From the NCBI GenBank assembly GCA_016882195.1, contig VGLU01000013.1, positions 1 through 35,443 on the forward strand: DNA of 35,443 nt. The letters are read 5' to 3'. This DNA is from Thermoproteota archaeon (GTDB taxonomy: Archaea > Thermoproteota > Methanomethylicia > Methanomethylicales > Methanomethylicaceae). The notes beneath the pieces were generated by a model that was not told the origin of the DNA, searched no databases, and saw only the letters and a program-made list of their open reading frames with translations. This document shows positions 1-35,443 of this stretch, in pieces (the first letter of the stretch is position 1; every line of letters starts with the position of its first letter). The translations under genes were made by a program, and so were the position numbers.

Positions 1-246
1 CAGGTAGTACACGGAGGAGGTGTGGAGGAGCCTGTGCAGCTGCCCCTCGACGGCCTTTATGACCCGCTCGTTCGACCAGCCCACGTTCACTATCGAGACC
101 CCAGCGTAGAGGTCGATGAATGCCTCCCCCTCTGCGGAGTAGACCGTATCGCCGACCGCGTGGTCAGGAACGAAAGGGTAGTACCTCTTGTACATTCGGG
201 AGAGGTAGCGTTCCGATAACGCGATGATATCCTTGGCTCTTTCCAT
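1..246 (-). CDS. Class III aminotransferase, N-terminal part (cut by window edge)
   Basis: The frame starts at an ATG (244-246) and runs open off the left edge for 82 codons. The N-terminal pattern, with RYYPFVPDHAVGD, then GEAFIDLYAGVSIVNVGWSN and a VIKAVEGQLHRLLHTS helix, is that of PLP-dependent class III aminotransferases (acetylornithine, ornithine or 4-aminobutyrate aminotransferase group). These move an amino group between an omega-amino acid and a 2-oxo acid. The catalytic lysine lies outside the window, so the substrate cannot be named. It is followed by the cupin gene upstream on the same strand with an 18-base gap, which suggests cotranscription. Confidence 0.85.
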   Translation of the reverse strand, partial: MERAKDIIALSERYLSRMYKRYYPFVPDHAVGDTVYSAEGEAFIDLYAGVSIVNVGWSNERVIKAVEGQLHRLLHTSSVYYL

Positions 247-264
247 CGGGGCACCTCAATCGGT

Positions 265-609
265 TTATTTTGGAGGGGCGTTTATAGCGATCAGCCAGAG
301 CGGGGTCTTTCCAACGTTCTTTACCGAGTGCTCGGCGTTCGGCGGGAAGATCACGGCGTCCCCGGGCTTTACCTTGTACGCCTCCTTGCCGATGGTCACC
401 ACGCCCTTTCCCTTGAGTATGTAGTAGGCCTGCTCAAAGGTGTGGGTGTGCGGCTCCGCGTAGCCACCCACCTCGAACTCTGAGCGGAACATGGAGAGGT
501 TCTTGCAGCCGGCGTTTTCCTCCACGAGGAGTTTTCTAGTTTGGCACTTAATGTGCTTGGCTGGAACGAATACCTCCACTTCCTCAGGACTCAGAACGAA
601 TTTTACCAT
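265..609 (-). CDS. Small single-domain cupin protein
   Basis: This is a 114-residue cupin_2 barrel. Motif 1 is visible as PHTHTFEQAYYILKGKG, giving His-x-His, then Glu, as metal ligands. Motif 2 is GDAVIFPPNAEHSVKN, giving the last metal-binding His. The length fits a stand-alone single cupin. Such proteins bind Fe, Mn, Ni or Zn and are either small dioxygenases or isomerases or ligand sensors; the sequence does not decide which. It is upstream of and co-directional with the class III aminotransferase gene, so it may act on a related amino-acid metabolite. An AT-rich stretch around 640-655 could hold its promoter. Confidence 0.85.
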   Translation of the reverse strand: MVKFVLSPEEVEVFVPAKHIKCQTRKLLVEENAGCKNLSMFRSEFEVGGYAEPHTHTFEQAYYILKGKGVVTIGKEAYKVKPGDAVIFPPNAEHSVKNVGKTPLWLIAINAPPK

Positions 610-715
610 GTGTTACACCTTTGCCCTATAGAAAGGCGCAGGGAGTAAATAAGTATTAGCAGCGCCCTGGATGGGCATGGAGTACAAGAAGGTTGATTGG
701 TGGAAATGTCTGTCG

Positions 716-1132
716 TCACAAGTGCTTCTTCAGCTCTGCTTCCAGACCGTTAATGCCAACGGCACCTACGATGCGTCCGACCTCCTTCCCGCCCTTGAAG
801 AAGATGAACGTCGGGATGCCGTAGATCCCAAACTTCTGCGATGCCTCCGGGTTCTCGTCTACGTTCACCTTTGCAAGAAGTGCCTTCCCCTCGTATTTTT
901 TGGCCAACTGCTCGAAGATGGGTGCCATCATCACGCAGGGACCGCACCAAGCAGCCCAGAAGTCAACAAGTACTGGTAGCTTAGCGGAAGAGATAGTAGA
1001 GCCGAAGTTCGCGTCGGTAAGTTCCACATAATTGTGACTCATCTTTTCAACACCACCAATATTTTGAGCCGTCATCTCAGCCAGTTTCTTTGCCTTTATC
1101 CTATTTAACTCGTCATCCGAATCGTCGGGCAT
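716..1132 (-). CDS. trxA: Thioredoxin with N-terminal extension
   Basis: This is a 138-residue cytoplasmic thioredoxin, a disulfide reductase. The active site is FWAAWCGPCVMMAP (WCGPC at about residues 62-66), and the cis-proline loop is YGIPTFIFF. It has a 30-residue N-terminal extension rich in charged residues (DDELNRIKAKKLAEM); from memory, extensions of this kind occur in other archaeal thioredoxins. The rest has the usual length. The start ATG sits about 30 bases downstream of a TATA-like box on the minus strand, which supports it; an internal ATG before SHNYVEL could give a shorter form. It appears to be transcribed alone. Confidence 0.93.
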   Translation of the reverse strand: MPDDSDDELNRIKAKKLAEMTAQNIGGVEKMSHNYVELTDANFGSTISSAKLPVLVDFWAAWCGPCVMMAPIFEQLAKKYEGKALLAKVNVDENPEASQKFGIYGIPTFIFFKGGKEVGRIVGAVGINGLEAELKKHL

Positions 1133-1162
1133 AGGCTCACATAGACCTCTGTTCGCTGAAAG

Positions 1163-1171
1163 GTATATTTG
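1163..1171 (-). promoter_or_regulatory. TATA box of the thioredoxin gene
   Basis: On the minus strand the sequence reads CAAATATACC, about 30 bases before the thioredoxin ATG. This is the spacing expected of an archaeal TATA element with a very short leader. Confidence 0.5.
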
Positions 1172-1186
1172 TTTTTTTCCGTTGCT

Positions 1187-2395
1187 CTAAAGATTGAACA
1201 GCTCCCGGTCTGGCTTGAGGCAGAGGTAGTCGGAGAAGGTTAGAGCCCGCGCCTCTGCGAGGGCGCTCTTGCCGCAGGTCGGTGCTTGGGTGCCGCGGGC
1301 GCACGAGAGGCAGTCGCCATCGCAACCTTCAATCGGCTTAAACCTGTCGGAGAGGCGGTCCCTCCTGTAGACGGGGACGCGCTTCCCCTCGCAGACCTTC
1401 GATGACATGTACTCGCCGTTAAGCCCGCGGTACACCCTTCCCGATTTGGAGAACTCCATGCATAGGGCTAAGGTCAACCCGTGCCTGTCGCAGATACCTC
1501 TCAGCCTTTGGAAGACGAGGCGGCGGTACCCTATGGACGCGTGGTAGCTGGAGCCAATTCTTTCATTGTACAAGCTCCGCCACAGCCTGTATGCATCGGT
1601 GCTGAACGACCTGACGGCGGCCAGGACGGCGCCCATAGACCTTACGTTGACATCGCAAACGCTGGCTATGATGTGGTCTCCGCCGTTGAGTTTCACCACC
1701 TCCACGAGGGAGGCGAGGTCGGACTCGGAGTCGTTTATCCCGGGGAGTATAGGGTCTATCCGCACAGCCGTGTAGAGACCGCGGTCTCTTGACCTTCTCA
1801 CCGCCTCCAACTGCTCCTCCGGCGTCGATCCGCCTGGGGAGAAGTGCCTCCGCACCGAGTCGTCCAGAGAGAGTATAGTGTACTGGCAGAAGCAGTCATG
1901 GTAGGGGTGCTCTGACATCCGAGCCAGCGCCCTCTCCGGAACGCGGGATCCGTTCTTTGTGACAAACTCGACCGGAAGGTCAAGGTCTAGAAATGCGTCC
2001 ATGCAGCGCTCCGAGAGGCGGTAGGTCTCTTCTAAGGGATGCTGGAAGGGGTCCGTCACCGGCGAGAAGTAGCCGCAGGACGCGTAGTGGAGCCTCGAGA
2101 GCTCGTCGGCGAGCTTGCGGTCGATGTCCTCGAAGACCGTTATCACCCCAGACCTGTCCCACTGTTCGAAGTACCCCCTGTAGGCCCTCGCGTAGCACTC
2201 CGGGCAGTTCACCGAGCAGCCGTTGTAGGGGTTGACGAGGATCCGCTCCGAGCTGCACTCCCTCCTGCCTGAGGAAAAGGGGAAGTACCAGCCGTGTACG
2301 ACCCGCTTCTTGGTCTTCACTCTTAGGTGCGGCACGGGCTGCTCTATTATGGGCGAGCCTTGGCGGGGTGCCCTCTTCGAGGAATACAACGTCAT
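1187..2395 (-). CDS. Radical SAM protein of the spore photoproduct lyase-like family (COG1533)
   Basis: This is a protein of about 402 residues. The radical SAM cluster motif is NPYNGCSVNCPECYAR, with CX3CX2C near residue 65, and the downstream text (SPVTDPFQHPLEETYRLSERC, then VEFVTKNG) follows the SplB/Rv2578c-like fold. The C-terminus carries a second cysteine group (GCDGDCLSCARGTQAPTCG), possibly a second iron-sulfur site or zinc knot. The true SPL substrate residues cannot be judged by eye, so a DNA-repair role is not claimed. An upstream ATG at 2416 exists, but the ATG at 2395 begins one base after the serB stop and is the better start. It probably forms an operon with serB and the ACT gene. 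Confidence 0.8.
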   Translation of the reverse strand: MTLYSSKRAPRQGSPIIEQPVPHLRVKTKKRVVHGWYFPFSSGRRECSSERILVNPYNGCSVNCPECYARAYRGYFEQWDRSGVITVFEDIDRKLADELSRLHYASCGYFSPVTDPFQHPLEETYRLSERCMDAFLDLDLPVEFVTKNGSRVPERALARMSEHPYHDCFCQYTILSLDDSVRRHFSPGGSTPEEQLEAVRRSRDRGLYTAVRIDPILPGINDSESDLASLVEVVKLNGGDHIIASVCDVNVRSMGAVLAAVRSFSTDAYRLWRSLYNERIGSSYHASIGYRRLVFQRLRGICDRHGLTLALCMEFSKSGRVYRGLNGEYMSSKVCEGKRVPVYRRDRLSDRFKPIEGCDGDCLSCARGTQAPTCGKSALAEARALTFSDYLCLKPDRELFNL

Positions 2396-2396
2396 T

Positions 2397-3311
2397 TCAT
2401 ATCCTCTTAACGACATCCTTCTTGAGGTCTGTACATCCTATCAGCGCGAGCAGGACCCCCAGATCGTCTGTGTTGATCACCGCCGGCGCCTTCTCCTTCA
2501 CCACGAGCTTCGCCTTGTATCCGATGCCGAGGCCGACGTTCTCTATCATAAAAAGGTCGTTGGCACCGTCGCCAACGGCCACGCAGGCGTCGAGCCCAAC
2601 GCCCTTCTCATCGGACATCCTCTTTATTGCCCTGAGCTTCGCCTCCGGGCCTACCATATCGCCCTCCACCTCGCCCGTCAGAACCCCGTCCCGAATAATG
2701 AGCCTGTTGCTGAAGACGTAGTCGGCGCCGATCGCCTCGCCCACGTAGTCCGCAAAGAAGCTGAAGCTGCCCGTGACGATTCCGACGATGAAGCCGATCT
2801 CCTTGAGCTGCCGAGCCAGATCCTTGACGCTCGGGAGGATCTTGATGGAGCACTTTATCTTCTCCATCCTAGAGACGGGCAGGCCCTTCAGAAGTTTGAC
2901 TCTCGCCTTTAGGGCATCCAGGAAGACCATCCTCCCCTCCATCGCGAGGGCCGTTATCCTCCTCACCTCCTCGCCGACGCCCGCAGCCTTGGCGAGCTCC
3001 TCAATTATCTCCTGCTCTATCAGGGTGCCGTCGAGATCGAATACAATGATCTTCTTTCCGCACTTGTAGCTCTCCCCGCTCTCGGTCGCGAGGGCGAGCC
3101 CCACCCCGTCGCAGCTCCTCTTCAATATATTGATTAGGTCCTCCCTCTTTACGGTCGAGGGCCTCGTGTCCACGATCATCACCATGACGAAGAGGTTTGA
3201 GAATACCGTGGAGGCACGGGTCTTCAGGATATTGGCGTGGAACCTTGCCAGGACGCCCGAGACGGACGCCACTATGCCGGGTCTGTCCCTGCCGACGACT
3301 GTGAGGACTAT
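2397..3311 (-). CDS. serB: Phosphoserine phosphatase with N-terminal ACT domain, start codon unclear
   Basis: It hydrolyses O-phosphoserine to serine. The HAD motifs are plain: IIVFDLDGTLIEQE (motif I, DxDGT), IVTGSFSFF (motif II) and VAVGDGANDLFMI (motif III/IV). In front lies an ACT domain (IVLTVVGRDRPGIVASVSG) that would bind serine. The first GTG (3270-3272) would cut off the first ACT strand and the RDRPG turn. The frame is open back to 3338 but holds only ATA (3309-3311) and ATT (3330-3332) as possible starts. The preceding ACT gene ends in the overlapping +1 frame at 3313. Either a rare start codon, a frameshift, or a sequence error joins a two-ACT SerB; I place the start at ATA provisionally. 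Confidence 0.8.
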   Translation of the reverse strand: MVLTVVGRDRPGIVASVSGVLARFHANILKTRASTVFSNLFVMVMIVDTRPSTVKREDLINILKRSCDGVGLALATESGESYKCGKKIIVFDLDGTLIEQEIIEELAKAAGVGEEVRRITALAMEGRMVFLDALKARVKLLKGLPVSRMEKIKCSIKILPSVKDLARQLKEIGFIVGIVTGSFSFFADYVGEAIGADYVFSNRLIIRDGVLTGEVEGDMVGPEAKLRAIKRMSDEKGVGLDACVAVGDGANDLFMIENVGLGIGYKAKLVVKEKAPAVINTDDLGVLLALIGCTDLKKDVVKRI

Positions 3312-3312
3312 C

Positions 3313-3573
3313 TTACTTTCCGCCGGTATAATAGAAGGTCACCTCAAGACCCAACTCGTGGCAAAGGTACTCCAGCTTCTTCCTGAGTCGGTCAATGCCT
3401 GTTAAGGAGGATGAGATGTTGACTAGGAGAGAGAGTATGAAAATCCCGCGCATGACGACTTGATCCATATCCTCTATGTTGTACCCAAAGTCCGCTATGA
3501 CAGAGGAGATCTCCGCGATCAGCCCTGGCCTGTCCGGCCCAACCGCCATAACGACGAGGTACTTGTCAGCCAT
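3313..3573 (-). CDS. Stand-alone ACT domain protein (or first ACT domain of SerB)
   Basis: This is an 86-residue ACT domain with the signature YLVVMAVGPDRPGLIAEISS, followed by a helix and the FILSLLVNIS strand. ACT domains bind amino acids; this size matches the small UPF0237-type ACT proteins. The ATG at 3573 is preferred over an in-frame TTG at 3579. The end (YYTGGK, stop 3313-3315) overlaps the open frame of the phosphatase, whose own ACT domain follows without a normal start. So this may be the first of two ACT domains of one SerB-type protein, as in mycobacterial SerB2, now separated by a one-base frame change. Confidence 0.75.
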   Translation of the reverse strand: MADKYLVVMAVGPDRPGLIAEISSVIADFGYNIEDMDQVVMRGIFILSLLVNISSSLTGIDRLRKKLEYLCHELGLEVTFYYTGGK

Positions 3574-3611
3574 GCGCAACGCCGAATAACCATGGAAGAG
3601 TGTATAGAAAA

Positions 3612-3636
3612 TCTATTTAACTTTTCGTATTAATAG
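3612..3636. promoter_or_regulatory. Divergent promoter between the serB side and the corrinoid operon
   Basis: Two TATA-like elements lie back to back. On the minus strand TTAAATAG (3613-3620) stands about 40 bases before the ACT gene. On the plus strand GTATTAATAG (3627-3636) stands upstream of the corrinoid protein, leaving a leader of about 40 bases. Confidence 0.4.
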
Positions 3637-3701
3637 TTGGAGGGGCATAACATTTAGAAACAAGCCGGCAGAGGCTGTTGGCAAACCGAGGAGAAGAGCA
3701 T

Positions 3702-4343
3702 TTGAGTCAAGAGAACCTGAAGAGGCTGAGAGAGGCGATAGTCAAGCAGGAACTAAACGTCGCTACTGAGGCGACCGCAGCGTGCCTGAGGGAGGGAGCC
3801 AGGCCCAAGGAGGTAATAGACGCTGTGTCCGAGACGCTTAAGGTAGTAGGGGACCTCTTCGAGTGCGGCGAGCTCTTCCTCCCGGAGGTGATGAGGGCGG
3901 CAAACGTCGCGAAGGCATCGCTCAACATGGTGCTCCCACTCATCGGCAGGGGAGTAGCCGCAAGGGGTCCGTCGAAGGGGAGGATAGCCATCGGCTCTTT
4001 GGGTCCGCACGACATAGGGAAGACCATCGTCGCGTCCACACTGATGGCAAACGGCTTCGATATAGCAGACATGGGGATTAACTTGAACCCGGAGAGGGCA
4101 GAGAGGTTCCTGCAGGAGAACACGGTGGACGTCCTGGCGCTCTCCGTGCTACTCACCTCGGACGTAGACAAGGCGGCGGAGGTGATCCGCAGGGCAAAGA
4201 GGCTGAAGGGCTCGCTGAAGGTCATGGTGGGCGGCGTGGCGATGAACGTGGCGGTTGCGAGGAGGATAGGATCGGACGCCTACGGCAGGGACGCCAAAGA
4301 GGGCGTAGGGATAGCAAGGAAGTTCATGGGGGTCAAAAAGTGA
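3702..4343 (+). CDS. Methyltransferase cognate corrinoid protein with altered base-off motif
   Basis: This protein of about 213 residues carries a cobalamin cofactor that receives and passes on methyl groups. The N-terminal half is the helical cap (LKVVGDLFECGELFLPEVMR); the C-terminal half is the B12-binding Rossmann fold. The usual D-x-H-x-x-G motif reads GPHDIGKTIV: the histidine that ligates cobalt is present but the Asp two residues before it is Gly. The LSVLLTS serine and the MVGGVAMN glycines are present. The start TTG at 3702 has GAGGAG 8 bases upstream (3688-3693); an in-frame TTG at 3678 has no such site. The next gene overlaps its stop codon, so they are translationally coupled. 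Confidence 0.88.
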   Translation: MSQENLKRLREAIVKQELNVATEATAACLREGARPKEVIDAVSETLKVVGDLFECGELFLPEVMRAANVAKASLNMVLPLIGRGVAARGPSKGRIAIGSLGPHDIGKTIVASTLMANGFDIADMGINLNPERAERFLQENTVDVLALSVLLTSDVDKAAEVIRRAKRLKGSLKVMVGGVAMNVAVARRIGSDAYGRDAKEGVGIARKFMGVKK

Positions 4344-5233
4344 TAAAGACAACTGTAATAGGCAGCATCCCGGTCGTCGGAGAGGGAACAAACGCCATAA
4401 GAACCGCGGTAAACGACCAGCTGGAGGCCGGAATAGAGGTCATCAGCGACGGACAGACGAGGAAGGACATGGTCGCATACTACGCGGATCACATCCCGGG
4501 ATTCAAGGTCGAGGACGGGAGGACTCAGATTGTGGGGAGGATAAAGCCCCCCGAGGAAACCCCTGTATCCAAGGACCTGATGTTCGCCAAGAATTTGGCA
4601 AAGGGCAGGGCAGAGGTGAAGGCCATAATCACCGGTCCGGTGACCATGGTCTTCTTCTCGGAGCTCAGCCCAACGGCGCCCTACAGGGGGTTCAGGGACG
4701 AGGCGCTCTACAGGGACATGGCGGAGGCGCTGGCAGTGGAGGCGGACCTCATTCAGAAGGAGGGCTTCTTCTACTTCCAGATAGACGAGCCCAGCTTCTC
4801 GATTGGGGCGCCGATGTCGCTTGCCAAGGCGGCAATAGAAAAGACGATCTGGGGGATAAGGGGGACGAAGGCGCTACACGCGTGCGGCAACCTGAAGAGG
4901 ACCTTTGCGGATATCGTAAAGATAGACGGGCTTGATGTGCTCAGCCTCGCCTTCAAGGACTACGTCAGCAACTTTGACACTGTGGAAAGGAGGGTAATTG
5001 AGGACTACTCCAAGAGGCTCGGGGTTGGGTGCGTTAGCTCCTTGGAGAATAAGGTCGAGGATGTCGACACAATCAGGGGAGTGGTGCGGAAGGCGCTGGG
5101 CGTTTACGGTGTGGACAACATAGCGTGGATTCACCCGGACTGCGGGCAGAGAGCACTTGAGAGGGAGGCGGTCAGGTCCAAGCTGAAGAACATGGTACTG
5201 GCTCTGAAGGGCATGGAGGCTGAGCTGAGATGA
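4340..5233 (+). CDS. MetE C-terminal-like methyltransferase, probable corrinoid-dependent methionine synthase
   Basis: The 297 residues correspond to the catalytic (C-terminal) domain of cobalamin-independent methionine synthase, with no N-terminal MetE domain. The zinc site is visible: LHACGNL (His, Cys) and IHPDCGQR (Cys). FQIDEPSFS matches the conserved acidic strand. Archaeal core MetE enzymes of this length take methyl groups from a corrinoid rather than from methylfolate. It overlaps the corrinoid protein gene by 4 bases and the MtrH-like gene by 4 bases, so the corrinoid protein is its likely methyl donor. Homocysteine is the probable acceptor; another thiol such as coenzyme M cannot be excluded from sequence alone. 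The start is GTG. Confidence 0.85.
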   Translation: MIKTTVIGSIPVVGEGTNAIRTAVNDQLEAGIEVISDGQTRKDMVAYYADHIPGFKVEDGRTQIVGRIKPPEETPVSKDLMFAKNLAKGRAEVKAIITGPVTMVFFSELSPTAPYRGFRDEALYRDMAEALAVEADLIQKEGFFYFQIDEPSFSIGAPMSLAKAAIEKTIWGIRGTKALHACGNLKRTFADIVKIDGLDVLSLAFKDYVSNFDTVERRVIEDYSKRLGVGCVSSLENKVEDVDTIRGVVRKALGVYGVDNIAWIHPDCGQRALEREAVRSKLKNMVLALKGMEAELR

Positions 5234-6120
5234 TGGTTAAACCACCGTTTGCGCTGGGCAGTGCAGTCTTCGGGGCAGGGAAGCCCGTGCTGGTTGGAAG
5301 CCTCTTCTACAAGGCGGACAGGAAGGTCCTGGACCACAAGAGAGGGGAGGTAAATAGGAATGTCCTCACGAGGGAACTGAGGGCCGTGGAGATCCTAAAG
5401 GAAAGGGTTGGGCTGGACCACGCCATCGATATTATAGCAGAGACGCCGAAGGCGATGGAGAGCTACCTCGCCATACTGGCGGAATACACCGAGGACCCGC
5501 TGCTGATAGGTGGTCTCAACGAAGAAACGAGGATGGCAGGTTACAGGAAGGCGAAGGAGATGGGGATCCAGGGGAGGTGCGGTGTGAACTCCGTGGCGCC
5601 TGCGACCAGCGAGGAGGAGCTTGTGAGCATTAATGAGAGCAGGATAAAGTTCGCCGTTCTGCAGACGCTGGACCCGTCGGCGGTATACCCTGAAGAGAAG
5701 TTGAGCCTGCTGAAGGGGGGACTGCTGTGCAAGTGCGAAAAGGCGGGTATCGACAGGGCAGTGGTGGACGTGGGGATAATAGACTTCACCAGTGCGTGGC
5801 TGGCGGCGGAGTCCATAAAGAGGATAAAGGCCGAGCTGGGCATCCCGGCGGGGTGCGCGCCCTCCAACGCAGCATACCAGCCGCTGGGCACGGAGAAGAT
5901 CACGAGGAAGAGCGCGAGGTCTATGAACGTGGCGCTGAATACCGTGATCCAGCTGGCCGGGGCGGACTTCATAATCTACGGTCCGCTGAAGGCCTCTACC
6001 TACGTCTTCGAGGCCGCGGCGGTCGTGGAGGGTATAAAGGCCTACGGGGCGAGGCTGGGCGGGGAGAAGATGATGGACAGGAGCCACCCGCTCTTCAAGT
6101 TCCTGCCCAAGCTCATGTAA
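5230..6120 (+). CDS. mtrH: MtrH-like methyl-tetrahydropterin:corrinoid methyltransferase
   Basis: This 296-residue protein matches tetrahydromethanopterin S-methyltransferase subunit H in length and pattern: FGAGKPVLVGSLFYKADRKV at the start, LIGGLNEETRMAGYRKAKEM in the middle, and AGADFIIYGPLKASTYVFE near the end. MtrH moves the methyl group of CH3-H4MPT to a corrinoid. No other Mtr subunits are present here, so this is a soluble, stand-alone version, like the MtgA-type partners of corrinoid proteins. With the two genes before it, it can complete a path from methylated pterin to corrinoid to methionine. Starts at 5230 with an ATGA overlap. Confidence 0.9.
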   Translation: MMVKPPFALGSAVFGAGKPVLVGSLFYKADRKVLDHKRGEVNRNVLTRELRAVEILKERVGLDHAIDIIAETPKAMESYLAILAEYTEDPLLIGGLNEETRMAGYRKAKEMGIQGRCGVNSVAPATSEEELVSINESRIKFAVLQTLDPSAVYPEEKLSLLKGGLLCKCEKAGIDRAVVDVGIIDFTSAWLAAESIKRIKAELGIPAGCAPSNAAYQPLGTEKITRKSARSMNVALNTVIQLAGADFIIYGPLKASTYVFEAAAVVEGIKAYGARLGGEKMMDRSHPLFKFLPKLM

Positions 6121-6171
6121 CGGCAAAGGGTAAATAGAGTAACGCCGAGTATGTCAGCAGGAGGAAGGAAG

Positions 6172-6402
6172 ATGGTCCTTGCGTGTATAATGATCCACTG
6201 CAGGCCAGGGACGGCTCCCGAGGTGCTGAAGCACGTGAAGGCCATGAATAGCGTCAAGAGGGCCTTCGAGACGCTGGGGGCCTACGATGTCGTTGTGGAG
6301 TACGAGTTCCAGAGCCTTGAGAAACTGGGCATTGCGGTGTATGAGATGGTCAAGATTCCTGGGGTAATCTCCACCGAGACGCTGATAGAGACGTTACTGT
6401 GA
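6172..6402 (+). CDS. Stand-alone RAM domain (Lrp/AsnC ligand-binding) protein 1
   Basis: The 76-residue protein is a single RAM domain without a DNA-binding part. The pattern runs from CIMIHCRPGTAPEVLKHV through FETLGAYDVVVEYEF to IPGVISTETLIETLL. Lrp-type RAM domains bind amino acids and form dimers or octamers. The ATG at 6172 has GGAGG 7 bases upstream (6160-6164); a longer frame from 6151 lacks a site. Its place after a probable methionine-forming operon fits a methionine or other amino-acid sensor, but that is inference. Confidence 0.8.
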   Translation: MVLACIMIHCRPGTAPEVLKHVKAMNSVKRAFETLGAYDVVVEYEFQSLEKLGIAVYEMVKIPGVISTETLIETLL

Positions 6403-6412
6403 GGTGTTGTGG

Positions 6413-6637
6413 TTGGTACAGATGTTGGTTTTGATAAATGCCGAGAAGGTTTCTGTCTTCGATGTAGTCAAGAAATTGGGCAAGATCCCCAGCGTGCTGG
6501 AGGCCTTTCCCACCTTTGGTAGGTTCGACGTTGTGGCCTTCTGCAACGTTGAGAAGAGGGATGATATCGGAGTGTTGGTGAAGAAGATAGGGGCCGTGGA
6601 GGGCGTCGTGAAGACCGAGACGCTTGTGGAACTCTGA
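6413..6637 (+). CDS. Stand-alone RAM domain (Lrp/AsnC ligand-binding) protein 2
   Basis: This is a second single RAM domain of 74 residues (MLVLINAEKVSVFDVVKKLG, then FPTFGRFDVVAFCNVE and VEGVVKTETLVEL). It starts 10 bases after the first RAM gene. The TTG at 6413 is chosen because GAGGTG (6401-6406) stands 6 bases before it; an ATG at 6422 is the alternative. Sequence similarity to the first copy is moderate, so the two may form a heteromer or arose by an old duplication. Confidence 0.8.
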   Translation: MVQMLVLINAEKVSVFDVVKKLGKIPSVLEAFPTFGRFDVVAFCNVEKRDDIGVLVKKIGAVEGVVKTETLVEL

Positions 6638-6667
6638 GCCGAGCAGAACTCCTTCCGGTTCAGACTG

Positions 6668-7714
6668 ATGGTACCCATGAAGAAGTTGTATATAGACGGG
6701 CCGGTTTCCGGAGGCATTTTACTCTCCTACAGGTGCGCTGGAGGGTGTCAACATTGCATGTACGCCTGCTCTCCGCGGTGGAGTGAGGACTGGATCCCCA
6801 AGGAGGAGGCGGAGAGGGTTTTAACACTACTGGCCGGCAGGATTCAGGCGAGCTCTTATGGGCGGGACGGGATCGGCATAAACTCCGGGCTCCACTTCAC
6901 GGGAGGGGAGCCGTTTCTGAACTTCGATCTGCTGAAGGAGGTGGTCAGAACGGCGCACGGGCTCGGGATCCCCTCAACCTTTGTTGAGACCAGCTGTTTC
7001 TGGTGCGTGGACGACGAGACCACGAGGAAGAGGCTCGTGGAATTGAAGGATGCGGGACTGAACGGCATACTGGTCAGCGTAAACCCTTTCATACTCGAAA
7101 AGGTGCCCTTTGAACGGACGGAGAGGTGCGCCAGGGTAAGCAAGGAGGTCTTCGGCTGGAACGTGATTATTTATCAGGAATTCTTCTACGACCTCTTCAG
7201 AACGCTCGGCCTCAAGAATGCCCTGCCCTTCGAGGAGTTCTTGAGGAGGGCGGGCCGTGGGGTCTTGCAGTATGTGGAGATGCTTCTCATGGGCAGGGCG
7301 ACCTACACTCTCGGGCACCTGTACAGGAGGTACCCCGCGCGGCAGTTCTTCGGGGAGTCCTGCATGGAGGAGTTGACGAGAGGGTGGCATTTTCACGTGG
7401 ATAACTACTTTAACTACATGGCGGGCTACTGCGGAGGCATCTCCCTAGGCGACGCCAGGGACCTCGATTCACTTCTCCAAGGAATAGACTTGCGGGAAAG
7501 GCCAATCCTTGATGCCCTGGTGACAGACATGGAAAGGCTTTACGAGTTTGGGGTCAAAAGGTTTGGCTACAGGGAGTTGCCTGAGGGCTACATCTCCAAG
7601 TGCCACCTATGCGTTGATGTGAGGAGGCACATCGCAGAGCAGACCGGCGAGTTTAAGGAACTCAGACCGAGAGAATTTTATTACCAAGTCACGAATAAGA
7701 CGCCTGAACGCTAA
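6668..7714 (+). CDS. Radical SAM enzyme of unknown substrate
   Basis: This 348-residue protein has the radical SAM motif SYRCAGGCQHCMYAC (CX3CX2C near residue 23, Tyr after the third Cys) and the SAM-binding LHFTGGEPFLNFDLL. The C-terminal YISKCHLCVDVRRHI adds a CxxC pair that may bind a second cluster. I do not recognise the subfamily. It follows the methyl-transfer operon on the same strand with a 30-base gap, so a role in C1 or cofactor chemistry is possible but unproven. Two ATGs (6668, 6677) compete; neither has a clear ribosome site. Confidence 0.85.
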   Translation: MVPMKKLYIDGPVSGGILLSYRCAGGCQHCMYACSPRWSEDWIPKEEAERVLTLLAGRIQASSYGRDGIGINSGLHFTGGEPFLNFDLLKEVVRTAHGLGIPSTFVETSCFWCVDDETTRKRLVELKDAGLNGILVSVNPFILEKVPFERTERCARVSKEVFGWNVIIYQEFFYDLFRTLGLKNALPFEEFLRRAGRGVLQYVEMLLMGRATYTLGHLYRRYPARQFFGESCMEELTRGWHFHVDNYFNYMAGYCGGISLGDARDLDSLLQGIDLRERPILDALVTDMERLYEFGVKRFGYRELPEGYISKCHLCVDVRRHIAEQTGEFKELRPREFYYQVTNKTPER

Positions 7715-7777
7715 GACAAGACCGTTTTTGATGAAAAGTTCAAGTGTGTCTTTTACCAAAAAGGGATTGGTGGTAAA

Positions 7778-8011
7778 ATGGTAGAAGAGGTTACGAAGAT
7801 GGACGGAGCCGGCAGGGTGGTGATACCCAAATCGATCCGAAAGAAGGCGGGTCTAAAAGGCGATTCTACATTATTGGTGGCAGAGGTGTCGGATGGGCTC
7901 ATCGTCCTGAAGAAGATTGATATTGAGTCGCTTGCCAAGGCGCTTAGGAGGGAACTCAAAGGAGTAGATGTCGAGGCTATTGCCAAGAGGATCGAGGAAG
8001 AGGCAAGTTAA
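7778..8011 (+). CDS. AbrB/SpoVT-type DNA-binding protein, no toxin partner
   Basis: This 77-residue swapped-hairpin protein has the classic core TKMDGAGRVVIPKSIRKKAG, then DSTLLVAEVSDGLIVLKK, and a helical tail. AbrB-type proteins act as transcription regulators or VapB-type antitoxins. No PIN or other toxin gene follows: the next gene, nfo, is on the opposite strand and ends 22 bases downstream. It is therefore either a free-standing regulator or an antitoxin that has lost its partner. Confidence 0.85.
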   Translation: MVEEVTKMDGAGRVVIPKSIRKKAGLKGDSTLLVAEVSDGLIVLKKIDIESLAKALRRELKGVDVEAIAKRIEEEAS

Positions 8012-8032
8012 TGTCTGACCTCAGCAAAAAGC

Positions 8033-8881
8033 TTAGGAGACCAATGGTTCGCCGGCAAGTTCGCAGAGCTTTACAACATTGCCCCTGTCATCCCGCCTCG
8101 AGTCCACCGGAGTTTCCATGATAAGCGGGAGGGAGCGGATCCTCCTCTCTGCCAGTATGAGGCGGAATCCAGCTTCACCTATCATCCCCAGCCCTATGTG
8201 CTCGTGGCGGTCGAGATGGCCCCCAAGATCGCCCTTCGAGTCGTTCAGGTGCACGACCTTCAGCCTGCTCAGGCCGACGACATCATCCATCTGATCCATG
8301 ATCTCACCTATCTTGGTCCTGAGGTCGTACCCGCCCGCGAAGGCATGGCAGGTGTCGAAGCAGAACCCAATCTTCTTGGGATAATCGGTCTTGTCCATTA
8401 TGGCGTGTATGTCCTCGAAGGTCGTGCCCATGCTGTTCTTCTGACCGGCGGTGTTCTCCAGCAGGATCATGCAGTTGGTCTTCACCTCACCGATGGCGGT
8501 GTTGAGTGCTGAGACCAGCCTGGCGCAGCCCTTCTCCTCCCCGCTCCCCAGATGGCTCCCGAGGTGGGTCACCAAGTACGGGATGCCGAGGAGGGTGCAC
8601 CTCAAGAGTTCAGCCTTTAGGGTTTCCACCGACTTTTTGTAAGCTTCATCGTTGGGCGAGGCAAGGTTGGGCAGGTAGGGCATGTGATCAACCACCGGTG
8701 AGATGTCGGTCTTTTTCAGCTTCTCCACAAATAAAGAGACTACGTTCGCAGGTATGTCGGAGAAGGACCACCCCCTCGGGCTCCTTGTGAACAGCTGGAA
8801 GGTGTTGCAGCCGATCGCAACCGCCCTCTCCACGGACTTGTCAATTGAGCCGGCTATAGATACGTGAACGCCTGCCCTCAA
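8033..8881 (-). CDS. nfo: Endonuclease IV (AP endonuclease)
   Basis: The enzyme cuts DNA at abasic sites, using three zinc ions in a TIM barrel. The 282-residue length is normal. Seen in order: GVHVSIAGSI, IGCNTFQLFTRSPRGW, VDHMPYLPNLASP, LVTHLGSHLGSG, ILLENTAGQKNSMGTTFEDI, GFCFDTCHAFAGGYDL, VVHLNDSKGDLGGHLDRHEH, and LIMETPVDS. All zinc-ligand regions (His, Glu, Asp) are intact. The start is TTG at 8881. It stands alone, divergent from no close neighbour and convergent with the orphan AbrB gene. Confidence 0.96.
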   Translation of the reverse strand: MRAGVHVSIAGSIDKSVERAVAIGCNTFQLFTRSPRGWSFSDIPANVVSLFVEKLKKTDISPVVDHMPYLPNLASPNDEAYKKSVETLKAELLRCTLLGIPYLVTHLGSHLGSGEEKGCARLVSALNTAIGEVKTNCMILLENTAGQKNSMGTTFEDIHAIMDKTDYPKKIGFCFDTCHAFAGGYDLRTKIGEIMDQMDDVVGLSRLKVVHLNDSKGDLGGHLDRHEHIGLGMIGEAGFRLILAERRIRSLPLIMETPVDSRRDDRGNVVKLCELAGEPLVS

Positions 8882-8927
8882 TCAGAACACCGAATAAGAT
8901 CTGGGAGGGGGAGGGATTAAGCTTTTG

Positions 8928-9704
8928 TCAGGCAGGCTCCTTGTCCTCGGAACTGCCCCATCGTCTTTTTGCGTCCTCGCAACCCTGCGGACCTATATCG
9001 CAGACCTCTGTGCAACAGGTGCGGGGTTCTGCAAGGACGCCCCACCACTGCCCCATTATCTCAAACCTCTTGCCGCACCAAGGGTGTATGTACGCCTGTA
9101 GCTCGTACCGCTTGGCGACCTCCTTCCCCTCATCGGTCTTCTTGAAGCACTCCCAGCACATCTCCCTCCCGGGGCGCATGTAGCCGTGCCTGCAGACCGG
9201 GCAGAGGACGAGACCGTTCCTGGCGGCCATGTGACACCTGTTGCAGAGCGCCATGTAATTCTCGATCGCCGTGCTCTTTTCATCCGCCTTCTTCCATGCC
9301 TCCGAGACCATCCGCTTTATCTCCGATCCGTACCTTCCCCAGAACCGATCCCAGTCCTCCCTAGACAGTCGCCCGGTGTCCACCACCTCGCTCTTCGGCG
9401 CATCAAACTCTGACCGGCAGCGCTGGCACTTGTAGGCTGGCTTCTTGGCAGTCCTGTGGCGGATGGAGGTGGAACCGCATTCGGGGCAAGACCGCCTCTC
9501 CTCTTTTTGCGTCGAGAACTCGACCTCCTTCACCCTCTGGTTCAGGACCTCGGAGGAGATCTTCCTCAGGAGGAGAGCGTATGGCGGGGGCGGGTTCCTA
9601 TTGTGCATCACCAGCCTCTCCGTCGAGCCGCACCACTCGCAGGCTTTACCCTTGAGAAAGGCCTCCCTTCGCTGCCTCCATTCCTTGGTGCTCCAGACCC
9701 TCAT
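8928..9704 (-). CDS. Multi-zinc-ribbon protein with a split HNH-like motif
   Basis: This 258-residue protein begins with KACEWCGSTERLVMHNRNPP (CxxC plus His-Asn, as in the first half of HNH nucleases). A zinc ribbon follows (SCPECGSTSIRHR to YKCQRCRSEFD), and then ENYMALCNRCHMAARNG, which looks like the CxxCH second half of an HNH site. A further CPVC and CWEC pair and cysteines near the C-terminus (CCTEVCDIGPQGC) follow. So an HNH-like fold may be split by an inserted zinc ribbon. A nuclease role is only suggested by this layout. It overlaps the ProC-like gene upstream by an ATGA, so the two are one operon. Confidence 0.6.
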   Translation of the reverse strand: MRVWSTKEWRQRREAFLKGKACEWCGSTERLVMHNRNPPPPYALLLRKISSEVLNQRVKEVEFSTQKEERRSCPECGSTSIRHRTAKKPAYKCQRCRSEFDAPKSEVVDTGRLSREDWDRFWGRYGSEIKRMVSEAWKKADEKSTAIENYMALCNRCHMAARNGLVLCPVCRHGYMRPGREMCWECFKKTDEGKEVAKRYELQAYIHPWCGKRFEIMGQWWGVLAEPRTCCTEVCDIGPQGCEDAKRRWGSSEDKEPA

Positions 9705-10405
9705 CTGCCGCCGCCCCTGCGTTCCTTGATACCGTAAAATGAGAGGGCTTCAAGGACTGCCTTTCTGATCTTCTCTTTAACATCAGGGGTCAGCTTCGCA
9801 CTCCTCTCAGGCAGGAGGGCCCAGAGCTTCGACCCGCCTATGGTGGCTGCCCCGATACCGTAGAGGACCCATCCGAGGACGTACTCGTAGAGGTCCCTGT
9901 CCTCCCCTATGGAGTCCCGGAGGGCGGCGATCAGCTCGGAGAGGATCACGGCGGAGGCCTCCATCCGGCGGTTCAGAGCCTCCAGCATCTCCTCCTTGAC
10001 CAGCAGGGGCTCGCCCAGCCTGCCGAGGATCTCCTTGATGGCAGTTAGGTCCCTGTCAGAGTAGCTCGCATCCGCGGACAGCAGGAAGAGTGACCTCTCA
10101 ACCTCGACGTCCACGCAGATACTGCACCGCGATACCTTTGATAACGGGTAAAGGTCCTTCAGGGCGGAGAGGTTCATGCCCTCTGTCAACGAGATGACGA
10201 GCTTGTTCCTGAGGAGGTGCCATATATCGTCGGCGATCAGGCGGCTCCTGTTTACATCGCTGCAGACAAATAGGATGTCACACCCCTTGGCGAGGTCGTG
10301 GGCACCCTCACCGCCACCCGTGGAGTAGGAGATCACCTCGTAGCCGTGAGACGAGAGGGTCTTCAGCATGCGACCCCTCTCCTCGCACCCAACGAGCAAC
10401 AACAT
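9701..10405 (-). CDS. Divergent ProC-like (pyrroline-5-carboxylate reductase-like) protein
   Basis: The protein of about 234 residues has the layout of ProC-type NAD(P)-dependent reductases. A first strand (LLLVGCEERGRMLKTLSSHG) is followed by ILFVCSDV and VISLTEGMNLSALKDL, which matches the ProC segment after the nucleotide site. SDRDLTAIKEILGRLGEPLL and a helical C-terminal dimer part follow. The usual GxGxxG loop is degenerate (GCEERG), so cofactor use is doubtful. The ATG at 10405 is chosen because GGGGTGA lies about 9 bases upstream; a GTG at 10414 is in frame. Coupled to the zinc-ribbon gene by a 4-base overlap; proline synthesis is not implied by that partner. Confidence 0.55.
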   Translation of the reverse strand: MLLLVGCEERGRMLKTLSSHGYEVISYSTGGGEGAHDLAKGCDILFVCSDVNRSRLIADDIWHLLRNKLVISLTEGMNLSALKDLYPLSKVSRCSICVDVEVERSLFLLSADASYSDRDLTAIKEILGRLGEPLLVKEEMLEALNRRMEASAVILSELIAALRDSIGEDRDLYEYVLGWVLYGIGAATIGGSKLWALLPERSAKLTPDVKEKIRKAVLEALSFYGIKERRGGGR

Positions 10406-10516
10406 CAAGAACACTCACCCCAGAAGGAGGATACTTTCATCGAGCCCTACGATATGCTGTCGTCAAGAGTTTATTTAACGCTTACCAGTGCCTGCTGGCG
10501 CCTTCAGGATGGGCGG

Positions 10517-10525
10517 GGCGTCCTC
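10517..10525. repeat. Left member of 9-base inverted repeat around tnpB
   Basis: GGCGTCCTC lies 17 bases beyond the tnpB stop codon and is the exact reverse complement of 11798-11806 on the other side of the gene. Chance cannot be ruled out for 9 bases. Confidence 0.4.
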
Positions 10526-10541
10526 ACAATATTAAACTTTG

Positions 10542-11777
10542 TCAGTTACCCACAAATGAATTCGTAGGCTTGCAACTCGGGGTGATCTGATGCAATCTTT
10601 CACACCCTTCATCTTGCCAGACGAGACTACTGACGGAGGCTCCCCTCCGAGGAGCCTGAGCCATTGCTGATGGTGATTGGCTCGCCCTCAGAGCGATGTT
10701 GAGGCTTGCCACCCTGTCCCTATCGGCCTCATACCCACAATTTTTGCATCTGAAGTAGGAGTAGTTAGTCCAGTTCTCCTTGCCAGTATAACCACGCCTT
10801 GGGCAGGTCTGCGACGTGTATCTCGGGTTAATCTCACTAACTGCTATGCTTTTTCTCTCTGCCACGCATTTCAGAGCATGACGGAAGAAAACGCAGGGGA
10901 TTCTGTTGATTTTCCTTCGAATGTTCTTGTTGAACTGGCCTTTACGCTTTCCGATGTGCCTGAGTCGCTCTATTTTTATGTTTGCGTTAAAAGTGTTGGC
11001 AAGACTAATTATCTCGTTGGCTATCTGCCACACTCTCGTTCTGATATAGTTCCGTTGTTTGCCACTAAGGCATTTGAGTTTAAGACCAGCCTTCCCTTTG
11101 GAAGTAGTGTCTCTGTATTTCTGAAGAACTCTACGCCGTTCCGTGAAAAGGAACTGCTTGGTTGATAGATCCTGACCAAAGTAACACTGCTTCAGTACTT
11201 TGCCGTTGCCAATGATGGTTACAGCTATCTTGGAGCTGTTGATGTCTATGCCTATAACTTTCAGTCTGATGGGGGGTTTAGGCATCTCCTTGGAGAGGAC
11301 GGCGAGTAAACTAAGGTCATGCTTCATTATTATACTGGTCAAATGCCAGTCTTTCCTGAGGTGTTGAAGAAACCGTTTGTACGCGCCGTCTTGGCTAATT
11401 GGGATGGCTACTCTACCTTTATTCAGCCTGAGGCTGAGGACAGGGTTCCCTCGTGCGGTCCTTTTGAAGCTGAAGAGACGACTGTCGAAGCGGACGATGC
11501 ATTTGTGTATACCTCTCACGCATCCACTAGATTTCCTAATACTCCAAGCATAGCTTGTAGCCTCTATCACAAGTTGGGATGCCACACCATACTGTTCCTT
11601 GAACCTTCCGTAGGTAACTTTATGGAGTTGCCCTCTGCTCCTAACGCTGTTAGAAGCCCCGAGGGCCACCCTAGCCATGCTTAAGAAGGTAGAGTAGGTT
11701 TCCCTGAGCAACCTTTCCTTGATCTTTGTAGGCTGGAGGAGACCCAAAGGTAGGCACTTTTGCGTGGGCATCCCCAT
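10542..11777 (-). CDS. tnpB: TnpB (OrfB) RNA-guided nuclease-type transposon protein, zinc finger damaged
   Basis: This 411-residue protein has the RuvC-like core of TnpB: VIGIDINSSKIAVTI (first Asp), NIKIERLRHI (Glu) and ADRDRVASLNIALRA (last Asp). The zinc finger between them reads TSQTCPRRGYTG, then FRCKNCGYEA. The second cysteine of the first CxxC pair is Arg (codon CGT, one change from TGT), so the four-Cys site is incomplete. TnpB proteins use an RNA from the transposon right end to cut the donor-joint DNA. No TnpA is here, so the element cannot move alone; the nuclease may be inactive or recently damaged. Confidence 0.92.
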   Translation of the reverse strand: MGMPTQKCLPLGLLQPTKIKERLLRETYSTFLSMARVALGASNSVRSRGQLHKVTYGRFKEQYGVASQLVIEATSYAWSIRKSSGCVRGIHKCIVRFDSRLFSFKRTARGNPVLSLRLNKGRVAIPISQDGAYKRFLQHLRKDWHLTSIIMKHDLSLLAVLSKEMPKPPIRLKVIGIDINSSKIAVTIIGNGKVLKQCYFGQDLSTKQFLFTERRRVLQKYRDTTSKGKAGLKLKCLSGKQRNYIRTRVWQIANEIISLANTFNANIKIERLRHIGKRKGQFNKNIRRKINRIPCVFFRHALKCVAERKSIAVSEINPRYTSQTCPRRGYTGKENWTNYSYFRCKNCGYEADRDRVASLNIALRASQSPSAMAQAPRRGASVSSLVWQDEGCERLHQITPSCKPTNSFVGN

Positions 11778-11797
11778 AATAAGGGCAAGTATTTAAA

Positions 11798-11806
11798 GAG
11801 GACGCC
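11798..11806. repeat. Right member of 9-base inverted repeat around tnpB
   Basis: GAGGACGCC lies 21 bases upstream of the tnpB start codon and pairs exactly with 10517-10525. Confidence 0.4.
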
Positions 11807-11836
11807 AACTAAAACGGAAGTTTTTTGGGCAACATT

Positions 11837-11847
11837 ATTTATAATAA
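11837..11847 (+). promoter_or_regulatory. TATA box of the lipoate operon
   Basis: ATTTATAATAA stands 31 bases before the ATG of the TrmB-like gene, at the expected distance for an archaeal promoter with a short leader. It lies just outside the tnpB element. Confidence 0.55.
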
Positions 11848-11878
11848 AGGAGTATAACTCCTAACGAGGGCAAAGAAA

Positions 11879-12658
11879 ATGCCTCTAGACACACTTAAGG
11901 CGATCGGATTCACCGACGTTGATGAGGCGGTTTACGAGTTCCTTATCAAGGAAGGGGAATGCGACAAGGAGAAGATCCTGAAGAGGACCGGGATAACCAA
12001 GGCGAGGCTGGAGGAGTCCCTGCTGAGGCTCGCCTCCTACGGGGCGGTGGAGGTAAGGAAGAACGTCATAGCCCCCGCCCCCCCGAAGAACTTCCTGCAG
12101 AAGTACCTGAAGACGAAGGAGGTTGACCTGGAGCTGCAGATGGCAGAGCTCAGGAGGAACGTGAGTGATCTCCAGAGCACGCTGGAGCCCATTTACAGCG
12201 AGAGCAGGTACGGCGTGAGGCTCGAGGAGCTCTGGCAGACGGTGGACGGACTGCCTTCGATGGAGATGGAGACCATCAGGATGATCTCGCGCTCGAGGTC
12301 CGAGATCTGCGTCATGGCTGAGAGGTTCAGCTACTACCCAAAGGTAAGGGAGGAGTTCCTCTCGGCTCTGGACAGGAAGGTGAAGGTGAAGGCCCTACTT
12401 CTGGCCCTCGACAAGGAGACCGAGGACAGGGTCGACGACATGAAGAAGTGCAGGATGGAGGTGAAGCTGGCGAGATGCGACTGGAGGAGCATGAGGTTCA
12501 CCCTCGTGGACAAGAGCGAGGTCATCTTTCTCGTCTGGGCGAAGAAGAGCAACGACAGCAGGGTCTACTACAGGCCGGGCTACACCAAGAACCCCGGCAT
12601 GGTAAGCGTCTTCGCGGACTCCTTCGAGTACCTGTGGGAGAAAGCCCTACCTTTATGA
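11879..12658 (+). CDS. TrmB-like transcription regulator
   Basis: This 259-residue protein has an N-terminal winged helix of the TrmB type (AIGFTDVDEAVYEFLIKEG, then GITKARLEESLLRLASYGAV), and a coiled-coil linker (LELQMAELRRNVSDLQSTLE). A PLD-like effector domain follows (MIRMISRSRSEICVMAERF region, SALDRKVKVKALLLALDKE). TrmB proteins repress or activate sugar and other metabolic genes in response to small ligands. The last codon overlaps the ATG of the radical SAM gene (ATGA), so it is the first gene of the lipoate operon and may control it, for instance by sensing lipoate or octanoate; that ligand is a guess. Confidence 0.8.
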   Translation: MPLDTLKAIGFTDVDEAVYEFLIKEGECDKEKILKRTGITKARLEESLLRLASYGAVEVRKNVIAPAPPKNFLQKYLKTKEVDLELQMAELRRNVSDLQSTLEPIYSESRYGVRLEELWQTVDGLPSMEMETIRMISRSRSEICVMAERFSYYPKVREEFLSALDRKVKVKALLLALDKETEDRVDDMKKCRMEVKLARCDWRSMRFTLVDKSEVIFLVWAKKSNDSRVYYRPGYTKNPGMVSVFADSFEYLWEKALPL

Positions 12659-13623
12659 GGCGCGTTAGGCTCTCCTACGGCTCCGCGGTGGAACTGGGCC
12701 TAATTAAGGGGGTACTGAGGGCTAAGCCCACAACGGCCTACCTTTTTTTGAAGGACGTTAGGTGCCGGGGCAGGTGCAGGTTCTGCCCCCAGTCGTCGGA
12801 TATGGGCGATGAGGAGGAGAGGATCTCGAGGGTAGACTGGCCGGAGTTTGCGCTGGACGATGTGGAGAAGGGGGTCTCGAGCAACAGAAAGTTTCAGAGG
12901 GTCTGCATCCAATGCTCGGATGAACACTCTGTAAAGGAGGGGGTTCTGGGTCTGGTGAGGGAGCTGAAGGGTGGCAGCGACCTCCCGATCTCGGTCTCTA
13001 CGTCCCCGATCTCGCTTGAACAGATGAAGAGGATCAGGGAAGCTGGTGCCGAGATCTTAACTATCCCGTTGGACTGCGCGGGTGAGGCGCTCTTTCCCTT
13101 GATTAAGGGCAGGTCGTGGGACGACCACTGGAGGGCTCTGAGGGACGCGCTGGGGGTCTTCGGCACGGGGAAGGTGGGGACGCACATAATAGTCGGGCTC
13201 GGGGAGACGGAAAAGGAGGTAGTCACGCTCATTGATAGACTTTGGAGGATGGGCGTGGTTCCGTCTCTCTTCGCCTTCACGCCCATCAGGGGAACCCCCT
13301 TGGAGGGCAAGCCGGCTCCTGCGCTTTCGGCGTACAGAAGGATCCAGCTGGCGAGGCACCTCATCGTCGAGTTGGGGGCGGCGGCCAAGGAGTTCAGGTT
13401 TGATAAGGACGGTAATATAGCGGAGTTCTGCGTACCCGCGGAGAGGCTGGATGAGGCGCTTAAAGACGGCGCAACGTTCATGACCCGCGGTTGTCCCGGC
13501 TGCAACAGGCCCTACTTCAACGAGAGGGTATCGGGGCCCATCTTCAACTACGCGAACAGGCCGAGGCCGGAGGACATGGCAAGGATAAAGGGGGATATCT
13601 TTGGATCGGCTGAGGGTCATTGA
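12655..13623 (+). CDS. Radical SAM protein, COG2516-type, probable half of a LipS1/LipS2 lipoyl synthase
   Basis: This 322-residue biotin synthase-related protein has the CX3CX2C site VRCRGRCRFCPQSS near residue 37 and a C-terminal cysteine pair in TRGCPGCNRPYFNE. It shares an operon with LplA, LplB and a second radical SAM protein. In Thermococcus kodakarensis two such radical SAM proteins (LipS1 and LipS2) together insert sulfur into octanoyl groups in place of bacterial LipA. I therefore propose it is one of the pair; which one I cannot say from sequence alone. It starts at an ATG overlapping the TrmB-like stop; longer in-frame reading upstream to 12448 lies inside that gene and is not needed. 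Confidence 0.78.
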   Translation: MRRVRLSYGSAVELGLIKGVLRAKPTTAYLFLKDVRCRGRCRFCPQSSDMGDEEERISRVDWPEFALDDVEKGVSSNRKFQRVCIQCSDEHSVKEGVLGLVRELKGGSDLPISVSTSPISLEQMKRIREAGAEILTIPLDCAGEALFPLIKGRSWDDHWRALRDALGVFGTGKVGTHIIVGLGETEKEVVTLIDRLWRMGVVPSLFAFTPIRGTPLEGKPAPALSAYRRIQLARHLIVELGAAAKEFRFDKDGNIAEFCVPAERLDEALKDGATFMTRGCPGCNRPYFNERVSGPIFNYANRPRPEDMARIKGDIFGSAEGH

Positions 13624-14359
13624 CTTCGCGGCGGGGGATCCCTTCTACAACATGGCCTTGGACGAGGCGATCGCCAGGCGCATAGGCTCAGGGAGGGGCC
13701 CGCCCACGCTCAGGCTTTACGGCTGGTCCCCCAGCGCGGTGTCCATAGGTTACTTCCAGGAGGTTCGCGAGGAGGTCGATCTAGATTTCTGCAGGTCCAA
13801 GGGCGTAGAGGTCGTCCGTAGGCTGACCGGGGGCGGTGCGGTCATCCACACCGAAGGGGAGCTGACCTACAGCTTTGCTGTAAAGGAGGGGGATCCGGCT
13901 GTTCCTAAGGACGTTCAGGGGAGCTACGCTAGGATATGCACCCCCATTGTGGCGGCTCTCAGGAGGTTGGGGGTTGACGCCGCCTTCAGACCAATAAACG
14001 ACATCGAGGTTCAAGGAAGGAAGGTCTCCGGCAGCGCGCAGACCAGGAGGTTCGGCGCGGTGCTACAGCACGGCACGCTGCTCCTCGATATGGACTTTGC
14101 ATTACTGCCAGCGCTCACGGTCAGGGCGGAGAAGCTTAAGGACAAGGGGGCTGCGGACGTCAGGGGCAGGGTCACCACGCTTAAGGAGATTCTGAGGAGG
14201 GATCTGAACAAGGAGAGGGTTGGGGCATTGGTAGCAGAGGAGTTCGGCAGGGGCTTCGAGTGCGAGCTGATGAGGGGCAGCACCTCGAAGGAGGAGGAGG
14301 GGTTGGTGCCTGAGCTCGCCGAGAGGTACCGCTCCCGGGAGTGGCTTTTCAGGAGGTAG
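13601..14359 (+). CDS. lplA: Lipoate-protein ligase A, catalytic subunit
   Basis: This 252-residue enzyme activates lipoate or octanoate with ATP and attaches it to a lysine of lipoyl-domain proteins such as GcvH or 2-oxoacid dehydrogenase E2. Motifs seen are YNMALDEAIA, VVRRLTGGGAVIH (acyl-adenylate binding) and PINDIEVQGRKVSGSAQ (catalytic Lys in the GRKVSG loop). The C-terminal accessory domain is missing and is supplied by the next gene, as in other archaea. It starts at TTG 13601, with GGGGGAT a few bases upstream, inside the end of the radical SAM gene. Confidence 0.93.
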   Translation: MDRLRVIDFAAGDPFYNMALDEAIARRIGSGRGPPTLRLYGWSPSAVSIGYFQEVREEVDLDFCRSKGVEVVRRLTGGGAVIHTEGELTYSFAVKEGDPAVPKDVQGSYARICTPIVAALRRLGVDAAFRPINDIEVQGRKVSGSAQTRRFGAVLQHGTLLLDMDFALLPALTVRAEKLKDKGAADVRGRVTTLKEILRRDLNKERVGALVAEEFGRGFECELMRGSTSKEEEGLVPELAERYRSREWLFRR

Positions 14360-14363
14360 AGGG

Positions 14364-14636
14364 TTGGAGAGGAGCGCTACCAGAAAGTTCAGCGGGGGCA
14401 AGTTGCTGAAGGTGACGGTCCGATCCGAGGCGGGCGTAATACAAGAGGTGAGGATCACGGGGGACTTCTTCGTGCACCCTGAGGACGCGGTGGAGGATAT
14501 GGAGAGGGCGCTACGAGGCGCTACAGTCACGGCGGTCAGAGGTATACTGGAGGGGAAGGTGGAGGGGGGCGGAATCACAACGGTAGGTTTTAAGTTAGAC
14601 GACCTGATCAGTATGATCGAGGGATGCGCAGGATGA
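14364..14636 (+). CDS. lplB: Lipoate-protein ligase accessory subunit LplB
   Basis: This 90-residue protein corresponds to the C-terminal domain of bacterial LplA, made as a separate chain. The pattern GGKLLKVTVRSEAGVIQEVR, then ITGDFFVHPEDAVEDMERAL, is typical. It is needed with LplA for the adenylation step in archaea with split ligases. The TTG start at 14364 has AGGAGGT (14351-14357) 6 bases upstream, overlapping the LplA stop. The end overlaps the next gene by 13 bases. Confidence 0.9.
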   Translation: MERSATRKFSGGKLLKVTVRSEAGVIQEVRITGDFFVHPEDAVEDMERALRGATVTAVRGILEGKVEGGGITTVGFKLDDLISMIEGCAG

Positions 14637-15490
14637 AGGGGAAGATATTCTTCTACAGGCCCTCCCCAGCCGTCTACAGCATATCCATAACCGGGGGCTT
14701 CTGCCAGCTCCAGTGCGGCCACTGTAGCGGGAGGTTCCTTTCCGGGATGAGGGCGTCGACAACGCCCGGGAGTCTTGTGAGGGCGTTCATCAAGGCCAAG
14801 GAGGAGGGCGCGAGGTGCATCCTGATAAGCGGCGGCTTCACCAAGGAGGGGAGGCTACCCATACACGGCTTCATAGACGCCCTGAGGGAGGGGAGGAGGA
14901 AGACGGGGCTGACTGTGGAGGTCCACTCCGGAGTGGTTGAGAACCGGGAGATCGAGTCCCTCGGCAGGGCGGGGGTGGATGCGCTCCTGCTGGACGTGAT
15001 TGGCGACCAGGAGACGATAAGCGATTACATGGGCGGGACCTGGAAGGTAAAGGACTACGAGAGGATCATGAGGACGGCGAAGAGGTGGATACCCGTGGTC
15101 GCGCCGCACATACTCGTGGGGGTAAGCAACGGCGAGATAAAGGGGGAGTTCAACGCCATAGACATGGTGGCTAAGGAAAAGGTGGACTCGCTTGCGTTGC
15201 TGACCCTCATGGACGAGGAGAACGCCCCCAAGATCGATGAGGTAAAGAGGGTTATGGAGTACGCCAGGAGGAAGGTCAAGGCGAACCTGACCCTGGGATG
15301 CATGAGGAGCAGGGGGAGGGGCAGGCTGGCACTGGAGAGGCTGGCAGTGGACCTTGGCTTCGACGGAATAGCCAACCCCTCGAAGAGGGTTATGGATTAT
15401 GCTAGATCAAGGGGGCGCTCTGTGGTAGAGGTGGAGGGTTGCTGTGTCTTCACCCCAGGTAAAACTCCCAGGAGCACCAGGCGTCCTTAG
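14624..15490 (+). CDS. Radical SAM protein, COG1856-type, probable second half of a LipS1/LipS2 lipoyl synthase
   Basis: This 288-residue radical SAM protein has the cluster motif ITGGFCQLQCGHCSGRFL (CX3CX2C near residue 28), and CILISGGFTKEGRLPIHGF as the SAM-binding region. Further cysteines near the end (TLGCMRSRG, VEGCCVFTP) could hold a second cluster, as expected of a sulfur-donating enzyme. Its operon partners (LplA, LplB, COG2516 radical SAM) point to the two-component lipoyl synthase known from Thermococcus. The 3' end overlaps the convergent DUF6125-like gene by 41 bases, so the last dozen residues may be dispensable. Confidence 0.78.
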   Translation: MRRMKGKIFFYRPSPAVYSISITGGFCQLQCGHCSGRFLSGMRASTTPGSLVRAFIKAKEEGARCILISGGFTKEGRLPIHGFIDALREGRRKTGLTVEVHSGVVENREIESLGRAGVDALLLDVIGDQETISDYMGGTWKVKDYERIMRTAKRWIPVVAPHILVGVSNGEIKGEFNAIDMVAKEKVDSLALLTLMDEENAPKIDEVKRVMEYARRKVKANLTLGCMRSRGRGRLALERLAVDLGFDGIANPSKRVMDYARSRGRSVVEVEGCCVFTPGKTPRSTRRP

Positions 15491-15956
15491 TGTGCTCGTC
15501 GGGCGGGCACCTTATACATCTTGTCTTGAATCTTGGGTTTATCTCCCCGGCGAAGGCTGATAGGTGGGCTATACCGACCGGCTTGCACGGGAACTCCCCC
15601 CTCCCGCTCCTTATCCGGGCGGCCTGGGGCCTGCAGTTCCTCACGGTGTAGATCACGCTGTTTGGCCTCCTCTCCACCTCCACGGCGGAGACCGGCGCTA
15701 TGGAGACCAGCTGAATGGCCTTCTCCATGTCGTCGAGGGTGCCCTCCGTGATGTTTAGGAATGCCTTTACCCTCCTAGCCTCGGAGACGGCGTACCTCTC
15801 CCACGTTTCCTTGTCTATCTCGATGGCGACCTCCTGCCCGTACCTGTCCTCCACGCTTAGGAACCAGTACCCGTCCAGGGTGAGCAGGTTCTTCGAGAGC
15901 ATGTCAACGCATTTGAGGAGCTCCTCCTTGGACAGGGATTCCAAGAATTTCGACAT
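15450..15956 (-). CDS. DUF6125-like conserved protein
   Basis: The 168-residue protein shows the pattern of a cytosolic family I take to be DUF6125. An N-terminal helix pair runs LSKEELLKCVDMLSKNLLTL, DGYWFLSVEDRYGQEVAIEI follows, and the C-terminus ends FKTRCIRCPPDEHTKDAWCS with conserved cysteines that may bind a metal. The function is unknown. The ATG at 15956 is preferred because a GGGTGGTG stretch precedes it; a GTG at 15965 is in frame. A TATA-like TTATATTTTATC lies about 40-50 bases upstream. It overlaps the 3' end of the lipoate operon by 41 bases. Confidence 0.7.
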   Translation of the reverse strand: MSKFLESLSKEELLKCVDMLSKNLLTLDGYWFLSVEDRYGQEVAIEIDKETWERYAVSEARRVKAFLNITEGTLDDMEKAIQLVSIAPVSAVEVERRPNSVIYTVRNCRPQAARIRSGRGEFPCKPVGIAHLSAFAGEINPRFKTRCIRCPPDEHTKDAWCSWEFYLG

Positions 15957-16018
15957 CAGCACCACCCTCTGTCTTTACCTCGCGTTATGCCTTATAAAGA
16001 TAAAATATAACCCCAAGC

Positions 16019-16073
16019 CCAAACTTTCTTCTTCTTTCCATCTCTCATCTTCTCGCTCTTTCCTTTCCTCCGT
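16019..16073 (+). repeat. Polypyrimidine tract
   Basis: About 55 bases are almost only C and T on the plus strand (TTTCTTCTTCTTTCCATCTC and onward), within the gap 15957-16395. It could act as a poly-T stop for plus-strand transcription from the lipoate operon, or be simple low-complexity sequence. Confidence 0.4.
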
Positions 16074-16120
16074 ATCACGTATATTCTATGTCACACAAAG
16101 GTGATTTCCCATTTTTGTCC

Positions 16121-16314
16121 CTAACAAACTGAACAAAACGTTCCCAGTGTCGATAAGCTACCTTCCTTGGTAAAGTTCGCCTTCTCAATGCCCATGTATC
16201 TTAGGGCTACTTCGATAGACGGCTCAACTATCGTATGATCGGGTTGCTTTTTCTGATCTCCATAGATCGCTTAAGACAGGCCTCGACGCCATGCCGCTGG
16301 CCGAAGGTCAACAT
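16121..16314 (-). pseudogene. Possible frameshifted gene remnant
   Basis: A 28-codon frame from ATG 16314 (MLTFGQRHGVEACLKRSMEI, then RKSNPIIR, stop 16228) is followed in another frame by protein-like sequence (IVEPSIEVALRYMGIEKANF, then TKEGSLSTLGTFCSVC, stop 16121). One frame change near 16230 would join them into one C-terminal piece of about 60 residues. I do not recognise the family. The region otherwise has no gene; low confidence. Confidence 0.35.
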
Positions 16315-16353
16315 ACTATTTAGTTAATCACGCCCAAGAAATTATCAGTGTGC

Positions 16354-16360
16354 TTTTATA
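16354..16360 (+). promoter_or_regulatory. TATA box of the SDR gene
   Basis: TTTTATA stands 36 bases before the ATG of the SDR gene, leaving a leader that contains the GGAGG ribosome site (16384-16388). Confidence 0.5.
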
Positions 16361-16395
16361 CCTTGAATAAAAAATGTTTGAATGGAGGAGTCAAG

Positions 16396-17142
16396 ATGAA
16401 ACTCGTGGGTAAGGTCGCCATAGTGACGGGGGCAGCGCAGGGAATCGGCAGAGGTATCGCATTGGCCATGTCCAAGGAGGGTGCCATGGTGGTCGTAGGT
16501 GATGTCATCGATAAAACCGCGGATGTTGTGAGGGAAATAGAGAGTTCGGGATCCGAGGCCTTGGCAGTAAAAGCCAATGTGGCGAATGGCAAGGAAACTG
16601 AGGAAATGGCGAGGGCAGCGATCAGAAAATTTGGAAAGATCGACATACTGGTTAACAATGCGGGGATATACCCTTACAGGCCTTTGATCGATATGAGAGA
16701 GGATGAGTGGGACAGGGTTATTGGGATAAATCTAAAGGGAGTTTTCAACTGCACCAAGGCAGTCCTTCCAAAAATGGTCGAACAGAAGAGCGGCAACATC
16801 ATAAACATCTGTTCCATAGCCGGCGCGGTCGTTGGTTTTTCCAACTTGGTCCACTACTCTGCCTCAAAGGGAGGGGTGCTCGGCTTCACACGGGCGGCCG
16901 CGTTGGAGTTGGCCCAATATGGGATAAGGGTTAACGCCATTGCCCCGGGCGGCATCGAAACTCCTGGAACGAAGGTTGGCGCAGATGAAGAGGCTCTCAA
17001 GCAGTTTGCGCAGACTCTCCCATTGAAGAGGATGGGGCAACCCGTGGACATAGCGAATTTGGTTGTATTTCTGGCTTCGGACGACTCAAGCTACATAACT
17101 GGTCAACTGCTGATCGCAGATGGCGGTTTTACAATTCAATGA
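16396..17142 (+). CDS. Short-chain dehydrogenase/reductase (FabG-like)
   Basis: This is a 248-residue classical SDR. VAIVTGAAQGIGRGIAL is the NAD(P) loop, ILVNNAGIYPY the NNAG motif, ICSIAGAVVGFSNLVHYSAS holds Ser and Tyr, and SKGG supplies the catalytic Lys. The PGGIETPGT loop and the end (SSYITGQLLIADGGFTI) are typical. The 3-oxoacyl-ACP reductase-like group covers many substrates, such as sugars and secondary alcohols; with no fatty-acid genes nearby the substrate is open. VGDVIDKT after the second strand, with its acidic residue, favours NAD over NADP. The ATG at 16396 is set by GGAGG 7 bases before it. Confidence 0.9.
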   Translation: MKLVGKVAIVTGAAQGIGRGIALAMSKEGAMVVVGDVIDKTADVVREIESSGSEALAVKANVANGKETEEMARAAIRKFGKIDILVNNAGIYPYRPLIDMREDEWDRVIGINLKGVFNCTKAVLPKMVEQKSGNIINICSIAGAVVGFSNLVHYSASKGGVLGFTRAAALELAQYGIRVNAIAPGGIETPGTKVGADEEALKQFAQTLPLKRMGQPVDIANLVVFLASDDSSYITGQLLIADGGFTIQ

Positions 17143-17270
17143 TTTCTCTTACGAAGTTTAGCTCCTGAAACCTAGCGAAACGGTAATAGTAGGAACCAGT
17201 ACAACCCTACCGTAATGTATGATCAACAGAACAGGTAGGGTTTAGAATTGCTCCTGCTTAAACCGTTCAA

Positions 17271-17460
17271 GAGGACGCAGCGGAGGACCTGCTGAGGAAG
17301 CGCCGGGAGGACGGAACCTGGATGCTCGAGAGCGCCCATCGGGAGGATGCAGGCCAACATCGAGAAGAAGGGCGAGCCGAGCAAGTGGGTTACCCTCATT
17401 GCGCTGAGAATACTGAAACGCCTGAGCGCAGGTCAGTCCCATAAAAGAAATAGATTTTGA
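17271..17460 (+). pseudogene. Frameshifted C-terminal remnant of an alpha-helical repeat (squalene cyclase/prenyltransferase-like) protein
   Basis: One frame reads EDLLRKRREDGTWMLE, and from about 17337 the next frame reads RAPIGRMQANIEKKGEPSKW, then VTLIALRILKRL. Joined by one frame change they match a C-terminal pattern I recall from helical-barrel proteins of the cyclase/prenyltransferase type (DGxWxLE, then PSKWxTLxALRxLK). No upstream part is present in 17143-17270. The match is by memory of the family pattern, so the family name is tentative; the frameshifted state is visible. Confidence 0.45.
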
Positions 17461-17466
17461 CGTGTG

Positions 17467-17913
17467 TCACCTACCACCGACAAGCTCCAAGTACTTCTGC
17501 GGGCGGATCACTTTCAAATGCTTTGGCCTGCCCCAGTGCCCCACATCCTCGGTTATTATGGTAGCCAGTCCTTCAGCCTCCATCGCTGCCGCATGAACGG
17601 CATCGTAAGTGGTGCCGAACTCCACCATGATTGACGAGGCCCTCCTCAGAACCGCTTCGTCGATCGGGATCATGTTTATGGGAAAGGAGAGGAGCGCGAG
17701 CACCGCGCCGGCGGCTATTTCTGGGTCAACCTTCGTCAATGAGCCGAGTATCTCAATGGGGACTAGATAGCTGCAGTGCGCCTCGATCTTGCGATCCCGG
17801 ATGTCGTCAGTTATCCTCTTGCATGCCTTGCCGTACACGGGGTGTTTCAGGGCCACGTAGTCGAAGATGTTGGTGTCTATGTAGGCGCGCTCTATTTGAA
17901 GGGTAGCGGGCAC
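17467..17913 (-). CDS. PIN-domain toxin (VapC-type)
   Basis: This is a 148-residue PIN nuclease. The acidic site residues are visible: AYIDTNIFDYV (Asp), LVPIEILGSL (Glu), TTYDAVHAAA (Asp) and TIITEDVGHWG (Glu-Asp). VapC toxins cut tRNA or rRNA. The start is GTG at 17913. Upstream on the same strand lies an AbrB-type antitoxin that has lost its N-terminus, so control of this toxin is probably altered; its active-site residues look intact. Confidence 0.88.
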   Translation of the reverse strand: MPATLQIERAYIDTNIFDYVALKHPVYGKACKRITDDIRDRKIEAHCSYLVPIEILGSLTKVDPEIAAGAVLALLSFPINMIPIDEAVLRRASSIMVEFGTTYDAVHAAAMEAEGLATIITEDVGHWGRPKHLKVIRPQKYLELVGGR

Positions 17914-17929
17914 GCTATCAGTCCCCTGA

Positions 17930-18130
17930 TTATTGGCGCTCCCAAGACTCTTCCACCAGTTTTACCGCGTCCACGTTAATCGGCTTCTTGGACAGATTCC
18001 AGAGGTATTCTGACGGATCTGGGATCTTCTTTGGAACCTCGATCACGATCTTCTCCCCCTCTTCCCGCAGGACGATCCTCTCACCTACACGGATGCCGTG
18101 CCGCTCCCGGAGTCCCTTGGGGATGGTTAT
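17930..18130 (-). pseudogene. AbrB-type antitoxin lacking its N-terminus and start codon
   Basis: The frame reads TIPKGLRERHGIRVGERIVL, then REEGEKIVIEV and a C-terminal tail ending LVEESWERQ, a plain AbrB antitoxin from its second strand on. The usual first dozen residues (KVGxRGQ type) are absent: the codon before ACC is ATA and the one before that is a TAA stop (18131-18133). No ATG, GTG or TTG precedes the core. The 66 codons lie 16 bases upstream of the PIN toxin gene. Either the gene lost its 5' end by deletion next to the hemerythrin gene, or it is started at the ATA. Confidence 0.7.
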
Positions 18131-18154
18131 TTAAAAGAGGTGTCCTGAAGTGCC

Positions 18155-18706
18155 TCAAGCCGTGCCTTTGAAGGCTCTGGGTCCAAGTATCTCGTCCTGC
18201 ACCCTCTTGGCGAACTCCTCGGACCTTCCATAGTAGTCCGGGGCGAAGTGCCTGTTGAAATCCCTGTACTCCTTGTTCAGTCTTCTGCCCTCCTCGGTGG
18301 CGAGGACGGCCTCTATCCTCGGGAAGATCTCGCCCTCCTCCTTGTTTATGTGCGCGGTCATGTGCTCGACCAGCATCCTCGAGGCGTCGCCGAATTTGTG
18401 GACGTCGCCGCTGTTGATTCCTGATGCCATTGCCGTAAGGAGGTCCCTCGCCCGCTGATGGTCTCTGATGAGCCGGGGGATCTCTTCGTTCAGGAGGGGA
18501 GAGGCCCTTATGACGGACGGGAAGAGGAACTGCTCCTCCTTGCCGTGGTGGAACTGGTCCATGTAGACCTCCAAGAACTTGACCACCTCGGTCATGCGCG
18601 ACCGGTGTCCCTCGGTTTTACCCTGTTCCACGGCTGCGTTGAGGACGTCTATGACCTGCCTTAGTATACCGTGCTCGTAGGAGAGGAGGGTGACGGCGAG
18701 ACCCAT
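18155..18706 (-). CDS. Hemerythrin-like HHE-domain protein
   Basis: This 183-residue four-helix protein has the di-iron ligand pattern of hemerythrins: LSYEHGILRQV (His), QFHHGKEEQFLFP (His and Glu), LIRDHQRARDL (His) and LVEHMTAHINKEEGEIFPRI (His, His, Glu). Members bind O2, NO or sense redox state; cytoplasmic. Length is usual. The upstream DNA holds a hexamer repeat where its promoter would lie. Confidence 0.9.
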   Translation of the reverse strand: MGLAVTLLSYEHGILRQVIDVLNAAVEQGKTEGHRSRMTEVVKFLEVYMDQFHHGKEEQFLFPSVIRASPLLNEEIPRLIRDHQRARDLLTAMASGINSGDVHKFGDASRMLVEHMTAHINKEEGEIFPRIEAVLATEEGRRLNKEYRDFNRHFAPDYYGRSEEFAKRVQDEILGPRAFKGTA

Positions 18707-18733
18707 GCTTAGATCTAAACGGCGGAACGGGTA

Positions 18734-18769
18734 TTATTCTTATCCTTATCCTTATGATTATCCTTATCC
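18734..18769 (+). repeat. Six tandem hexamers, TTATCC type
   Basis: Six consecutive units read TTATTC, TTATCC, TTATCC, TTATGA, TTATCC, TTATCC. They lie 28 bases upstream of the hemerythrin start, on its promoter side, where the minus strand reads GGATAA repeats. They could be a tandem regulator site or a slippage tract. Confidence 0.7.
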
Positions 18770-18857
18770 CCGAGCGGCGCACCAAGGAGATGAGGGAGGC
18801 TCTCGAGGAGGCGGCTTATTGCCATGAGAGCACCGAGGAAGTTGAGCCTTCGTATTT

Positions 18858-19247
18858 TTAGGGCCGGATAAAAATCGCTTCCTTTACGCCCTTGAAGTGG
18901 ATGTCTCCCGTTAGGACCTTGGAAGCAGTCTTCTTGGCTGAGGCAAGGACGTATGCATCTGCAAGACCAAAATCAGGCACATCCTTCCTCATCCTAGCGT
19001 GTAGGATCCCGGTCTCTTTTGAGATTTCCCCGTCCGCGTCGAGTATTGTCGAGTTGCTCGTCAGAATATTGTGGGCAGCCTCGACATCGCCCTCCTCTCT
19101 CGCGACCTTGCTTATCACCTCAGCCACCGTCACCGCGCAGGTGTAGACCTCGCCCTCTTCCATTGCCGATCTAACCTTCCTTCCAACATCGCTCCCCTTG
19201 AGATACTCGATCCAGGCGTAGGCATCTATGACGTATTTGTCACTCAT
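18858..19247 (-). CDS. vapC: VapC-type PIN-domain toxin
   Basis: This 129-residue PIN nuclease has all four acidic positions: YVIDAYAWIEYL (Asp), TVAEVISKVA (Glu), FGLADAYVLASAKK (Asp) and VLTGDIHFKG (Asp). It overlaps the antitoxin gene upstream by 8 bases, the usual VapBC arrangement. Toxins of this kind are Mg-dependent RNases held inactive by VapB. Confidence 0.92.
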   Translation of the reverse strand: MSDKYVIDAYAWIEYLKGSDVGRKVRSAMEEGEVYTCAVTVAEVISKVAREEGDVEAAHNILTSNSTILDADGEISKETGILHARMRKDVPDFGLADAYVLASAKKTASKVLTGDIHFKGVKEAIFIRP

Positions 19248-19434
19248 GAGCCTTCATCTCGTCCCCAGCCGTAAATGAGGACATGCCTTTAAAGATGCCA
19301 AAGCCGTCCATCCTCACCTTCCTGATGTCAACGTTCACTATCTCGCCCTCCCTGATCTTCTTGCTCTCCACGAGCTCCTTCGGCAGCGTGACTACAAGGG
19401 ATCCGCCAACCTTCCTTACCTTAGCCAGACTCAT
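19240..19434 (-). CDS. vapB: VapB-type AbrB-family antitoxin
   Basis: This 64-residue swapped-hairpin protein has the core AKVRKVGGSLVVTLPKELVE, then EIVNVDIRKV, and a short C-terminal tail that should bind the toxin. It precedes and overlaps vapC and likely represses its own promoter; repeats suited to that lie just upstream at 19460-19473. Confidence 0.9.
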   Translation of the reverse strand: MSLAKVRKVGGSLVVTLPKELVESKKIREGEIVNVDIRKVRMDGFGIFKGMSSFTAGDEMKAHE

Positions 19435-19447
19435 TGATTACACCCTA

Positions 19448-19473
19448 GTAATATAAAATGTTACTGAGGTTAC
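19448..19473 (-). promoter_or_regulatory. vapBC promoter with paired GTAAC sites
   Basis: On the minus strand a TATA-like ATTTTATATTAC (19448-19459) stands 14 bases before the vapB ATG. It is preceded by two GTAAC units (19460-19464 and 19469-19473) four bases apart, a possible operator for the VapB antitoxin. Confidence 0.4.
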
Positions 19474-19536
19474 ATTTATCTTTTTTGCCCCCGAGCAGGT
19501 TTGGAGAGGCAGGGCATCATTGTTACACAACCGGAG

Positions 19537-20658
19537 TTAATGGGGCTGCCCGAATATCTCGCCGAGCCTGTCGATGGTCTTCAGCCCGGTGCCGGTCACT
19601 GGGATGATTATCCTTCCGCCGAGCGCCTCTCTGTTCTTCTTGTAGGCTGCGTACGCCGTGGCGGATGATGGCTCTGCGAGTATCCCGAGCCCGTATAGTT
19701 CCTTGGTGGCGGCGGCTATCTCCGGGTCGGAGACCGTGAAGGCGTCCCCGCCGGTACTCTTGATGGCTTGCAGGATCTCCTCCTTCCTCGGCGGATCCTC
19801 TATCTTGAGGGCGTCTGCAAGCTGACTACTGCGGTCGCCGGAGAGCTTGCCGTGGATTGCCTCGTAGATAGGGGCGCATCCCTCGCCCTGGACGGCATAT
19901 ATCCTGGGGGTGTTTTCCGAGAAACCCATCCCCACCAGCTCGCCGAAGCCTTTGTAGAGGCCGAGGAGGAGCGTCCCGCTCGCCACCGGCAGTATGACCG
20001 AGTCTGCCTTGAAGCCGCTCTCATAGATCTCGAAGGCGGCGGTCTTCATCCCCTCTATGTAGAAGGGGTCCCACGTGTGGCCTACGTAGAGTTCTCCCTC
20101 CGCCAGCTCGCTGGTTGCCCTCGCTGCCGCCTCCTTCCTGCTGGAGCACTCGACGACCTCCGCCCTGCAGGCGCGGATGAGCGTCTTCTTTGCCGGGAGG
20201 GCATCGGACGGCACATATATCCTGGCCCTTATGCCGGCCTTGGCGGAGTAGGCGGATGCGGCCATCCCGGCGTTCCCCGTTGAGTCCTCCACGACCCTTT
20301 TTACACCGATGGCCCTCGCCCTGGTTATGCTGACGGAGGCGCCCCTGTCCTTGAAGGATCCAGTGGGGTTGCAGTACTCCAGCTTGAGGAGCAGCTCAGC
20401 GTCCCTCTCCCTCCGCCTGATGGTCGGCGTACCGCCCTCCCCCAGAGAGACCGGGTGCTCGGAGAACGGGAGGCACCCTCTGTACCGCCACAGCCCCCGC
20501 TCCCTACCGTCGAGCATGGACTTGAAGTCGGTTGCCGGAGGACATTCGGACCTCAGACTGAAGGGGCTGCCGCAGGAGGGGCACCTCCAGTGGCGGGTCT
20601 CTAGGGGATAATTCTTGTTGCATTTAGCACAGGATAGTTGGTATGACGCTGGCAGCAC
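19537..20658 (-). CDS. thrC: Threonine synthase
   Basis: This 373-residue PLP enzyme converts O-phosphohomoserine to threonine. A zinc-ribbon N-terminus (CAKCNKNYP, WRCPSCGSPF) is followed by SLGEGGTPTI and NPTGSFKDRGASVSIT, which holds the PLP lysine. EDSTGNAGMAASAYSAKAG and PVASGTLLLG bind the PLP phosphate. This arrangement is that of archaeal ThrC; related PLP enzymes of the same fold (cysteine synthase-like) are less likely given the GSFKDRG motif. The start is GTG at 20658, and a TTAAAATC box lies about 35 bases upstream. Confidence 0.9.
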   Translation of the reverse strand: MLPASYQLSCAKCNKNYPLETRHWRCPSCGSPFSLRSECPPATDFKSMLDGRERGLWRYRGCLPFSEHPVSLGEGGTPTIRRRERDAELLLKLEYCNPTGSFKDRGASVSITRARAIGVKRVVEDSTGNAGMAASAYSAKAGIRARIYVPSDALPAKKTLIRACRAEVVECSSRKEAAARATSELAEGELYVGHTWDPFYIEGMKTAAFEIYESGFKADSVILPVASGTLLLGLYKGFGELVGMGFSENTPRIYAVQGEGCAPIYEAIHGKLSGDRSSQLADALKIEDPPRKEEILQAIKSTGGDAFTVSDPEIAAATKELYGLGILAEPSSATAYAAYKKNREALGGRIIIPVTGTGLKTIDRLGEIFGQPH

Positions 20659-20748
20659 CCTCTAATCAACCTATACTCCTTCATGGGTGAGATTTTAAGG
20701 CTTACTTCCCACTGAAACATTTCACAGTCAAGAGGAGGAAGGGAAGGG

Positions 20749-20766
20749 AAAGAAAAAAGGAAAAAA
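20749..20766 (-). terminator. Poly-T terminator of the SIMPL gene
   Basis: On the minus strand the stop codon TAA is followed at once by TTTTTTCCTTTTTTCTTT, a typical archaeal U-run terminator. Confidence 0.7.
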
Positions 20767-21501
20767 TTATTGTATGATGAAGGTCACGGAGACGCTGGCA
20801 GAGACCGTTACCGCCCCGGGCAGTATATTTGTTGATATTCCCTCGGCAAACGTAGGCCTGATGTTGTACAGCGGCTGGGGCGAGTAATAGGACTCAGAGA
20901 CCTGCTGCACGCCGACTATGTTCACGTTGAGGGCGCTTGCGATGGTGTTTGCCTTTGACTGGGCGTTGCTGACGGCGAGTTGGAGGGCCTGGCTCTGAAG
21001 GGTGCTGAGCACGGCGTCGGAGACGGTGAAGTAGACTCCACCGACGTAGTTAAGGCCGTTGCTCACGCACGCGTCTATGATTTTGCCCGCGGTCTTTCCA
21101 AGATCTGTGCCGTTGTAGGTCACCTGCAGTGTGTGTATTACGCGGTAGCCCACGAGGACCTGCTCATCCTTGATCCAGCGGTACTCGGCGTTTATAGAAT
21201 AGCTGACGGTCTCTATCTGCGACTCGGGTATGCCAAGCGCCTTGATGGCGTCTATTGCCCTATTGATGTTTGTAGCCGCAGTAGCTGTCGCTGTCTGTAC
21301 GCTCACGTCCAAGACGCTGGTGCCCACGACCACCTTCACGGTGTCGGGCTGCACGCTGAGCTCAGCGTTGCCCACAACGGATAGGGTGTTCTGGGCATCG
21401 GTTGTTCCAATGGAGGCGACGGGCGAGGAGTAGGCCACACCGGCGACGGCTAGAGCTGCCAAGGTTACGACGGCTAGAGAGAAAATTGCGTTCCTGTTCA
21501 T
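20767..21501 (-). CDS. Secreted or membrane-anchored SIMPL-domain (DUF541) protein
   Basis: The protein of 244 residues begins with a signal peptide or anchor (IFSLAVVTLAALAVAGVAYS) and then a SIMPL domain: TLSVVGNAELSVQPDTVKVV, ALGIPESQIETVSYSINAEY, GYRVIHTLQVTY, and QALQLAVSNAQSKANTIASA. SIMPL proteins are periplasmic or exported, with no settled enzymatic role; some protect against oxidative stress. The ATG at 21501 is preferred over a GTG nine bases earlier because a TATA box (GGTTATATTC, about 21533-21542) would start transcription close to 21510. Transcribed alone. Confidence 0.88.
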   Translation of the reverse strand: MNRNAIFSLAVVTLAALAVAGVAYSSPVASIGTTDAQNTLSVVGNAELSVQPDTVKVVVGTSVLDVSVQTATATAATNINRAIDAIKALGIPESQIETVSYSINAEYRWIKDEQVLVGYRVIHTLQVTYNGTDLGKTAGKIIDACVSNGLNYVGGVYFTVSDAVLSTLQSQALQLAVSNAQSKANTIASALNVNIVGVQQVSESYYSPQPLYNIRPTFAEGISTNILPGAVTVSASVSVTFIIQ

Positions 21502-21623
21502 GTTTACCACGTGTGGAAACAGAGGGGAACCAGAATATAACCATAGCAGATGTTCTAGTTTTTAGAACGAACTTAATTTTTCAAATGACATGATGGACGA
21601 AGGGTCAGAATCGAGGCGACGAA

Positions 21624-21851
21624 TTACTCCAGAAGCTTAGGGAATCTGCCCCTCTCCATCCCTACCTCGCTTATTATTGCCCTCACGATACCTGGCTTAA
21701 CATCTCTTCCTGGATGAACGGGCACGATAACTCTCGTTCCTTTTTCATTAACGAGTATGACATGGGAGCCCTTTTGTCTGACTGGTTTGAATCCGATCTT
21801 GGTTAGAGCCTTGATCAGTTTCTTAGGTTCGACCGGCGCTATCTTATGCAA
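21624..21851 (-). CDS. hicA: HicA-type mRNA interferase toxin
   Basis: This 75-residue double-stranded RNA-binding-like toxin has KKLIKALTKIGFKPVRQKGS, then HVILVNEKG with the catalytic His (GSHVIL) and VHPGRDVKPGIVRAII. HicA cuts mRNA. Gene order is antitoxin first (hicB then hicA, 8-base overlap), the reverse of the classic E. coli order but common. Confidence 0.92.
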   Translation of the reverse strand: MHKIAPVEPKKLIKALTKIGFKPVRQKGSHVILVNEKGTRVIVPVHPGRDVKPGIVRAIISEVGMERGRFPKLLE

Positions 21852-22092
21852 CAGCCTTCACTCTTTGGACCCTTATGAACTTCTGCTTTAGGAGTTCATT
21901 CTTCTCCTCTTCGCTGAGGGTCTCAAGATATAGCTCGGCTGCCTCCTTGATGTTGCGTAGGGCTTCCTCGATGGTCTCACCCTGCGTATGACATCCAGGT
22001 AAAGCAGGTATGAACACCACGTATCCGCCGGTCTCGTCCTTGATAATCACGGTATCGAGGTCGTAAACCTTAGATGATGCCAATAGCGCCAC
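21844..22092 (-). CDS. hicB: HicB-type antitoxin
   Basis: This 82-residue partial RNase H-fold antitoxin has DTVIIKDETGGYVVFIPALP, GCHTQGETIEEALRNIKEA and AELYLETL. It has no separate DNA-binding domain in its short C-terminus (NELLKQKFIRVQRVKAVA). The start is GTG at 22092. It overlaps hicA by 8 bases. Confidence 0.9.
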   Translation of the reverse strand: MALLASSKVYDLDTVIIKDETGGYVVFIPALPGCHTQGETIEEALRNIKEAAELYLETLSEEEKNELLKQKFIRVQRVKAVA

Positions 22093-22095
22093 CCG

Positions 22096-22121
22096 TATAC
22101 TAGATAACGTATTTAAGTATA
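22096..22121. promoter_or_regulatory. Shared hicBA / small-ORF promoter with inverted repeat
   Basis: TATACT (22096-22101) and AGTATA (22116-22121) form an inverted repeat with a 14-base spacer. The AT-rich core (TATTTAAGTATAAG) serves as a TATA box on the plus strand for the ORF at 22150 and, reversed, for hicB. It may be an operator for the HicAB complex. Confidence 0.4.
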
Positions 22122-22149
22122 AGTCGTTTTTCCATGAAGGGGGAGGTTT

Positions 22150-22281
22150 ATGGGAGATAATAGGGCAAAACGGGGAGTGAAGAAGCTTAAGGAAGGGGTT
22201 GAAGGACGGCGTAAGCTTCTCGATAAGATCAGTATCGATGATGTTGTGAAAGGGATAAGGACCGACAGGGACTCCAGGTAG
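22150..22281 (+). CDS. Small antitoxin-like protein (43 residues), toxin not present
   Basis: A short gene starts at ATG 22150 with GGGGGAGG just upstream. The basic N-terminal half (RAKRGVKKLKEGVEGRRKLL) leads to ISIDDVVKGIRTDRDSR, which resembles the C-terminal toxin-binding end of VapB-type antitoxins. No PIN gene follows; the next gene is on the other strand. It may be an orphan antitoxin or the remains of a pair. The strong ribosome site and a TATA box 30 bases ahead are the main support. Confidence 0.5.
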   Translation: MGDNRAKRGVKKLKEGVEGRRKLLDKISIDDVVKGIRTDRDSR

Positions 22282-22312
22282 AGTTTAGTCATACTCGAAT
22301 ATTTTTATGCAG

Positions 22313-22936
22313 TTAAGAGCGCCGTGCCTTCTTTATTAGCCACCAGACAGGAATGCCGAAAACCAAAAGGAATGCCAACGATATTATGAACGACAGTCCA
22401 AGTTCGACCACAGAAAAAGCCTTGAAAAGTGCTGGCACGGCAGACACAACGATGGACGCAATTAACAACGATTCTATAAGCTCCATTAGCGTGGCGCAAA
22501 AGAGCACGGAGATTCCACCGTACGCCAATGCAAATATCCAGATAGGCACTGGGACAAGGGTGTTGGCAACAGAATATACTATACCCAGCAAGATGGGAGC
22601 GAAAAGCCAGCTGAAGTAAAGTGATCTGCCTTTGGCCATTGGCCTCTCGGGCGGGCTGACAGTGGTGCGGGCGGCATTGGACATTGACATCTTGCTGAGC
22701 CATGTCTGGGCGGTGCCTGTAGCCTCGTAGTAGTACTTCTTGTCCTCCCTCCTCCTGGAGACAAGACCCAGCCTCAGCAATGTGGAAAGGTGGGACTCCA
22801 CCGTGCTCCTCGACCGCTGGACGGCATCGGCTATCTCGTCCCCGCTCATGGGCTTCTTGGAGAGCGCCTCAAGTATGGAGTAGCGCGTCCTCTCGCTGAG
22901 TGCGTCCAGTATCTCCCGCACGTCCTCGCCGCTCAT
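22313..22936 (-). CDS. Membrane-anchored ArsR-type winged-helix regulator
   Basis: This 207-residue protein has an N-terminal ArsR-like winged helix (REILDALSERTRYSILEALS, KPMSGDEIADAVQRSRSTVE, SHLSTLLRLGLVSRRRED). About four membrane helices follow (LYFSWLFAPILLGIVYSVA, VPIWIFALAYGGISVLFC, LIASIVVSAVPALF, LSFIISLAFLLVFGIPVWWL) and then a basic end. Archaea have many such one-component membrane regulators; the signal is unknown. A TATA-like GTTTATACG lies about 10-20 bases upstream of the ATG, suggesting a leaderless or nearly leaderless transcript. Confidence 0.85.
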   Translation of the reverse strand: MSGEDVREILDALSERTRYSILEALSKKPMSGDEIADAVQRSRSTVESHLSTLLRLGLVSRRREDKKYYYEATGTAQTWLSKMSMSNAARTTVSPPERPMAKGRSLYFSWLFAPILLGIVYSVANTLVPVPIWIFALAYGGISVLFCATLMELIESLLIASIVVSAVPALFKAFSVVELGLSFIISLAFLLVFGIPVWWLIKKARRS

Positions 22937-23081
22937 GCTGACCGTATAAACTCTTTACGAACCCCTTTAAGACGCTTTGTCTTCTTCCTGAACTTTCGAA
23001 TTTTCTAGAAAAAACGGATTCGGCAGCGGTCTAAAGAGGTCTTAAATTCCGAGGGAGAGGAGGTTTCGGCGGTGGCTGACC

Positions 23082-23708
23082 ATGAACGGGCTGCTGAAGT
23101 GGGGGCTTCTGGCCTTGCTGCTCCTCCTGAGCCTAAGGTTTCCATGGCTCCTGCTACCCTTGGGGCTGTACTTTGCATGGAGGTATGGACTGCTCAGGAG
23201 GTTCAGGAAGGTGGCATTGGATGCGGCGGGCATGGTAGACTTGAGGGGCAGGGTGCTGAGGTGGAACCTGGCGAGCTGCAAGGAGTTGCAGGAGAGGACG
23301 GTGGGGTACAGGTACTTTGTTCCCTGCGAGGACTCGCCCTTTGCACTGCTGAAGGACGGGGCGGGGCATAGGTCCGTTTCTGCGTTCGTGATACAGGACA
23401 CGTCGGGTGCGGCTACTAGCCATAAGAGGGCGGTGGCCGAGGCCGTTCAGTTGCTCTCGGGCGGATCTAACCAGGTTGTGCTGATGCTGATCTTCTCCAA
23501 GGGGGGCGTGGGGAGCAAGATACAGCTGATAAGACCAACCCTCGTCGCGAAGGGCACCGGATACGAATGGATAGGGAGTGAGGTCATGGAGGCGGCGAGG
23601 GTGCTCACCGAGGCGGTACGCTCAAGGTCACCCACCCTGAGGGTGAGGGTGTGCAGGGGTAGGGATATCCTGCGGATCCCCGTGCTGGAAGGGGTTGAGA
23701 TTGGATAG
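23082..23708 (+). CDS. Membrane-anchored protein of the HerA-like/radA operon
   Basis: This 208-residue protein starts with two close hydrophobic helices (LLKWGLLALLLLLSLRFPWL and LLPLGLYFAWRYGLL). A basic stretch and a soluble domain of about 160 residues follow (GYRYFVPCEDSPFALL, VVLMLIFSKGGVGSKIQLI, ARVLTEAVRSRSPTLRVRV). I do not recognise the family. It overlaps the HerA/VirB4-like gene by 8 bases, and VirB4-type ATPases often carry or pair with a separate N-terminal domain at the membrane. It may therefore anchor that ATPase to the membrane; this is inference. Confidence 0.75.
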   Translation: MNGLLKWGLLALLLLLSLRFPWLLLPLGLYFAWRYGLLRRFRKVALDAAGMVDLRGRVLRWNLASCKELQERTVGYRYFVPCEDSPFALLKDGAGHRSVSAFVIQDTSGAATSHKRAVAEAVQLLSGGSNQVVLMLIFSKGGVGSKIQLIRPTLVAKGTGYEWIGSEVMEAARVLTEAVRSRSPTLRVRVCRGRDILRIPVLEGVEIG

Positions 23709-25146
23709 AACGGAGTTCATCGACGAAACATTTGACGGGATCTTCAGGGACGCAGGGAGGGTGCGCGTGGATGGGCTGAGCTTCTCGGGGGACGGTGGGC
23801 AGGGCGTATCGAGGGCGGAGCTGATGAGGGCGTGCATCTGCGGGTCGAACTCTGCGAGGGGCAGGATGGTAATGGAGCTTGTACTGAGGGAGGCTGAGGC
23901 TGGCGAGCGGCACGCGATACTGGATGTTAGGGGGGTATACGCGCCCCTCATGGAGTACATACCGTCGCTGAGGGTGTACAGGGTAGGGAGCCTCGCGACG
24001 GTTAACCCCTTCAAGCCGCCATCCGGAATGGAGGGGGAGGAGTACGCCAAGGTGGCGTCGGCGGCAGTTCAAGGGGTCTACGGGCTCAGCAGGGACGAGA
24101 GGATCTACCTCGGGAGGGCGCTGGAGACGTGCTACAGGGAGGGGACGGCTGAGCCCTCGATTGACGACTTGATGGACAGGCTCCTCAGGATACAGGCCGA
24201 GGTCCAGCCAAAGGAGGGGTACAAGGTGGAGTGCCTCAGGAACGTGCTTTGGGAGATGGAGCGGGGGGCTATGGGAAGGGTGCTGAGGGAGAGGGAGGTT
24301 AAGGTGAAGACGCCCGCGGTATTTGATCTGAGCCCGCTGAGGACGTTCAGGGAGAGGGCCCTTCTGGCGGCTTGTTTGTTGGTGAGGGCTGGAGGGTGGG
24401 CGCCGACGTGCGTGGTGGTGGACCCGGCGGAGTGGGTCATGGGGCATGAGACGGCGTACTCCTTCAACCTGCTGAGGGCTGTGGAGGAGGCGCTGGAGGG
24501 GCTCGAGAGGGCGGGGGTCATGGCTCATTTGTGCGGGGCGAGCCCGTCCCTGCTACCGTGGAACATGGGGGAGAGGGTTACGTCATGTTTGTACTGCGGG
24601 CCGCTCTGGGACAGGGACCTATACCAGATAGAGAGGACCTTCGCGCTGACAAGGGAGGAGGCGAGGGAGGTCAGGCACCTGGGGGAGGAGGCTGCGCTCC
24701 TATGCGTATCGGGGAGGGACAGGCCGGTGTTCGTGAGCCCGCGGCTGTCGCAGTTCAGGGAGGTCTCGGAGGAGGAGATCAAGGAGCACATGAGGACGCT
24801 GGGGGAGGAGCCGGTGGATCTGAAGGCAAAGGCGGGAGCGATGACGACTAGGATGCTCGAGAAGATCTTCAGGGACAGGGGGGCGCTGGTCTACGCAAGG
24901 GAGATGCTGAGGCTTGTGGAGGGAGGGAGGGTGCCGGTGGAGGCTGTGAACGAGCAGAAGAACGTCCTGCTGAGGGCGGTGGTAAAGGGGCTGAGGAGGT
25001 ACTTCCTGATCATGGAGTACGTGGATAATGCGGGGGCGAGGTGGTACAGGCTGACGAAGGTTGGAGAAAGGGCGCTCGCGGAGATGGATGAGAGAACGGG
25101 CGGAGAGATGGAGGAGAAGGAGGATGGAGGGAGGGCGGCTAGATGA
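23701..25146 (+). CDS. HerA/VirB4-like ATPase with degenerate Walker A
   Basis: In this protein of about 481 residues, the segment LMRACICGSNSARGRMVMEL sits where HerA/VirB4/FtsK proteins have the Walker A loop, but the GxxxxGK(S/T) pattern is gone (GSNSARGR). The next part (HAILDVRGVYAPLMEYIPSL, then RVYRVGSLATVNPFKPP) is the typical HerA sequence after the P-loop, and ACLLVRAGGWAPTCVVVDPA may be Walker B. The C-terminus looks like a winged helix (RWYRLTKVGERALAEMDE). It may be structural or bind DNA without turning over ATP. TTG at 23701 is preferred (GGGG six bases before); TTG 23695 is in frame. Coupled to radA through one small gene. Confidence 0.65.
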   Translation: MDRTEFIDETFDGIFRDAGRVRVDGLSFSGDGGQGVSRAELMRACICGSNSARGRMVMELVLREAEAGERHAILDVRGVYAPLMEYIPSLRVYRVGSLATVNPFKPPSGMEGEEYAKVASAAVQGVYGLSRDERIYLGRALETCYREGTAEPSIDDLMDRLLRIQAEVQPKEGYKVECLRNVLWEMERGAMGRVLREREVKVKTPAVFDLSPLRTFRERALLAACLLVRAGGWAPTCVVVDPAEWVMGHETAYSFNLLRAVEEALEGLERAGVMAHLCGASPSLLPWNMGERVTSCLYCGPLWDRDLYQIERTFALTREEAREVRHLGEEAALLCVSGRDRPVFVSPRLSQFREVSEEEIKEHMRTLGEEPVDLKAKAGAMTTRMLEKIFRDRGALVYAREMLRLVEGGRVPVEAVNEQKNVLLRAVVKGLRRYFLIMEYVDNAGARWYRLTKVGERALAEMDERTGGEMEEKEDGGRAAR

Positions 25147-25451
25147 GGGTGAGGCAGGTCTCCGCGAACAGGCTCTTCTGGAGCTTGGGGAGGGGCGAGG
25201 GCGAATGCGTGCTGGGCGTGGAGCTCTTCTGCGACGGCGCCGGGCACGTGAGGAGAGCCATCTTCTCAAGGGGAAAGTGCGGGAGGGAGACAAAAATCTT
25301 CGAGGAGGAGTACGCGGTGGAGGAGTTCCGCGAGATACTGTGGGCGGCGGGGGCTCTGATCTCTCCCGAGGAGGATGGCGAGGGGGGCGTGAGGAGGATG
25401 ATCCTCGAGGCGATGGACAGGTTGAGGAGGGCATACGATGGGCTCGAATGA
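25143..25451 (+). CDS. Small unknown protein between the HerA-like gene and radA
   Basis: This 102-residue protein starts at an ATGA overlap with the HerA-like gene and overlaps radA by 14 bases. It has a beta-rich first half (GECVLGVELFCDGAGHVRRA, FSRGKCGRETKIF) and a helical end (GVRRMILEAMDRLRRAYDGL). I do not recognise it. Its fixed place by translational coupling suggests it works with the HerA-like protein or RadA. Confidence 0.7.
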   Translation: MRVRQVSANRLFWSLGRGEGECVLGVELFCDGAGHVRRAIFSRGKCGRETKIFEEEYAVEEFREILWAAGALISPEEDGEGGVRRMILEAMDRLRRAYDGLE

Positions 25452-26490
25452 GGATGTTCAAGCGAAGGAAAAGAAAAAGGAGGATGGGAGAATGAGTGAG
25501 GACGAGGAAGAGAGTGAAAAAGAGCGTATGGTGGAGGAGGCGGATCTTGAGGACCTTTCTGGGATAGGGCCATCGACGGCGGAGAAGCTTAGGAGGGCGG
25601 GGATAAGCTCGGTTAGGGACCTGGCGGCTATACCGGTGAAGGAGCTGCTGGCGATGAGCGAGCTGGGCGAGGGCAAGGCGGAGGAGGCGACCAAGAGGGC
25701 GAGGGAGGCGGCGCTGCCAAAGGTCTTCACGGCGAGGGAGTACCTGGAGAGGAGGAGGAACATGCCGAGGCTGACCACCGGGACTAAGAATTTGGACGAG
25801 TTGCTGGGCGGGGGGCTTGAGCCAGGGATAACCGAACTCATTGGGGCGTACGGCACGGGGAAGACGCAGATCTGCCTGCAGCTGTGCATGACGGTGCAGC
25901 TGACGAAGAACCGAGGGGGGCTGGATGGGGCTGCCTTTTACGTGGACACCGAGGACACGCTGAAGCCGGAGAGGCTGGAGCAGATAGCAAAGGGCGTAGG
26001 GCTGGAGGACGACAGGGCGCTGGATAAAGTGTTCGGGTTCAGGGCGGTGAACACGGACCACCAGTTCGAGGGGTTAAGGATCGCGCAGGAGTACGTGAGG
26101 GAGAAGGGGGTTAAACTGCTGATCGTGGACTCGCTGACGGCGCACTTTCGGAACGAGTATCCGGGGAGGGAGAACCTTGTTGTGAGGCAGCAGAGGCTCA
26201 ACGCCTTCATGCACCAGCTGCTTAGGATGGCATCGCTTTATGATCTGATCGTCGTCGTCACGAACCAGATACTGGACGTGCCGGAGGTCATACCGGGGGT
26301 GAGGCCCTTCAAGCCGGTTGGAGGGAACGTGGTGGCGCACGGCTCGACCTTCCGGCTGTGGCTGGAGAGGACGAAGGGGAGGACGAGGGTTACCGTGATA
26401 GACTCGCCCAAGCACCCAAGGGGATCGGCGTACGTGGCGCTGACGGAGAAGGGCGTGGAGGATGTGGTCTCGGAGGATTCGGAAAGTTAG
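25438..26490 (+). CDS. radA: RadA recombinase
   Basis: This 350-residue archaeal Rad51/RecA homologue forms filaments on ssDNA for strand exchange. A charged N-terminus precedes a helix-hairpin-helix domain (LEDLSGIGPSTAEKLRRAGI). The ATPase core has Walker A GAYGTGKTQICL, the FYVDTEDTLKPERLEQI strand with the catalytic Glu, Walker B VKLLIVDSLTAHF, and the L2 region ending GGNVVAHGSTFRLWLERTKG. The usual GEFGSGKT is GAYGTGKT and DTEGTF is DTEDTL, mild departures. GAGGAGGG precedes the ATG at 25438. Pieces of its 3' end recur downstream at 28892, 30891, 31834 and perhaps 34911. Confidence 0.95.
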   Translation: MGSNEDVQAKEKKKEDGRMSEDEEESEKERMVEEADLEDLSGIGPSTAEKLRRAGISSVRDLAAIPVKELLAMSELGEGKAEEATKRAREAALPKVFTAREYLERRRNMPRLTTGTKNLDELLGGGLEPGITELIGAYGTGKTQICLQLCMTVQLTKNRGGLDGAAFYVDTEDTLKPERLEQIAKGVGLEDDRALDKVFGFRAVNTDHQFEGLRIAQEYVREKGVKLLIVDSLTAHFRNEYPGRENLVVRQQRLNAFMHQLLRMASLYDLIVVVTNQILDVPEVIPGVRPFKPVGGNVVAHGSTFRLWLERTKGRTRVTVIDSPKHPRGSAYVALTEKGVEDVVSEDSES

Positions 26491-26565
26491 ACGGCCGTCC
26501 TCGATGGAGATCTCGGGTTTAGGCTTCGCTGGCCACCTATTTTTAAAACCTGATGGCGAGCATCG

Positions 26566-27225
26566 TCACTTGGCGTTGGATCTCTCCGCGAGCCCCTTTG
26601 CCTCCCTCAGGGCGTTCTCAAGGAGGACGAGGGTGCATGAGCGGCAGTCGTGCCTCAGGTTCAGCCTCTGGGCGAAGCCCTTGGAGAGGGCCTCGTACCT
26701 CTCCCTGTCCGGCACGCCCGTGTCGATGAACAGGCACCTGGAGTATCCTGAGAAGAGCTTCCTCATGAAGTACGCCGAGTCGTAGCCCCGCGCCTTCAGC
26801 CGGTCCAGGTCCAGCCGCAGCTCCTTTACGACGCCGTCCCAGCCCAGCTCCGCCCACCCGGGGGACATGAACCAGGTACCCGTGCATATTTTCTTCTCCC
26901 TCTCGTACTCGGGCGGCGTCAGGAAGGCGCCGATGCAGTCGTCGACCTGAAGCATCGCCGTGGGCACCTGGAGCTGAGAGGTTATTCCTGTGAGGGACTG
27001 GCAGATGCCGTACCCGAGGAAGACAGCATCCACCTTGCCCTTGAGGGCGTTTACCTTCTCCGAGACCTTTTCTCTCAGGTTAGCCGAGTTGAGGTGAAGG
27101 GCGAATTCAAGGTACTCCCTGTAGACGATATCCGGGTCTCCCTCTGTCAGATGCTCTATCTCTTTCTTGAAGATCTCACAGGCGACTATTCCTACCCTGA
27201 TGTTGACCCCCCCTGCAGAACGCAT
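26566..27225 (-). CDS. DUF1638 family protein
   Basis: This protein of about 219 residues has RVGIVACEIFKKEIEHL at the start, VDAVFLGYGICQSLTGITS, VDDCIGAFLTPPEYER, GTWFMSPGWAELGWD, and SRCLFIDTGVPDRERYEALS, all typical of DUF1638. The family is of unknown function and is often found near corrinoid methyltransferase systems; no such genes adjoin it here. The ATG at 27225 is my choice; a longer reading upstream overlaps the region where a plus-strand hydrolase fragment begins, which suggests an insertion junction. Confidence 0.85.
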   Translation of the reverse strand: MRSAGGVNIRVGIVACEIFKKEIEHLTEGDPDIVYREYLEFALHLNSANLREKVSEKVNALKGKVDAVFLGYGICQSLTGITSQLQVPTAMLQVDDCIGAFLTPPEYEREKKICTGTWFMSPGWAELGWDGVVKELRLDLDRLKARGYDSAYFMRKLFSGYSRCLFIDTGVPDRERYEALSKGFAQRLNLRHDCRSCTLVLLENALREAKGLAERSNAK

Positions 27226-27274
27226 ACAGTCTAATGCGACGCAACAGTATGAAAACTTAACGGTGACCCTGACC

Positions 27275-27454
27275 GAGGACATGTACGATAGCCTGTTCAA
27301 CAAGCTGATGAGTCTCGAGGACGATGTGGAGGTCTACCCGGGGCACGACTACGGTCCGCGACCCTTTTCGACCATCGGGGCAGAGAGGCAGACCAATTAC
27401 ACGCTTAAGAGGCGCTCCCTTGAGGAGTTCGTGGAGTTCATGAAGGAGCCCTAG
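27275..27454 (+). pseudogene. C-terminal fragment of a metallo-beta-lactamase-fold hydrolase
   Basis: The last 59 codons read MYDSLFNKLMSLEDDVEVYP, GHDYGPRPFSTIGAERQTN and LEEFVEFMKEP, the C-terminus of glyoxalase II-like MBL hydrolases, including the metal-ligand His of the PGHDYG motif. The first two thirds with HxHxDH are missing. The reading frame upstream of about 27275 is antisense to the DUF1638 gene. The gene was probably cut when the DUF1638 segment or a neighbouring cassette arrived. Confidence 0.75.
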
Positions 27455-27574
27455 GGTTGAATGGATTGTAATGATTTAAATCCTGCACGGGACAACTAGA
27501 TGGACAGGGAGGAACAATGAGCCGCTTCAACATACATGCCCCCCAGACTGTTGTCCAATCTGACTTCCAGAAAC

Positions 27575-27602
27575 TATATATATCGTACAACATTTATTGT
27601 AC
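27575..27602 (+). promoter_or_regulatory. AbiE-like module 1 promoter and operator
   Basis: A TATA box (TATATATAT, 27575-27583) is followed at once by the inverted repeat GTACAA-CATTTA-TTGTAC (27585-27602), three bases before the ATG at 27606. An operator in this place would block a nearly leaderless transcript, fitting self-repression by the HTH antitoxin. Confidence 0.65.
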
Positions 27603-27605
27603 AAT

Positions 27606-28178
27606 ATGAAATCAGAGATCGCATACAGGGAGATCCTAATGGAGGGCATGGAGGAGAAGAGAACGCAGTTCACGGTCCGCGGCGTCGCCAGGAAGGCGGG
27701 GATCCCGGCGAGCACCGTGAGCCACGCCCTTAAGCCCCTGAAGGAGGTTGGGGCAGTAACGATGCAGAGGAGGGGCTTCCGGCTATCCAACGCCAAGAAG
27801 GTGCTGCTCTACTGGTGTAGCATACGGAACCTCGCCAGCTCCATCGTGTACAAAACGCGGGTGGACATGGATGTGGGCGAGATGGAGGGATCGGTTCCGC
27901 CGGGCGCGATCTTCACGGCGTACACCGCCTTCAAGATAAGGTTCGGGAGCGTGCCAGCGGAGTACGGCGAGGTGGTGGTCTACGGCAGGAGGGAGGACTT
28001 TGAGAGGAGGTTCGGCAAGGGGAAACCTGGGGAGGTGGCAAACCTGATCGTCCTTGAGACCGATCCCCATCTGGAGAGGCTTGGGAGGGCGACCCTGGCG
28101 CAGATCTACGTTGATTTATGGAACCTCAGGAGCTGGTACGCCCAGGACTTTTTGAACGCCCTCGAGAAGGTGATCTAG
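27606..28178 (+). CDS. AbiEi-like winged-helix antitoxin/regulator (module 1)
   Basis: The 190-residue protein has an N-terminal winged helix (RTQFTVRGVARKAGIPASTV, SHALKPLKEVGAVTMQRRG) and a C-terminal domain (GAIFTAYTAFKIRFGSVPAE, YGEVVVYGRRED, LAQIYVDLWNLRSWYAQDFL) like that of AbiEi/COG5340-type antitoxins. It is followed directly by a nucleotidyltransferase, the AbiE layout. An inverted repeat overlaps its start region, in line with autoregulation. ATG at 27606 is chosen over TTG 27597, which lies inside the operator. Confidence 0.75.
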   Translation: MKSEIAYREILMEGMEEKRTQFTVRGVARKAGIPASTVSHALKPLKEVGAVTMQRRGFRLSNAKKVLLYWCSIRNLASSIVYKTRVDMDVGEMEGSVPPGAIFTAYTAFKIRFGSVPAEYGEVVVYGRREDFERRFGKGKPGEVANLIVLETDPHLERLGRATLAQIYVDLWNLRSWYAQDFLNALEKVI

Positions 28179-28799
28179 GTGTCGTTCTGGCACTCCGAGG
28201 CTGTAGACGCCAGCTGGAAGCTGCTCCAGGAGCTGAGGCAGAGGCACAGCTTCGTGCTGATAGGGGGGTGGGCGGTCTGGCTCTACACCCGGGCGTTGAA
28301 GTCGAAGGACATCGACATGCTGGTGGACTTCGAGGAGCTTTCCAGGATGAGGAGGGACCTCCCCATTGCGAAGAACGACAGGCTGAGGAAGTACGAGTAC
28401 AGGCGCGGCATGGTCGACGTGGACATATACGTCCCCCACTACTCGGACCTGGGGCTACCGGTGGAGTACCTGATGGCAGAGACGCGGATTGTGGAGGGCT
28501 TCAGGGTCCCCGAGCCGGAGCTGCTCCTGATACTGAAGCAGAAGGCGGCGGCGGGGAGGGTGGGGAGCGTCAAGGGTGAGAAGGACCGGATCGACATAAT
28601 GGCACTGCTCGCCAGCGGGGCGGTGGACCTGGGGAAGTACTCGAGGACCTGCAGGGAGAGAGGGCTCGCGGGGCTCCCGGAGAGGCTGGGGAGGATGATC
28701 GAGGAGAGCCGCACCGAGTTCGAGGTCCTGGGGATCCGCGATTTGCGGAAGGTGAAGCTGCTGAAGGCTAGGCTGCTGAGGGAACTGAAGGGGCAATGA
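28179..28799 (+). CDS. AbiEii-like nucleotidyltransferase (module 1 toxin)
   Basis: This 206-residue protein has the nucleotidyltransferase core FVLIGGWAVWLYTRALKSKD, then IDMLVDF (GG motif and DxD-type acid pair), and VDVDIYVPHY with the third acidic residue. The GTG start directly follows the stop of the regulator. AbiEii/MNT-type enzymes modify tRNA or proteins and stop growth when not countered, giving phage defence. The C-terminal helical part (LLKARLLRELKGQ) is unremarkable. A copy of the radA end begins 93 bases downstream. Confidence 0.8.
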   Translation: MSFWHSEAVDASWKLLQELRQRHSFVLIGGWAVWLYTRALKSKDIDMLVDFEELSRMRRDLPIAKNDRLRKYEYRRGMVDVDIYVPHYSDLGLPVEYLMAETRIVEGFRVPEPELLLILKQKAAAGRVGSVKGEKDRIDIMALLASGAVDLGKYSRTCRERGLAGLPERLGRMIEESRTEFEVLGIRDLRKVKLLKARLLRELKGQ

Positions 28800-28891
28800 A
28801 AGGAGCGACAGGGCAACTGGTGAATGCCGACAACGACTTAGGTCATTAGGATGGCTTGCGAGAACGGCCGGTGGGCGGCATATAAATGCGA

Positions 28892-29114
28892 GCTGATGGC
28901 GCACTTCAGGAATGAGTACCCGGGGAGGGAGAACCTGGTGGTGAGGCAGCAGAGGATGACATCGCTGTATGATTTGATCGTTGTGGTGACGAACCAGATG
29001 CTGGATGTGCCCGAAGTAATACCGGTGGCGAAGCCCATGAGGCCGGCGGGAGGGAACGTTGTGGCGCTGACGGAGAAGGGGGTGAAGGACGCGGAGGTGG
29101 AGAGGGAAGATTGA
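28892..29114 (+). pseudogene. Partial radA copy B with two clean in-frame deletions
   Basis: From GCTGATGGCGCACTT onward this matches radA 26133-26490: AHFRNEYPGRENLVVRQQR, then MTSLYDLIVVVTNQMLDVPE, VIPVAKPMRPAGGNVVA and LTEKGVKDAEVERED. Against radA it lacks 30 bases (LNAFMHQLLR) and 102 bases (from HGSTFR to SAYVA). The second joint falls on GTGGCGC, which occurs twice in radA (26332-26338 and 26434-26440). The frame stays open, and with upstream bases an 87-codon ORF from 28851 exists, but the Walker motifs are absent, so no recombinase is made. Confidence 0.9.
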
Positions 29115-29255
29115 GGGAGCCCGGCGTAGATGCGCGAAGAGGCAAATCGGATGGCGGATATTGATGGTGATTTGACATATATGTGGGACAAAATACTTAA
29201 TTTTTACCAATAAAAAGGTCAAATTCATATATCTTTTCGGGATGCAGAGTGCGAA

Positions 29256-29287
29256 CATATTTATATTACAATTACTATAATATTATA
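29256..29287 (+). promoter_or_regulatory. AT-rich promoter of module 2 with palindrome
   Basis: ATATTTATATTAC (from 29257) can serve as a TATA box for a start at 29302. Just downstream TATAATATTATA (29276-29287) is a perfect 12-base palindrome and could be a second TATA box or an operator for the module's HTH protein. Confidence 0.45.
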
Positions 29288-29301
29288 TCACGAAAACTAT
29301 A

Positions 29302-30369
29302 ATGAGGGCTTGTATGGACGACACCACGTTCAGAGTGCTTGACACCCTGTCGAGGAGTCTGGGCAGGACATTCTCCATCAATGAGCTTACGAAGGAGATG
29401 GTGGAGGAGCACGGAACCGCATACTACGCAAACATCTACGGAAAGCTGCACGCCATGTCAGAGGAAGACTTAATCAAGCTAACGAAGGTAGGCAGGGCCT
29501 CGGTCGTCGCCCTGAACTTTGACAGTTATGCGCTGATCGATCTTCTTGCGGAGGTGGAGCTGAGGAGAAAGCGGAGCCTCCTCAGAGACCGCACGGAGCT
29601 GCAGGCGCTCTTTGCAGACGCAGAGATTCATTGCAGGGACCTCGCGAGTTCCATGATCGCTGTCAGGCCGGAGAGCAACATAAAGCTCAACAGAGCAGAG
29701 CTGTTGCTCCTCCTGCATGGTTCTGGAGAAGACATTGATGCCCGTAAAGGGGCGATGGGGGTGGTGACCGTGGTGCAAAAGCTTCAGGGGACGCACAGCC
29801 TGAAGATAGACTCCCTGGCGCTTAGCAGGGGCGAGTTCTCTCACCTGCTGAGGTCGGAGGAAAGGAATCCGCTGAAGGAGATGCTCTCTGACAAGATAGC
29901 CTTCTTCTCGCCCCAGGCTTTTTGGATGGAGGTCAGGGACGTGCAGGAGGGGGGGCGGGTCGCGTTCGAGCGGGAGGAGACGAACCCGGCAAAGATTGCT
30001 GAGCAGGACATAACATACAACCTTGCGAGGTTCGGCTACAGGGAGTTCGGTCCGGAGGTAAGGCAGGGAAGGAAGATCTGCGTAGAATATATAGTGACCT
30101 CGATCCTTCTGGGGGGCGACATGCGGCGGGTTGAGGCGGTGCCAGTAATCCTGGCAAAGAGCAAGTTCAACCACGGCATCCTTGCCTTCCTCGCCCAGAA
30201 GTACAGGGTTTCGGAGAGGCTGCTGGGTCTTTTGAGGGTGCTGGAGAGGGTCAAGCCCACGGACGAGGCGGAGGCGGCAATTAAGATCTTAGAGTCGTTC
30301 AGAGTGGAGGAGATCAAGGCGGACGAGGACAGCATCAGGAAGAAGATGGTGTTGTACAATGCCACTTGA
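29302..30369 (+). CDS. Winged-helix partner of a nucleotidyltransferase (module 2)
   Basis: This 355-residue protein begins with a winged helix (TFRVLDTLSRSLGRTFSINE, YYANIYGKLHAMSEEDLIKL), a basic linker and a long domain I do not recognise (LNRAELLLLLHGSGEDIDAR, KICVEYIVTSILLGGD, LAQKYRVSERLLGLLRVLER). It overlaps the nucleotidyltransferase gene by 11 bases, so the two form a module built like AbiE but with a different, larger regulator. It may be the antitoxin. ATG 29314 is an alternative start if the palindrome at 29276 is the TATA box. Confidence 0.7.
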   Translation: MRACMDDTTFRVLDTLSRSLGRTFSINELTKEMVEEHGTAYYANIYGKLHAMSEEDLIKLTKVGRASVVALNFDSYALIDLLAEVELRRKRSLLRDRTELQALFADAEIHCRDLASSMIAVRPESNIKLNRAELLLLLHGSGEDIDARKGAMGVVTVVQKLQGTHSLKIDSLALSRGEFSHLLRSEERNPLKEMLSDKIAFFSPQAFWMEVRDVQEGGRVAFEREETNPAKIAEQDITYNLARFGYREFGPEVRQGRKICVEYIVTSILLGGDMRRVEAVPVILAKSKFNHGILAFLAQKYRVSERLLGLLRVLERVKPTDEAEAAIKILESFRVEEIKADEDSIRKKMVLYNAT

Positions 30370-30874
30370 CAGGGAGGGCCTGCTGGCATTCCTACAGGCA
30401 GTGGACAGGGAGCTGAAGCGTGAGATCGTCCTGGTAGCAGTGGGAGGCACCGCGATGACGTTGCTGGATGTGAAACCGTCGACGATCGACATCGACTTTA
30501 CCGTGCCGGGCGAGGATTATGAGGAATTTCAACGGGCCCTTAAGGCTGTTCCCCACGGCTTCAAGATAGACTGCTGGAAGGACGGCAAGGTCTTCAGCCA
30601 GCTGCTTCCTGAGGACTACCTTGAAAAGAGCGTTGGGGTAGCAAAAATGAAGAGCGTCGAGTTGAGGGCGCTGCAACCAGTCGATATAGTGGTGACCAAG
30701 ATCGGGAGGCTCGATGAAAAGGATGAGCAGGACATAGAAGCGTGCATCAGAAAGTTCGGCCTCAAAGGAAAACAGATAGCTGAAAGGGCGAGCCAGGTCG
30801 ATTACGTCGGTAGGGATGAGAACTATAAGTACCATTTGCGGCTCGTGATGGAGAAGTTCTTTCGGAAGAGATAG
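30359..30874 (+). CDS. Nucleotidyltransferase (DUF6036/AbiEii-like, module 2 toxin)
   Basis: This 171-residue protein has IVLVAVGGTAMTLLDVKPST, then IDIDFTV, the GG...DxD nucleotidyltransferase signature, and VELRALQPVDIVVTKIGRLD further on, as in the small nucleotidyltransferases grouped as DUF6036. It follows and overlaps the winged-helix gene. Its stop codon (30872-30874) lies only 16 bases before a radA tail copy. Confidence 0.78.
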   Translation: MPLDREGLLAFLQAVDRELKREIVLVAVGGTAMTLLDVKPSTIDIDFTVPGEDYEEFQRALKAVPHGFKIDCWKDGKVFSQLLPEDYLEKSVGVAKMKSVELRALQPVDIVVTKIGRLDEKDEQDIEACIRKFGLKGKQIAERASQVDYVGRDENYKYHLRLVMEKFFRKR

Positions 30875-30890
30875 GTTTTCTTATTGTGCC

Positions 30891-31052
30891 GTGGTGGCGC
30901 ACGGATCGACGTTTCGGATATGGCTTGAGAGGAGCAAAGGCAGAGCAAGGGCGACGGTGATAGACTCGCCCAAGCACCCCCGAGCATCAGCTTACGTCCT
31001 GCTGACCGAGAAGGGAGTCGAGGATGCAGAGGCAGAGCATGAAGAAGGGTGA
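30891..31052 (+). pseudogene. radA 3'-end copy C
   Basis: 54 codons read VVAHGSTFRIWLERSKGRAR, ATVIDSPKHPRASAYVLLTE and KGVEDAEAEHEEG, matching RadA from residue 298 to its stop, with seven differences I count in the first 46 residues. It starts sharply at GTGGTGGCGCACGG; the 16 bases before it are unlike radA and follow the stop codon of the nucleotidyltransferase gene. The frame is fully open but has no upstream recombinase part. The acidic end differs from the intact RadA end. Confidence 0.92.
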
Positions 31053-31179
31053 CACGGGAGGGACTGGGCGCGGTGCATAAAAACTCCCCTTTTTATTGAG
31101 GCTGTTTTCCTTTATGGGGGCAATGCTTAAATCGTTATTTAATTCAGATATGTATAAGAAATATGTGTTGTGCTTAAAT

Positions 31180-31398
31180 ATGGTAAACGTGACTGTGAGT
31201 GTGCCGGAGGACCTCAGGAAGAGGATGAGGCGCCTCAAGCACGTGAATTGGAGCGATGCGGCGAGGAGGGCGTTCGAGGAGGAGGTAGAGAGGGAGGAGA
31301 GGCTGGCGGCGGCAGAAACCATCAAGAAGCTCAGGGAGGCAAGCCCTCCGGACTGGAACAGTGCGAAGGAGATACGCAGATGGCGAGACGCGAGGTAG
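31180..31398 (+). CDS. VapB-type antitoxin (ribbon-helix-helix-like)
   Basis: This 72-residue protein has NVTVSVPEDLRKRMRRLKHV as the ribbon-helix start, then WSDAARRAFEEEVEREERLA and a C-terminal KLREASPPDWNSAKEIRRWR, a common toxin-binding tail of archaeal VapB. It overlaps the PIN gene by 19 bases. ATG 31180 is chosen; longer reading upstream has no support. Confidence 0.85.
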   Translation: MVNVTVSVPEDLRKRMRRLKHVNWSDAARRAFEEEVEREERLAAAETIKKLREASPPDWNSAKEIRRWRDAR

Positions 31399-31802
31399 CG
31401 GTGCCGGACTCCTCGGTGGCGGTGAAGTGGTTCAGCAGGGAGGATGGGTCGGAGGGGGCGCTGGAGCTGATGGAGGCGCATGCCGGGGGGAGGATCGAGC
31501 TTGCGGTCCTGGAGCTGCTCTTCTGCGAGGTCGCCAACGCCCTGAGGCACAACCCCGGGTTCGATGCGGAGAGGCTGGGGGATGCCATCGAGCAGCTGTT
31601 CAGGCTCCATATGAGGGTCGTGCCCGTGGACGGGGGGCTGATGAGGAGGGCTGGCGAGATCGCCTTCGACGCGAAGGTGACCGTGTACGACGCGCTGCCG
31701 GTGGCCCTTGCAGAGGCGGAGGAGGCGATGTGCATAACTGCCGACGAAGCGACCCAGTACGCATGGCTGAAGCCGAAGGGATACCCCATCGAGCTACTTT
31801 AA
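31380..31802 (+). CDS. VapC-type PIN-domain toxin
   Basis: This 140-residue PIN nuclease has all acidic residues: VAVPDSSVAVKWF (Asp), LELLFCEVANAL (Glu), VTVYDALPVALA (Asp) and CITADEATQ (Asp). ATG at 31380 is chosen; the frame is open further upstream but only inside the antitoxin gene. A third radA tail copy becomes recognisable about 30 bases after its stop codon. Confidence 0.9.
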   Translation: MARREVAVPDSSVAVKWFSREDGSEGALELMEAHAGGRIELAVLELLFCEVANALRHNPGFDAERLGDAIEQLFRLHMRVVPVDGGLMRRAGEIAFDAKVTVYDALPVALAEAEEAMCITADEATQYAWLKPKGYPIELL

Positions 31803-31833
31803 CAGCAACCCGAGACGGCGAACCGAGAGCGAA

Positions 31834-31914
31834 TCCAAGCATCCTAGGGCTTCTACATGCGTGGCGCTGGCGGAGAGGGGTGTGGAGGATGTGGAGCCGG
31901 AGAAAGAGGAGTGA
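31834..31914 (+). pseudogene. radA 3'-end copy D
   Basis: The frame KHPRASTC, VALAERGVEDVEPEKEE, stop 31912-31914, matches the end of RadA (KHPRGSAYVALTEKGVEDV) from about residue 325. At the base level GTGGCGCTG, GGAGAGGGG and GTGGAGGATGTGG are close to radA. Weaker likeness reaches back toward the PIN stop at 31802. It is the shortest clear copy. Confidence 0.85.
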
Positions 31915-31969
31915 AACGGAAGAAGAAAGGTTAAATATTAAAATGAATAAAATTAATACAGGTGATCTA

Positions 31970-32275
31970 ATGCCGATCACTCTCACAACCAGAGTGGACG
32001 ATGACCTAGCGAAGCTGATAGATGAGGTTGCGAAGAGAGAGGGAATGGACCGCTCCACTGTCATGAGGAGGTTCCTGTCCGAGGCGGCGCGCGAGTGGCT
32101 GATATCGAGGGCGCTCAAGGACTACGAGGAGGGGAGAATAACGCTCTGGCAGGCGGCAACAAGGTGCGGCATCTCGCTCTGGGAGATCATTACCGAAGCC
32201 GGGAAGAGGAGGACCAAGGTACCATACACGGTCGATGAACTCAGGCAGGATCTCAAGGCGCTGGGACAGGCCTGA
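31970..32275 (+). CDS. UPF0175 family antitoxin
   Basis: This 101-residue protein has an N-terminal ribbon-helix-helix-like part (TLTTRVDDDLAKLIDEVAKR, MDRSTVMRRFLSEAAREWLI) and the UPF0175 core (ALKDYEEGRITLWQAATRCG, ISLWEIITEAGKRR). These proteins pair with DUF3368 PIN-like toxins, as here. The ATG at 31970 is preceded by GGTGAT; an in-frame ATG at 31943 is possible. A TTAAATATTAAAA stretch upstream gives a TATA box. Confidence 0.88.
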   Translation: MPITLTTRVDDDLAKLIDEVAKREGMDRSTVMRRFLSEAAREWLISRALKDYEEGRITLWQAATRCGISLWEIITEAGKRRTKVPYTVDELRQDLKALGQA

Positions 32276-32301
32276 CGCGGTGAATTTTGGGGAGAGACCA
32301 G

Positions 32302-32835
32302 TTGACCGGCATCATCTCCAACGCGACACCGCTGATATACCTTGCCAAGGCAGGGATGCTCCGCCTCCTGAAGGAGGTATACGGGGAGGTTGCCATACCG
32401 GAAGAGGTCAAGATTGAGGTTGTGGACAGGGGGAAGCGTCTCGGTGAGAGGGATGCGCACATCGTTGAGAGGGCGATCTCGGAGGGATGGCTAAGGGTAC
32501 TGAACGCTGAGGCCGTCAAGCTCCCCATAGAGCTGGACCCCGGCGAGGTTGCGGTCCTGTCGCTCGCGAAGAGGACAGGCACGGTCGAGGTCCTGGTCGA
32601 CGATGCTCCTGCCAGGGCGGCTGCGGGGATGCTGGACCTTAAGCCGAGAGGCACGGTGTTCGTCCTCCTGCAGGCGCTCGAGATGCGAAAACTTGATCTG
32701 GACGGCTTCCTTGAGAGCCTAAACCGGCTGATAGGATGCGGCTTCAGGCTGAGAGAGGAGGTCTACGTGGAGGCGGTGAGGGAGGCAAGGAGGATAGCCG
32801 GCGACAATAGGAACGAACGTGTGCGAAAGAGCTGA
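32302..32835 (+). CDS. DUF3368 PIN-like toxin
   Basis: This protein of about 177 residues has IISNATPLIYLAKAGMLRLL at the start (Asn-Ala-x-Pro-Leu-Ile in place of the usual first Asp, as normal for DUF3368), YGEVAIPEEVKIEVV, LDPGEVAVLSLAK with the Glu, and VLVDDAPARAAAGM with Asp-Asp. It is the partner of the UPF0175 protein. TTG 32302 is chosen because GGGGAGA stands 6 bases before it; TTG 32287 is in frame. Confidence 0.88.
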   Translation: MTGIISNATPLIYLAKAGMLRLLKEVYGEVAIPEEVKIEVVDRGKRLGERDAHIVERAISEGWLRVLNAEAVKLPIELDPGEVAVLSLAKRTGTVEVLVDDAPARAAAGMLDLKPRGTVFVLLQALEMRKLDLDGFLESLNRLIGCGFRLREEVYVEAVREARRIAGDNRNERVRKS

Positions 32836-32931
32836 CTGCTGTACTTATTTTGTTATATATGTGCGTTAAAAAAGCATTTTTGAGAGCAGAGGCTTGGCAA
32901 AACGGAATGGTACCAATGACACCGGCGCAAT

Positions 32932-33378
32932 TCACCAGACGACTTCCAGATCGAATGCCCTTGCGACGTAGATGAGGTCCTTGTCGCCCGAGAGGATGGG
33001 CATCCGGAAGAGCTTCCCGAGGGCGATGGTTGTGGCGTCACAGGAGGAGAGGCGCCTGGGGCGGAGCGATGGATCCTTCGCCTCTTCGAGCATCGAATCC
33101 CCTTCCGCCTTCACCCGGGCTGCCTGCCCCGCGACCTCGTGGTTCAGACCGAGGCTCGCGAATGCCGTTTTGAGGTACTCGCCGACCTCGCCCTCCGCCG
33201 CGAAGCCCGGGAGCCTGCCCCTGCGCCAGTGGTAAAACACCTCGTAGGCGACGAGGTAGTGGATGACCCCCCTGACCCTGCCGGACTTTATGTCCATCAG
33301 CGCCGCAGCAGCCGCCGGCGTGAGGGAGTCGGTGGCCGCCGCCAGGACGGCGTAGGTGTCCACGAGCAGCCTCTTCAG
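32932..33378 (-). CDS. PIN-domain toxin paired with AbrB, probable CTG start
   Basis: This 148-residue PIN nuclease has LLVDTYAVLAAAT (Asp), VAYEVFYHWRRG (Glu), LSSCDATTIALGKL (Asp) and PILSGDKDLIYVA (Asp). No ATG opens the frame before the first Asp. A CTG at 33376-33378 overlaps the antitoxin stop as CTGA and would give a start of the form MKRLLVDTYAV; GTG 33363 is the other choice and would leave only one residue before the active-site Asp. Convergent with the UPF0175/DUF3368 pair. Confidence 0.88.
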   Translation of the reverse strand: MKRLLVDTYAVLAAATDSLTPAAAAALMDIKSGRVRGVIHYLVAYEVFYHWRRGRLPGFAAEGEVGEYLKTAFASLGLNHEVAGQAARVKAEGDSMLEEAKDPSLRPRRLSSCDATTIALGKLFRMPILSGDKDLIYVARAFDLEVVW

Positions 33379-33617
33379 GGAGCCTCGCCCCTGTCGAGCT
33401 CCACCTCTGCCTCGTCCGGGTCGTAGGACTTCCTCGCGCAGCCCATGAGCTTGCCCCAGAGATCCACCTTGCTGAGGACCGCCTTCTTGCCCCGGTCGTC
33501 GACGGAGACCCTTACCAGGTCGCCCTCCGAGATGGCGAGCCGCTCCCGGACCTTCTTGGGGAGAACTATGACGCCTTTTTTTCTGACTGTTATGCAGTCT
33601 GACTTTACCATAGTCAT
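33375..33617 (-). CDS. AbrB-type antitoxin
   Basis: The 80-residue protein has DCITVRKKGVIVLPKKVRER, then LAISEGDLVRVSVDD, the swapped-hairpin core, and an acidic tail (PDEAEVELDRGEAP) for toxin binding. The ATG at 33617 begins the family-like part; an open frame further upstream to 33767 has no likeness to anything and is not included. Overlaps the PIN gene by 4 bases. Confidence 0.88.
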   Translation of the reverse strand: MTMVKSDCITVRKKGVIVLPKKVRERLAISEGDLVRVSVDDRGKKAVLSKVDLWGKLMGCARKSYDPDEAEVELDRGEAP

Positions 33618-33732
33618 ACATTTAAGAAGACGGACTAATAAAGGCAACGCCAGATGGCGGGAAAGCTTCCTTATAAAGATCGATTGCTCTTTTATAGGAA
33701 TGCAATGAATTATTTTCAACGGTCGACCAGAA

Positions 33733-34881
33733 TTGCTCTTCAAGCAGATCAAACACAGCGGCGACAACTTCTCCTATGTTGTGGCAGATGATCCGCCGAG
33801 GGATGCTGCGTCAAGAATAGCATATAGCGAGTTGGAGTACGCATTGGAAGGTTCTGGAACCGCGGACATGGCGAAAGAGATTTTTAATGATCGCGTCTAC
33901 GGGGTGCTCAAAGCGCTGACGGATAGGGCCTATCCGACCTCTGAAACGGAGTACGACCGACGGTGGAGTCACTTTATCCTTCCATTGAAGAGGAGAGGAA
34001 GGCTCATCGCAATCCCGTTCGAGGTGATGGAGTACGAGGGGGCATTCTTCATATTCTTCAGAGCTATCGGTCTTCGACAGATGTGCGTCAAGAGGGGAAG
34101 CGAGAGGGTTAGCGACATCTATGAGAGGGTATTTCGGGAAGCAATGGAATTCATCGACGTGATCGAAGGGGCGGGCAGAGGGGAGGTCTTGAAACTGTAC
34201 CCGTACGATCTGAGGAGTGGAAGGATAAAGGGGAAGCACGTCATGGAGCGCACCATGCCGGCGGAGGAGGCGAGAAGGATCCTCGCGGATTACAGAGGCA
34301 GAGGCAGGAGGGCTACCCACGGGGTCTCGCTGAATGAGTACCTGAGGGTCGCCGGGATCTGCTACCGAGCCGCTTTCGGGGACAGGGCAGGTGGGTTGAC
34401 CGATGAGGGGATGTACGGGCGATGGGCAGACGGAAGGAACTGCGGGATGCTGGAGATAGAGGACAGGGAGAGCGAGGAGGCGTTCGCGAGGTGGCTGAGG
34501 GAAAAGAGCCACTGTGGAGGGCACCCGTTCGAGATCGTCTTCAGCTGGCATGGGCACGGCATAATTTTGTATCCGCCCTACGAACGGAAGCGCAGTTTCT
34601 CCATCGGTGTGGGCAATTACGTGCTGGCGGAGGTCTACTTGAGGATGGTCGACGGCCTCATCAGGAGCAGGATCCCCTTTGTGGCACGGGACCTGAAGGA
34701 TGTCCTGAATTACCTGAAAGGGGAGAGCTACTTCAAGGTCAACAGCTATGGCGATCTCTGCAACACCCTATTCTACTCTCATACCAAGGAGGAGAGGGAG
34801 CAGTACTTCAGACACATAGAATGGGACAGCGTCGGGATTGTGAGGTTCAAACCGCCAGCCCGGGATAAGCCAGAAGGTTGA
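33733..34881 (+). CDS. Unrecognised 382-residue protein in the radA-tail island
   Basis: I do not recognise this protein. It is soluble, with mixed alpha/beta pattern: a first domain (WSHFILPLKRRGRLIAIPFE, AFFIFFRAIGLRQMCVKRGS), a middle with many charged residues, and a His-rich strand HPFEIVFSWHGHGIILYPP that could hold a metal or active site. The start is uncertain: TTG 33733 gives the full frame, GTG 33781 is also possible, and the ATG at 33705 is out of frame. It stands alone between toxin-antitoxin genes, so a defence or effector role is possible but only by position. Confidence 0.65.
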   Translation: MLFKQIKHSGDNFSYVVADDPPRDAASRIAYSELEYALEGSGTADMAKEIFNDRVYGVLKALTDRAYPTSETEYDRRWSHFILPLKRRGRLIAIPFEVMEYEGAFFIFFRAIGLRQMCVKRGSERVSDIYERVFREAMEFIDVIEGAGRGEVLKLYPYDLRSGRIKGKHVMERTMPAEEARRILADYRGRGRRATHGVSLNEYLRVAGICYRAAFGDRAGGLTDEGMYGRWADGRNCGMLEIEDRESEEAFARWLREKSHCGGHPFEIVFSWHGHGIILYPPYERKRSFSIGVGNYVLAEVYLRMVDGLIRSRIPFVARDLKDVLNYLKGESYFKVNSYGDLCNTLFYSHTKEEREQYFRHIEWDSVGIVRFKPPARDKPEG

Positions 34882-34910
34882 TGGAGACGAGGGCCAACAG
34901 TCGTCGATAT

Positions 34911-34940
34911 GGCGGAGGTCGAGCCGGAGAGAAAGAGGGG
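34911..34940 (+). pseudogene. Possible radA 3'-end remnant E
   Basis: GGCGGAGGTCGAGCCGGAGA and the next bases read AEVEPERKRG, close to the ends of copies B (AEVERED) and D (VEPEKEE). It follows the 382-residue gene as the other copies follow their modules, but it is only about 30 bases and no stop is kept, so it may be chance. Confidence 0.35.
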
Positions 34941-35061
34941 GTTTCAGAGGATGGAGGATTACATCGTTTCTCAGAGATGTTATATGTTCAAGTCGGGTGT
35001 TCAGAATCGCAATGAGAAAGATTTTAATAGTTATGTAACAAAGGTATCTTTATGAAAGACT

Positions 35062-35443
35062 ATGGTTACACAAGAAATAAGACTCGGACCGAGGGAGCTG
35101 AGGCTACTCTTCGACCTTGAGAGGGGGGGCAGGTCCGCGTTCTCCTTCGCGGATGCTGAGGGGGTACTCGGCACCTCAAAGGCCTCGGTAAAGAACATCC
35201 TCATGCGCCTGAAGAGAAAGGGCAGGATAGAGGAGATAGAGAGGGGGAGATACCTGCTCATACCAGCAAGGGCCGGATACGAAGGGACATGGTCGGAGGC
35301 CCCGCTCCTCCTGGTCCCTCATCTCATCGACGCCTACTATGTGGGCTTCTGGACCGCCCTGAACTACTGGGGGATGACCGAGCAGGCGCCGAGGACGGTC
35401 TTCGTTGCCACCGTCAAGAGGAAGAGGGACGTCGAACACGGGA
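35062..35443 (+). CDS. AbiEi-like antitoxin/regulator, N-terminal part (cut by window edge)
   Basis: The frame from ATG 35062 runs open off the right edge. It has a winged helix (LRLLFDLERGGRSAFSFADA, TSKASVKNILMRLKRKGRIE, GRYLLIPARAG) and then PHLIDAYYVGFWTALNYWG and TVFVATVKRKR, the pattern of COG5340/AbiEi antitoxins. An AbiEii nucleotidyltransferase would be expected next, outside the window. Upstream TGTAAC and GTTACA (about 35034-35070) form an inverted repeat around the start that could be its operator. Confidence 0.82.
   Translation, partial: MVTQEIRLGPRELRLLFDLERGGRSAFSFADAEGVLGTSKASVKNILMRLKRKGRIEEIERGRYLLIPARAGYEGTWSEAPLLLVPHLIDAYYVGFWTALNYWGMTEQAPRTVFVATVKRKRDVEHG

Follow-up and report, generated by a model that had tools for sequence, protein, structure and literature searches.

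A conserved archaeal operon joins a second RadA recombinase to a predicted membrane protein and a HerA-like protein lacking Walker A

Archaea are usually thought to conduct homologous recombination with one RadA and a few small paralogues. Several described systems stand close to the locus considered here: RadA itself and its paralogues RadB and aRadC; the HerA motors of the FtsK-HerA superfamily, true members of which carry an N-terminal HAS barrel; the CedB/CedD proteins of Sulfolobales, which join a transmembrane part, a VirB4-like N-terminal domain and an ATPase in one chain; and, among eukaryotes, the Shu complex, in which a SWIM protein accompanies RAD51 paralogues. In RadA, the FxxA sequence is the oligomerisation motif (PMC4856416; PMC12409439).

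The window, that is, the whole stretch of 35,443 nucleotides analysed (contig VGLU01000013.1 of a Thermoproteota archaeon), contains a gene cluster that looks like a dedicated recombination machine; a search of open-licence papers found no description of this A-B-C-radA2 operon. Its features are as follows.

22313..22936, minus strand: divergent regulator gene; ArsR-type winged helix (Pfam HTH_5, 1.2e-9), with a C-terminal half that is hydrophobic (membrane) by hydropathy
23082..23708, plus strand: gene A, 208 aa; N-terminal membrane anchor (predicted) and alpha/beta, ferredoxin-like soluble domain
23088..23183, plus strand: hydrophobic anchor or hairpin of A (residues 3-34), with a conserved Pro-Trp
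23701..25146 (or from 23695), plus strand: gene B; ATPase fold of the HerA/VirB4/CedD type, Walker A missing, with a winged helix at the C-terminus
23842..23865, plus strand: degenerate P-loop of B, GSNSARGR, from the alignment of relatives and the AlphaFold model
24412..24432, plus strand: Walker B equivalent of B, VVVDPAE, from the alignment
24853..25098, plus strand: C-terminal winged-helix domain of B, from the model and conservation
25143..25451, plus strand: gene C, 102 aa; conserved basic core RGKxGRE, found in the modules examined
25438..26490, plus strand: gene D, radA2, 350 aa; HHH domain and complete ATPase core
25723..25734, plus strand: polymerisation motif of RadA2, VFTA in place of FxxA, from the alignment
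25843..25866, plus strand: intact Walker A of RadA2, GAYGTGKT, from the alignment
26038..26040, plus strand: Phe of RadA2 at the position corresponding to human RAD51 A192, the small Ala of the pocket into which FxxA docks in other RadAs

The four plus-strand frames overlap by 8, 4 (ATGA) and 14 bases, as a preliminary description of this DNA had reported; the count uses the B start at 23701, which gives 481 aa, the alternative at 23695 giving 483 (both are TTG). The ArsR-type gene is part of the same unit: its divergent position is conserved, and it occupies the same place in most relatives, a uracil-DNA glycosylase (UDG) gene standing there instead in family f6.

The preliminary description called B a HerA/VirB4-like protein, and the fold bears this out: its AlphaFold model (pLDDT 81) matches HerA, VirB4 and TrwB in Foldseek with best E values of 1e-9 to 1e-6 (top 1.3e-9). 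By hhalign, B is matched to the ATPase core of this superfamily at 96-99% and to CedD-like ATPases at 98.8%. The reported lack of GxxxxGK(S/T) also stands. At the P-loop site, residues 47-55 are CGSNSARGR, and profile alignment sets GSNSARGR opposite the GATGGGKS or GTTGSGKS of intact relatives. In the model, strand 43-47 passes almost directly into helix 50-66, so that the P-loop itself is missing; G48 and R53 are invariant among 16 aligned relatives. Walker A is absent from the P-loop of every B homologue linked to radA or radB (0/41) and present in nearly all unlinked homologues, so B is an inherited pseudo-ATPase; a local mutation or sequencing error, the other possibility raised at the outset, is rejected, as every linked relative shares the loss. 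The HerA of the window genome, missed by the search pattern, carries QTGRGKS. The only Walker A pattern match among the linked proteins (L033) sits at the C-terminus. At the Walker B position, B retains the strand and the first Asp and has lost the catalytic Glu position; among its deep relatives, some retain Walker B, as DEA (L047) or DEAHH (L128). Judged by these motifs, B presumably cannot act as a motor alone. Its most conserved residues fall in the C-terminal winged-helix domain, and in the model there is no N-terminal HAS-like barrel: residues 1-34 are disordered and the core starts at 43.

The fourth gene had been read as radA, rightly, since Pfam matches it to Rad51 (2.5e-69) and HHH_5 (1.1e-9); what was missed is its nature as a specialised second copy, paralogous to the other RadA. 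In the tree, one branch separates the 29 operon RadAs from the other 40 RadAs taken from Thermoproteota (SH-aLRT 98, and 99 for the RadA2 branch after removal of the longest branches). The operon protein belongs to an ancient second clade, here called RadA2, whose branch is older than the class. The window genome has its other RadA at G000:C1:179003-179941; the tree and the co-occurrence of the genes reject the idea of the genome's sole radA among chance neighbours. Catalysis seems intact by sequence: the Walker A Lys, the DTE Glu, the Walker B Asp and the L1 Arg are present in 29/29 of the clade, and RadA2 has the HHH domain, Rad51 core, Walker A and B, L1 Arg and L2 Gly of a RadA. The polymerisation interface is altered on both sides. 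The motif Phe is found in 39/40 other RadAs against 1/29 RadA2 proteins, and the pocket Ala in 34/40 against 3/29. With NCBIfam models, RadA2 scores 361 bits for NF003301, above the cut-off of 259; 334 bits for TIGR02236, under the cut-off of 361; and 113 bits for the RadB model, where the cut-off is 172. Partial radA2 copies occur in the window and in another genome (G004).

The A-B operon is firmly tied to a RadA, and the gene order beside radA is conserved in relatives. Wherever B occurs in the class (28 genomes of 28), it adjoins RadA2, with a RadA within about 2 kb; the order A-B-C-radA2 is kept in the class families examined and is seen again in four families outside the class, where six or more genomes have it. 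Both this order and the loss of Walker A are found throughout the class, which excludes chance. The module is dispensable, since seven class genomes without B each have a single RadA match. Its other neighbours are repair genes. A gene for a SWIM protein with an invariant CxC...CxH, matching Pfam below threshold only, adjoins radA2 in ten loci; it is also present in L132, where the run is HerA-Mre11-Rad50-A-B-C-radA2-SWIM. Nre accompanies the module in L128, and UDG in family f6. L047 has a RadB-like gene (1.5e-13), and an extra downstream gene, F, in families f3 and f7 (L084, L050) matches RadA at 93.5%; as homology is supported for these loci only, a RadA-like paralogue is not claimed everywhere. 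The window's own operon has neither the SWIM nor the RadA/RadB-like gene. Two other candidate classes were rejected: a defence system, as PADLOC gave no meaningful match for A, B, C or RadA2 of the window, and a plasmid-borne system, as tblastn of a plasmid collection gave no match.

Gene A was said to encode two membrane helices. A hydrophobic anchor is indeed predicted, which supports the proposed membrane-linked partner of the HerA-like protein; it is, however, one stretch of about 30 residues (3-34), broken by the conserved Pro, for which the prediction is a short hairpin of helices; two complete membrane helices are not clearly discernible. In the AlphaFold model of A (pLDDT 78; the models are all of separate single chains), the soluble domain found no specific structural match. 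Pfam gave no match to A, B or C of the window, nor PDB to C, and searches of solved structures with profiles of all three returned weak or chance-level matches only.

The module does not look like the Ced importer. The preliminary description had named CedB among the DNA-handling relatives of HerA and proposed a comparison with CedA/CedB; an import pump of that type is not supported: B lacks the motor motifs, and A shows no sequence match to the N-terminal regions of CedB/CedD (below 1% against CedD/CedB profiles). Elsewhere, the window genome encodes a CedD-like ATPase with intact Walker A (L098), whose neighbours are a T2SSE-type secretion ATPase and two more proteins. For several relatives, NCBIfam offers CedD as the closest name; the CedD/CedB models themselves give no match to the window's B, and for four relatives a best value of 0.023, not above the cut-off. 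The one-chain architecture is absent too, the membrane part being a separate gene, and no CedA-, VirB6- or pilin-like gene is seen in the module. On all three counts, its motif, the architecture and the model scores, B is thus rejected as a member of CedB/CedD.

The reading we prefer, to which we give an even chance, makes the operon a dedicated, membrane-tethered homologous-recombination module: a self-insulated RadA2 on a pseudo-HerA scaffold. RadA2 would bind and hydrolyse ATP and make filaments through the changed FxxA/pocket interface; because that interface is changed, we propose that it self-assembles without mixing freely with the other RadA. A would hold the complex at the membrane; B, a HerA-clade fold without ATP binding, would serve as a fixed scaffold (ring, half-ring or dimer) whose winged helix binds DNA; B and C, joined in deeper lineages by SWIM and RadA/RadB-like proteins, would load or position RadA2 on resected DNA ends, as a recombination mediator; and the divergent ArsR-type membrane protein may regulate the whole.

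The same parts could be put to another use, the recombination of incoming DNA: in a Ced- or pilus-type exchange apparatus, A and B would be placed at the pore in the membrane, grip the strand as it enters and pass it to RadA2, with the CedD-like ATPase elsewhere supplying the power. Recombination is needed for imported DNA in Sulfolobales (PMC11868833), and the alignment of B with CedD-like ATPases, the predicted anchor of A and the L098 pair of ATPases all fit; yet the missing transport genes, the dissimilarity of A to CedB/CedD and neighbours devoted to repair (Mre11-Rad50, UDG, Nre) rather than transport make this fairly unlikely. Pseudo-ATPases commonly partner active paralogues, and B could be a regulatory subunit in mixed rings with active HerA or the CedD-like ATPase, tuning end resection while RadA2 is loaded at the same step. 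The L132 module directly follows HerA-Mre11-Rad50, and the window genome keeps, away from its module (L096), an intact HerA with what we take to be Mre11, Rad50 and, by position, NurA. That adjacency is confined to one locus, however, and how B would pack in a ring is uncertain because the HAS-like barrel is absent and the P-loop geometry lost; we think mixed rings quite unlikely.

RadA2 might also be an anti-recombinase or modulator, capping or pruning the filaments of the other RadA, with A, B and C to localise it. Such roles have precedents among archaeal paralogues of RadA (PMC4080772), and motif and pocket are both changed; but the two co-vary, which suggests self-assembly rather than capping, and the HHH domain, Walker A and B, and L1 and L2 are all retained, so we hold this improbable. 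Almost no credence attaches to an ordinary duplicated radA with decaying passengers of no joint function: the lost ATPase motifs of B and the partial radA2 copies would suit it, whereas A, B and C remain open frames across the class and beyond, in one order, with invariant residues, on a branch that predates the class.

An ancient second full recombinase, linked genetically to a membrane protein and to a pseudo-HerA, would mean that prokaryotes, too, divide recombination among specialised recombinases, and the origin of such specialisation would become testable outside eukaryotes. With the changed FxxA/pocket pair, the insulation of the filaments can be tested directly by biochemistry. B represents a conserved branch of the HerA/VirB4 motors that is blind to ATP, and poses the question of what a DNA-motor fold does when it is unable to burn ATP. 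A wider extrapolation, which we regard as doubtful, is that two recombinase filaments insulated from each other operate in many Thermoproteota, a prokaryotic counterpart of the way Rad51 and Dmc1 divide their labour; the second would work at the cell membrane on the HerA-derived, ATP-blind platform, assisted by Shu-like proteins, and might be kept for DNA arriving from other cells.

Set beside the known systems, RadA2 shares with archaeal RadA the HHH domain and Rad51 core, intact Walker A and B, and the DNA loops, and differs in its separate clade, replaced FxxA Phe, changed pocket and fixed place in the A-B-C operon. Like RadB and aRadC, it is a RadA paralogue with a likely role in recombination; unlike them, it retains the N-terminal HHH domain and the full core. 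B has the ATPase-core fold of the FtsK-HerA superfamily, and departs from HerA in lacking Walker A, the Walker B Glu (in the window protein) and the N-terminal barrel, and in having a winged helix and a link to RadA. With CedB/CedD, it has in common a HerA/VirB4-type ATPase core and membrane association; the module's membrane part, however, is separate and dissimilar to the Ced N-terminal regions, Walker A and CedA or pilin partners are lacking, and the linkage is to RadA. Deeper relatives may parallel the Shu complex, in the putative SWIM gene beside recombinase genes and the RadB-like gene of L047; the homology seen is limited to the SWIM motif, the window operon has no SWIM gene, and the module, unlike Shu, includes a complete recombinase together with a pseudo-HerA and a predicted membrane anchor.

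The genes at positions 23082-26490 of the forward strand form the four-gene operon that the preliminary description had proposed: all four are present, with overlaps of 8, 4 and 14 bases, and they encode a membrane-anchored protein (A), a HerA-like protein (B), a protein of ~100 aa (C) and a second RadA (RadA2). Pfam recognised only the fourth, as Rad51/RadA (2.5e-69); A, B and C had no match. The genome itself (G000) is 1.45 Mb and 97% complete. Searching with the single B sequence gave hits in 22 of 41 near relatives, and a profile detected B in 28 of 40 class genomes; a RadA match lies within ~2 kb of B on the same contig in all 28. In the neighbourhood comparison, the order of a divergent ArsR-type gene followed by A-B-C-radA holds throughout family f1, and again in the deeper families f2, f3, f4, f6, f7 and f9; in f6, a uracil-DNA glycosylase is the divergent neighbour of A. 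Seven genomes devoid of B have a single RadA match (G003, G005, G006, G010, G011, G019 and G025) and three have more than one (G031, G036 and G038); those of G036 group with non-operon RadAs. A second, 5'-truncated operon copy in G004 (L048, G004:C37, 5369-7220) retains the C-terminal part of B, which is followed by C and a complete radA2. In the window, a HicA/HicB toxin-antitoxin pair (21624-22092, reverse strand) lies upstream of the ArsR-type gene.

B has a HerA-type fold without Walker A. Its AlphaFold model (pLDDT 81) matches HerA, VirB4 and TrwB in PDB (E 1e-9 to 1e-6), and aligning its profile to those of CedD, CedD-like, VirB4-like and small HerA-like ATPases gave 96-99%. Residue alignment places CGSNSARGR of B on GATGGGKS of active relatives, and VVVDPAE on their Walker B. 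Walker A is absent at the P-loop position from all 41 B proteins whose genes are linked to radA or radB (the sole pattern match among them, at L033, is located near the C-terminus); nearly all homologues not so linked have it. The strict pattern missed the QTGRGKS carried by HerA of G000. Some deep relatives of B keep Walker B acids (DEA at L047, DEAHH at L128), a partial retention that would be expected of a decayed ATPase. Gly48 and Arg53 are invariant across 16 relatives; the most strictly conserved part of B is the C-terminal winged helix, which may bind DNA. A profile search also matched B weakly (E 0.14) to PDB 9s34, 'Archaeal proteasome activator 1'; the alignment spans the P-loop region, and the 9s34 protein, likewise without Walker A, is possibly another inactive relative.

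A consists of a hydrophobic hairpin of ~30 residues and a ferredoxin-like domain, for which no specific structural match was found; C is small and conserved, and is assigned to no family.

The other RadA of G000 (G000:C1:179003-179941) is 49% identical to the operon RadA. In an unrooted tree of 69 RadAs, sampled from the class and other Thermoproteota genomes and built by a short search, one branch splits 29 operon RadAs from 40 others (SH-aLRT 98, or 99 once the five longest branches are removed); the non-operon side contains two groups, so the label 'housekeeping RadA' is a simplification. Core catalytic positions are kept in all 29 (Walker A, DTE Glu, Walker B Asp, L1 Arg and L2 Gly), and one Gln position varies in seven. 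RadA/RAD51 oligomerises through the FxxA motif (PMC4856416), which filaments require (PMC12409439). The Phe of this motif is present in 39/40 other RadAs, whereas one of the 29 operon proteins has it; the replacements are V (17), I (4), A (3), L (3) and Y (1). The pocket position, which we take to be the equivalent of RAD51 Ala192, is Ala in 34 of the 40 versus 3 of the 29, and Phe in 12 of the 29. Because the motif has changed small-for-large and the pocket large-for-small, these residues suggest that the RadA2 self-interface is orthogonal; RadA2 appears to be catalytically competent but re-wired.

Downstream of radA2, its 3' end recurs on the same strand as three partial copies, interleaved with toxin-antitoxin-like genes:

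28892-29089, 30890-31026 and 31835-31902, same strand as radA2: partial 3'-end copies, 72-80% DNA identity
27597 and 28179: HTH gene and putative nucleotidyltransferase
30359: DUF6036 nucleotidyltransferase
31361 and 32287: RHH/UPF0175 gene and DUF3368/PIN-like protein

The 3' end looks like a site of repeated capture or integration; no integrase was seen.

A wide B profile, searched against 397 genomes of the phylum, located full or partial modules in G228, G213, G271, G203, G299 and G310. At L132 (G310) the order is HerA-like, Mre11-like phosphoesterase, Rad50-like SMC, A, B, C, radA2, SWIM; at L128 an Nre repair gene lies two genes downstream of radA2. Family f14 (L139 and L142) has a different membrane protein, then a HerA-like protein devoid of Walker A, and a RadB-like protein in which Walker A is intact: a parallel of the A-B-C-radA2 idea, built from other parts. 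Elsewhere (L144, L145), a membrane protein (256-275 aa) adjoins a HerA-like ATPase that is short (337-362 aa) and has an intact Walker A, close to a helicase-like gene (~938 aa).

L139 and L142, about 4830-8280: 452-aa membrane protein, ~410-aa HerA-like protein, RadB-like protein
L144, 7005-7832 with 6016-7029: membrane protein with short HerA-like ATPase
L145, 5543-7371: the same pair

The gene architecture and motif changes of the operon are direct observations. We put at even chances the reading that it is a dedicated, probably membrane-tethered recombination module, in which an insulated RadA2 would sit on B as a pseudo-HerA scaffold; the biochemistry of the proteins we infer. The main rival is that the module could serve DNA imported by a CedD-like system. 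DNA import in Sulfolobales requires CedD, which combines a TM part, N-terminal domain and HerA/VirB4-like ATPase domain in a single chain (PMC11868833). The operon as a Ced importer was rejected. A had no match to CedB/CedD N-terminal regions in profile comparison. Apart from the operon, G000 encodes a CedD-like ATPase whose Walker A reads GATGGGKS (197 bits on the CedD model, below the 600 cut-off). Its neighbours are a T2SSE-type secretion ATPase and two further proteins; this locus (L098, G000:C4, 5058-10539) is a candidate for pilus or DNA exchange.

At ten loci, a small protein encoded after radA2 carries an invariant SWIM signature, CxC...CxH, scoring below the Pfam threshold. The gene after it is RadB-like in L047 (1.5e-13) and, in f3/f7, resembles RadA without Walker A (93.5%), a likeness seen only in these cases. 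The window's operon has neither gene, and either lost or never had both. The Shu complex is defined by RAD51 paralogues to which a SWIM protein is bound (PMC6316741).
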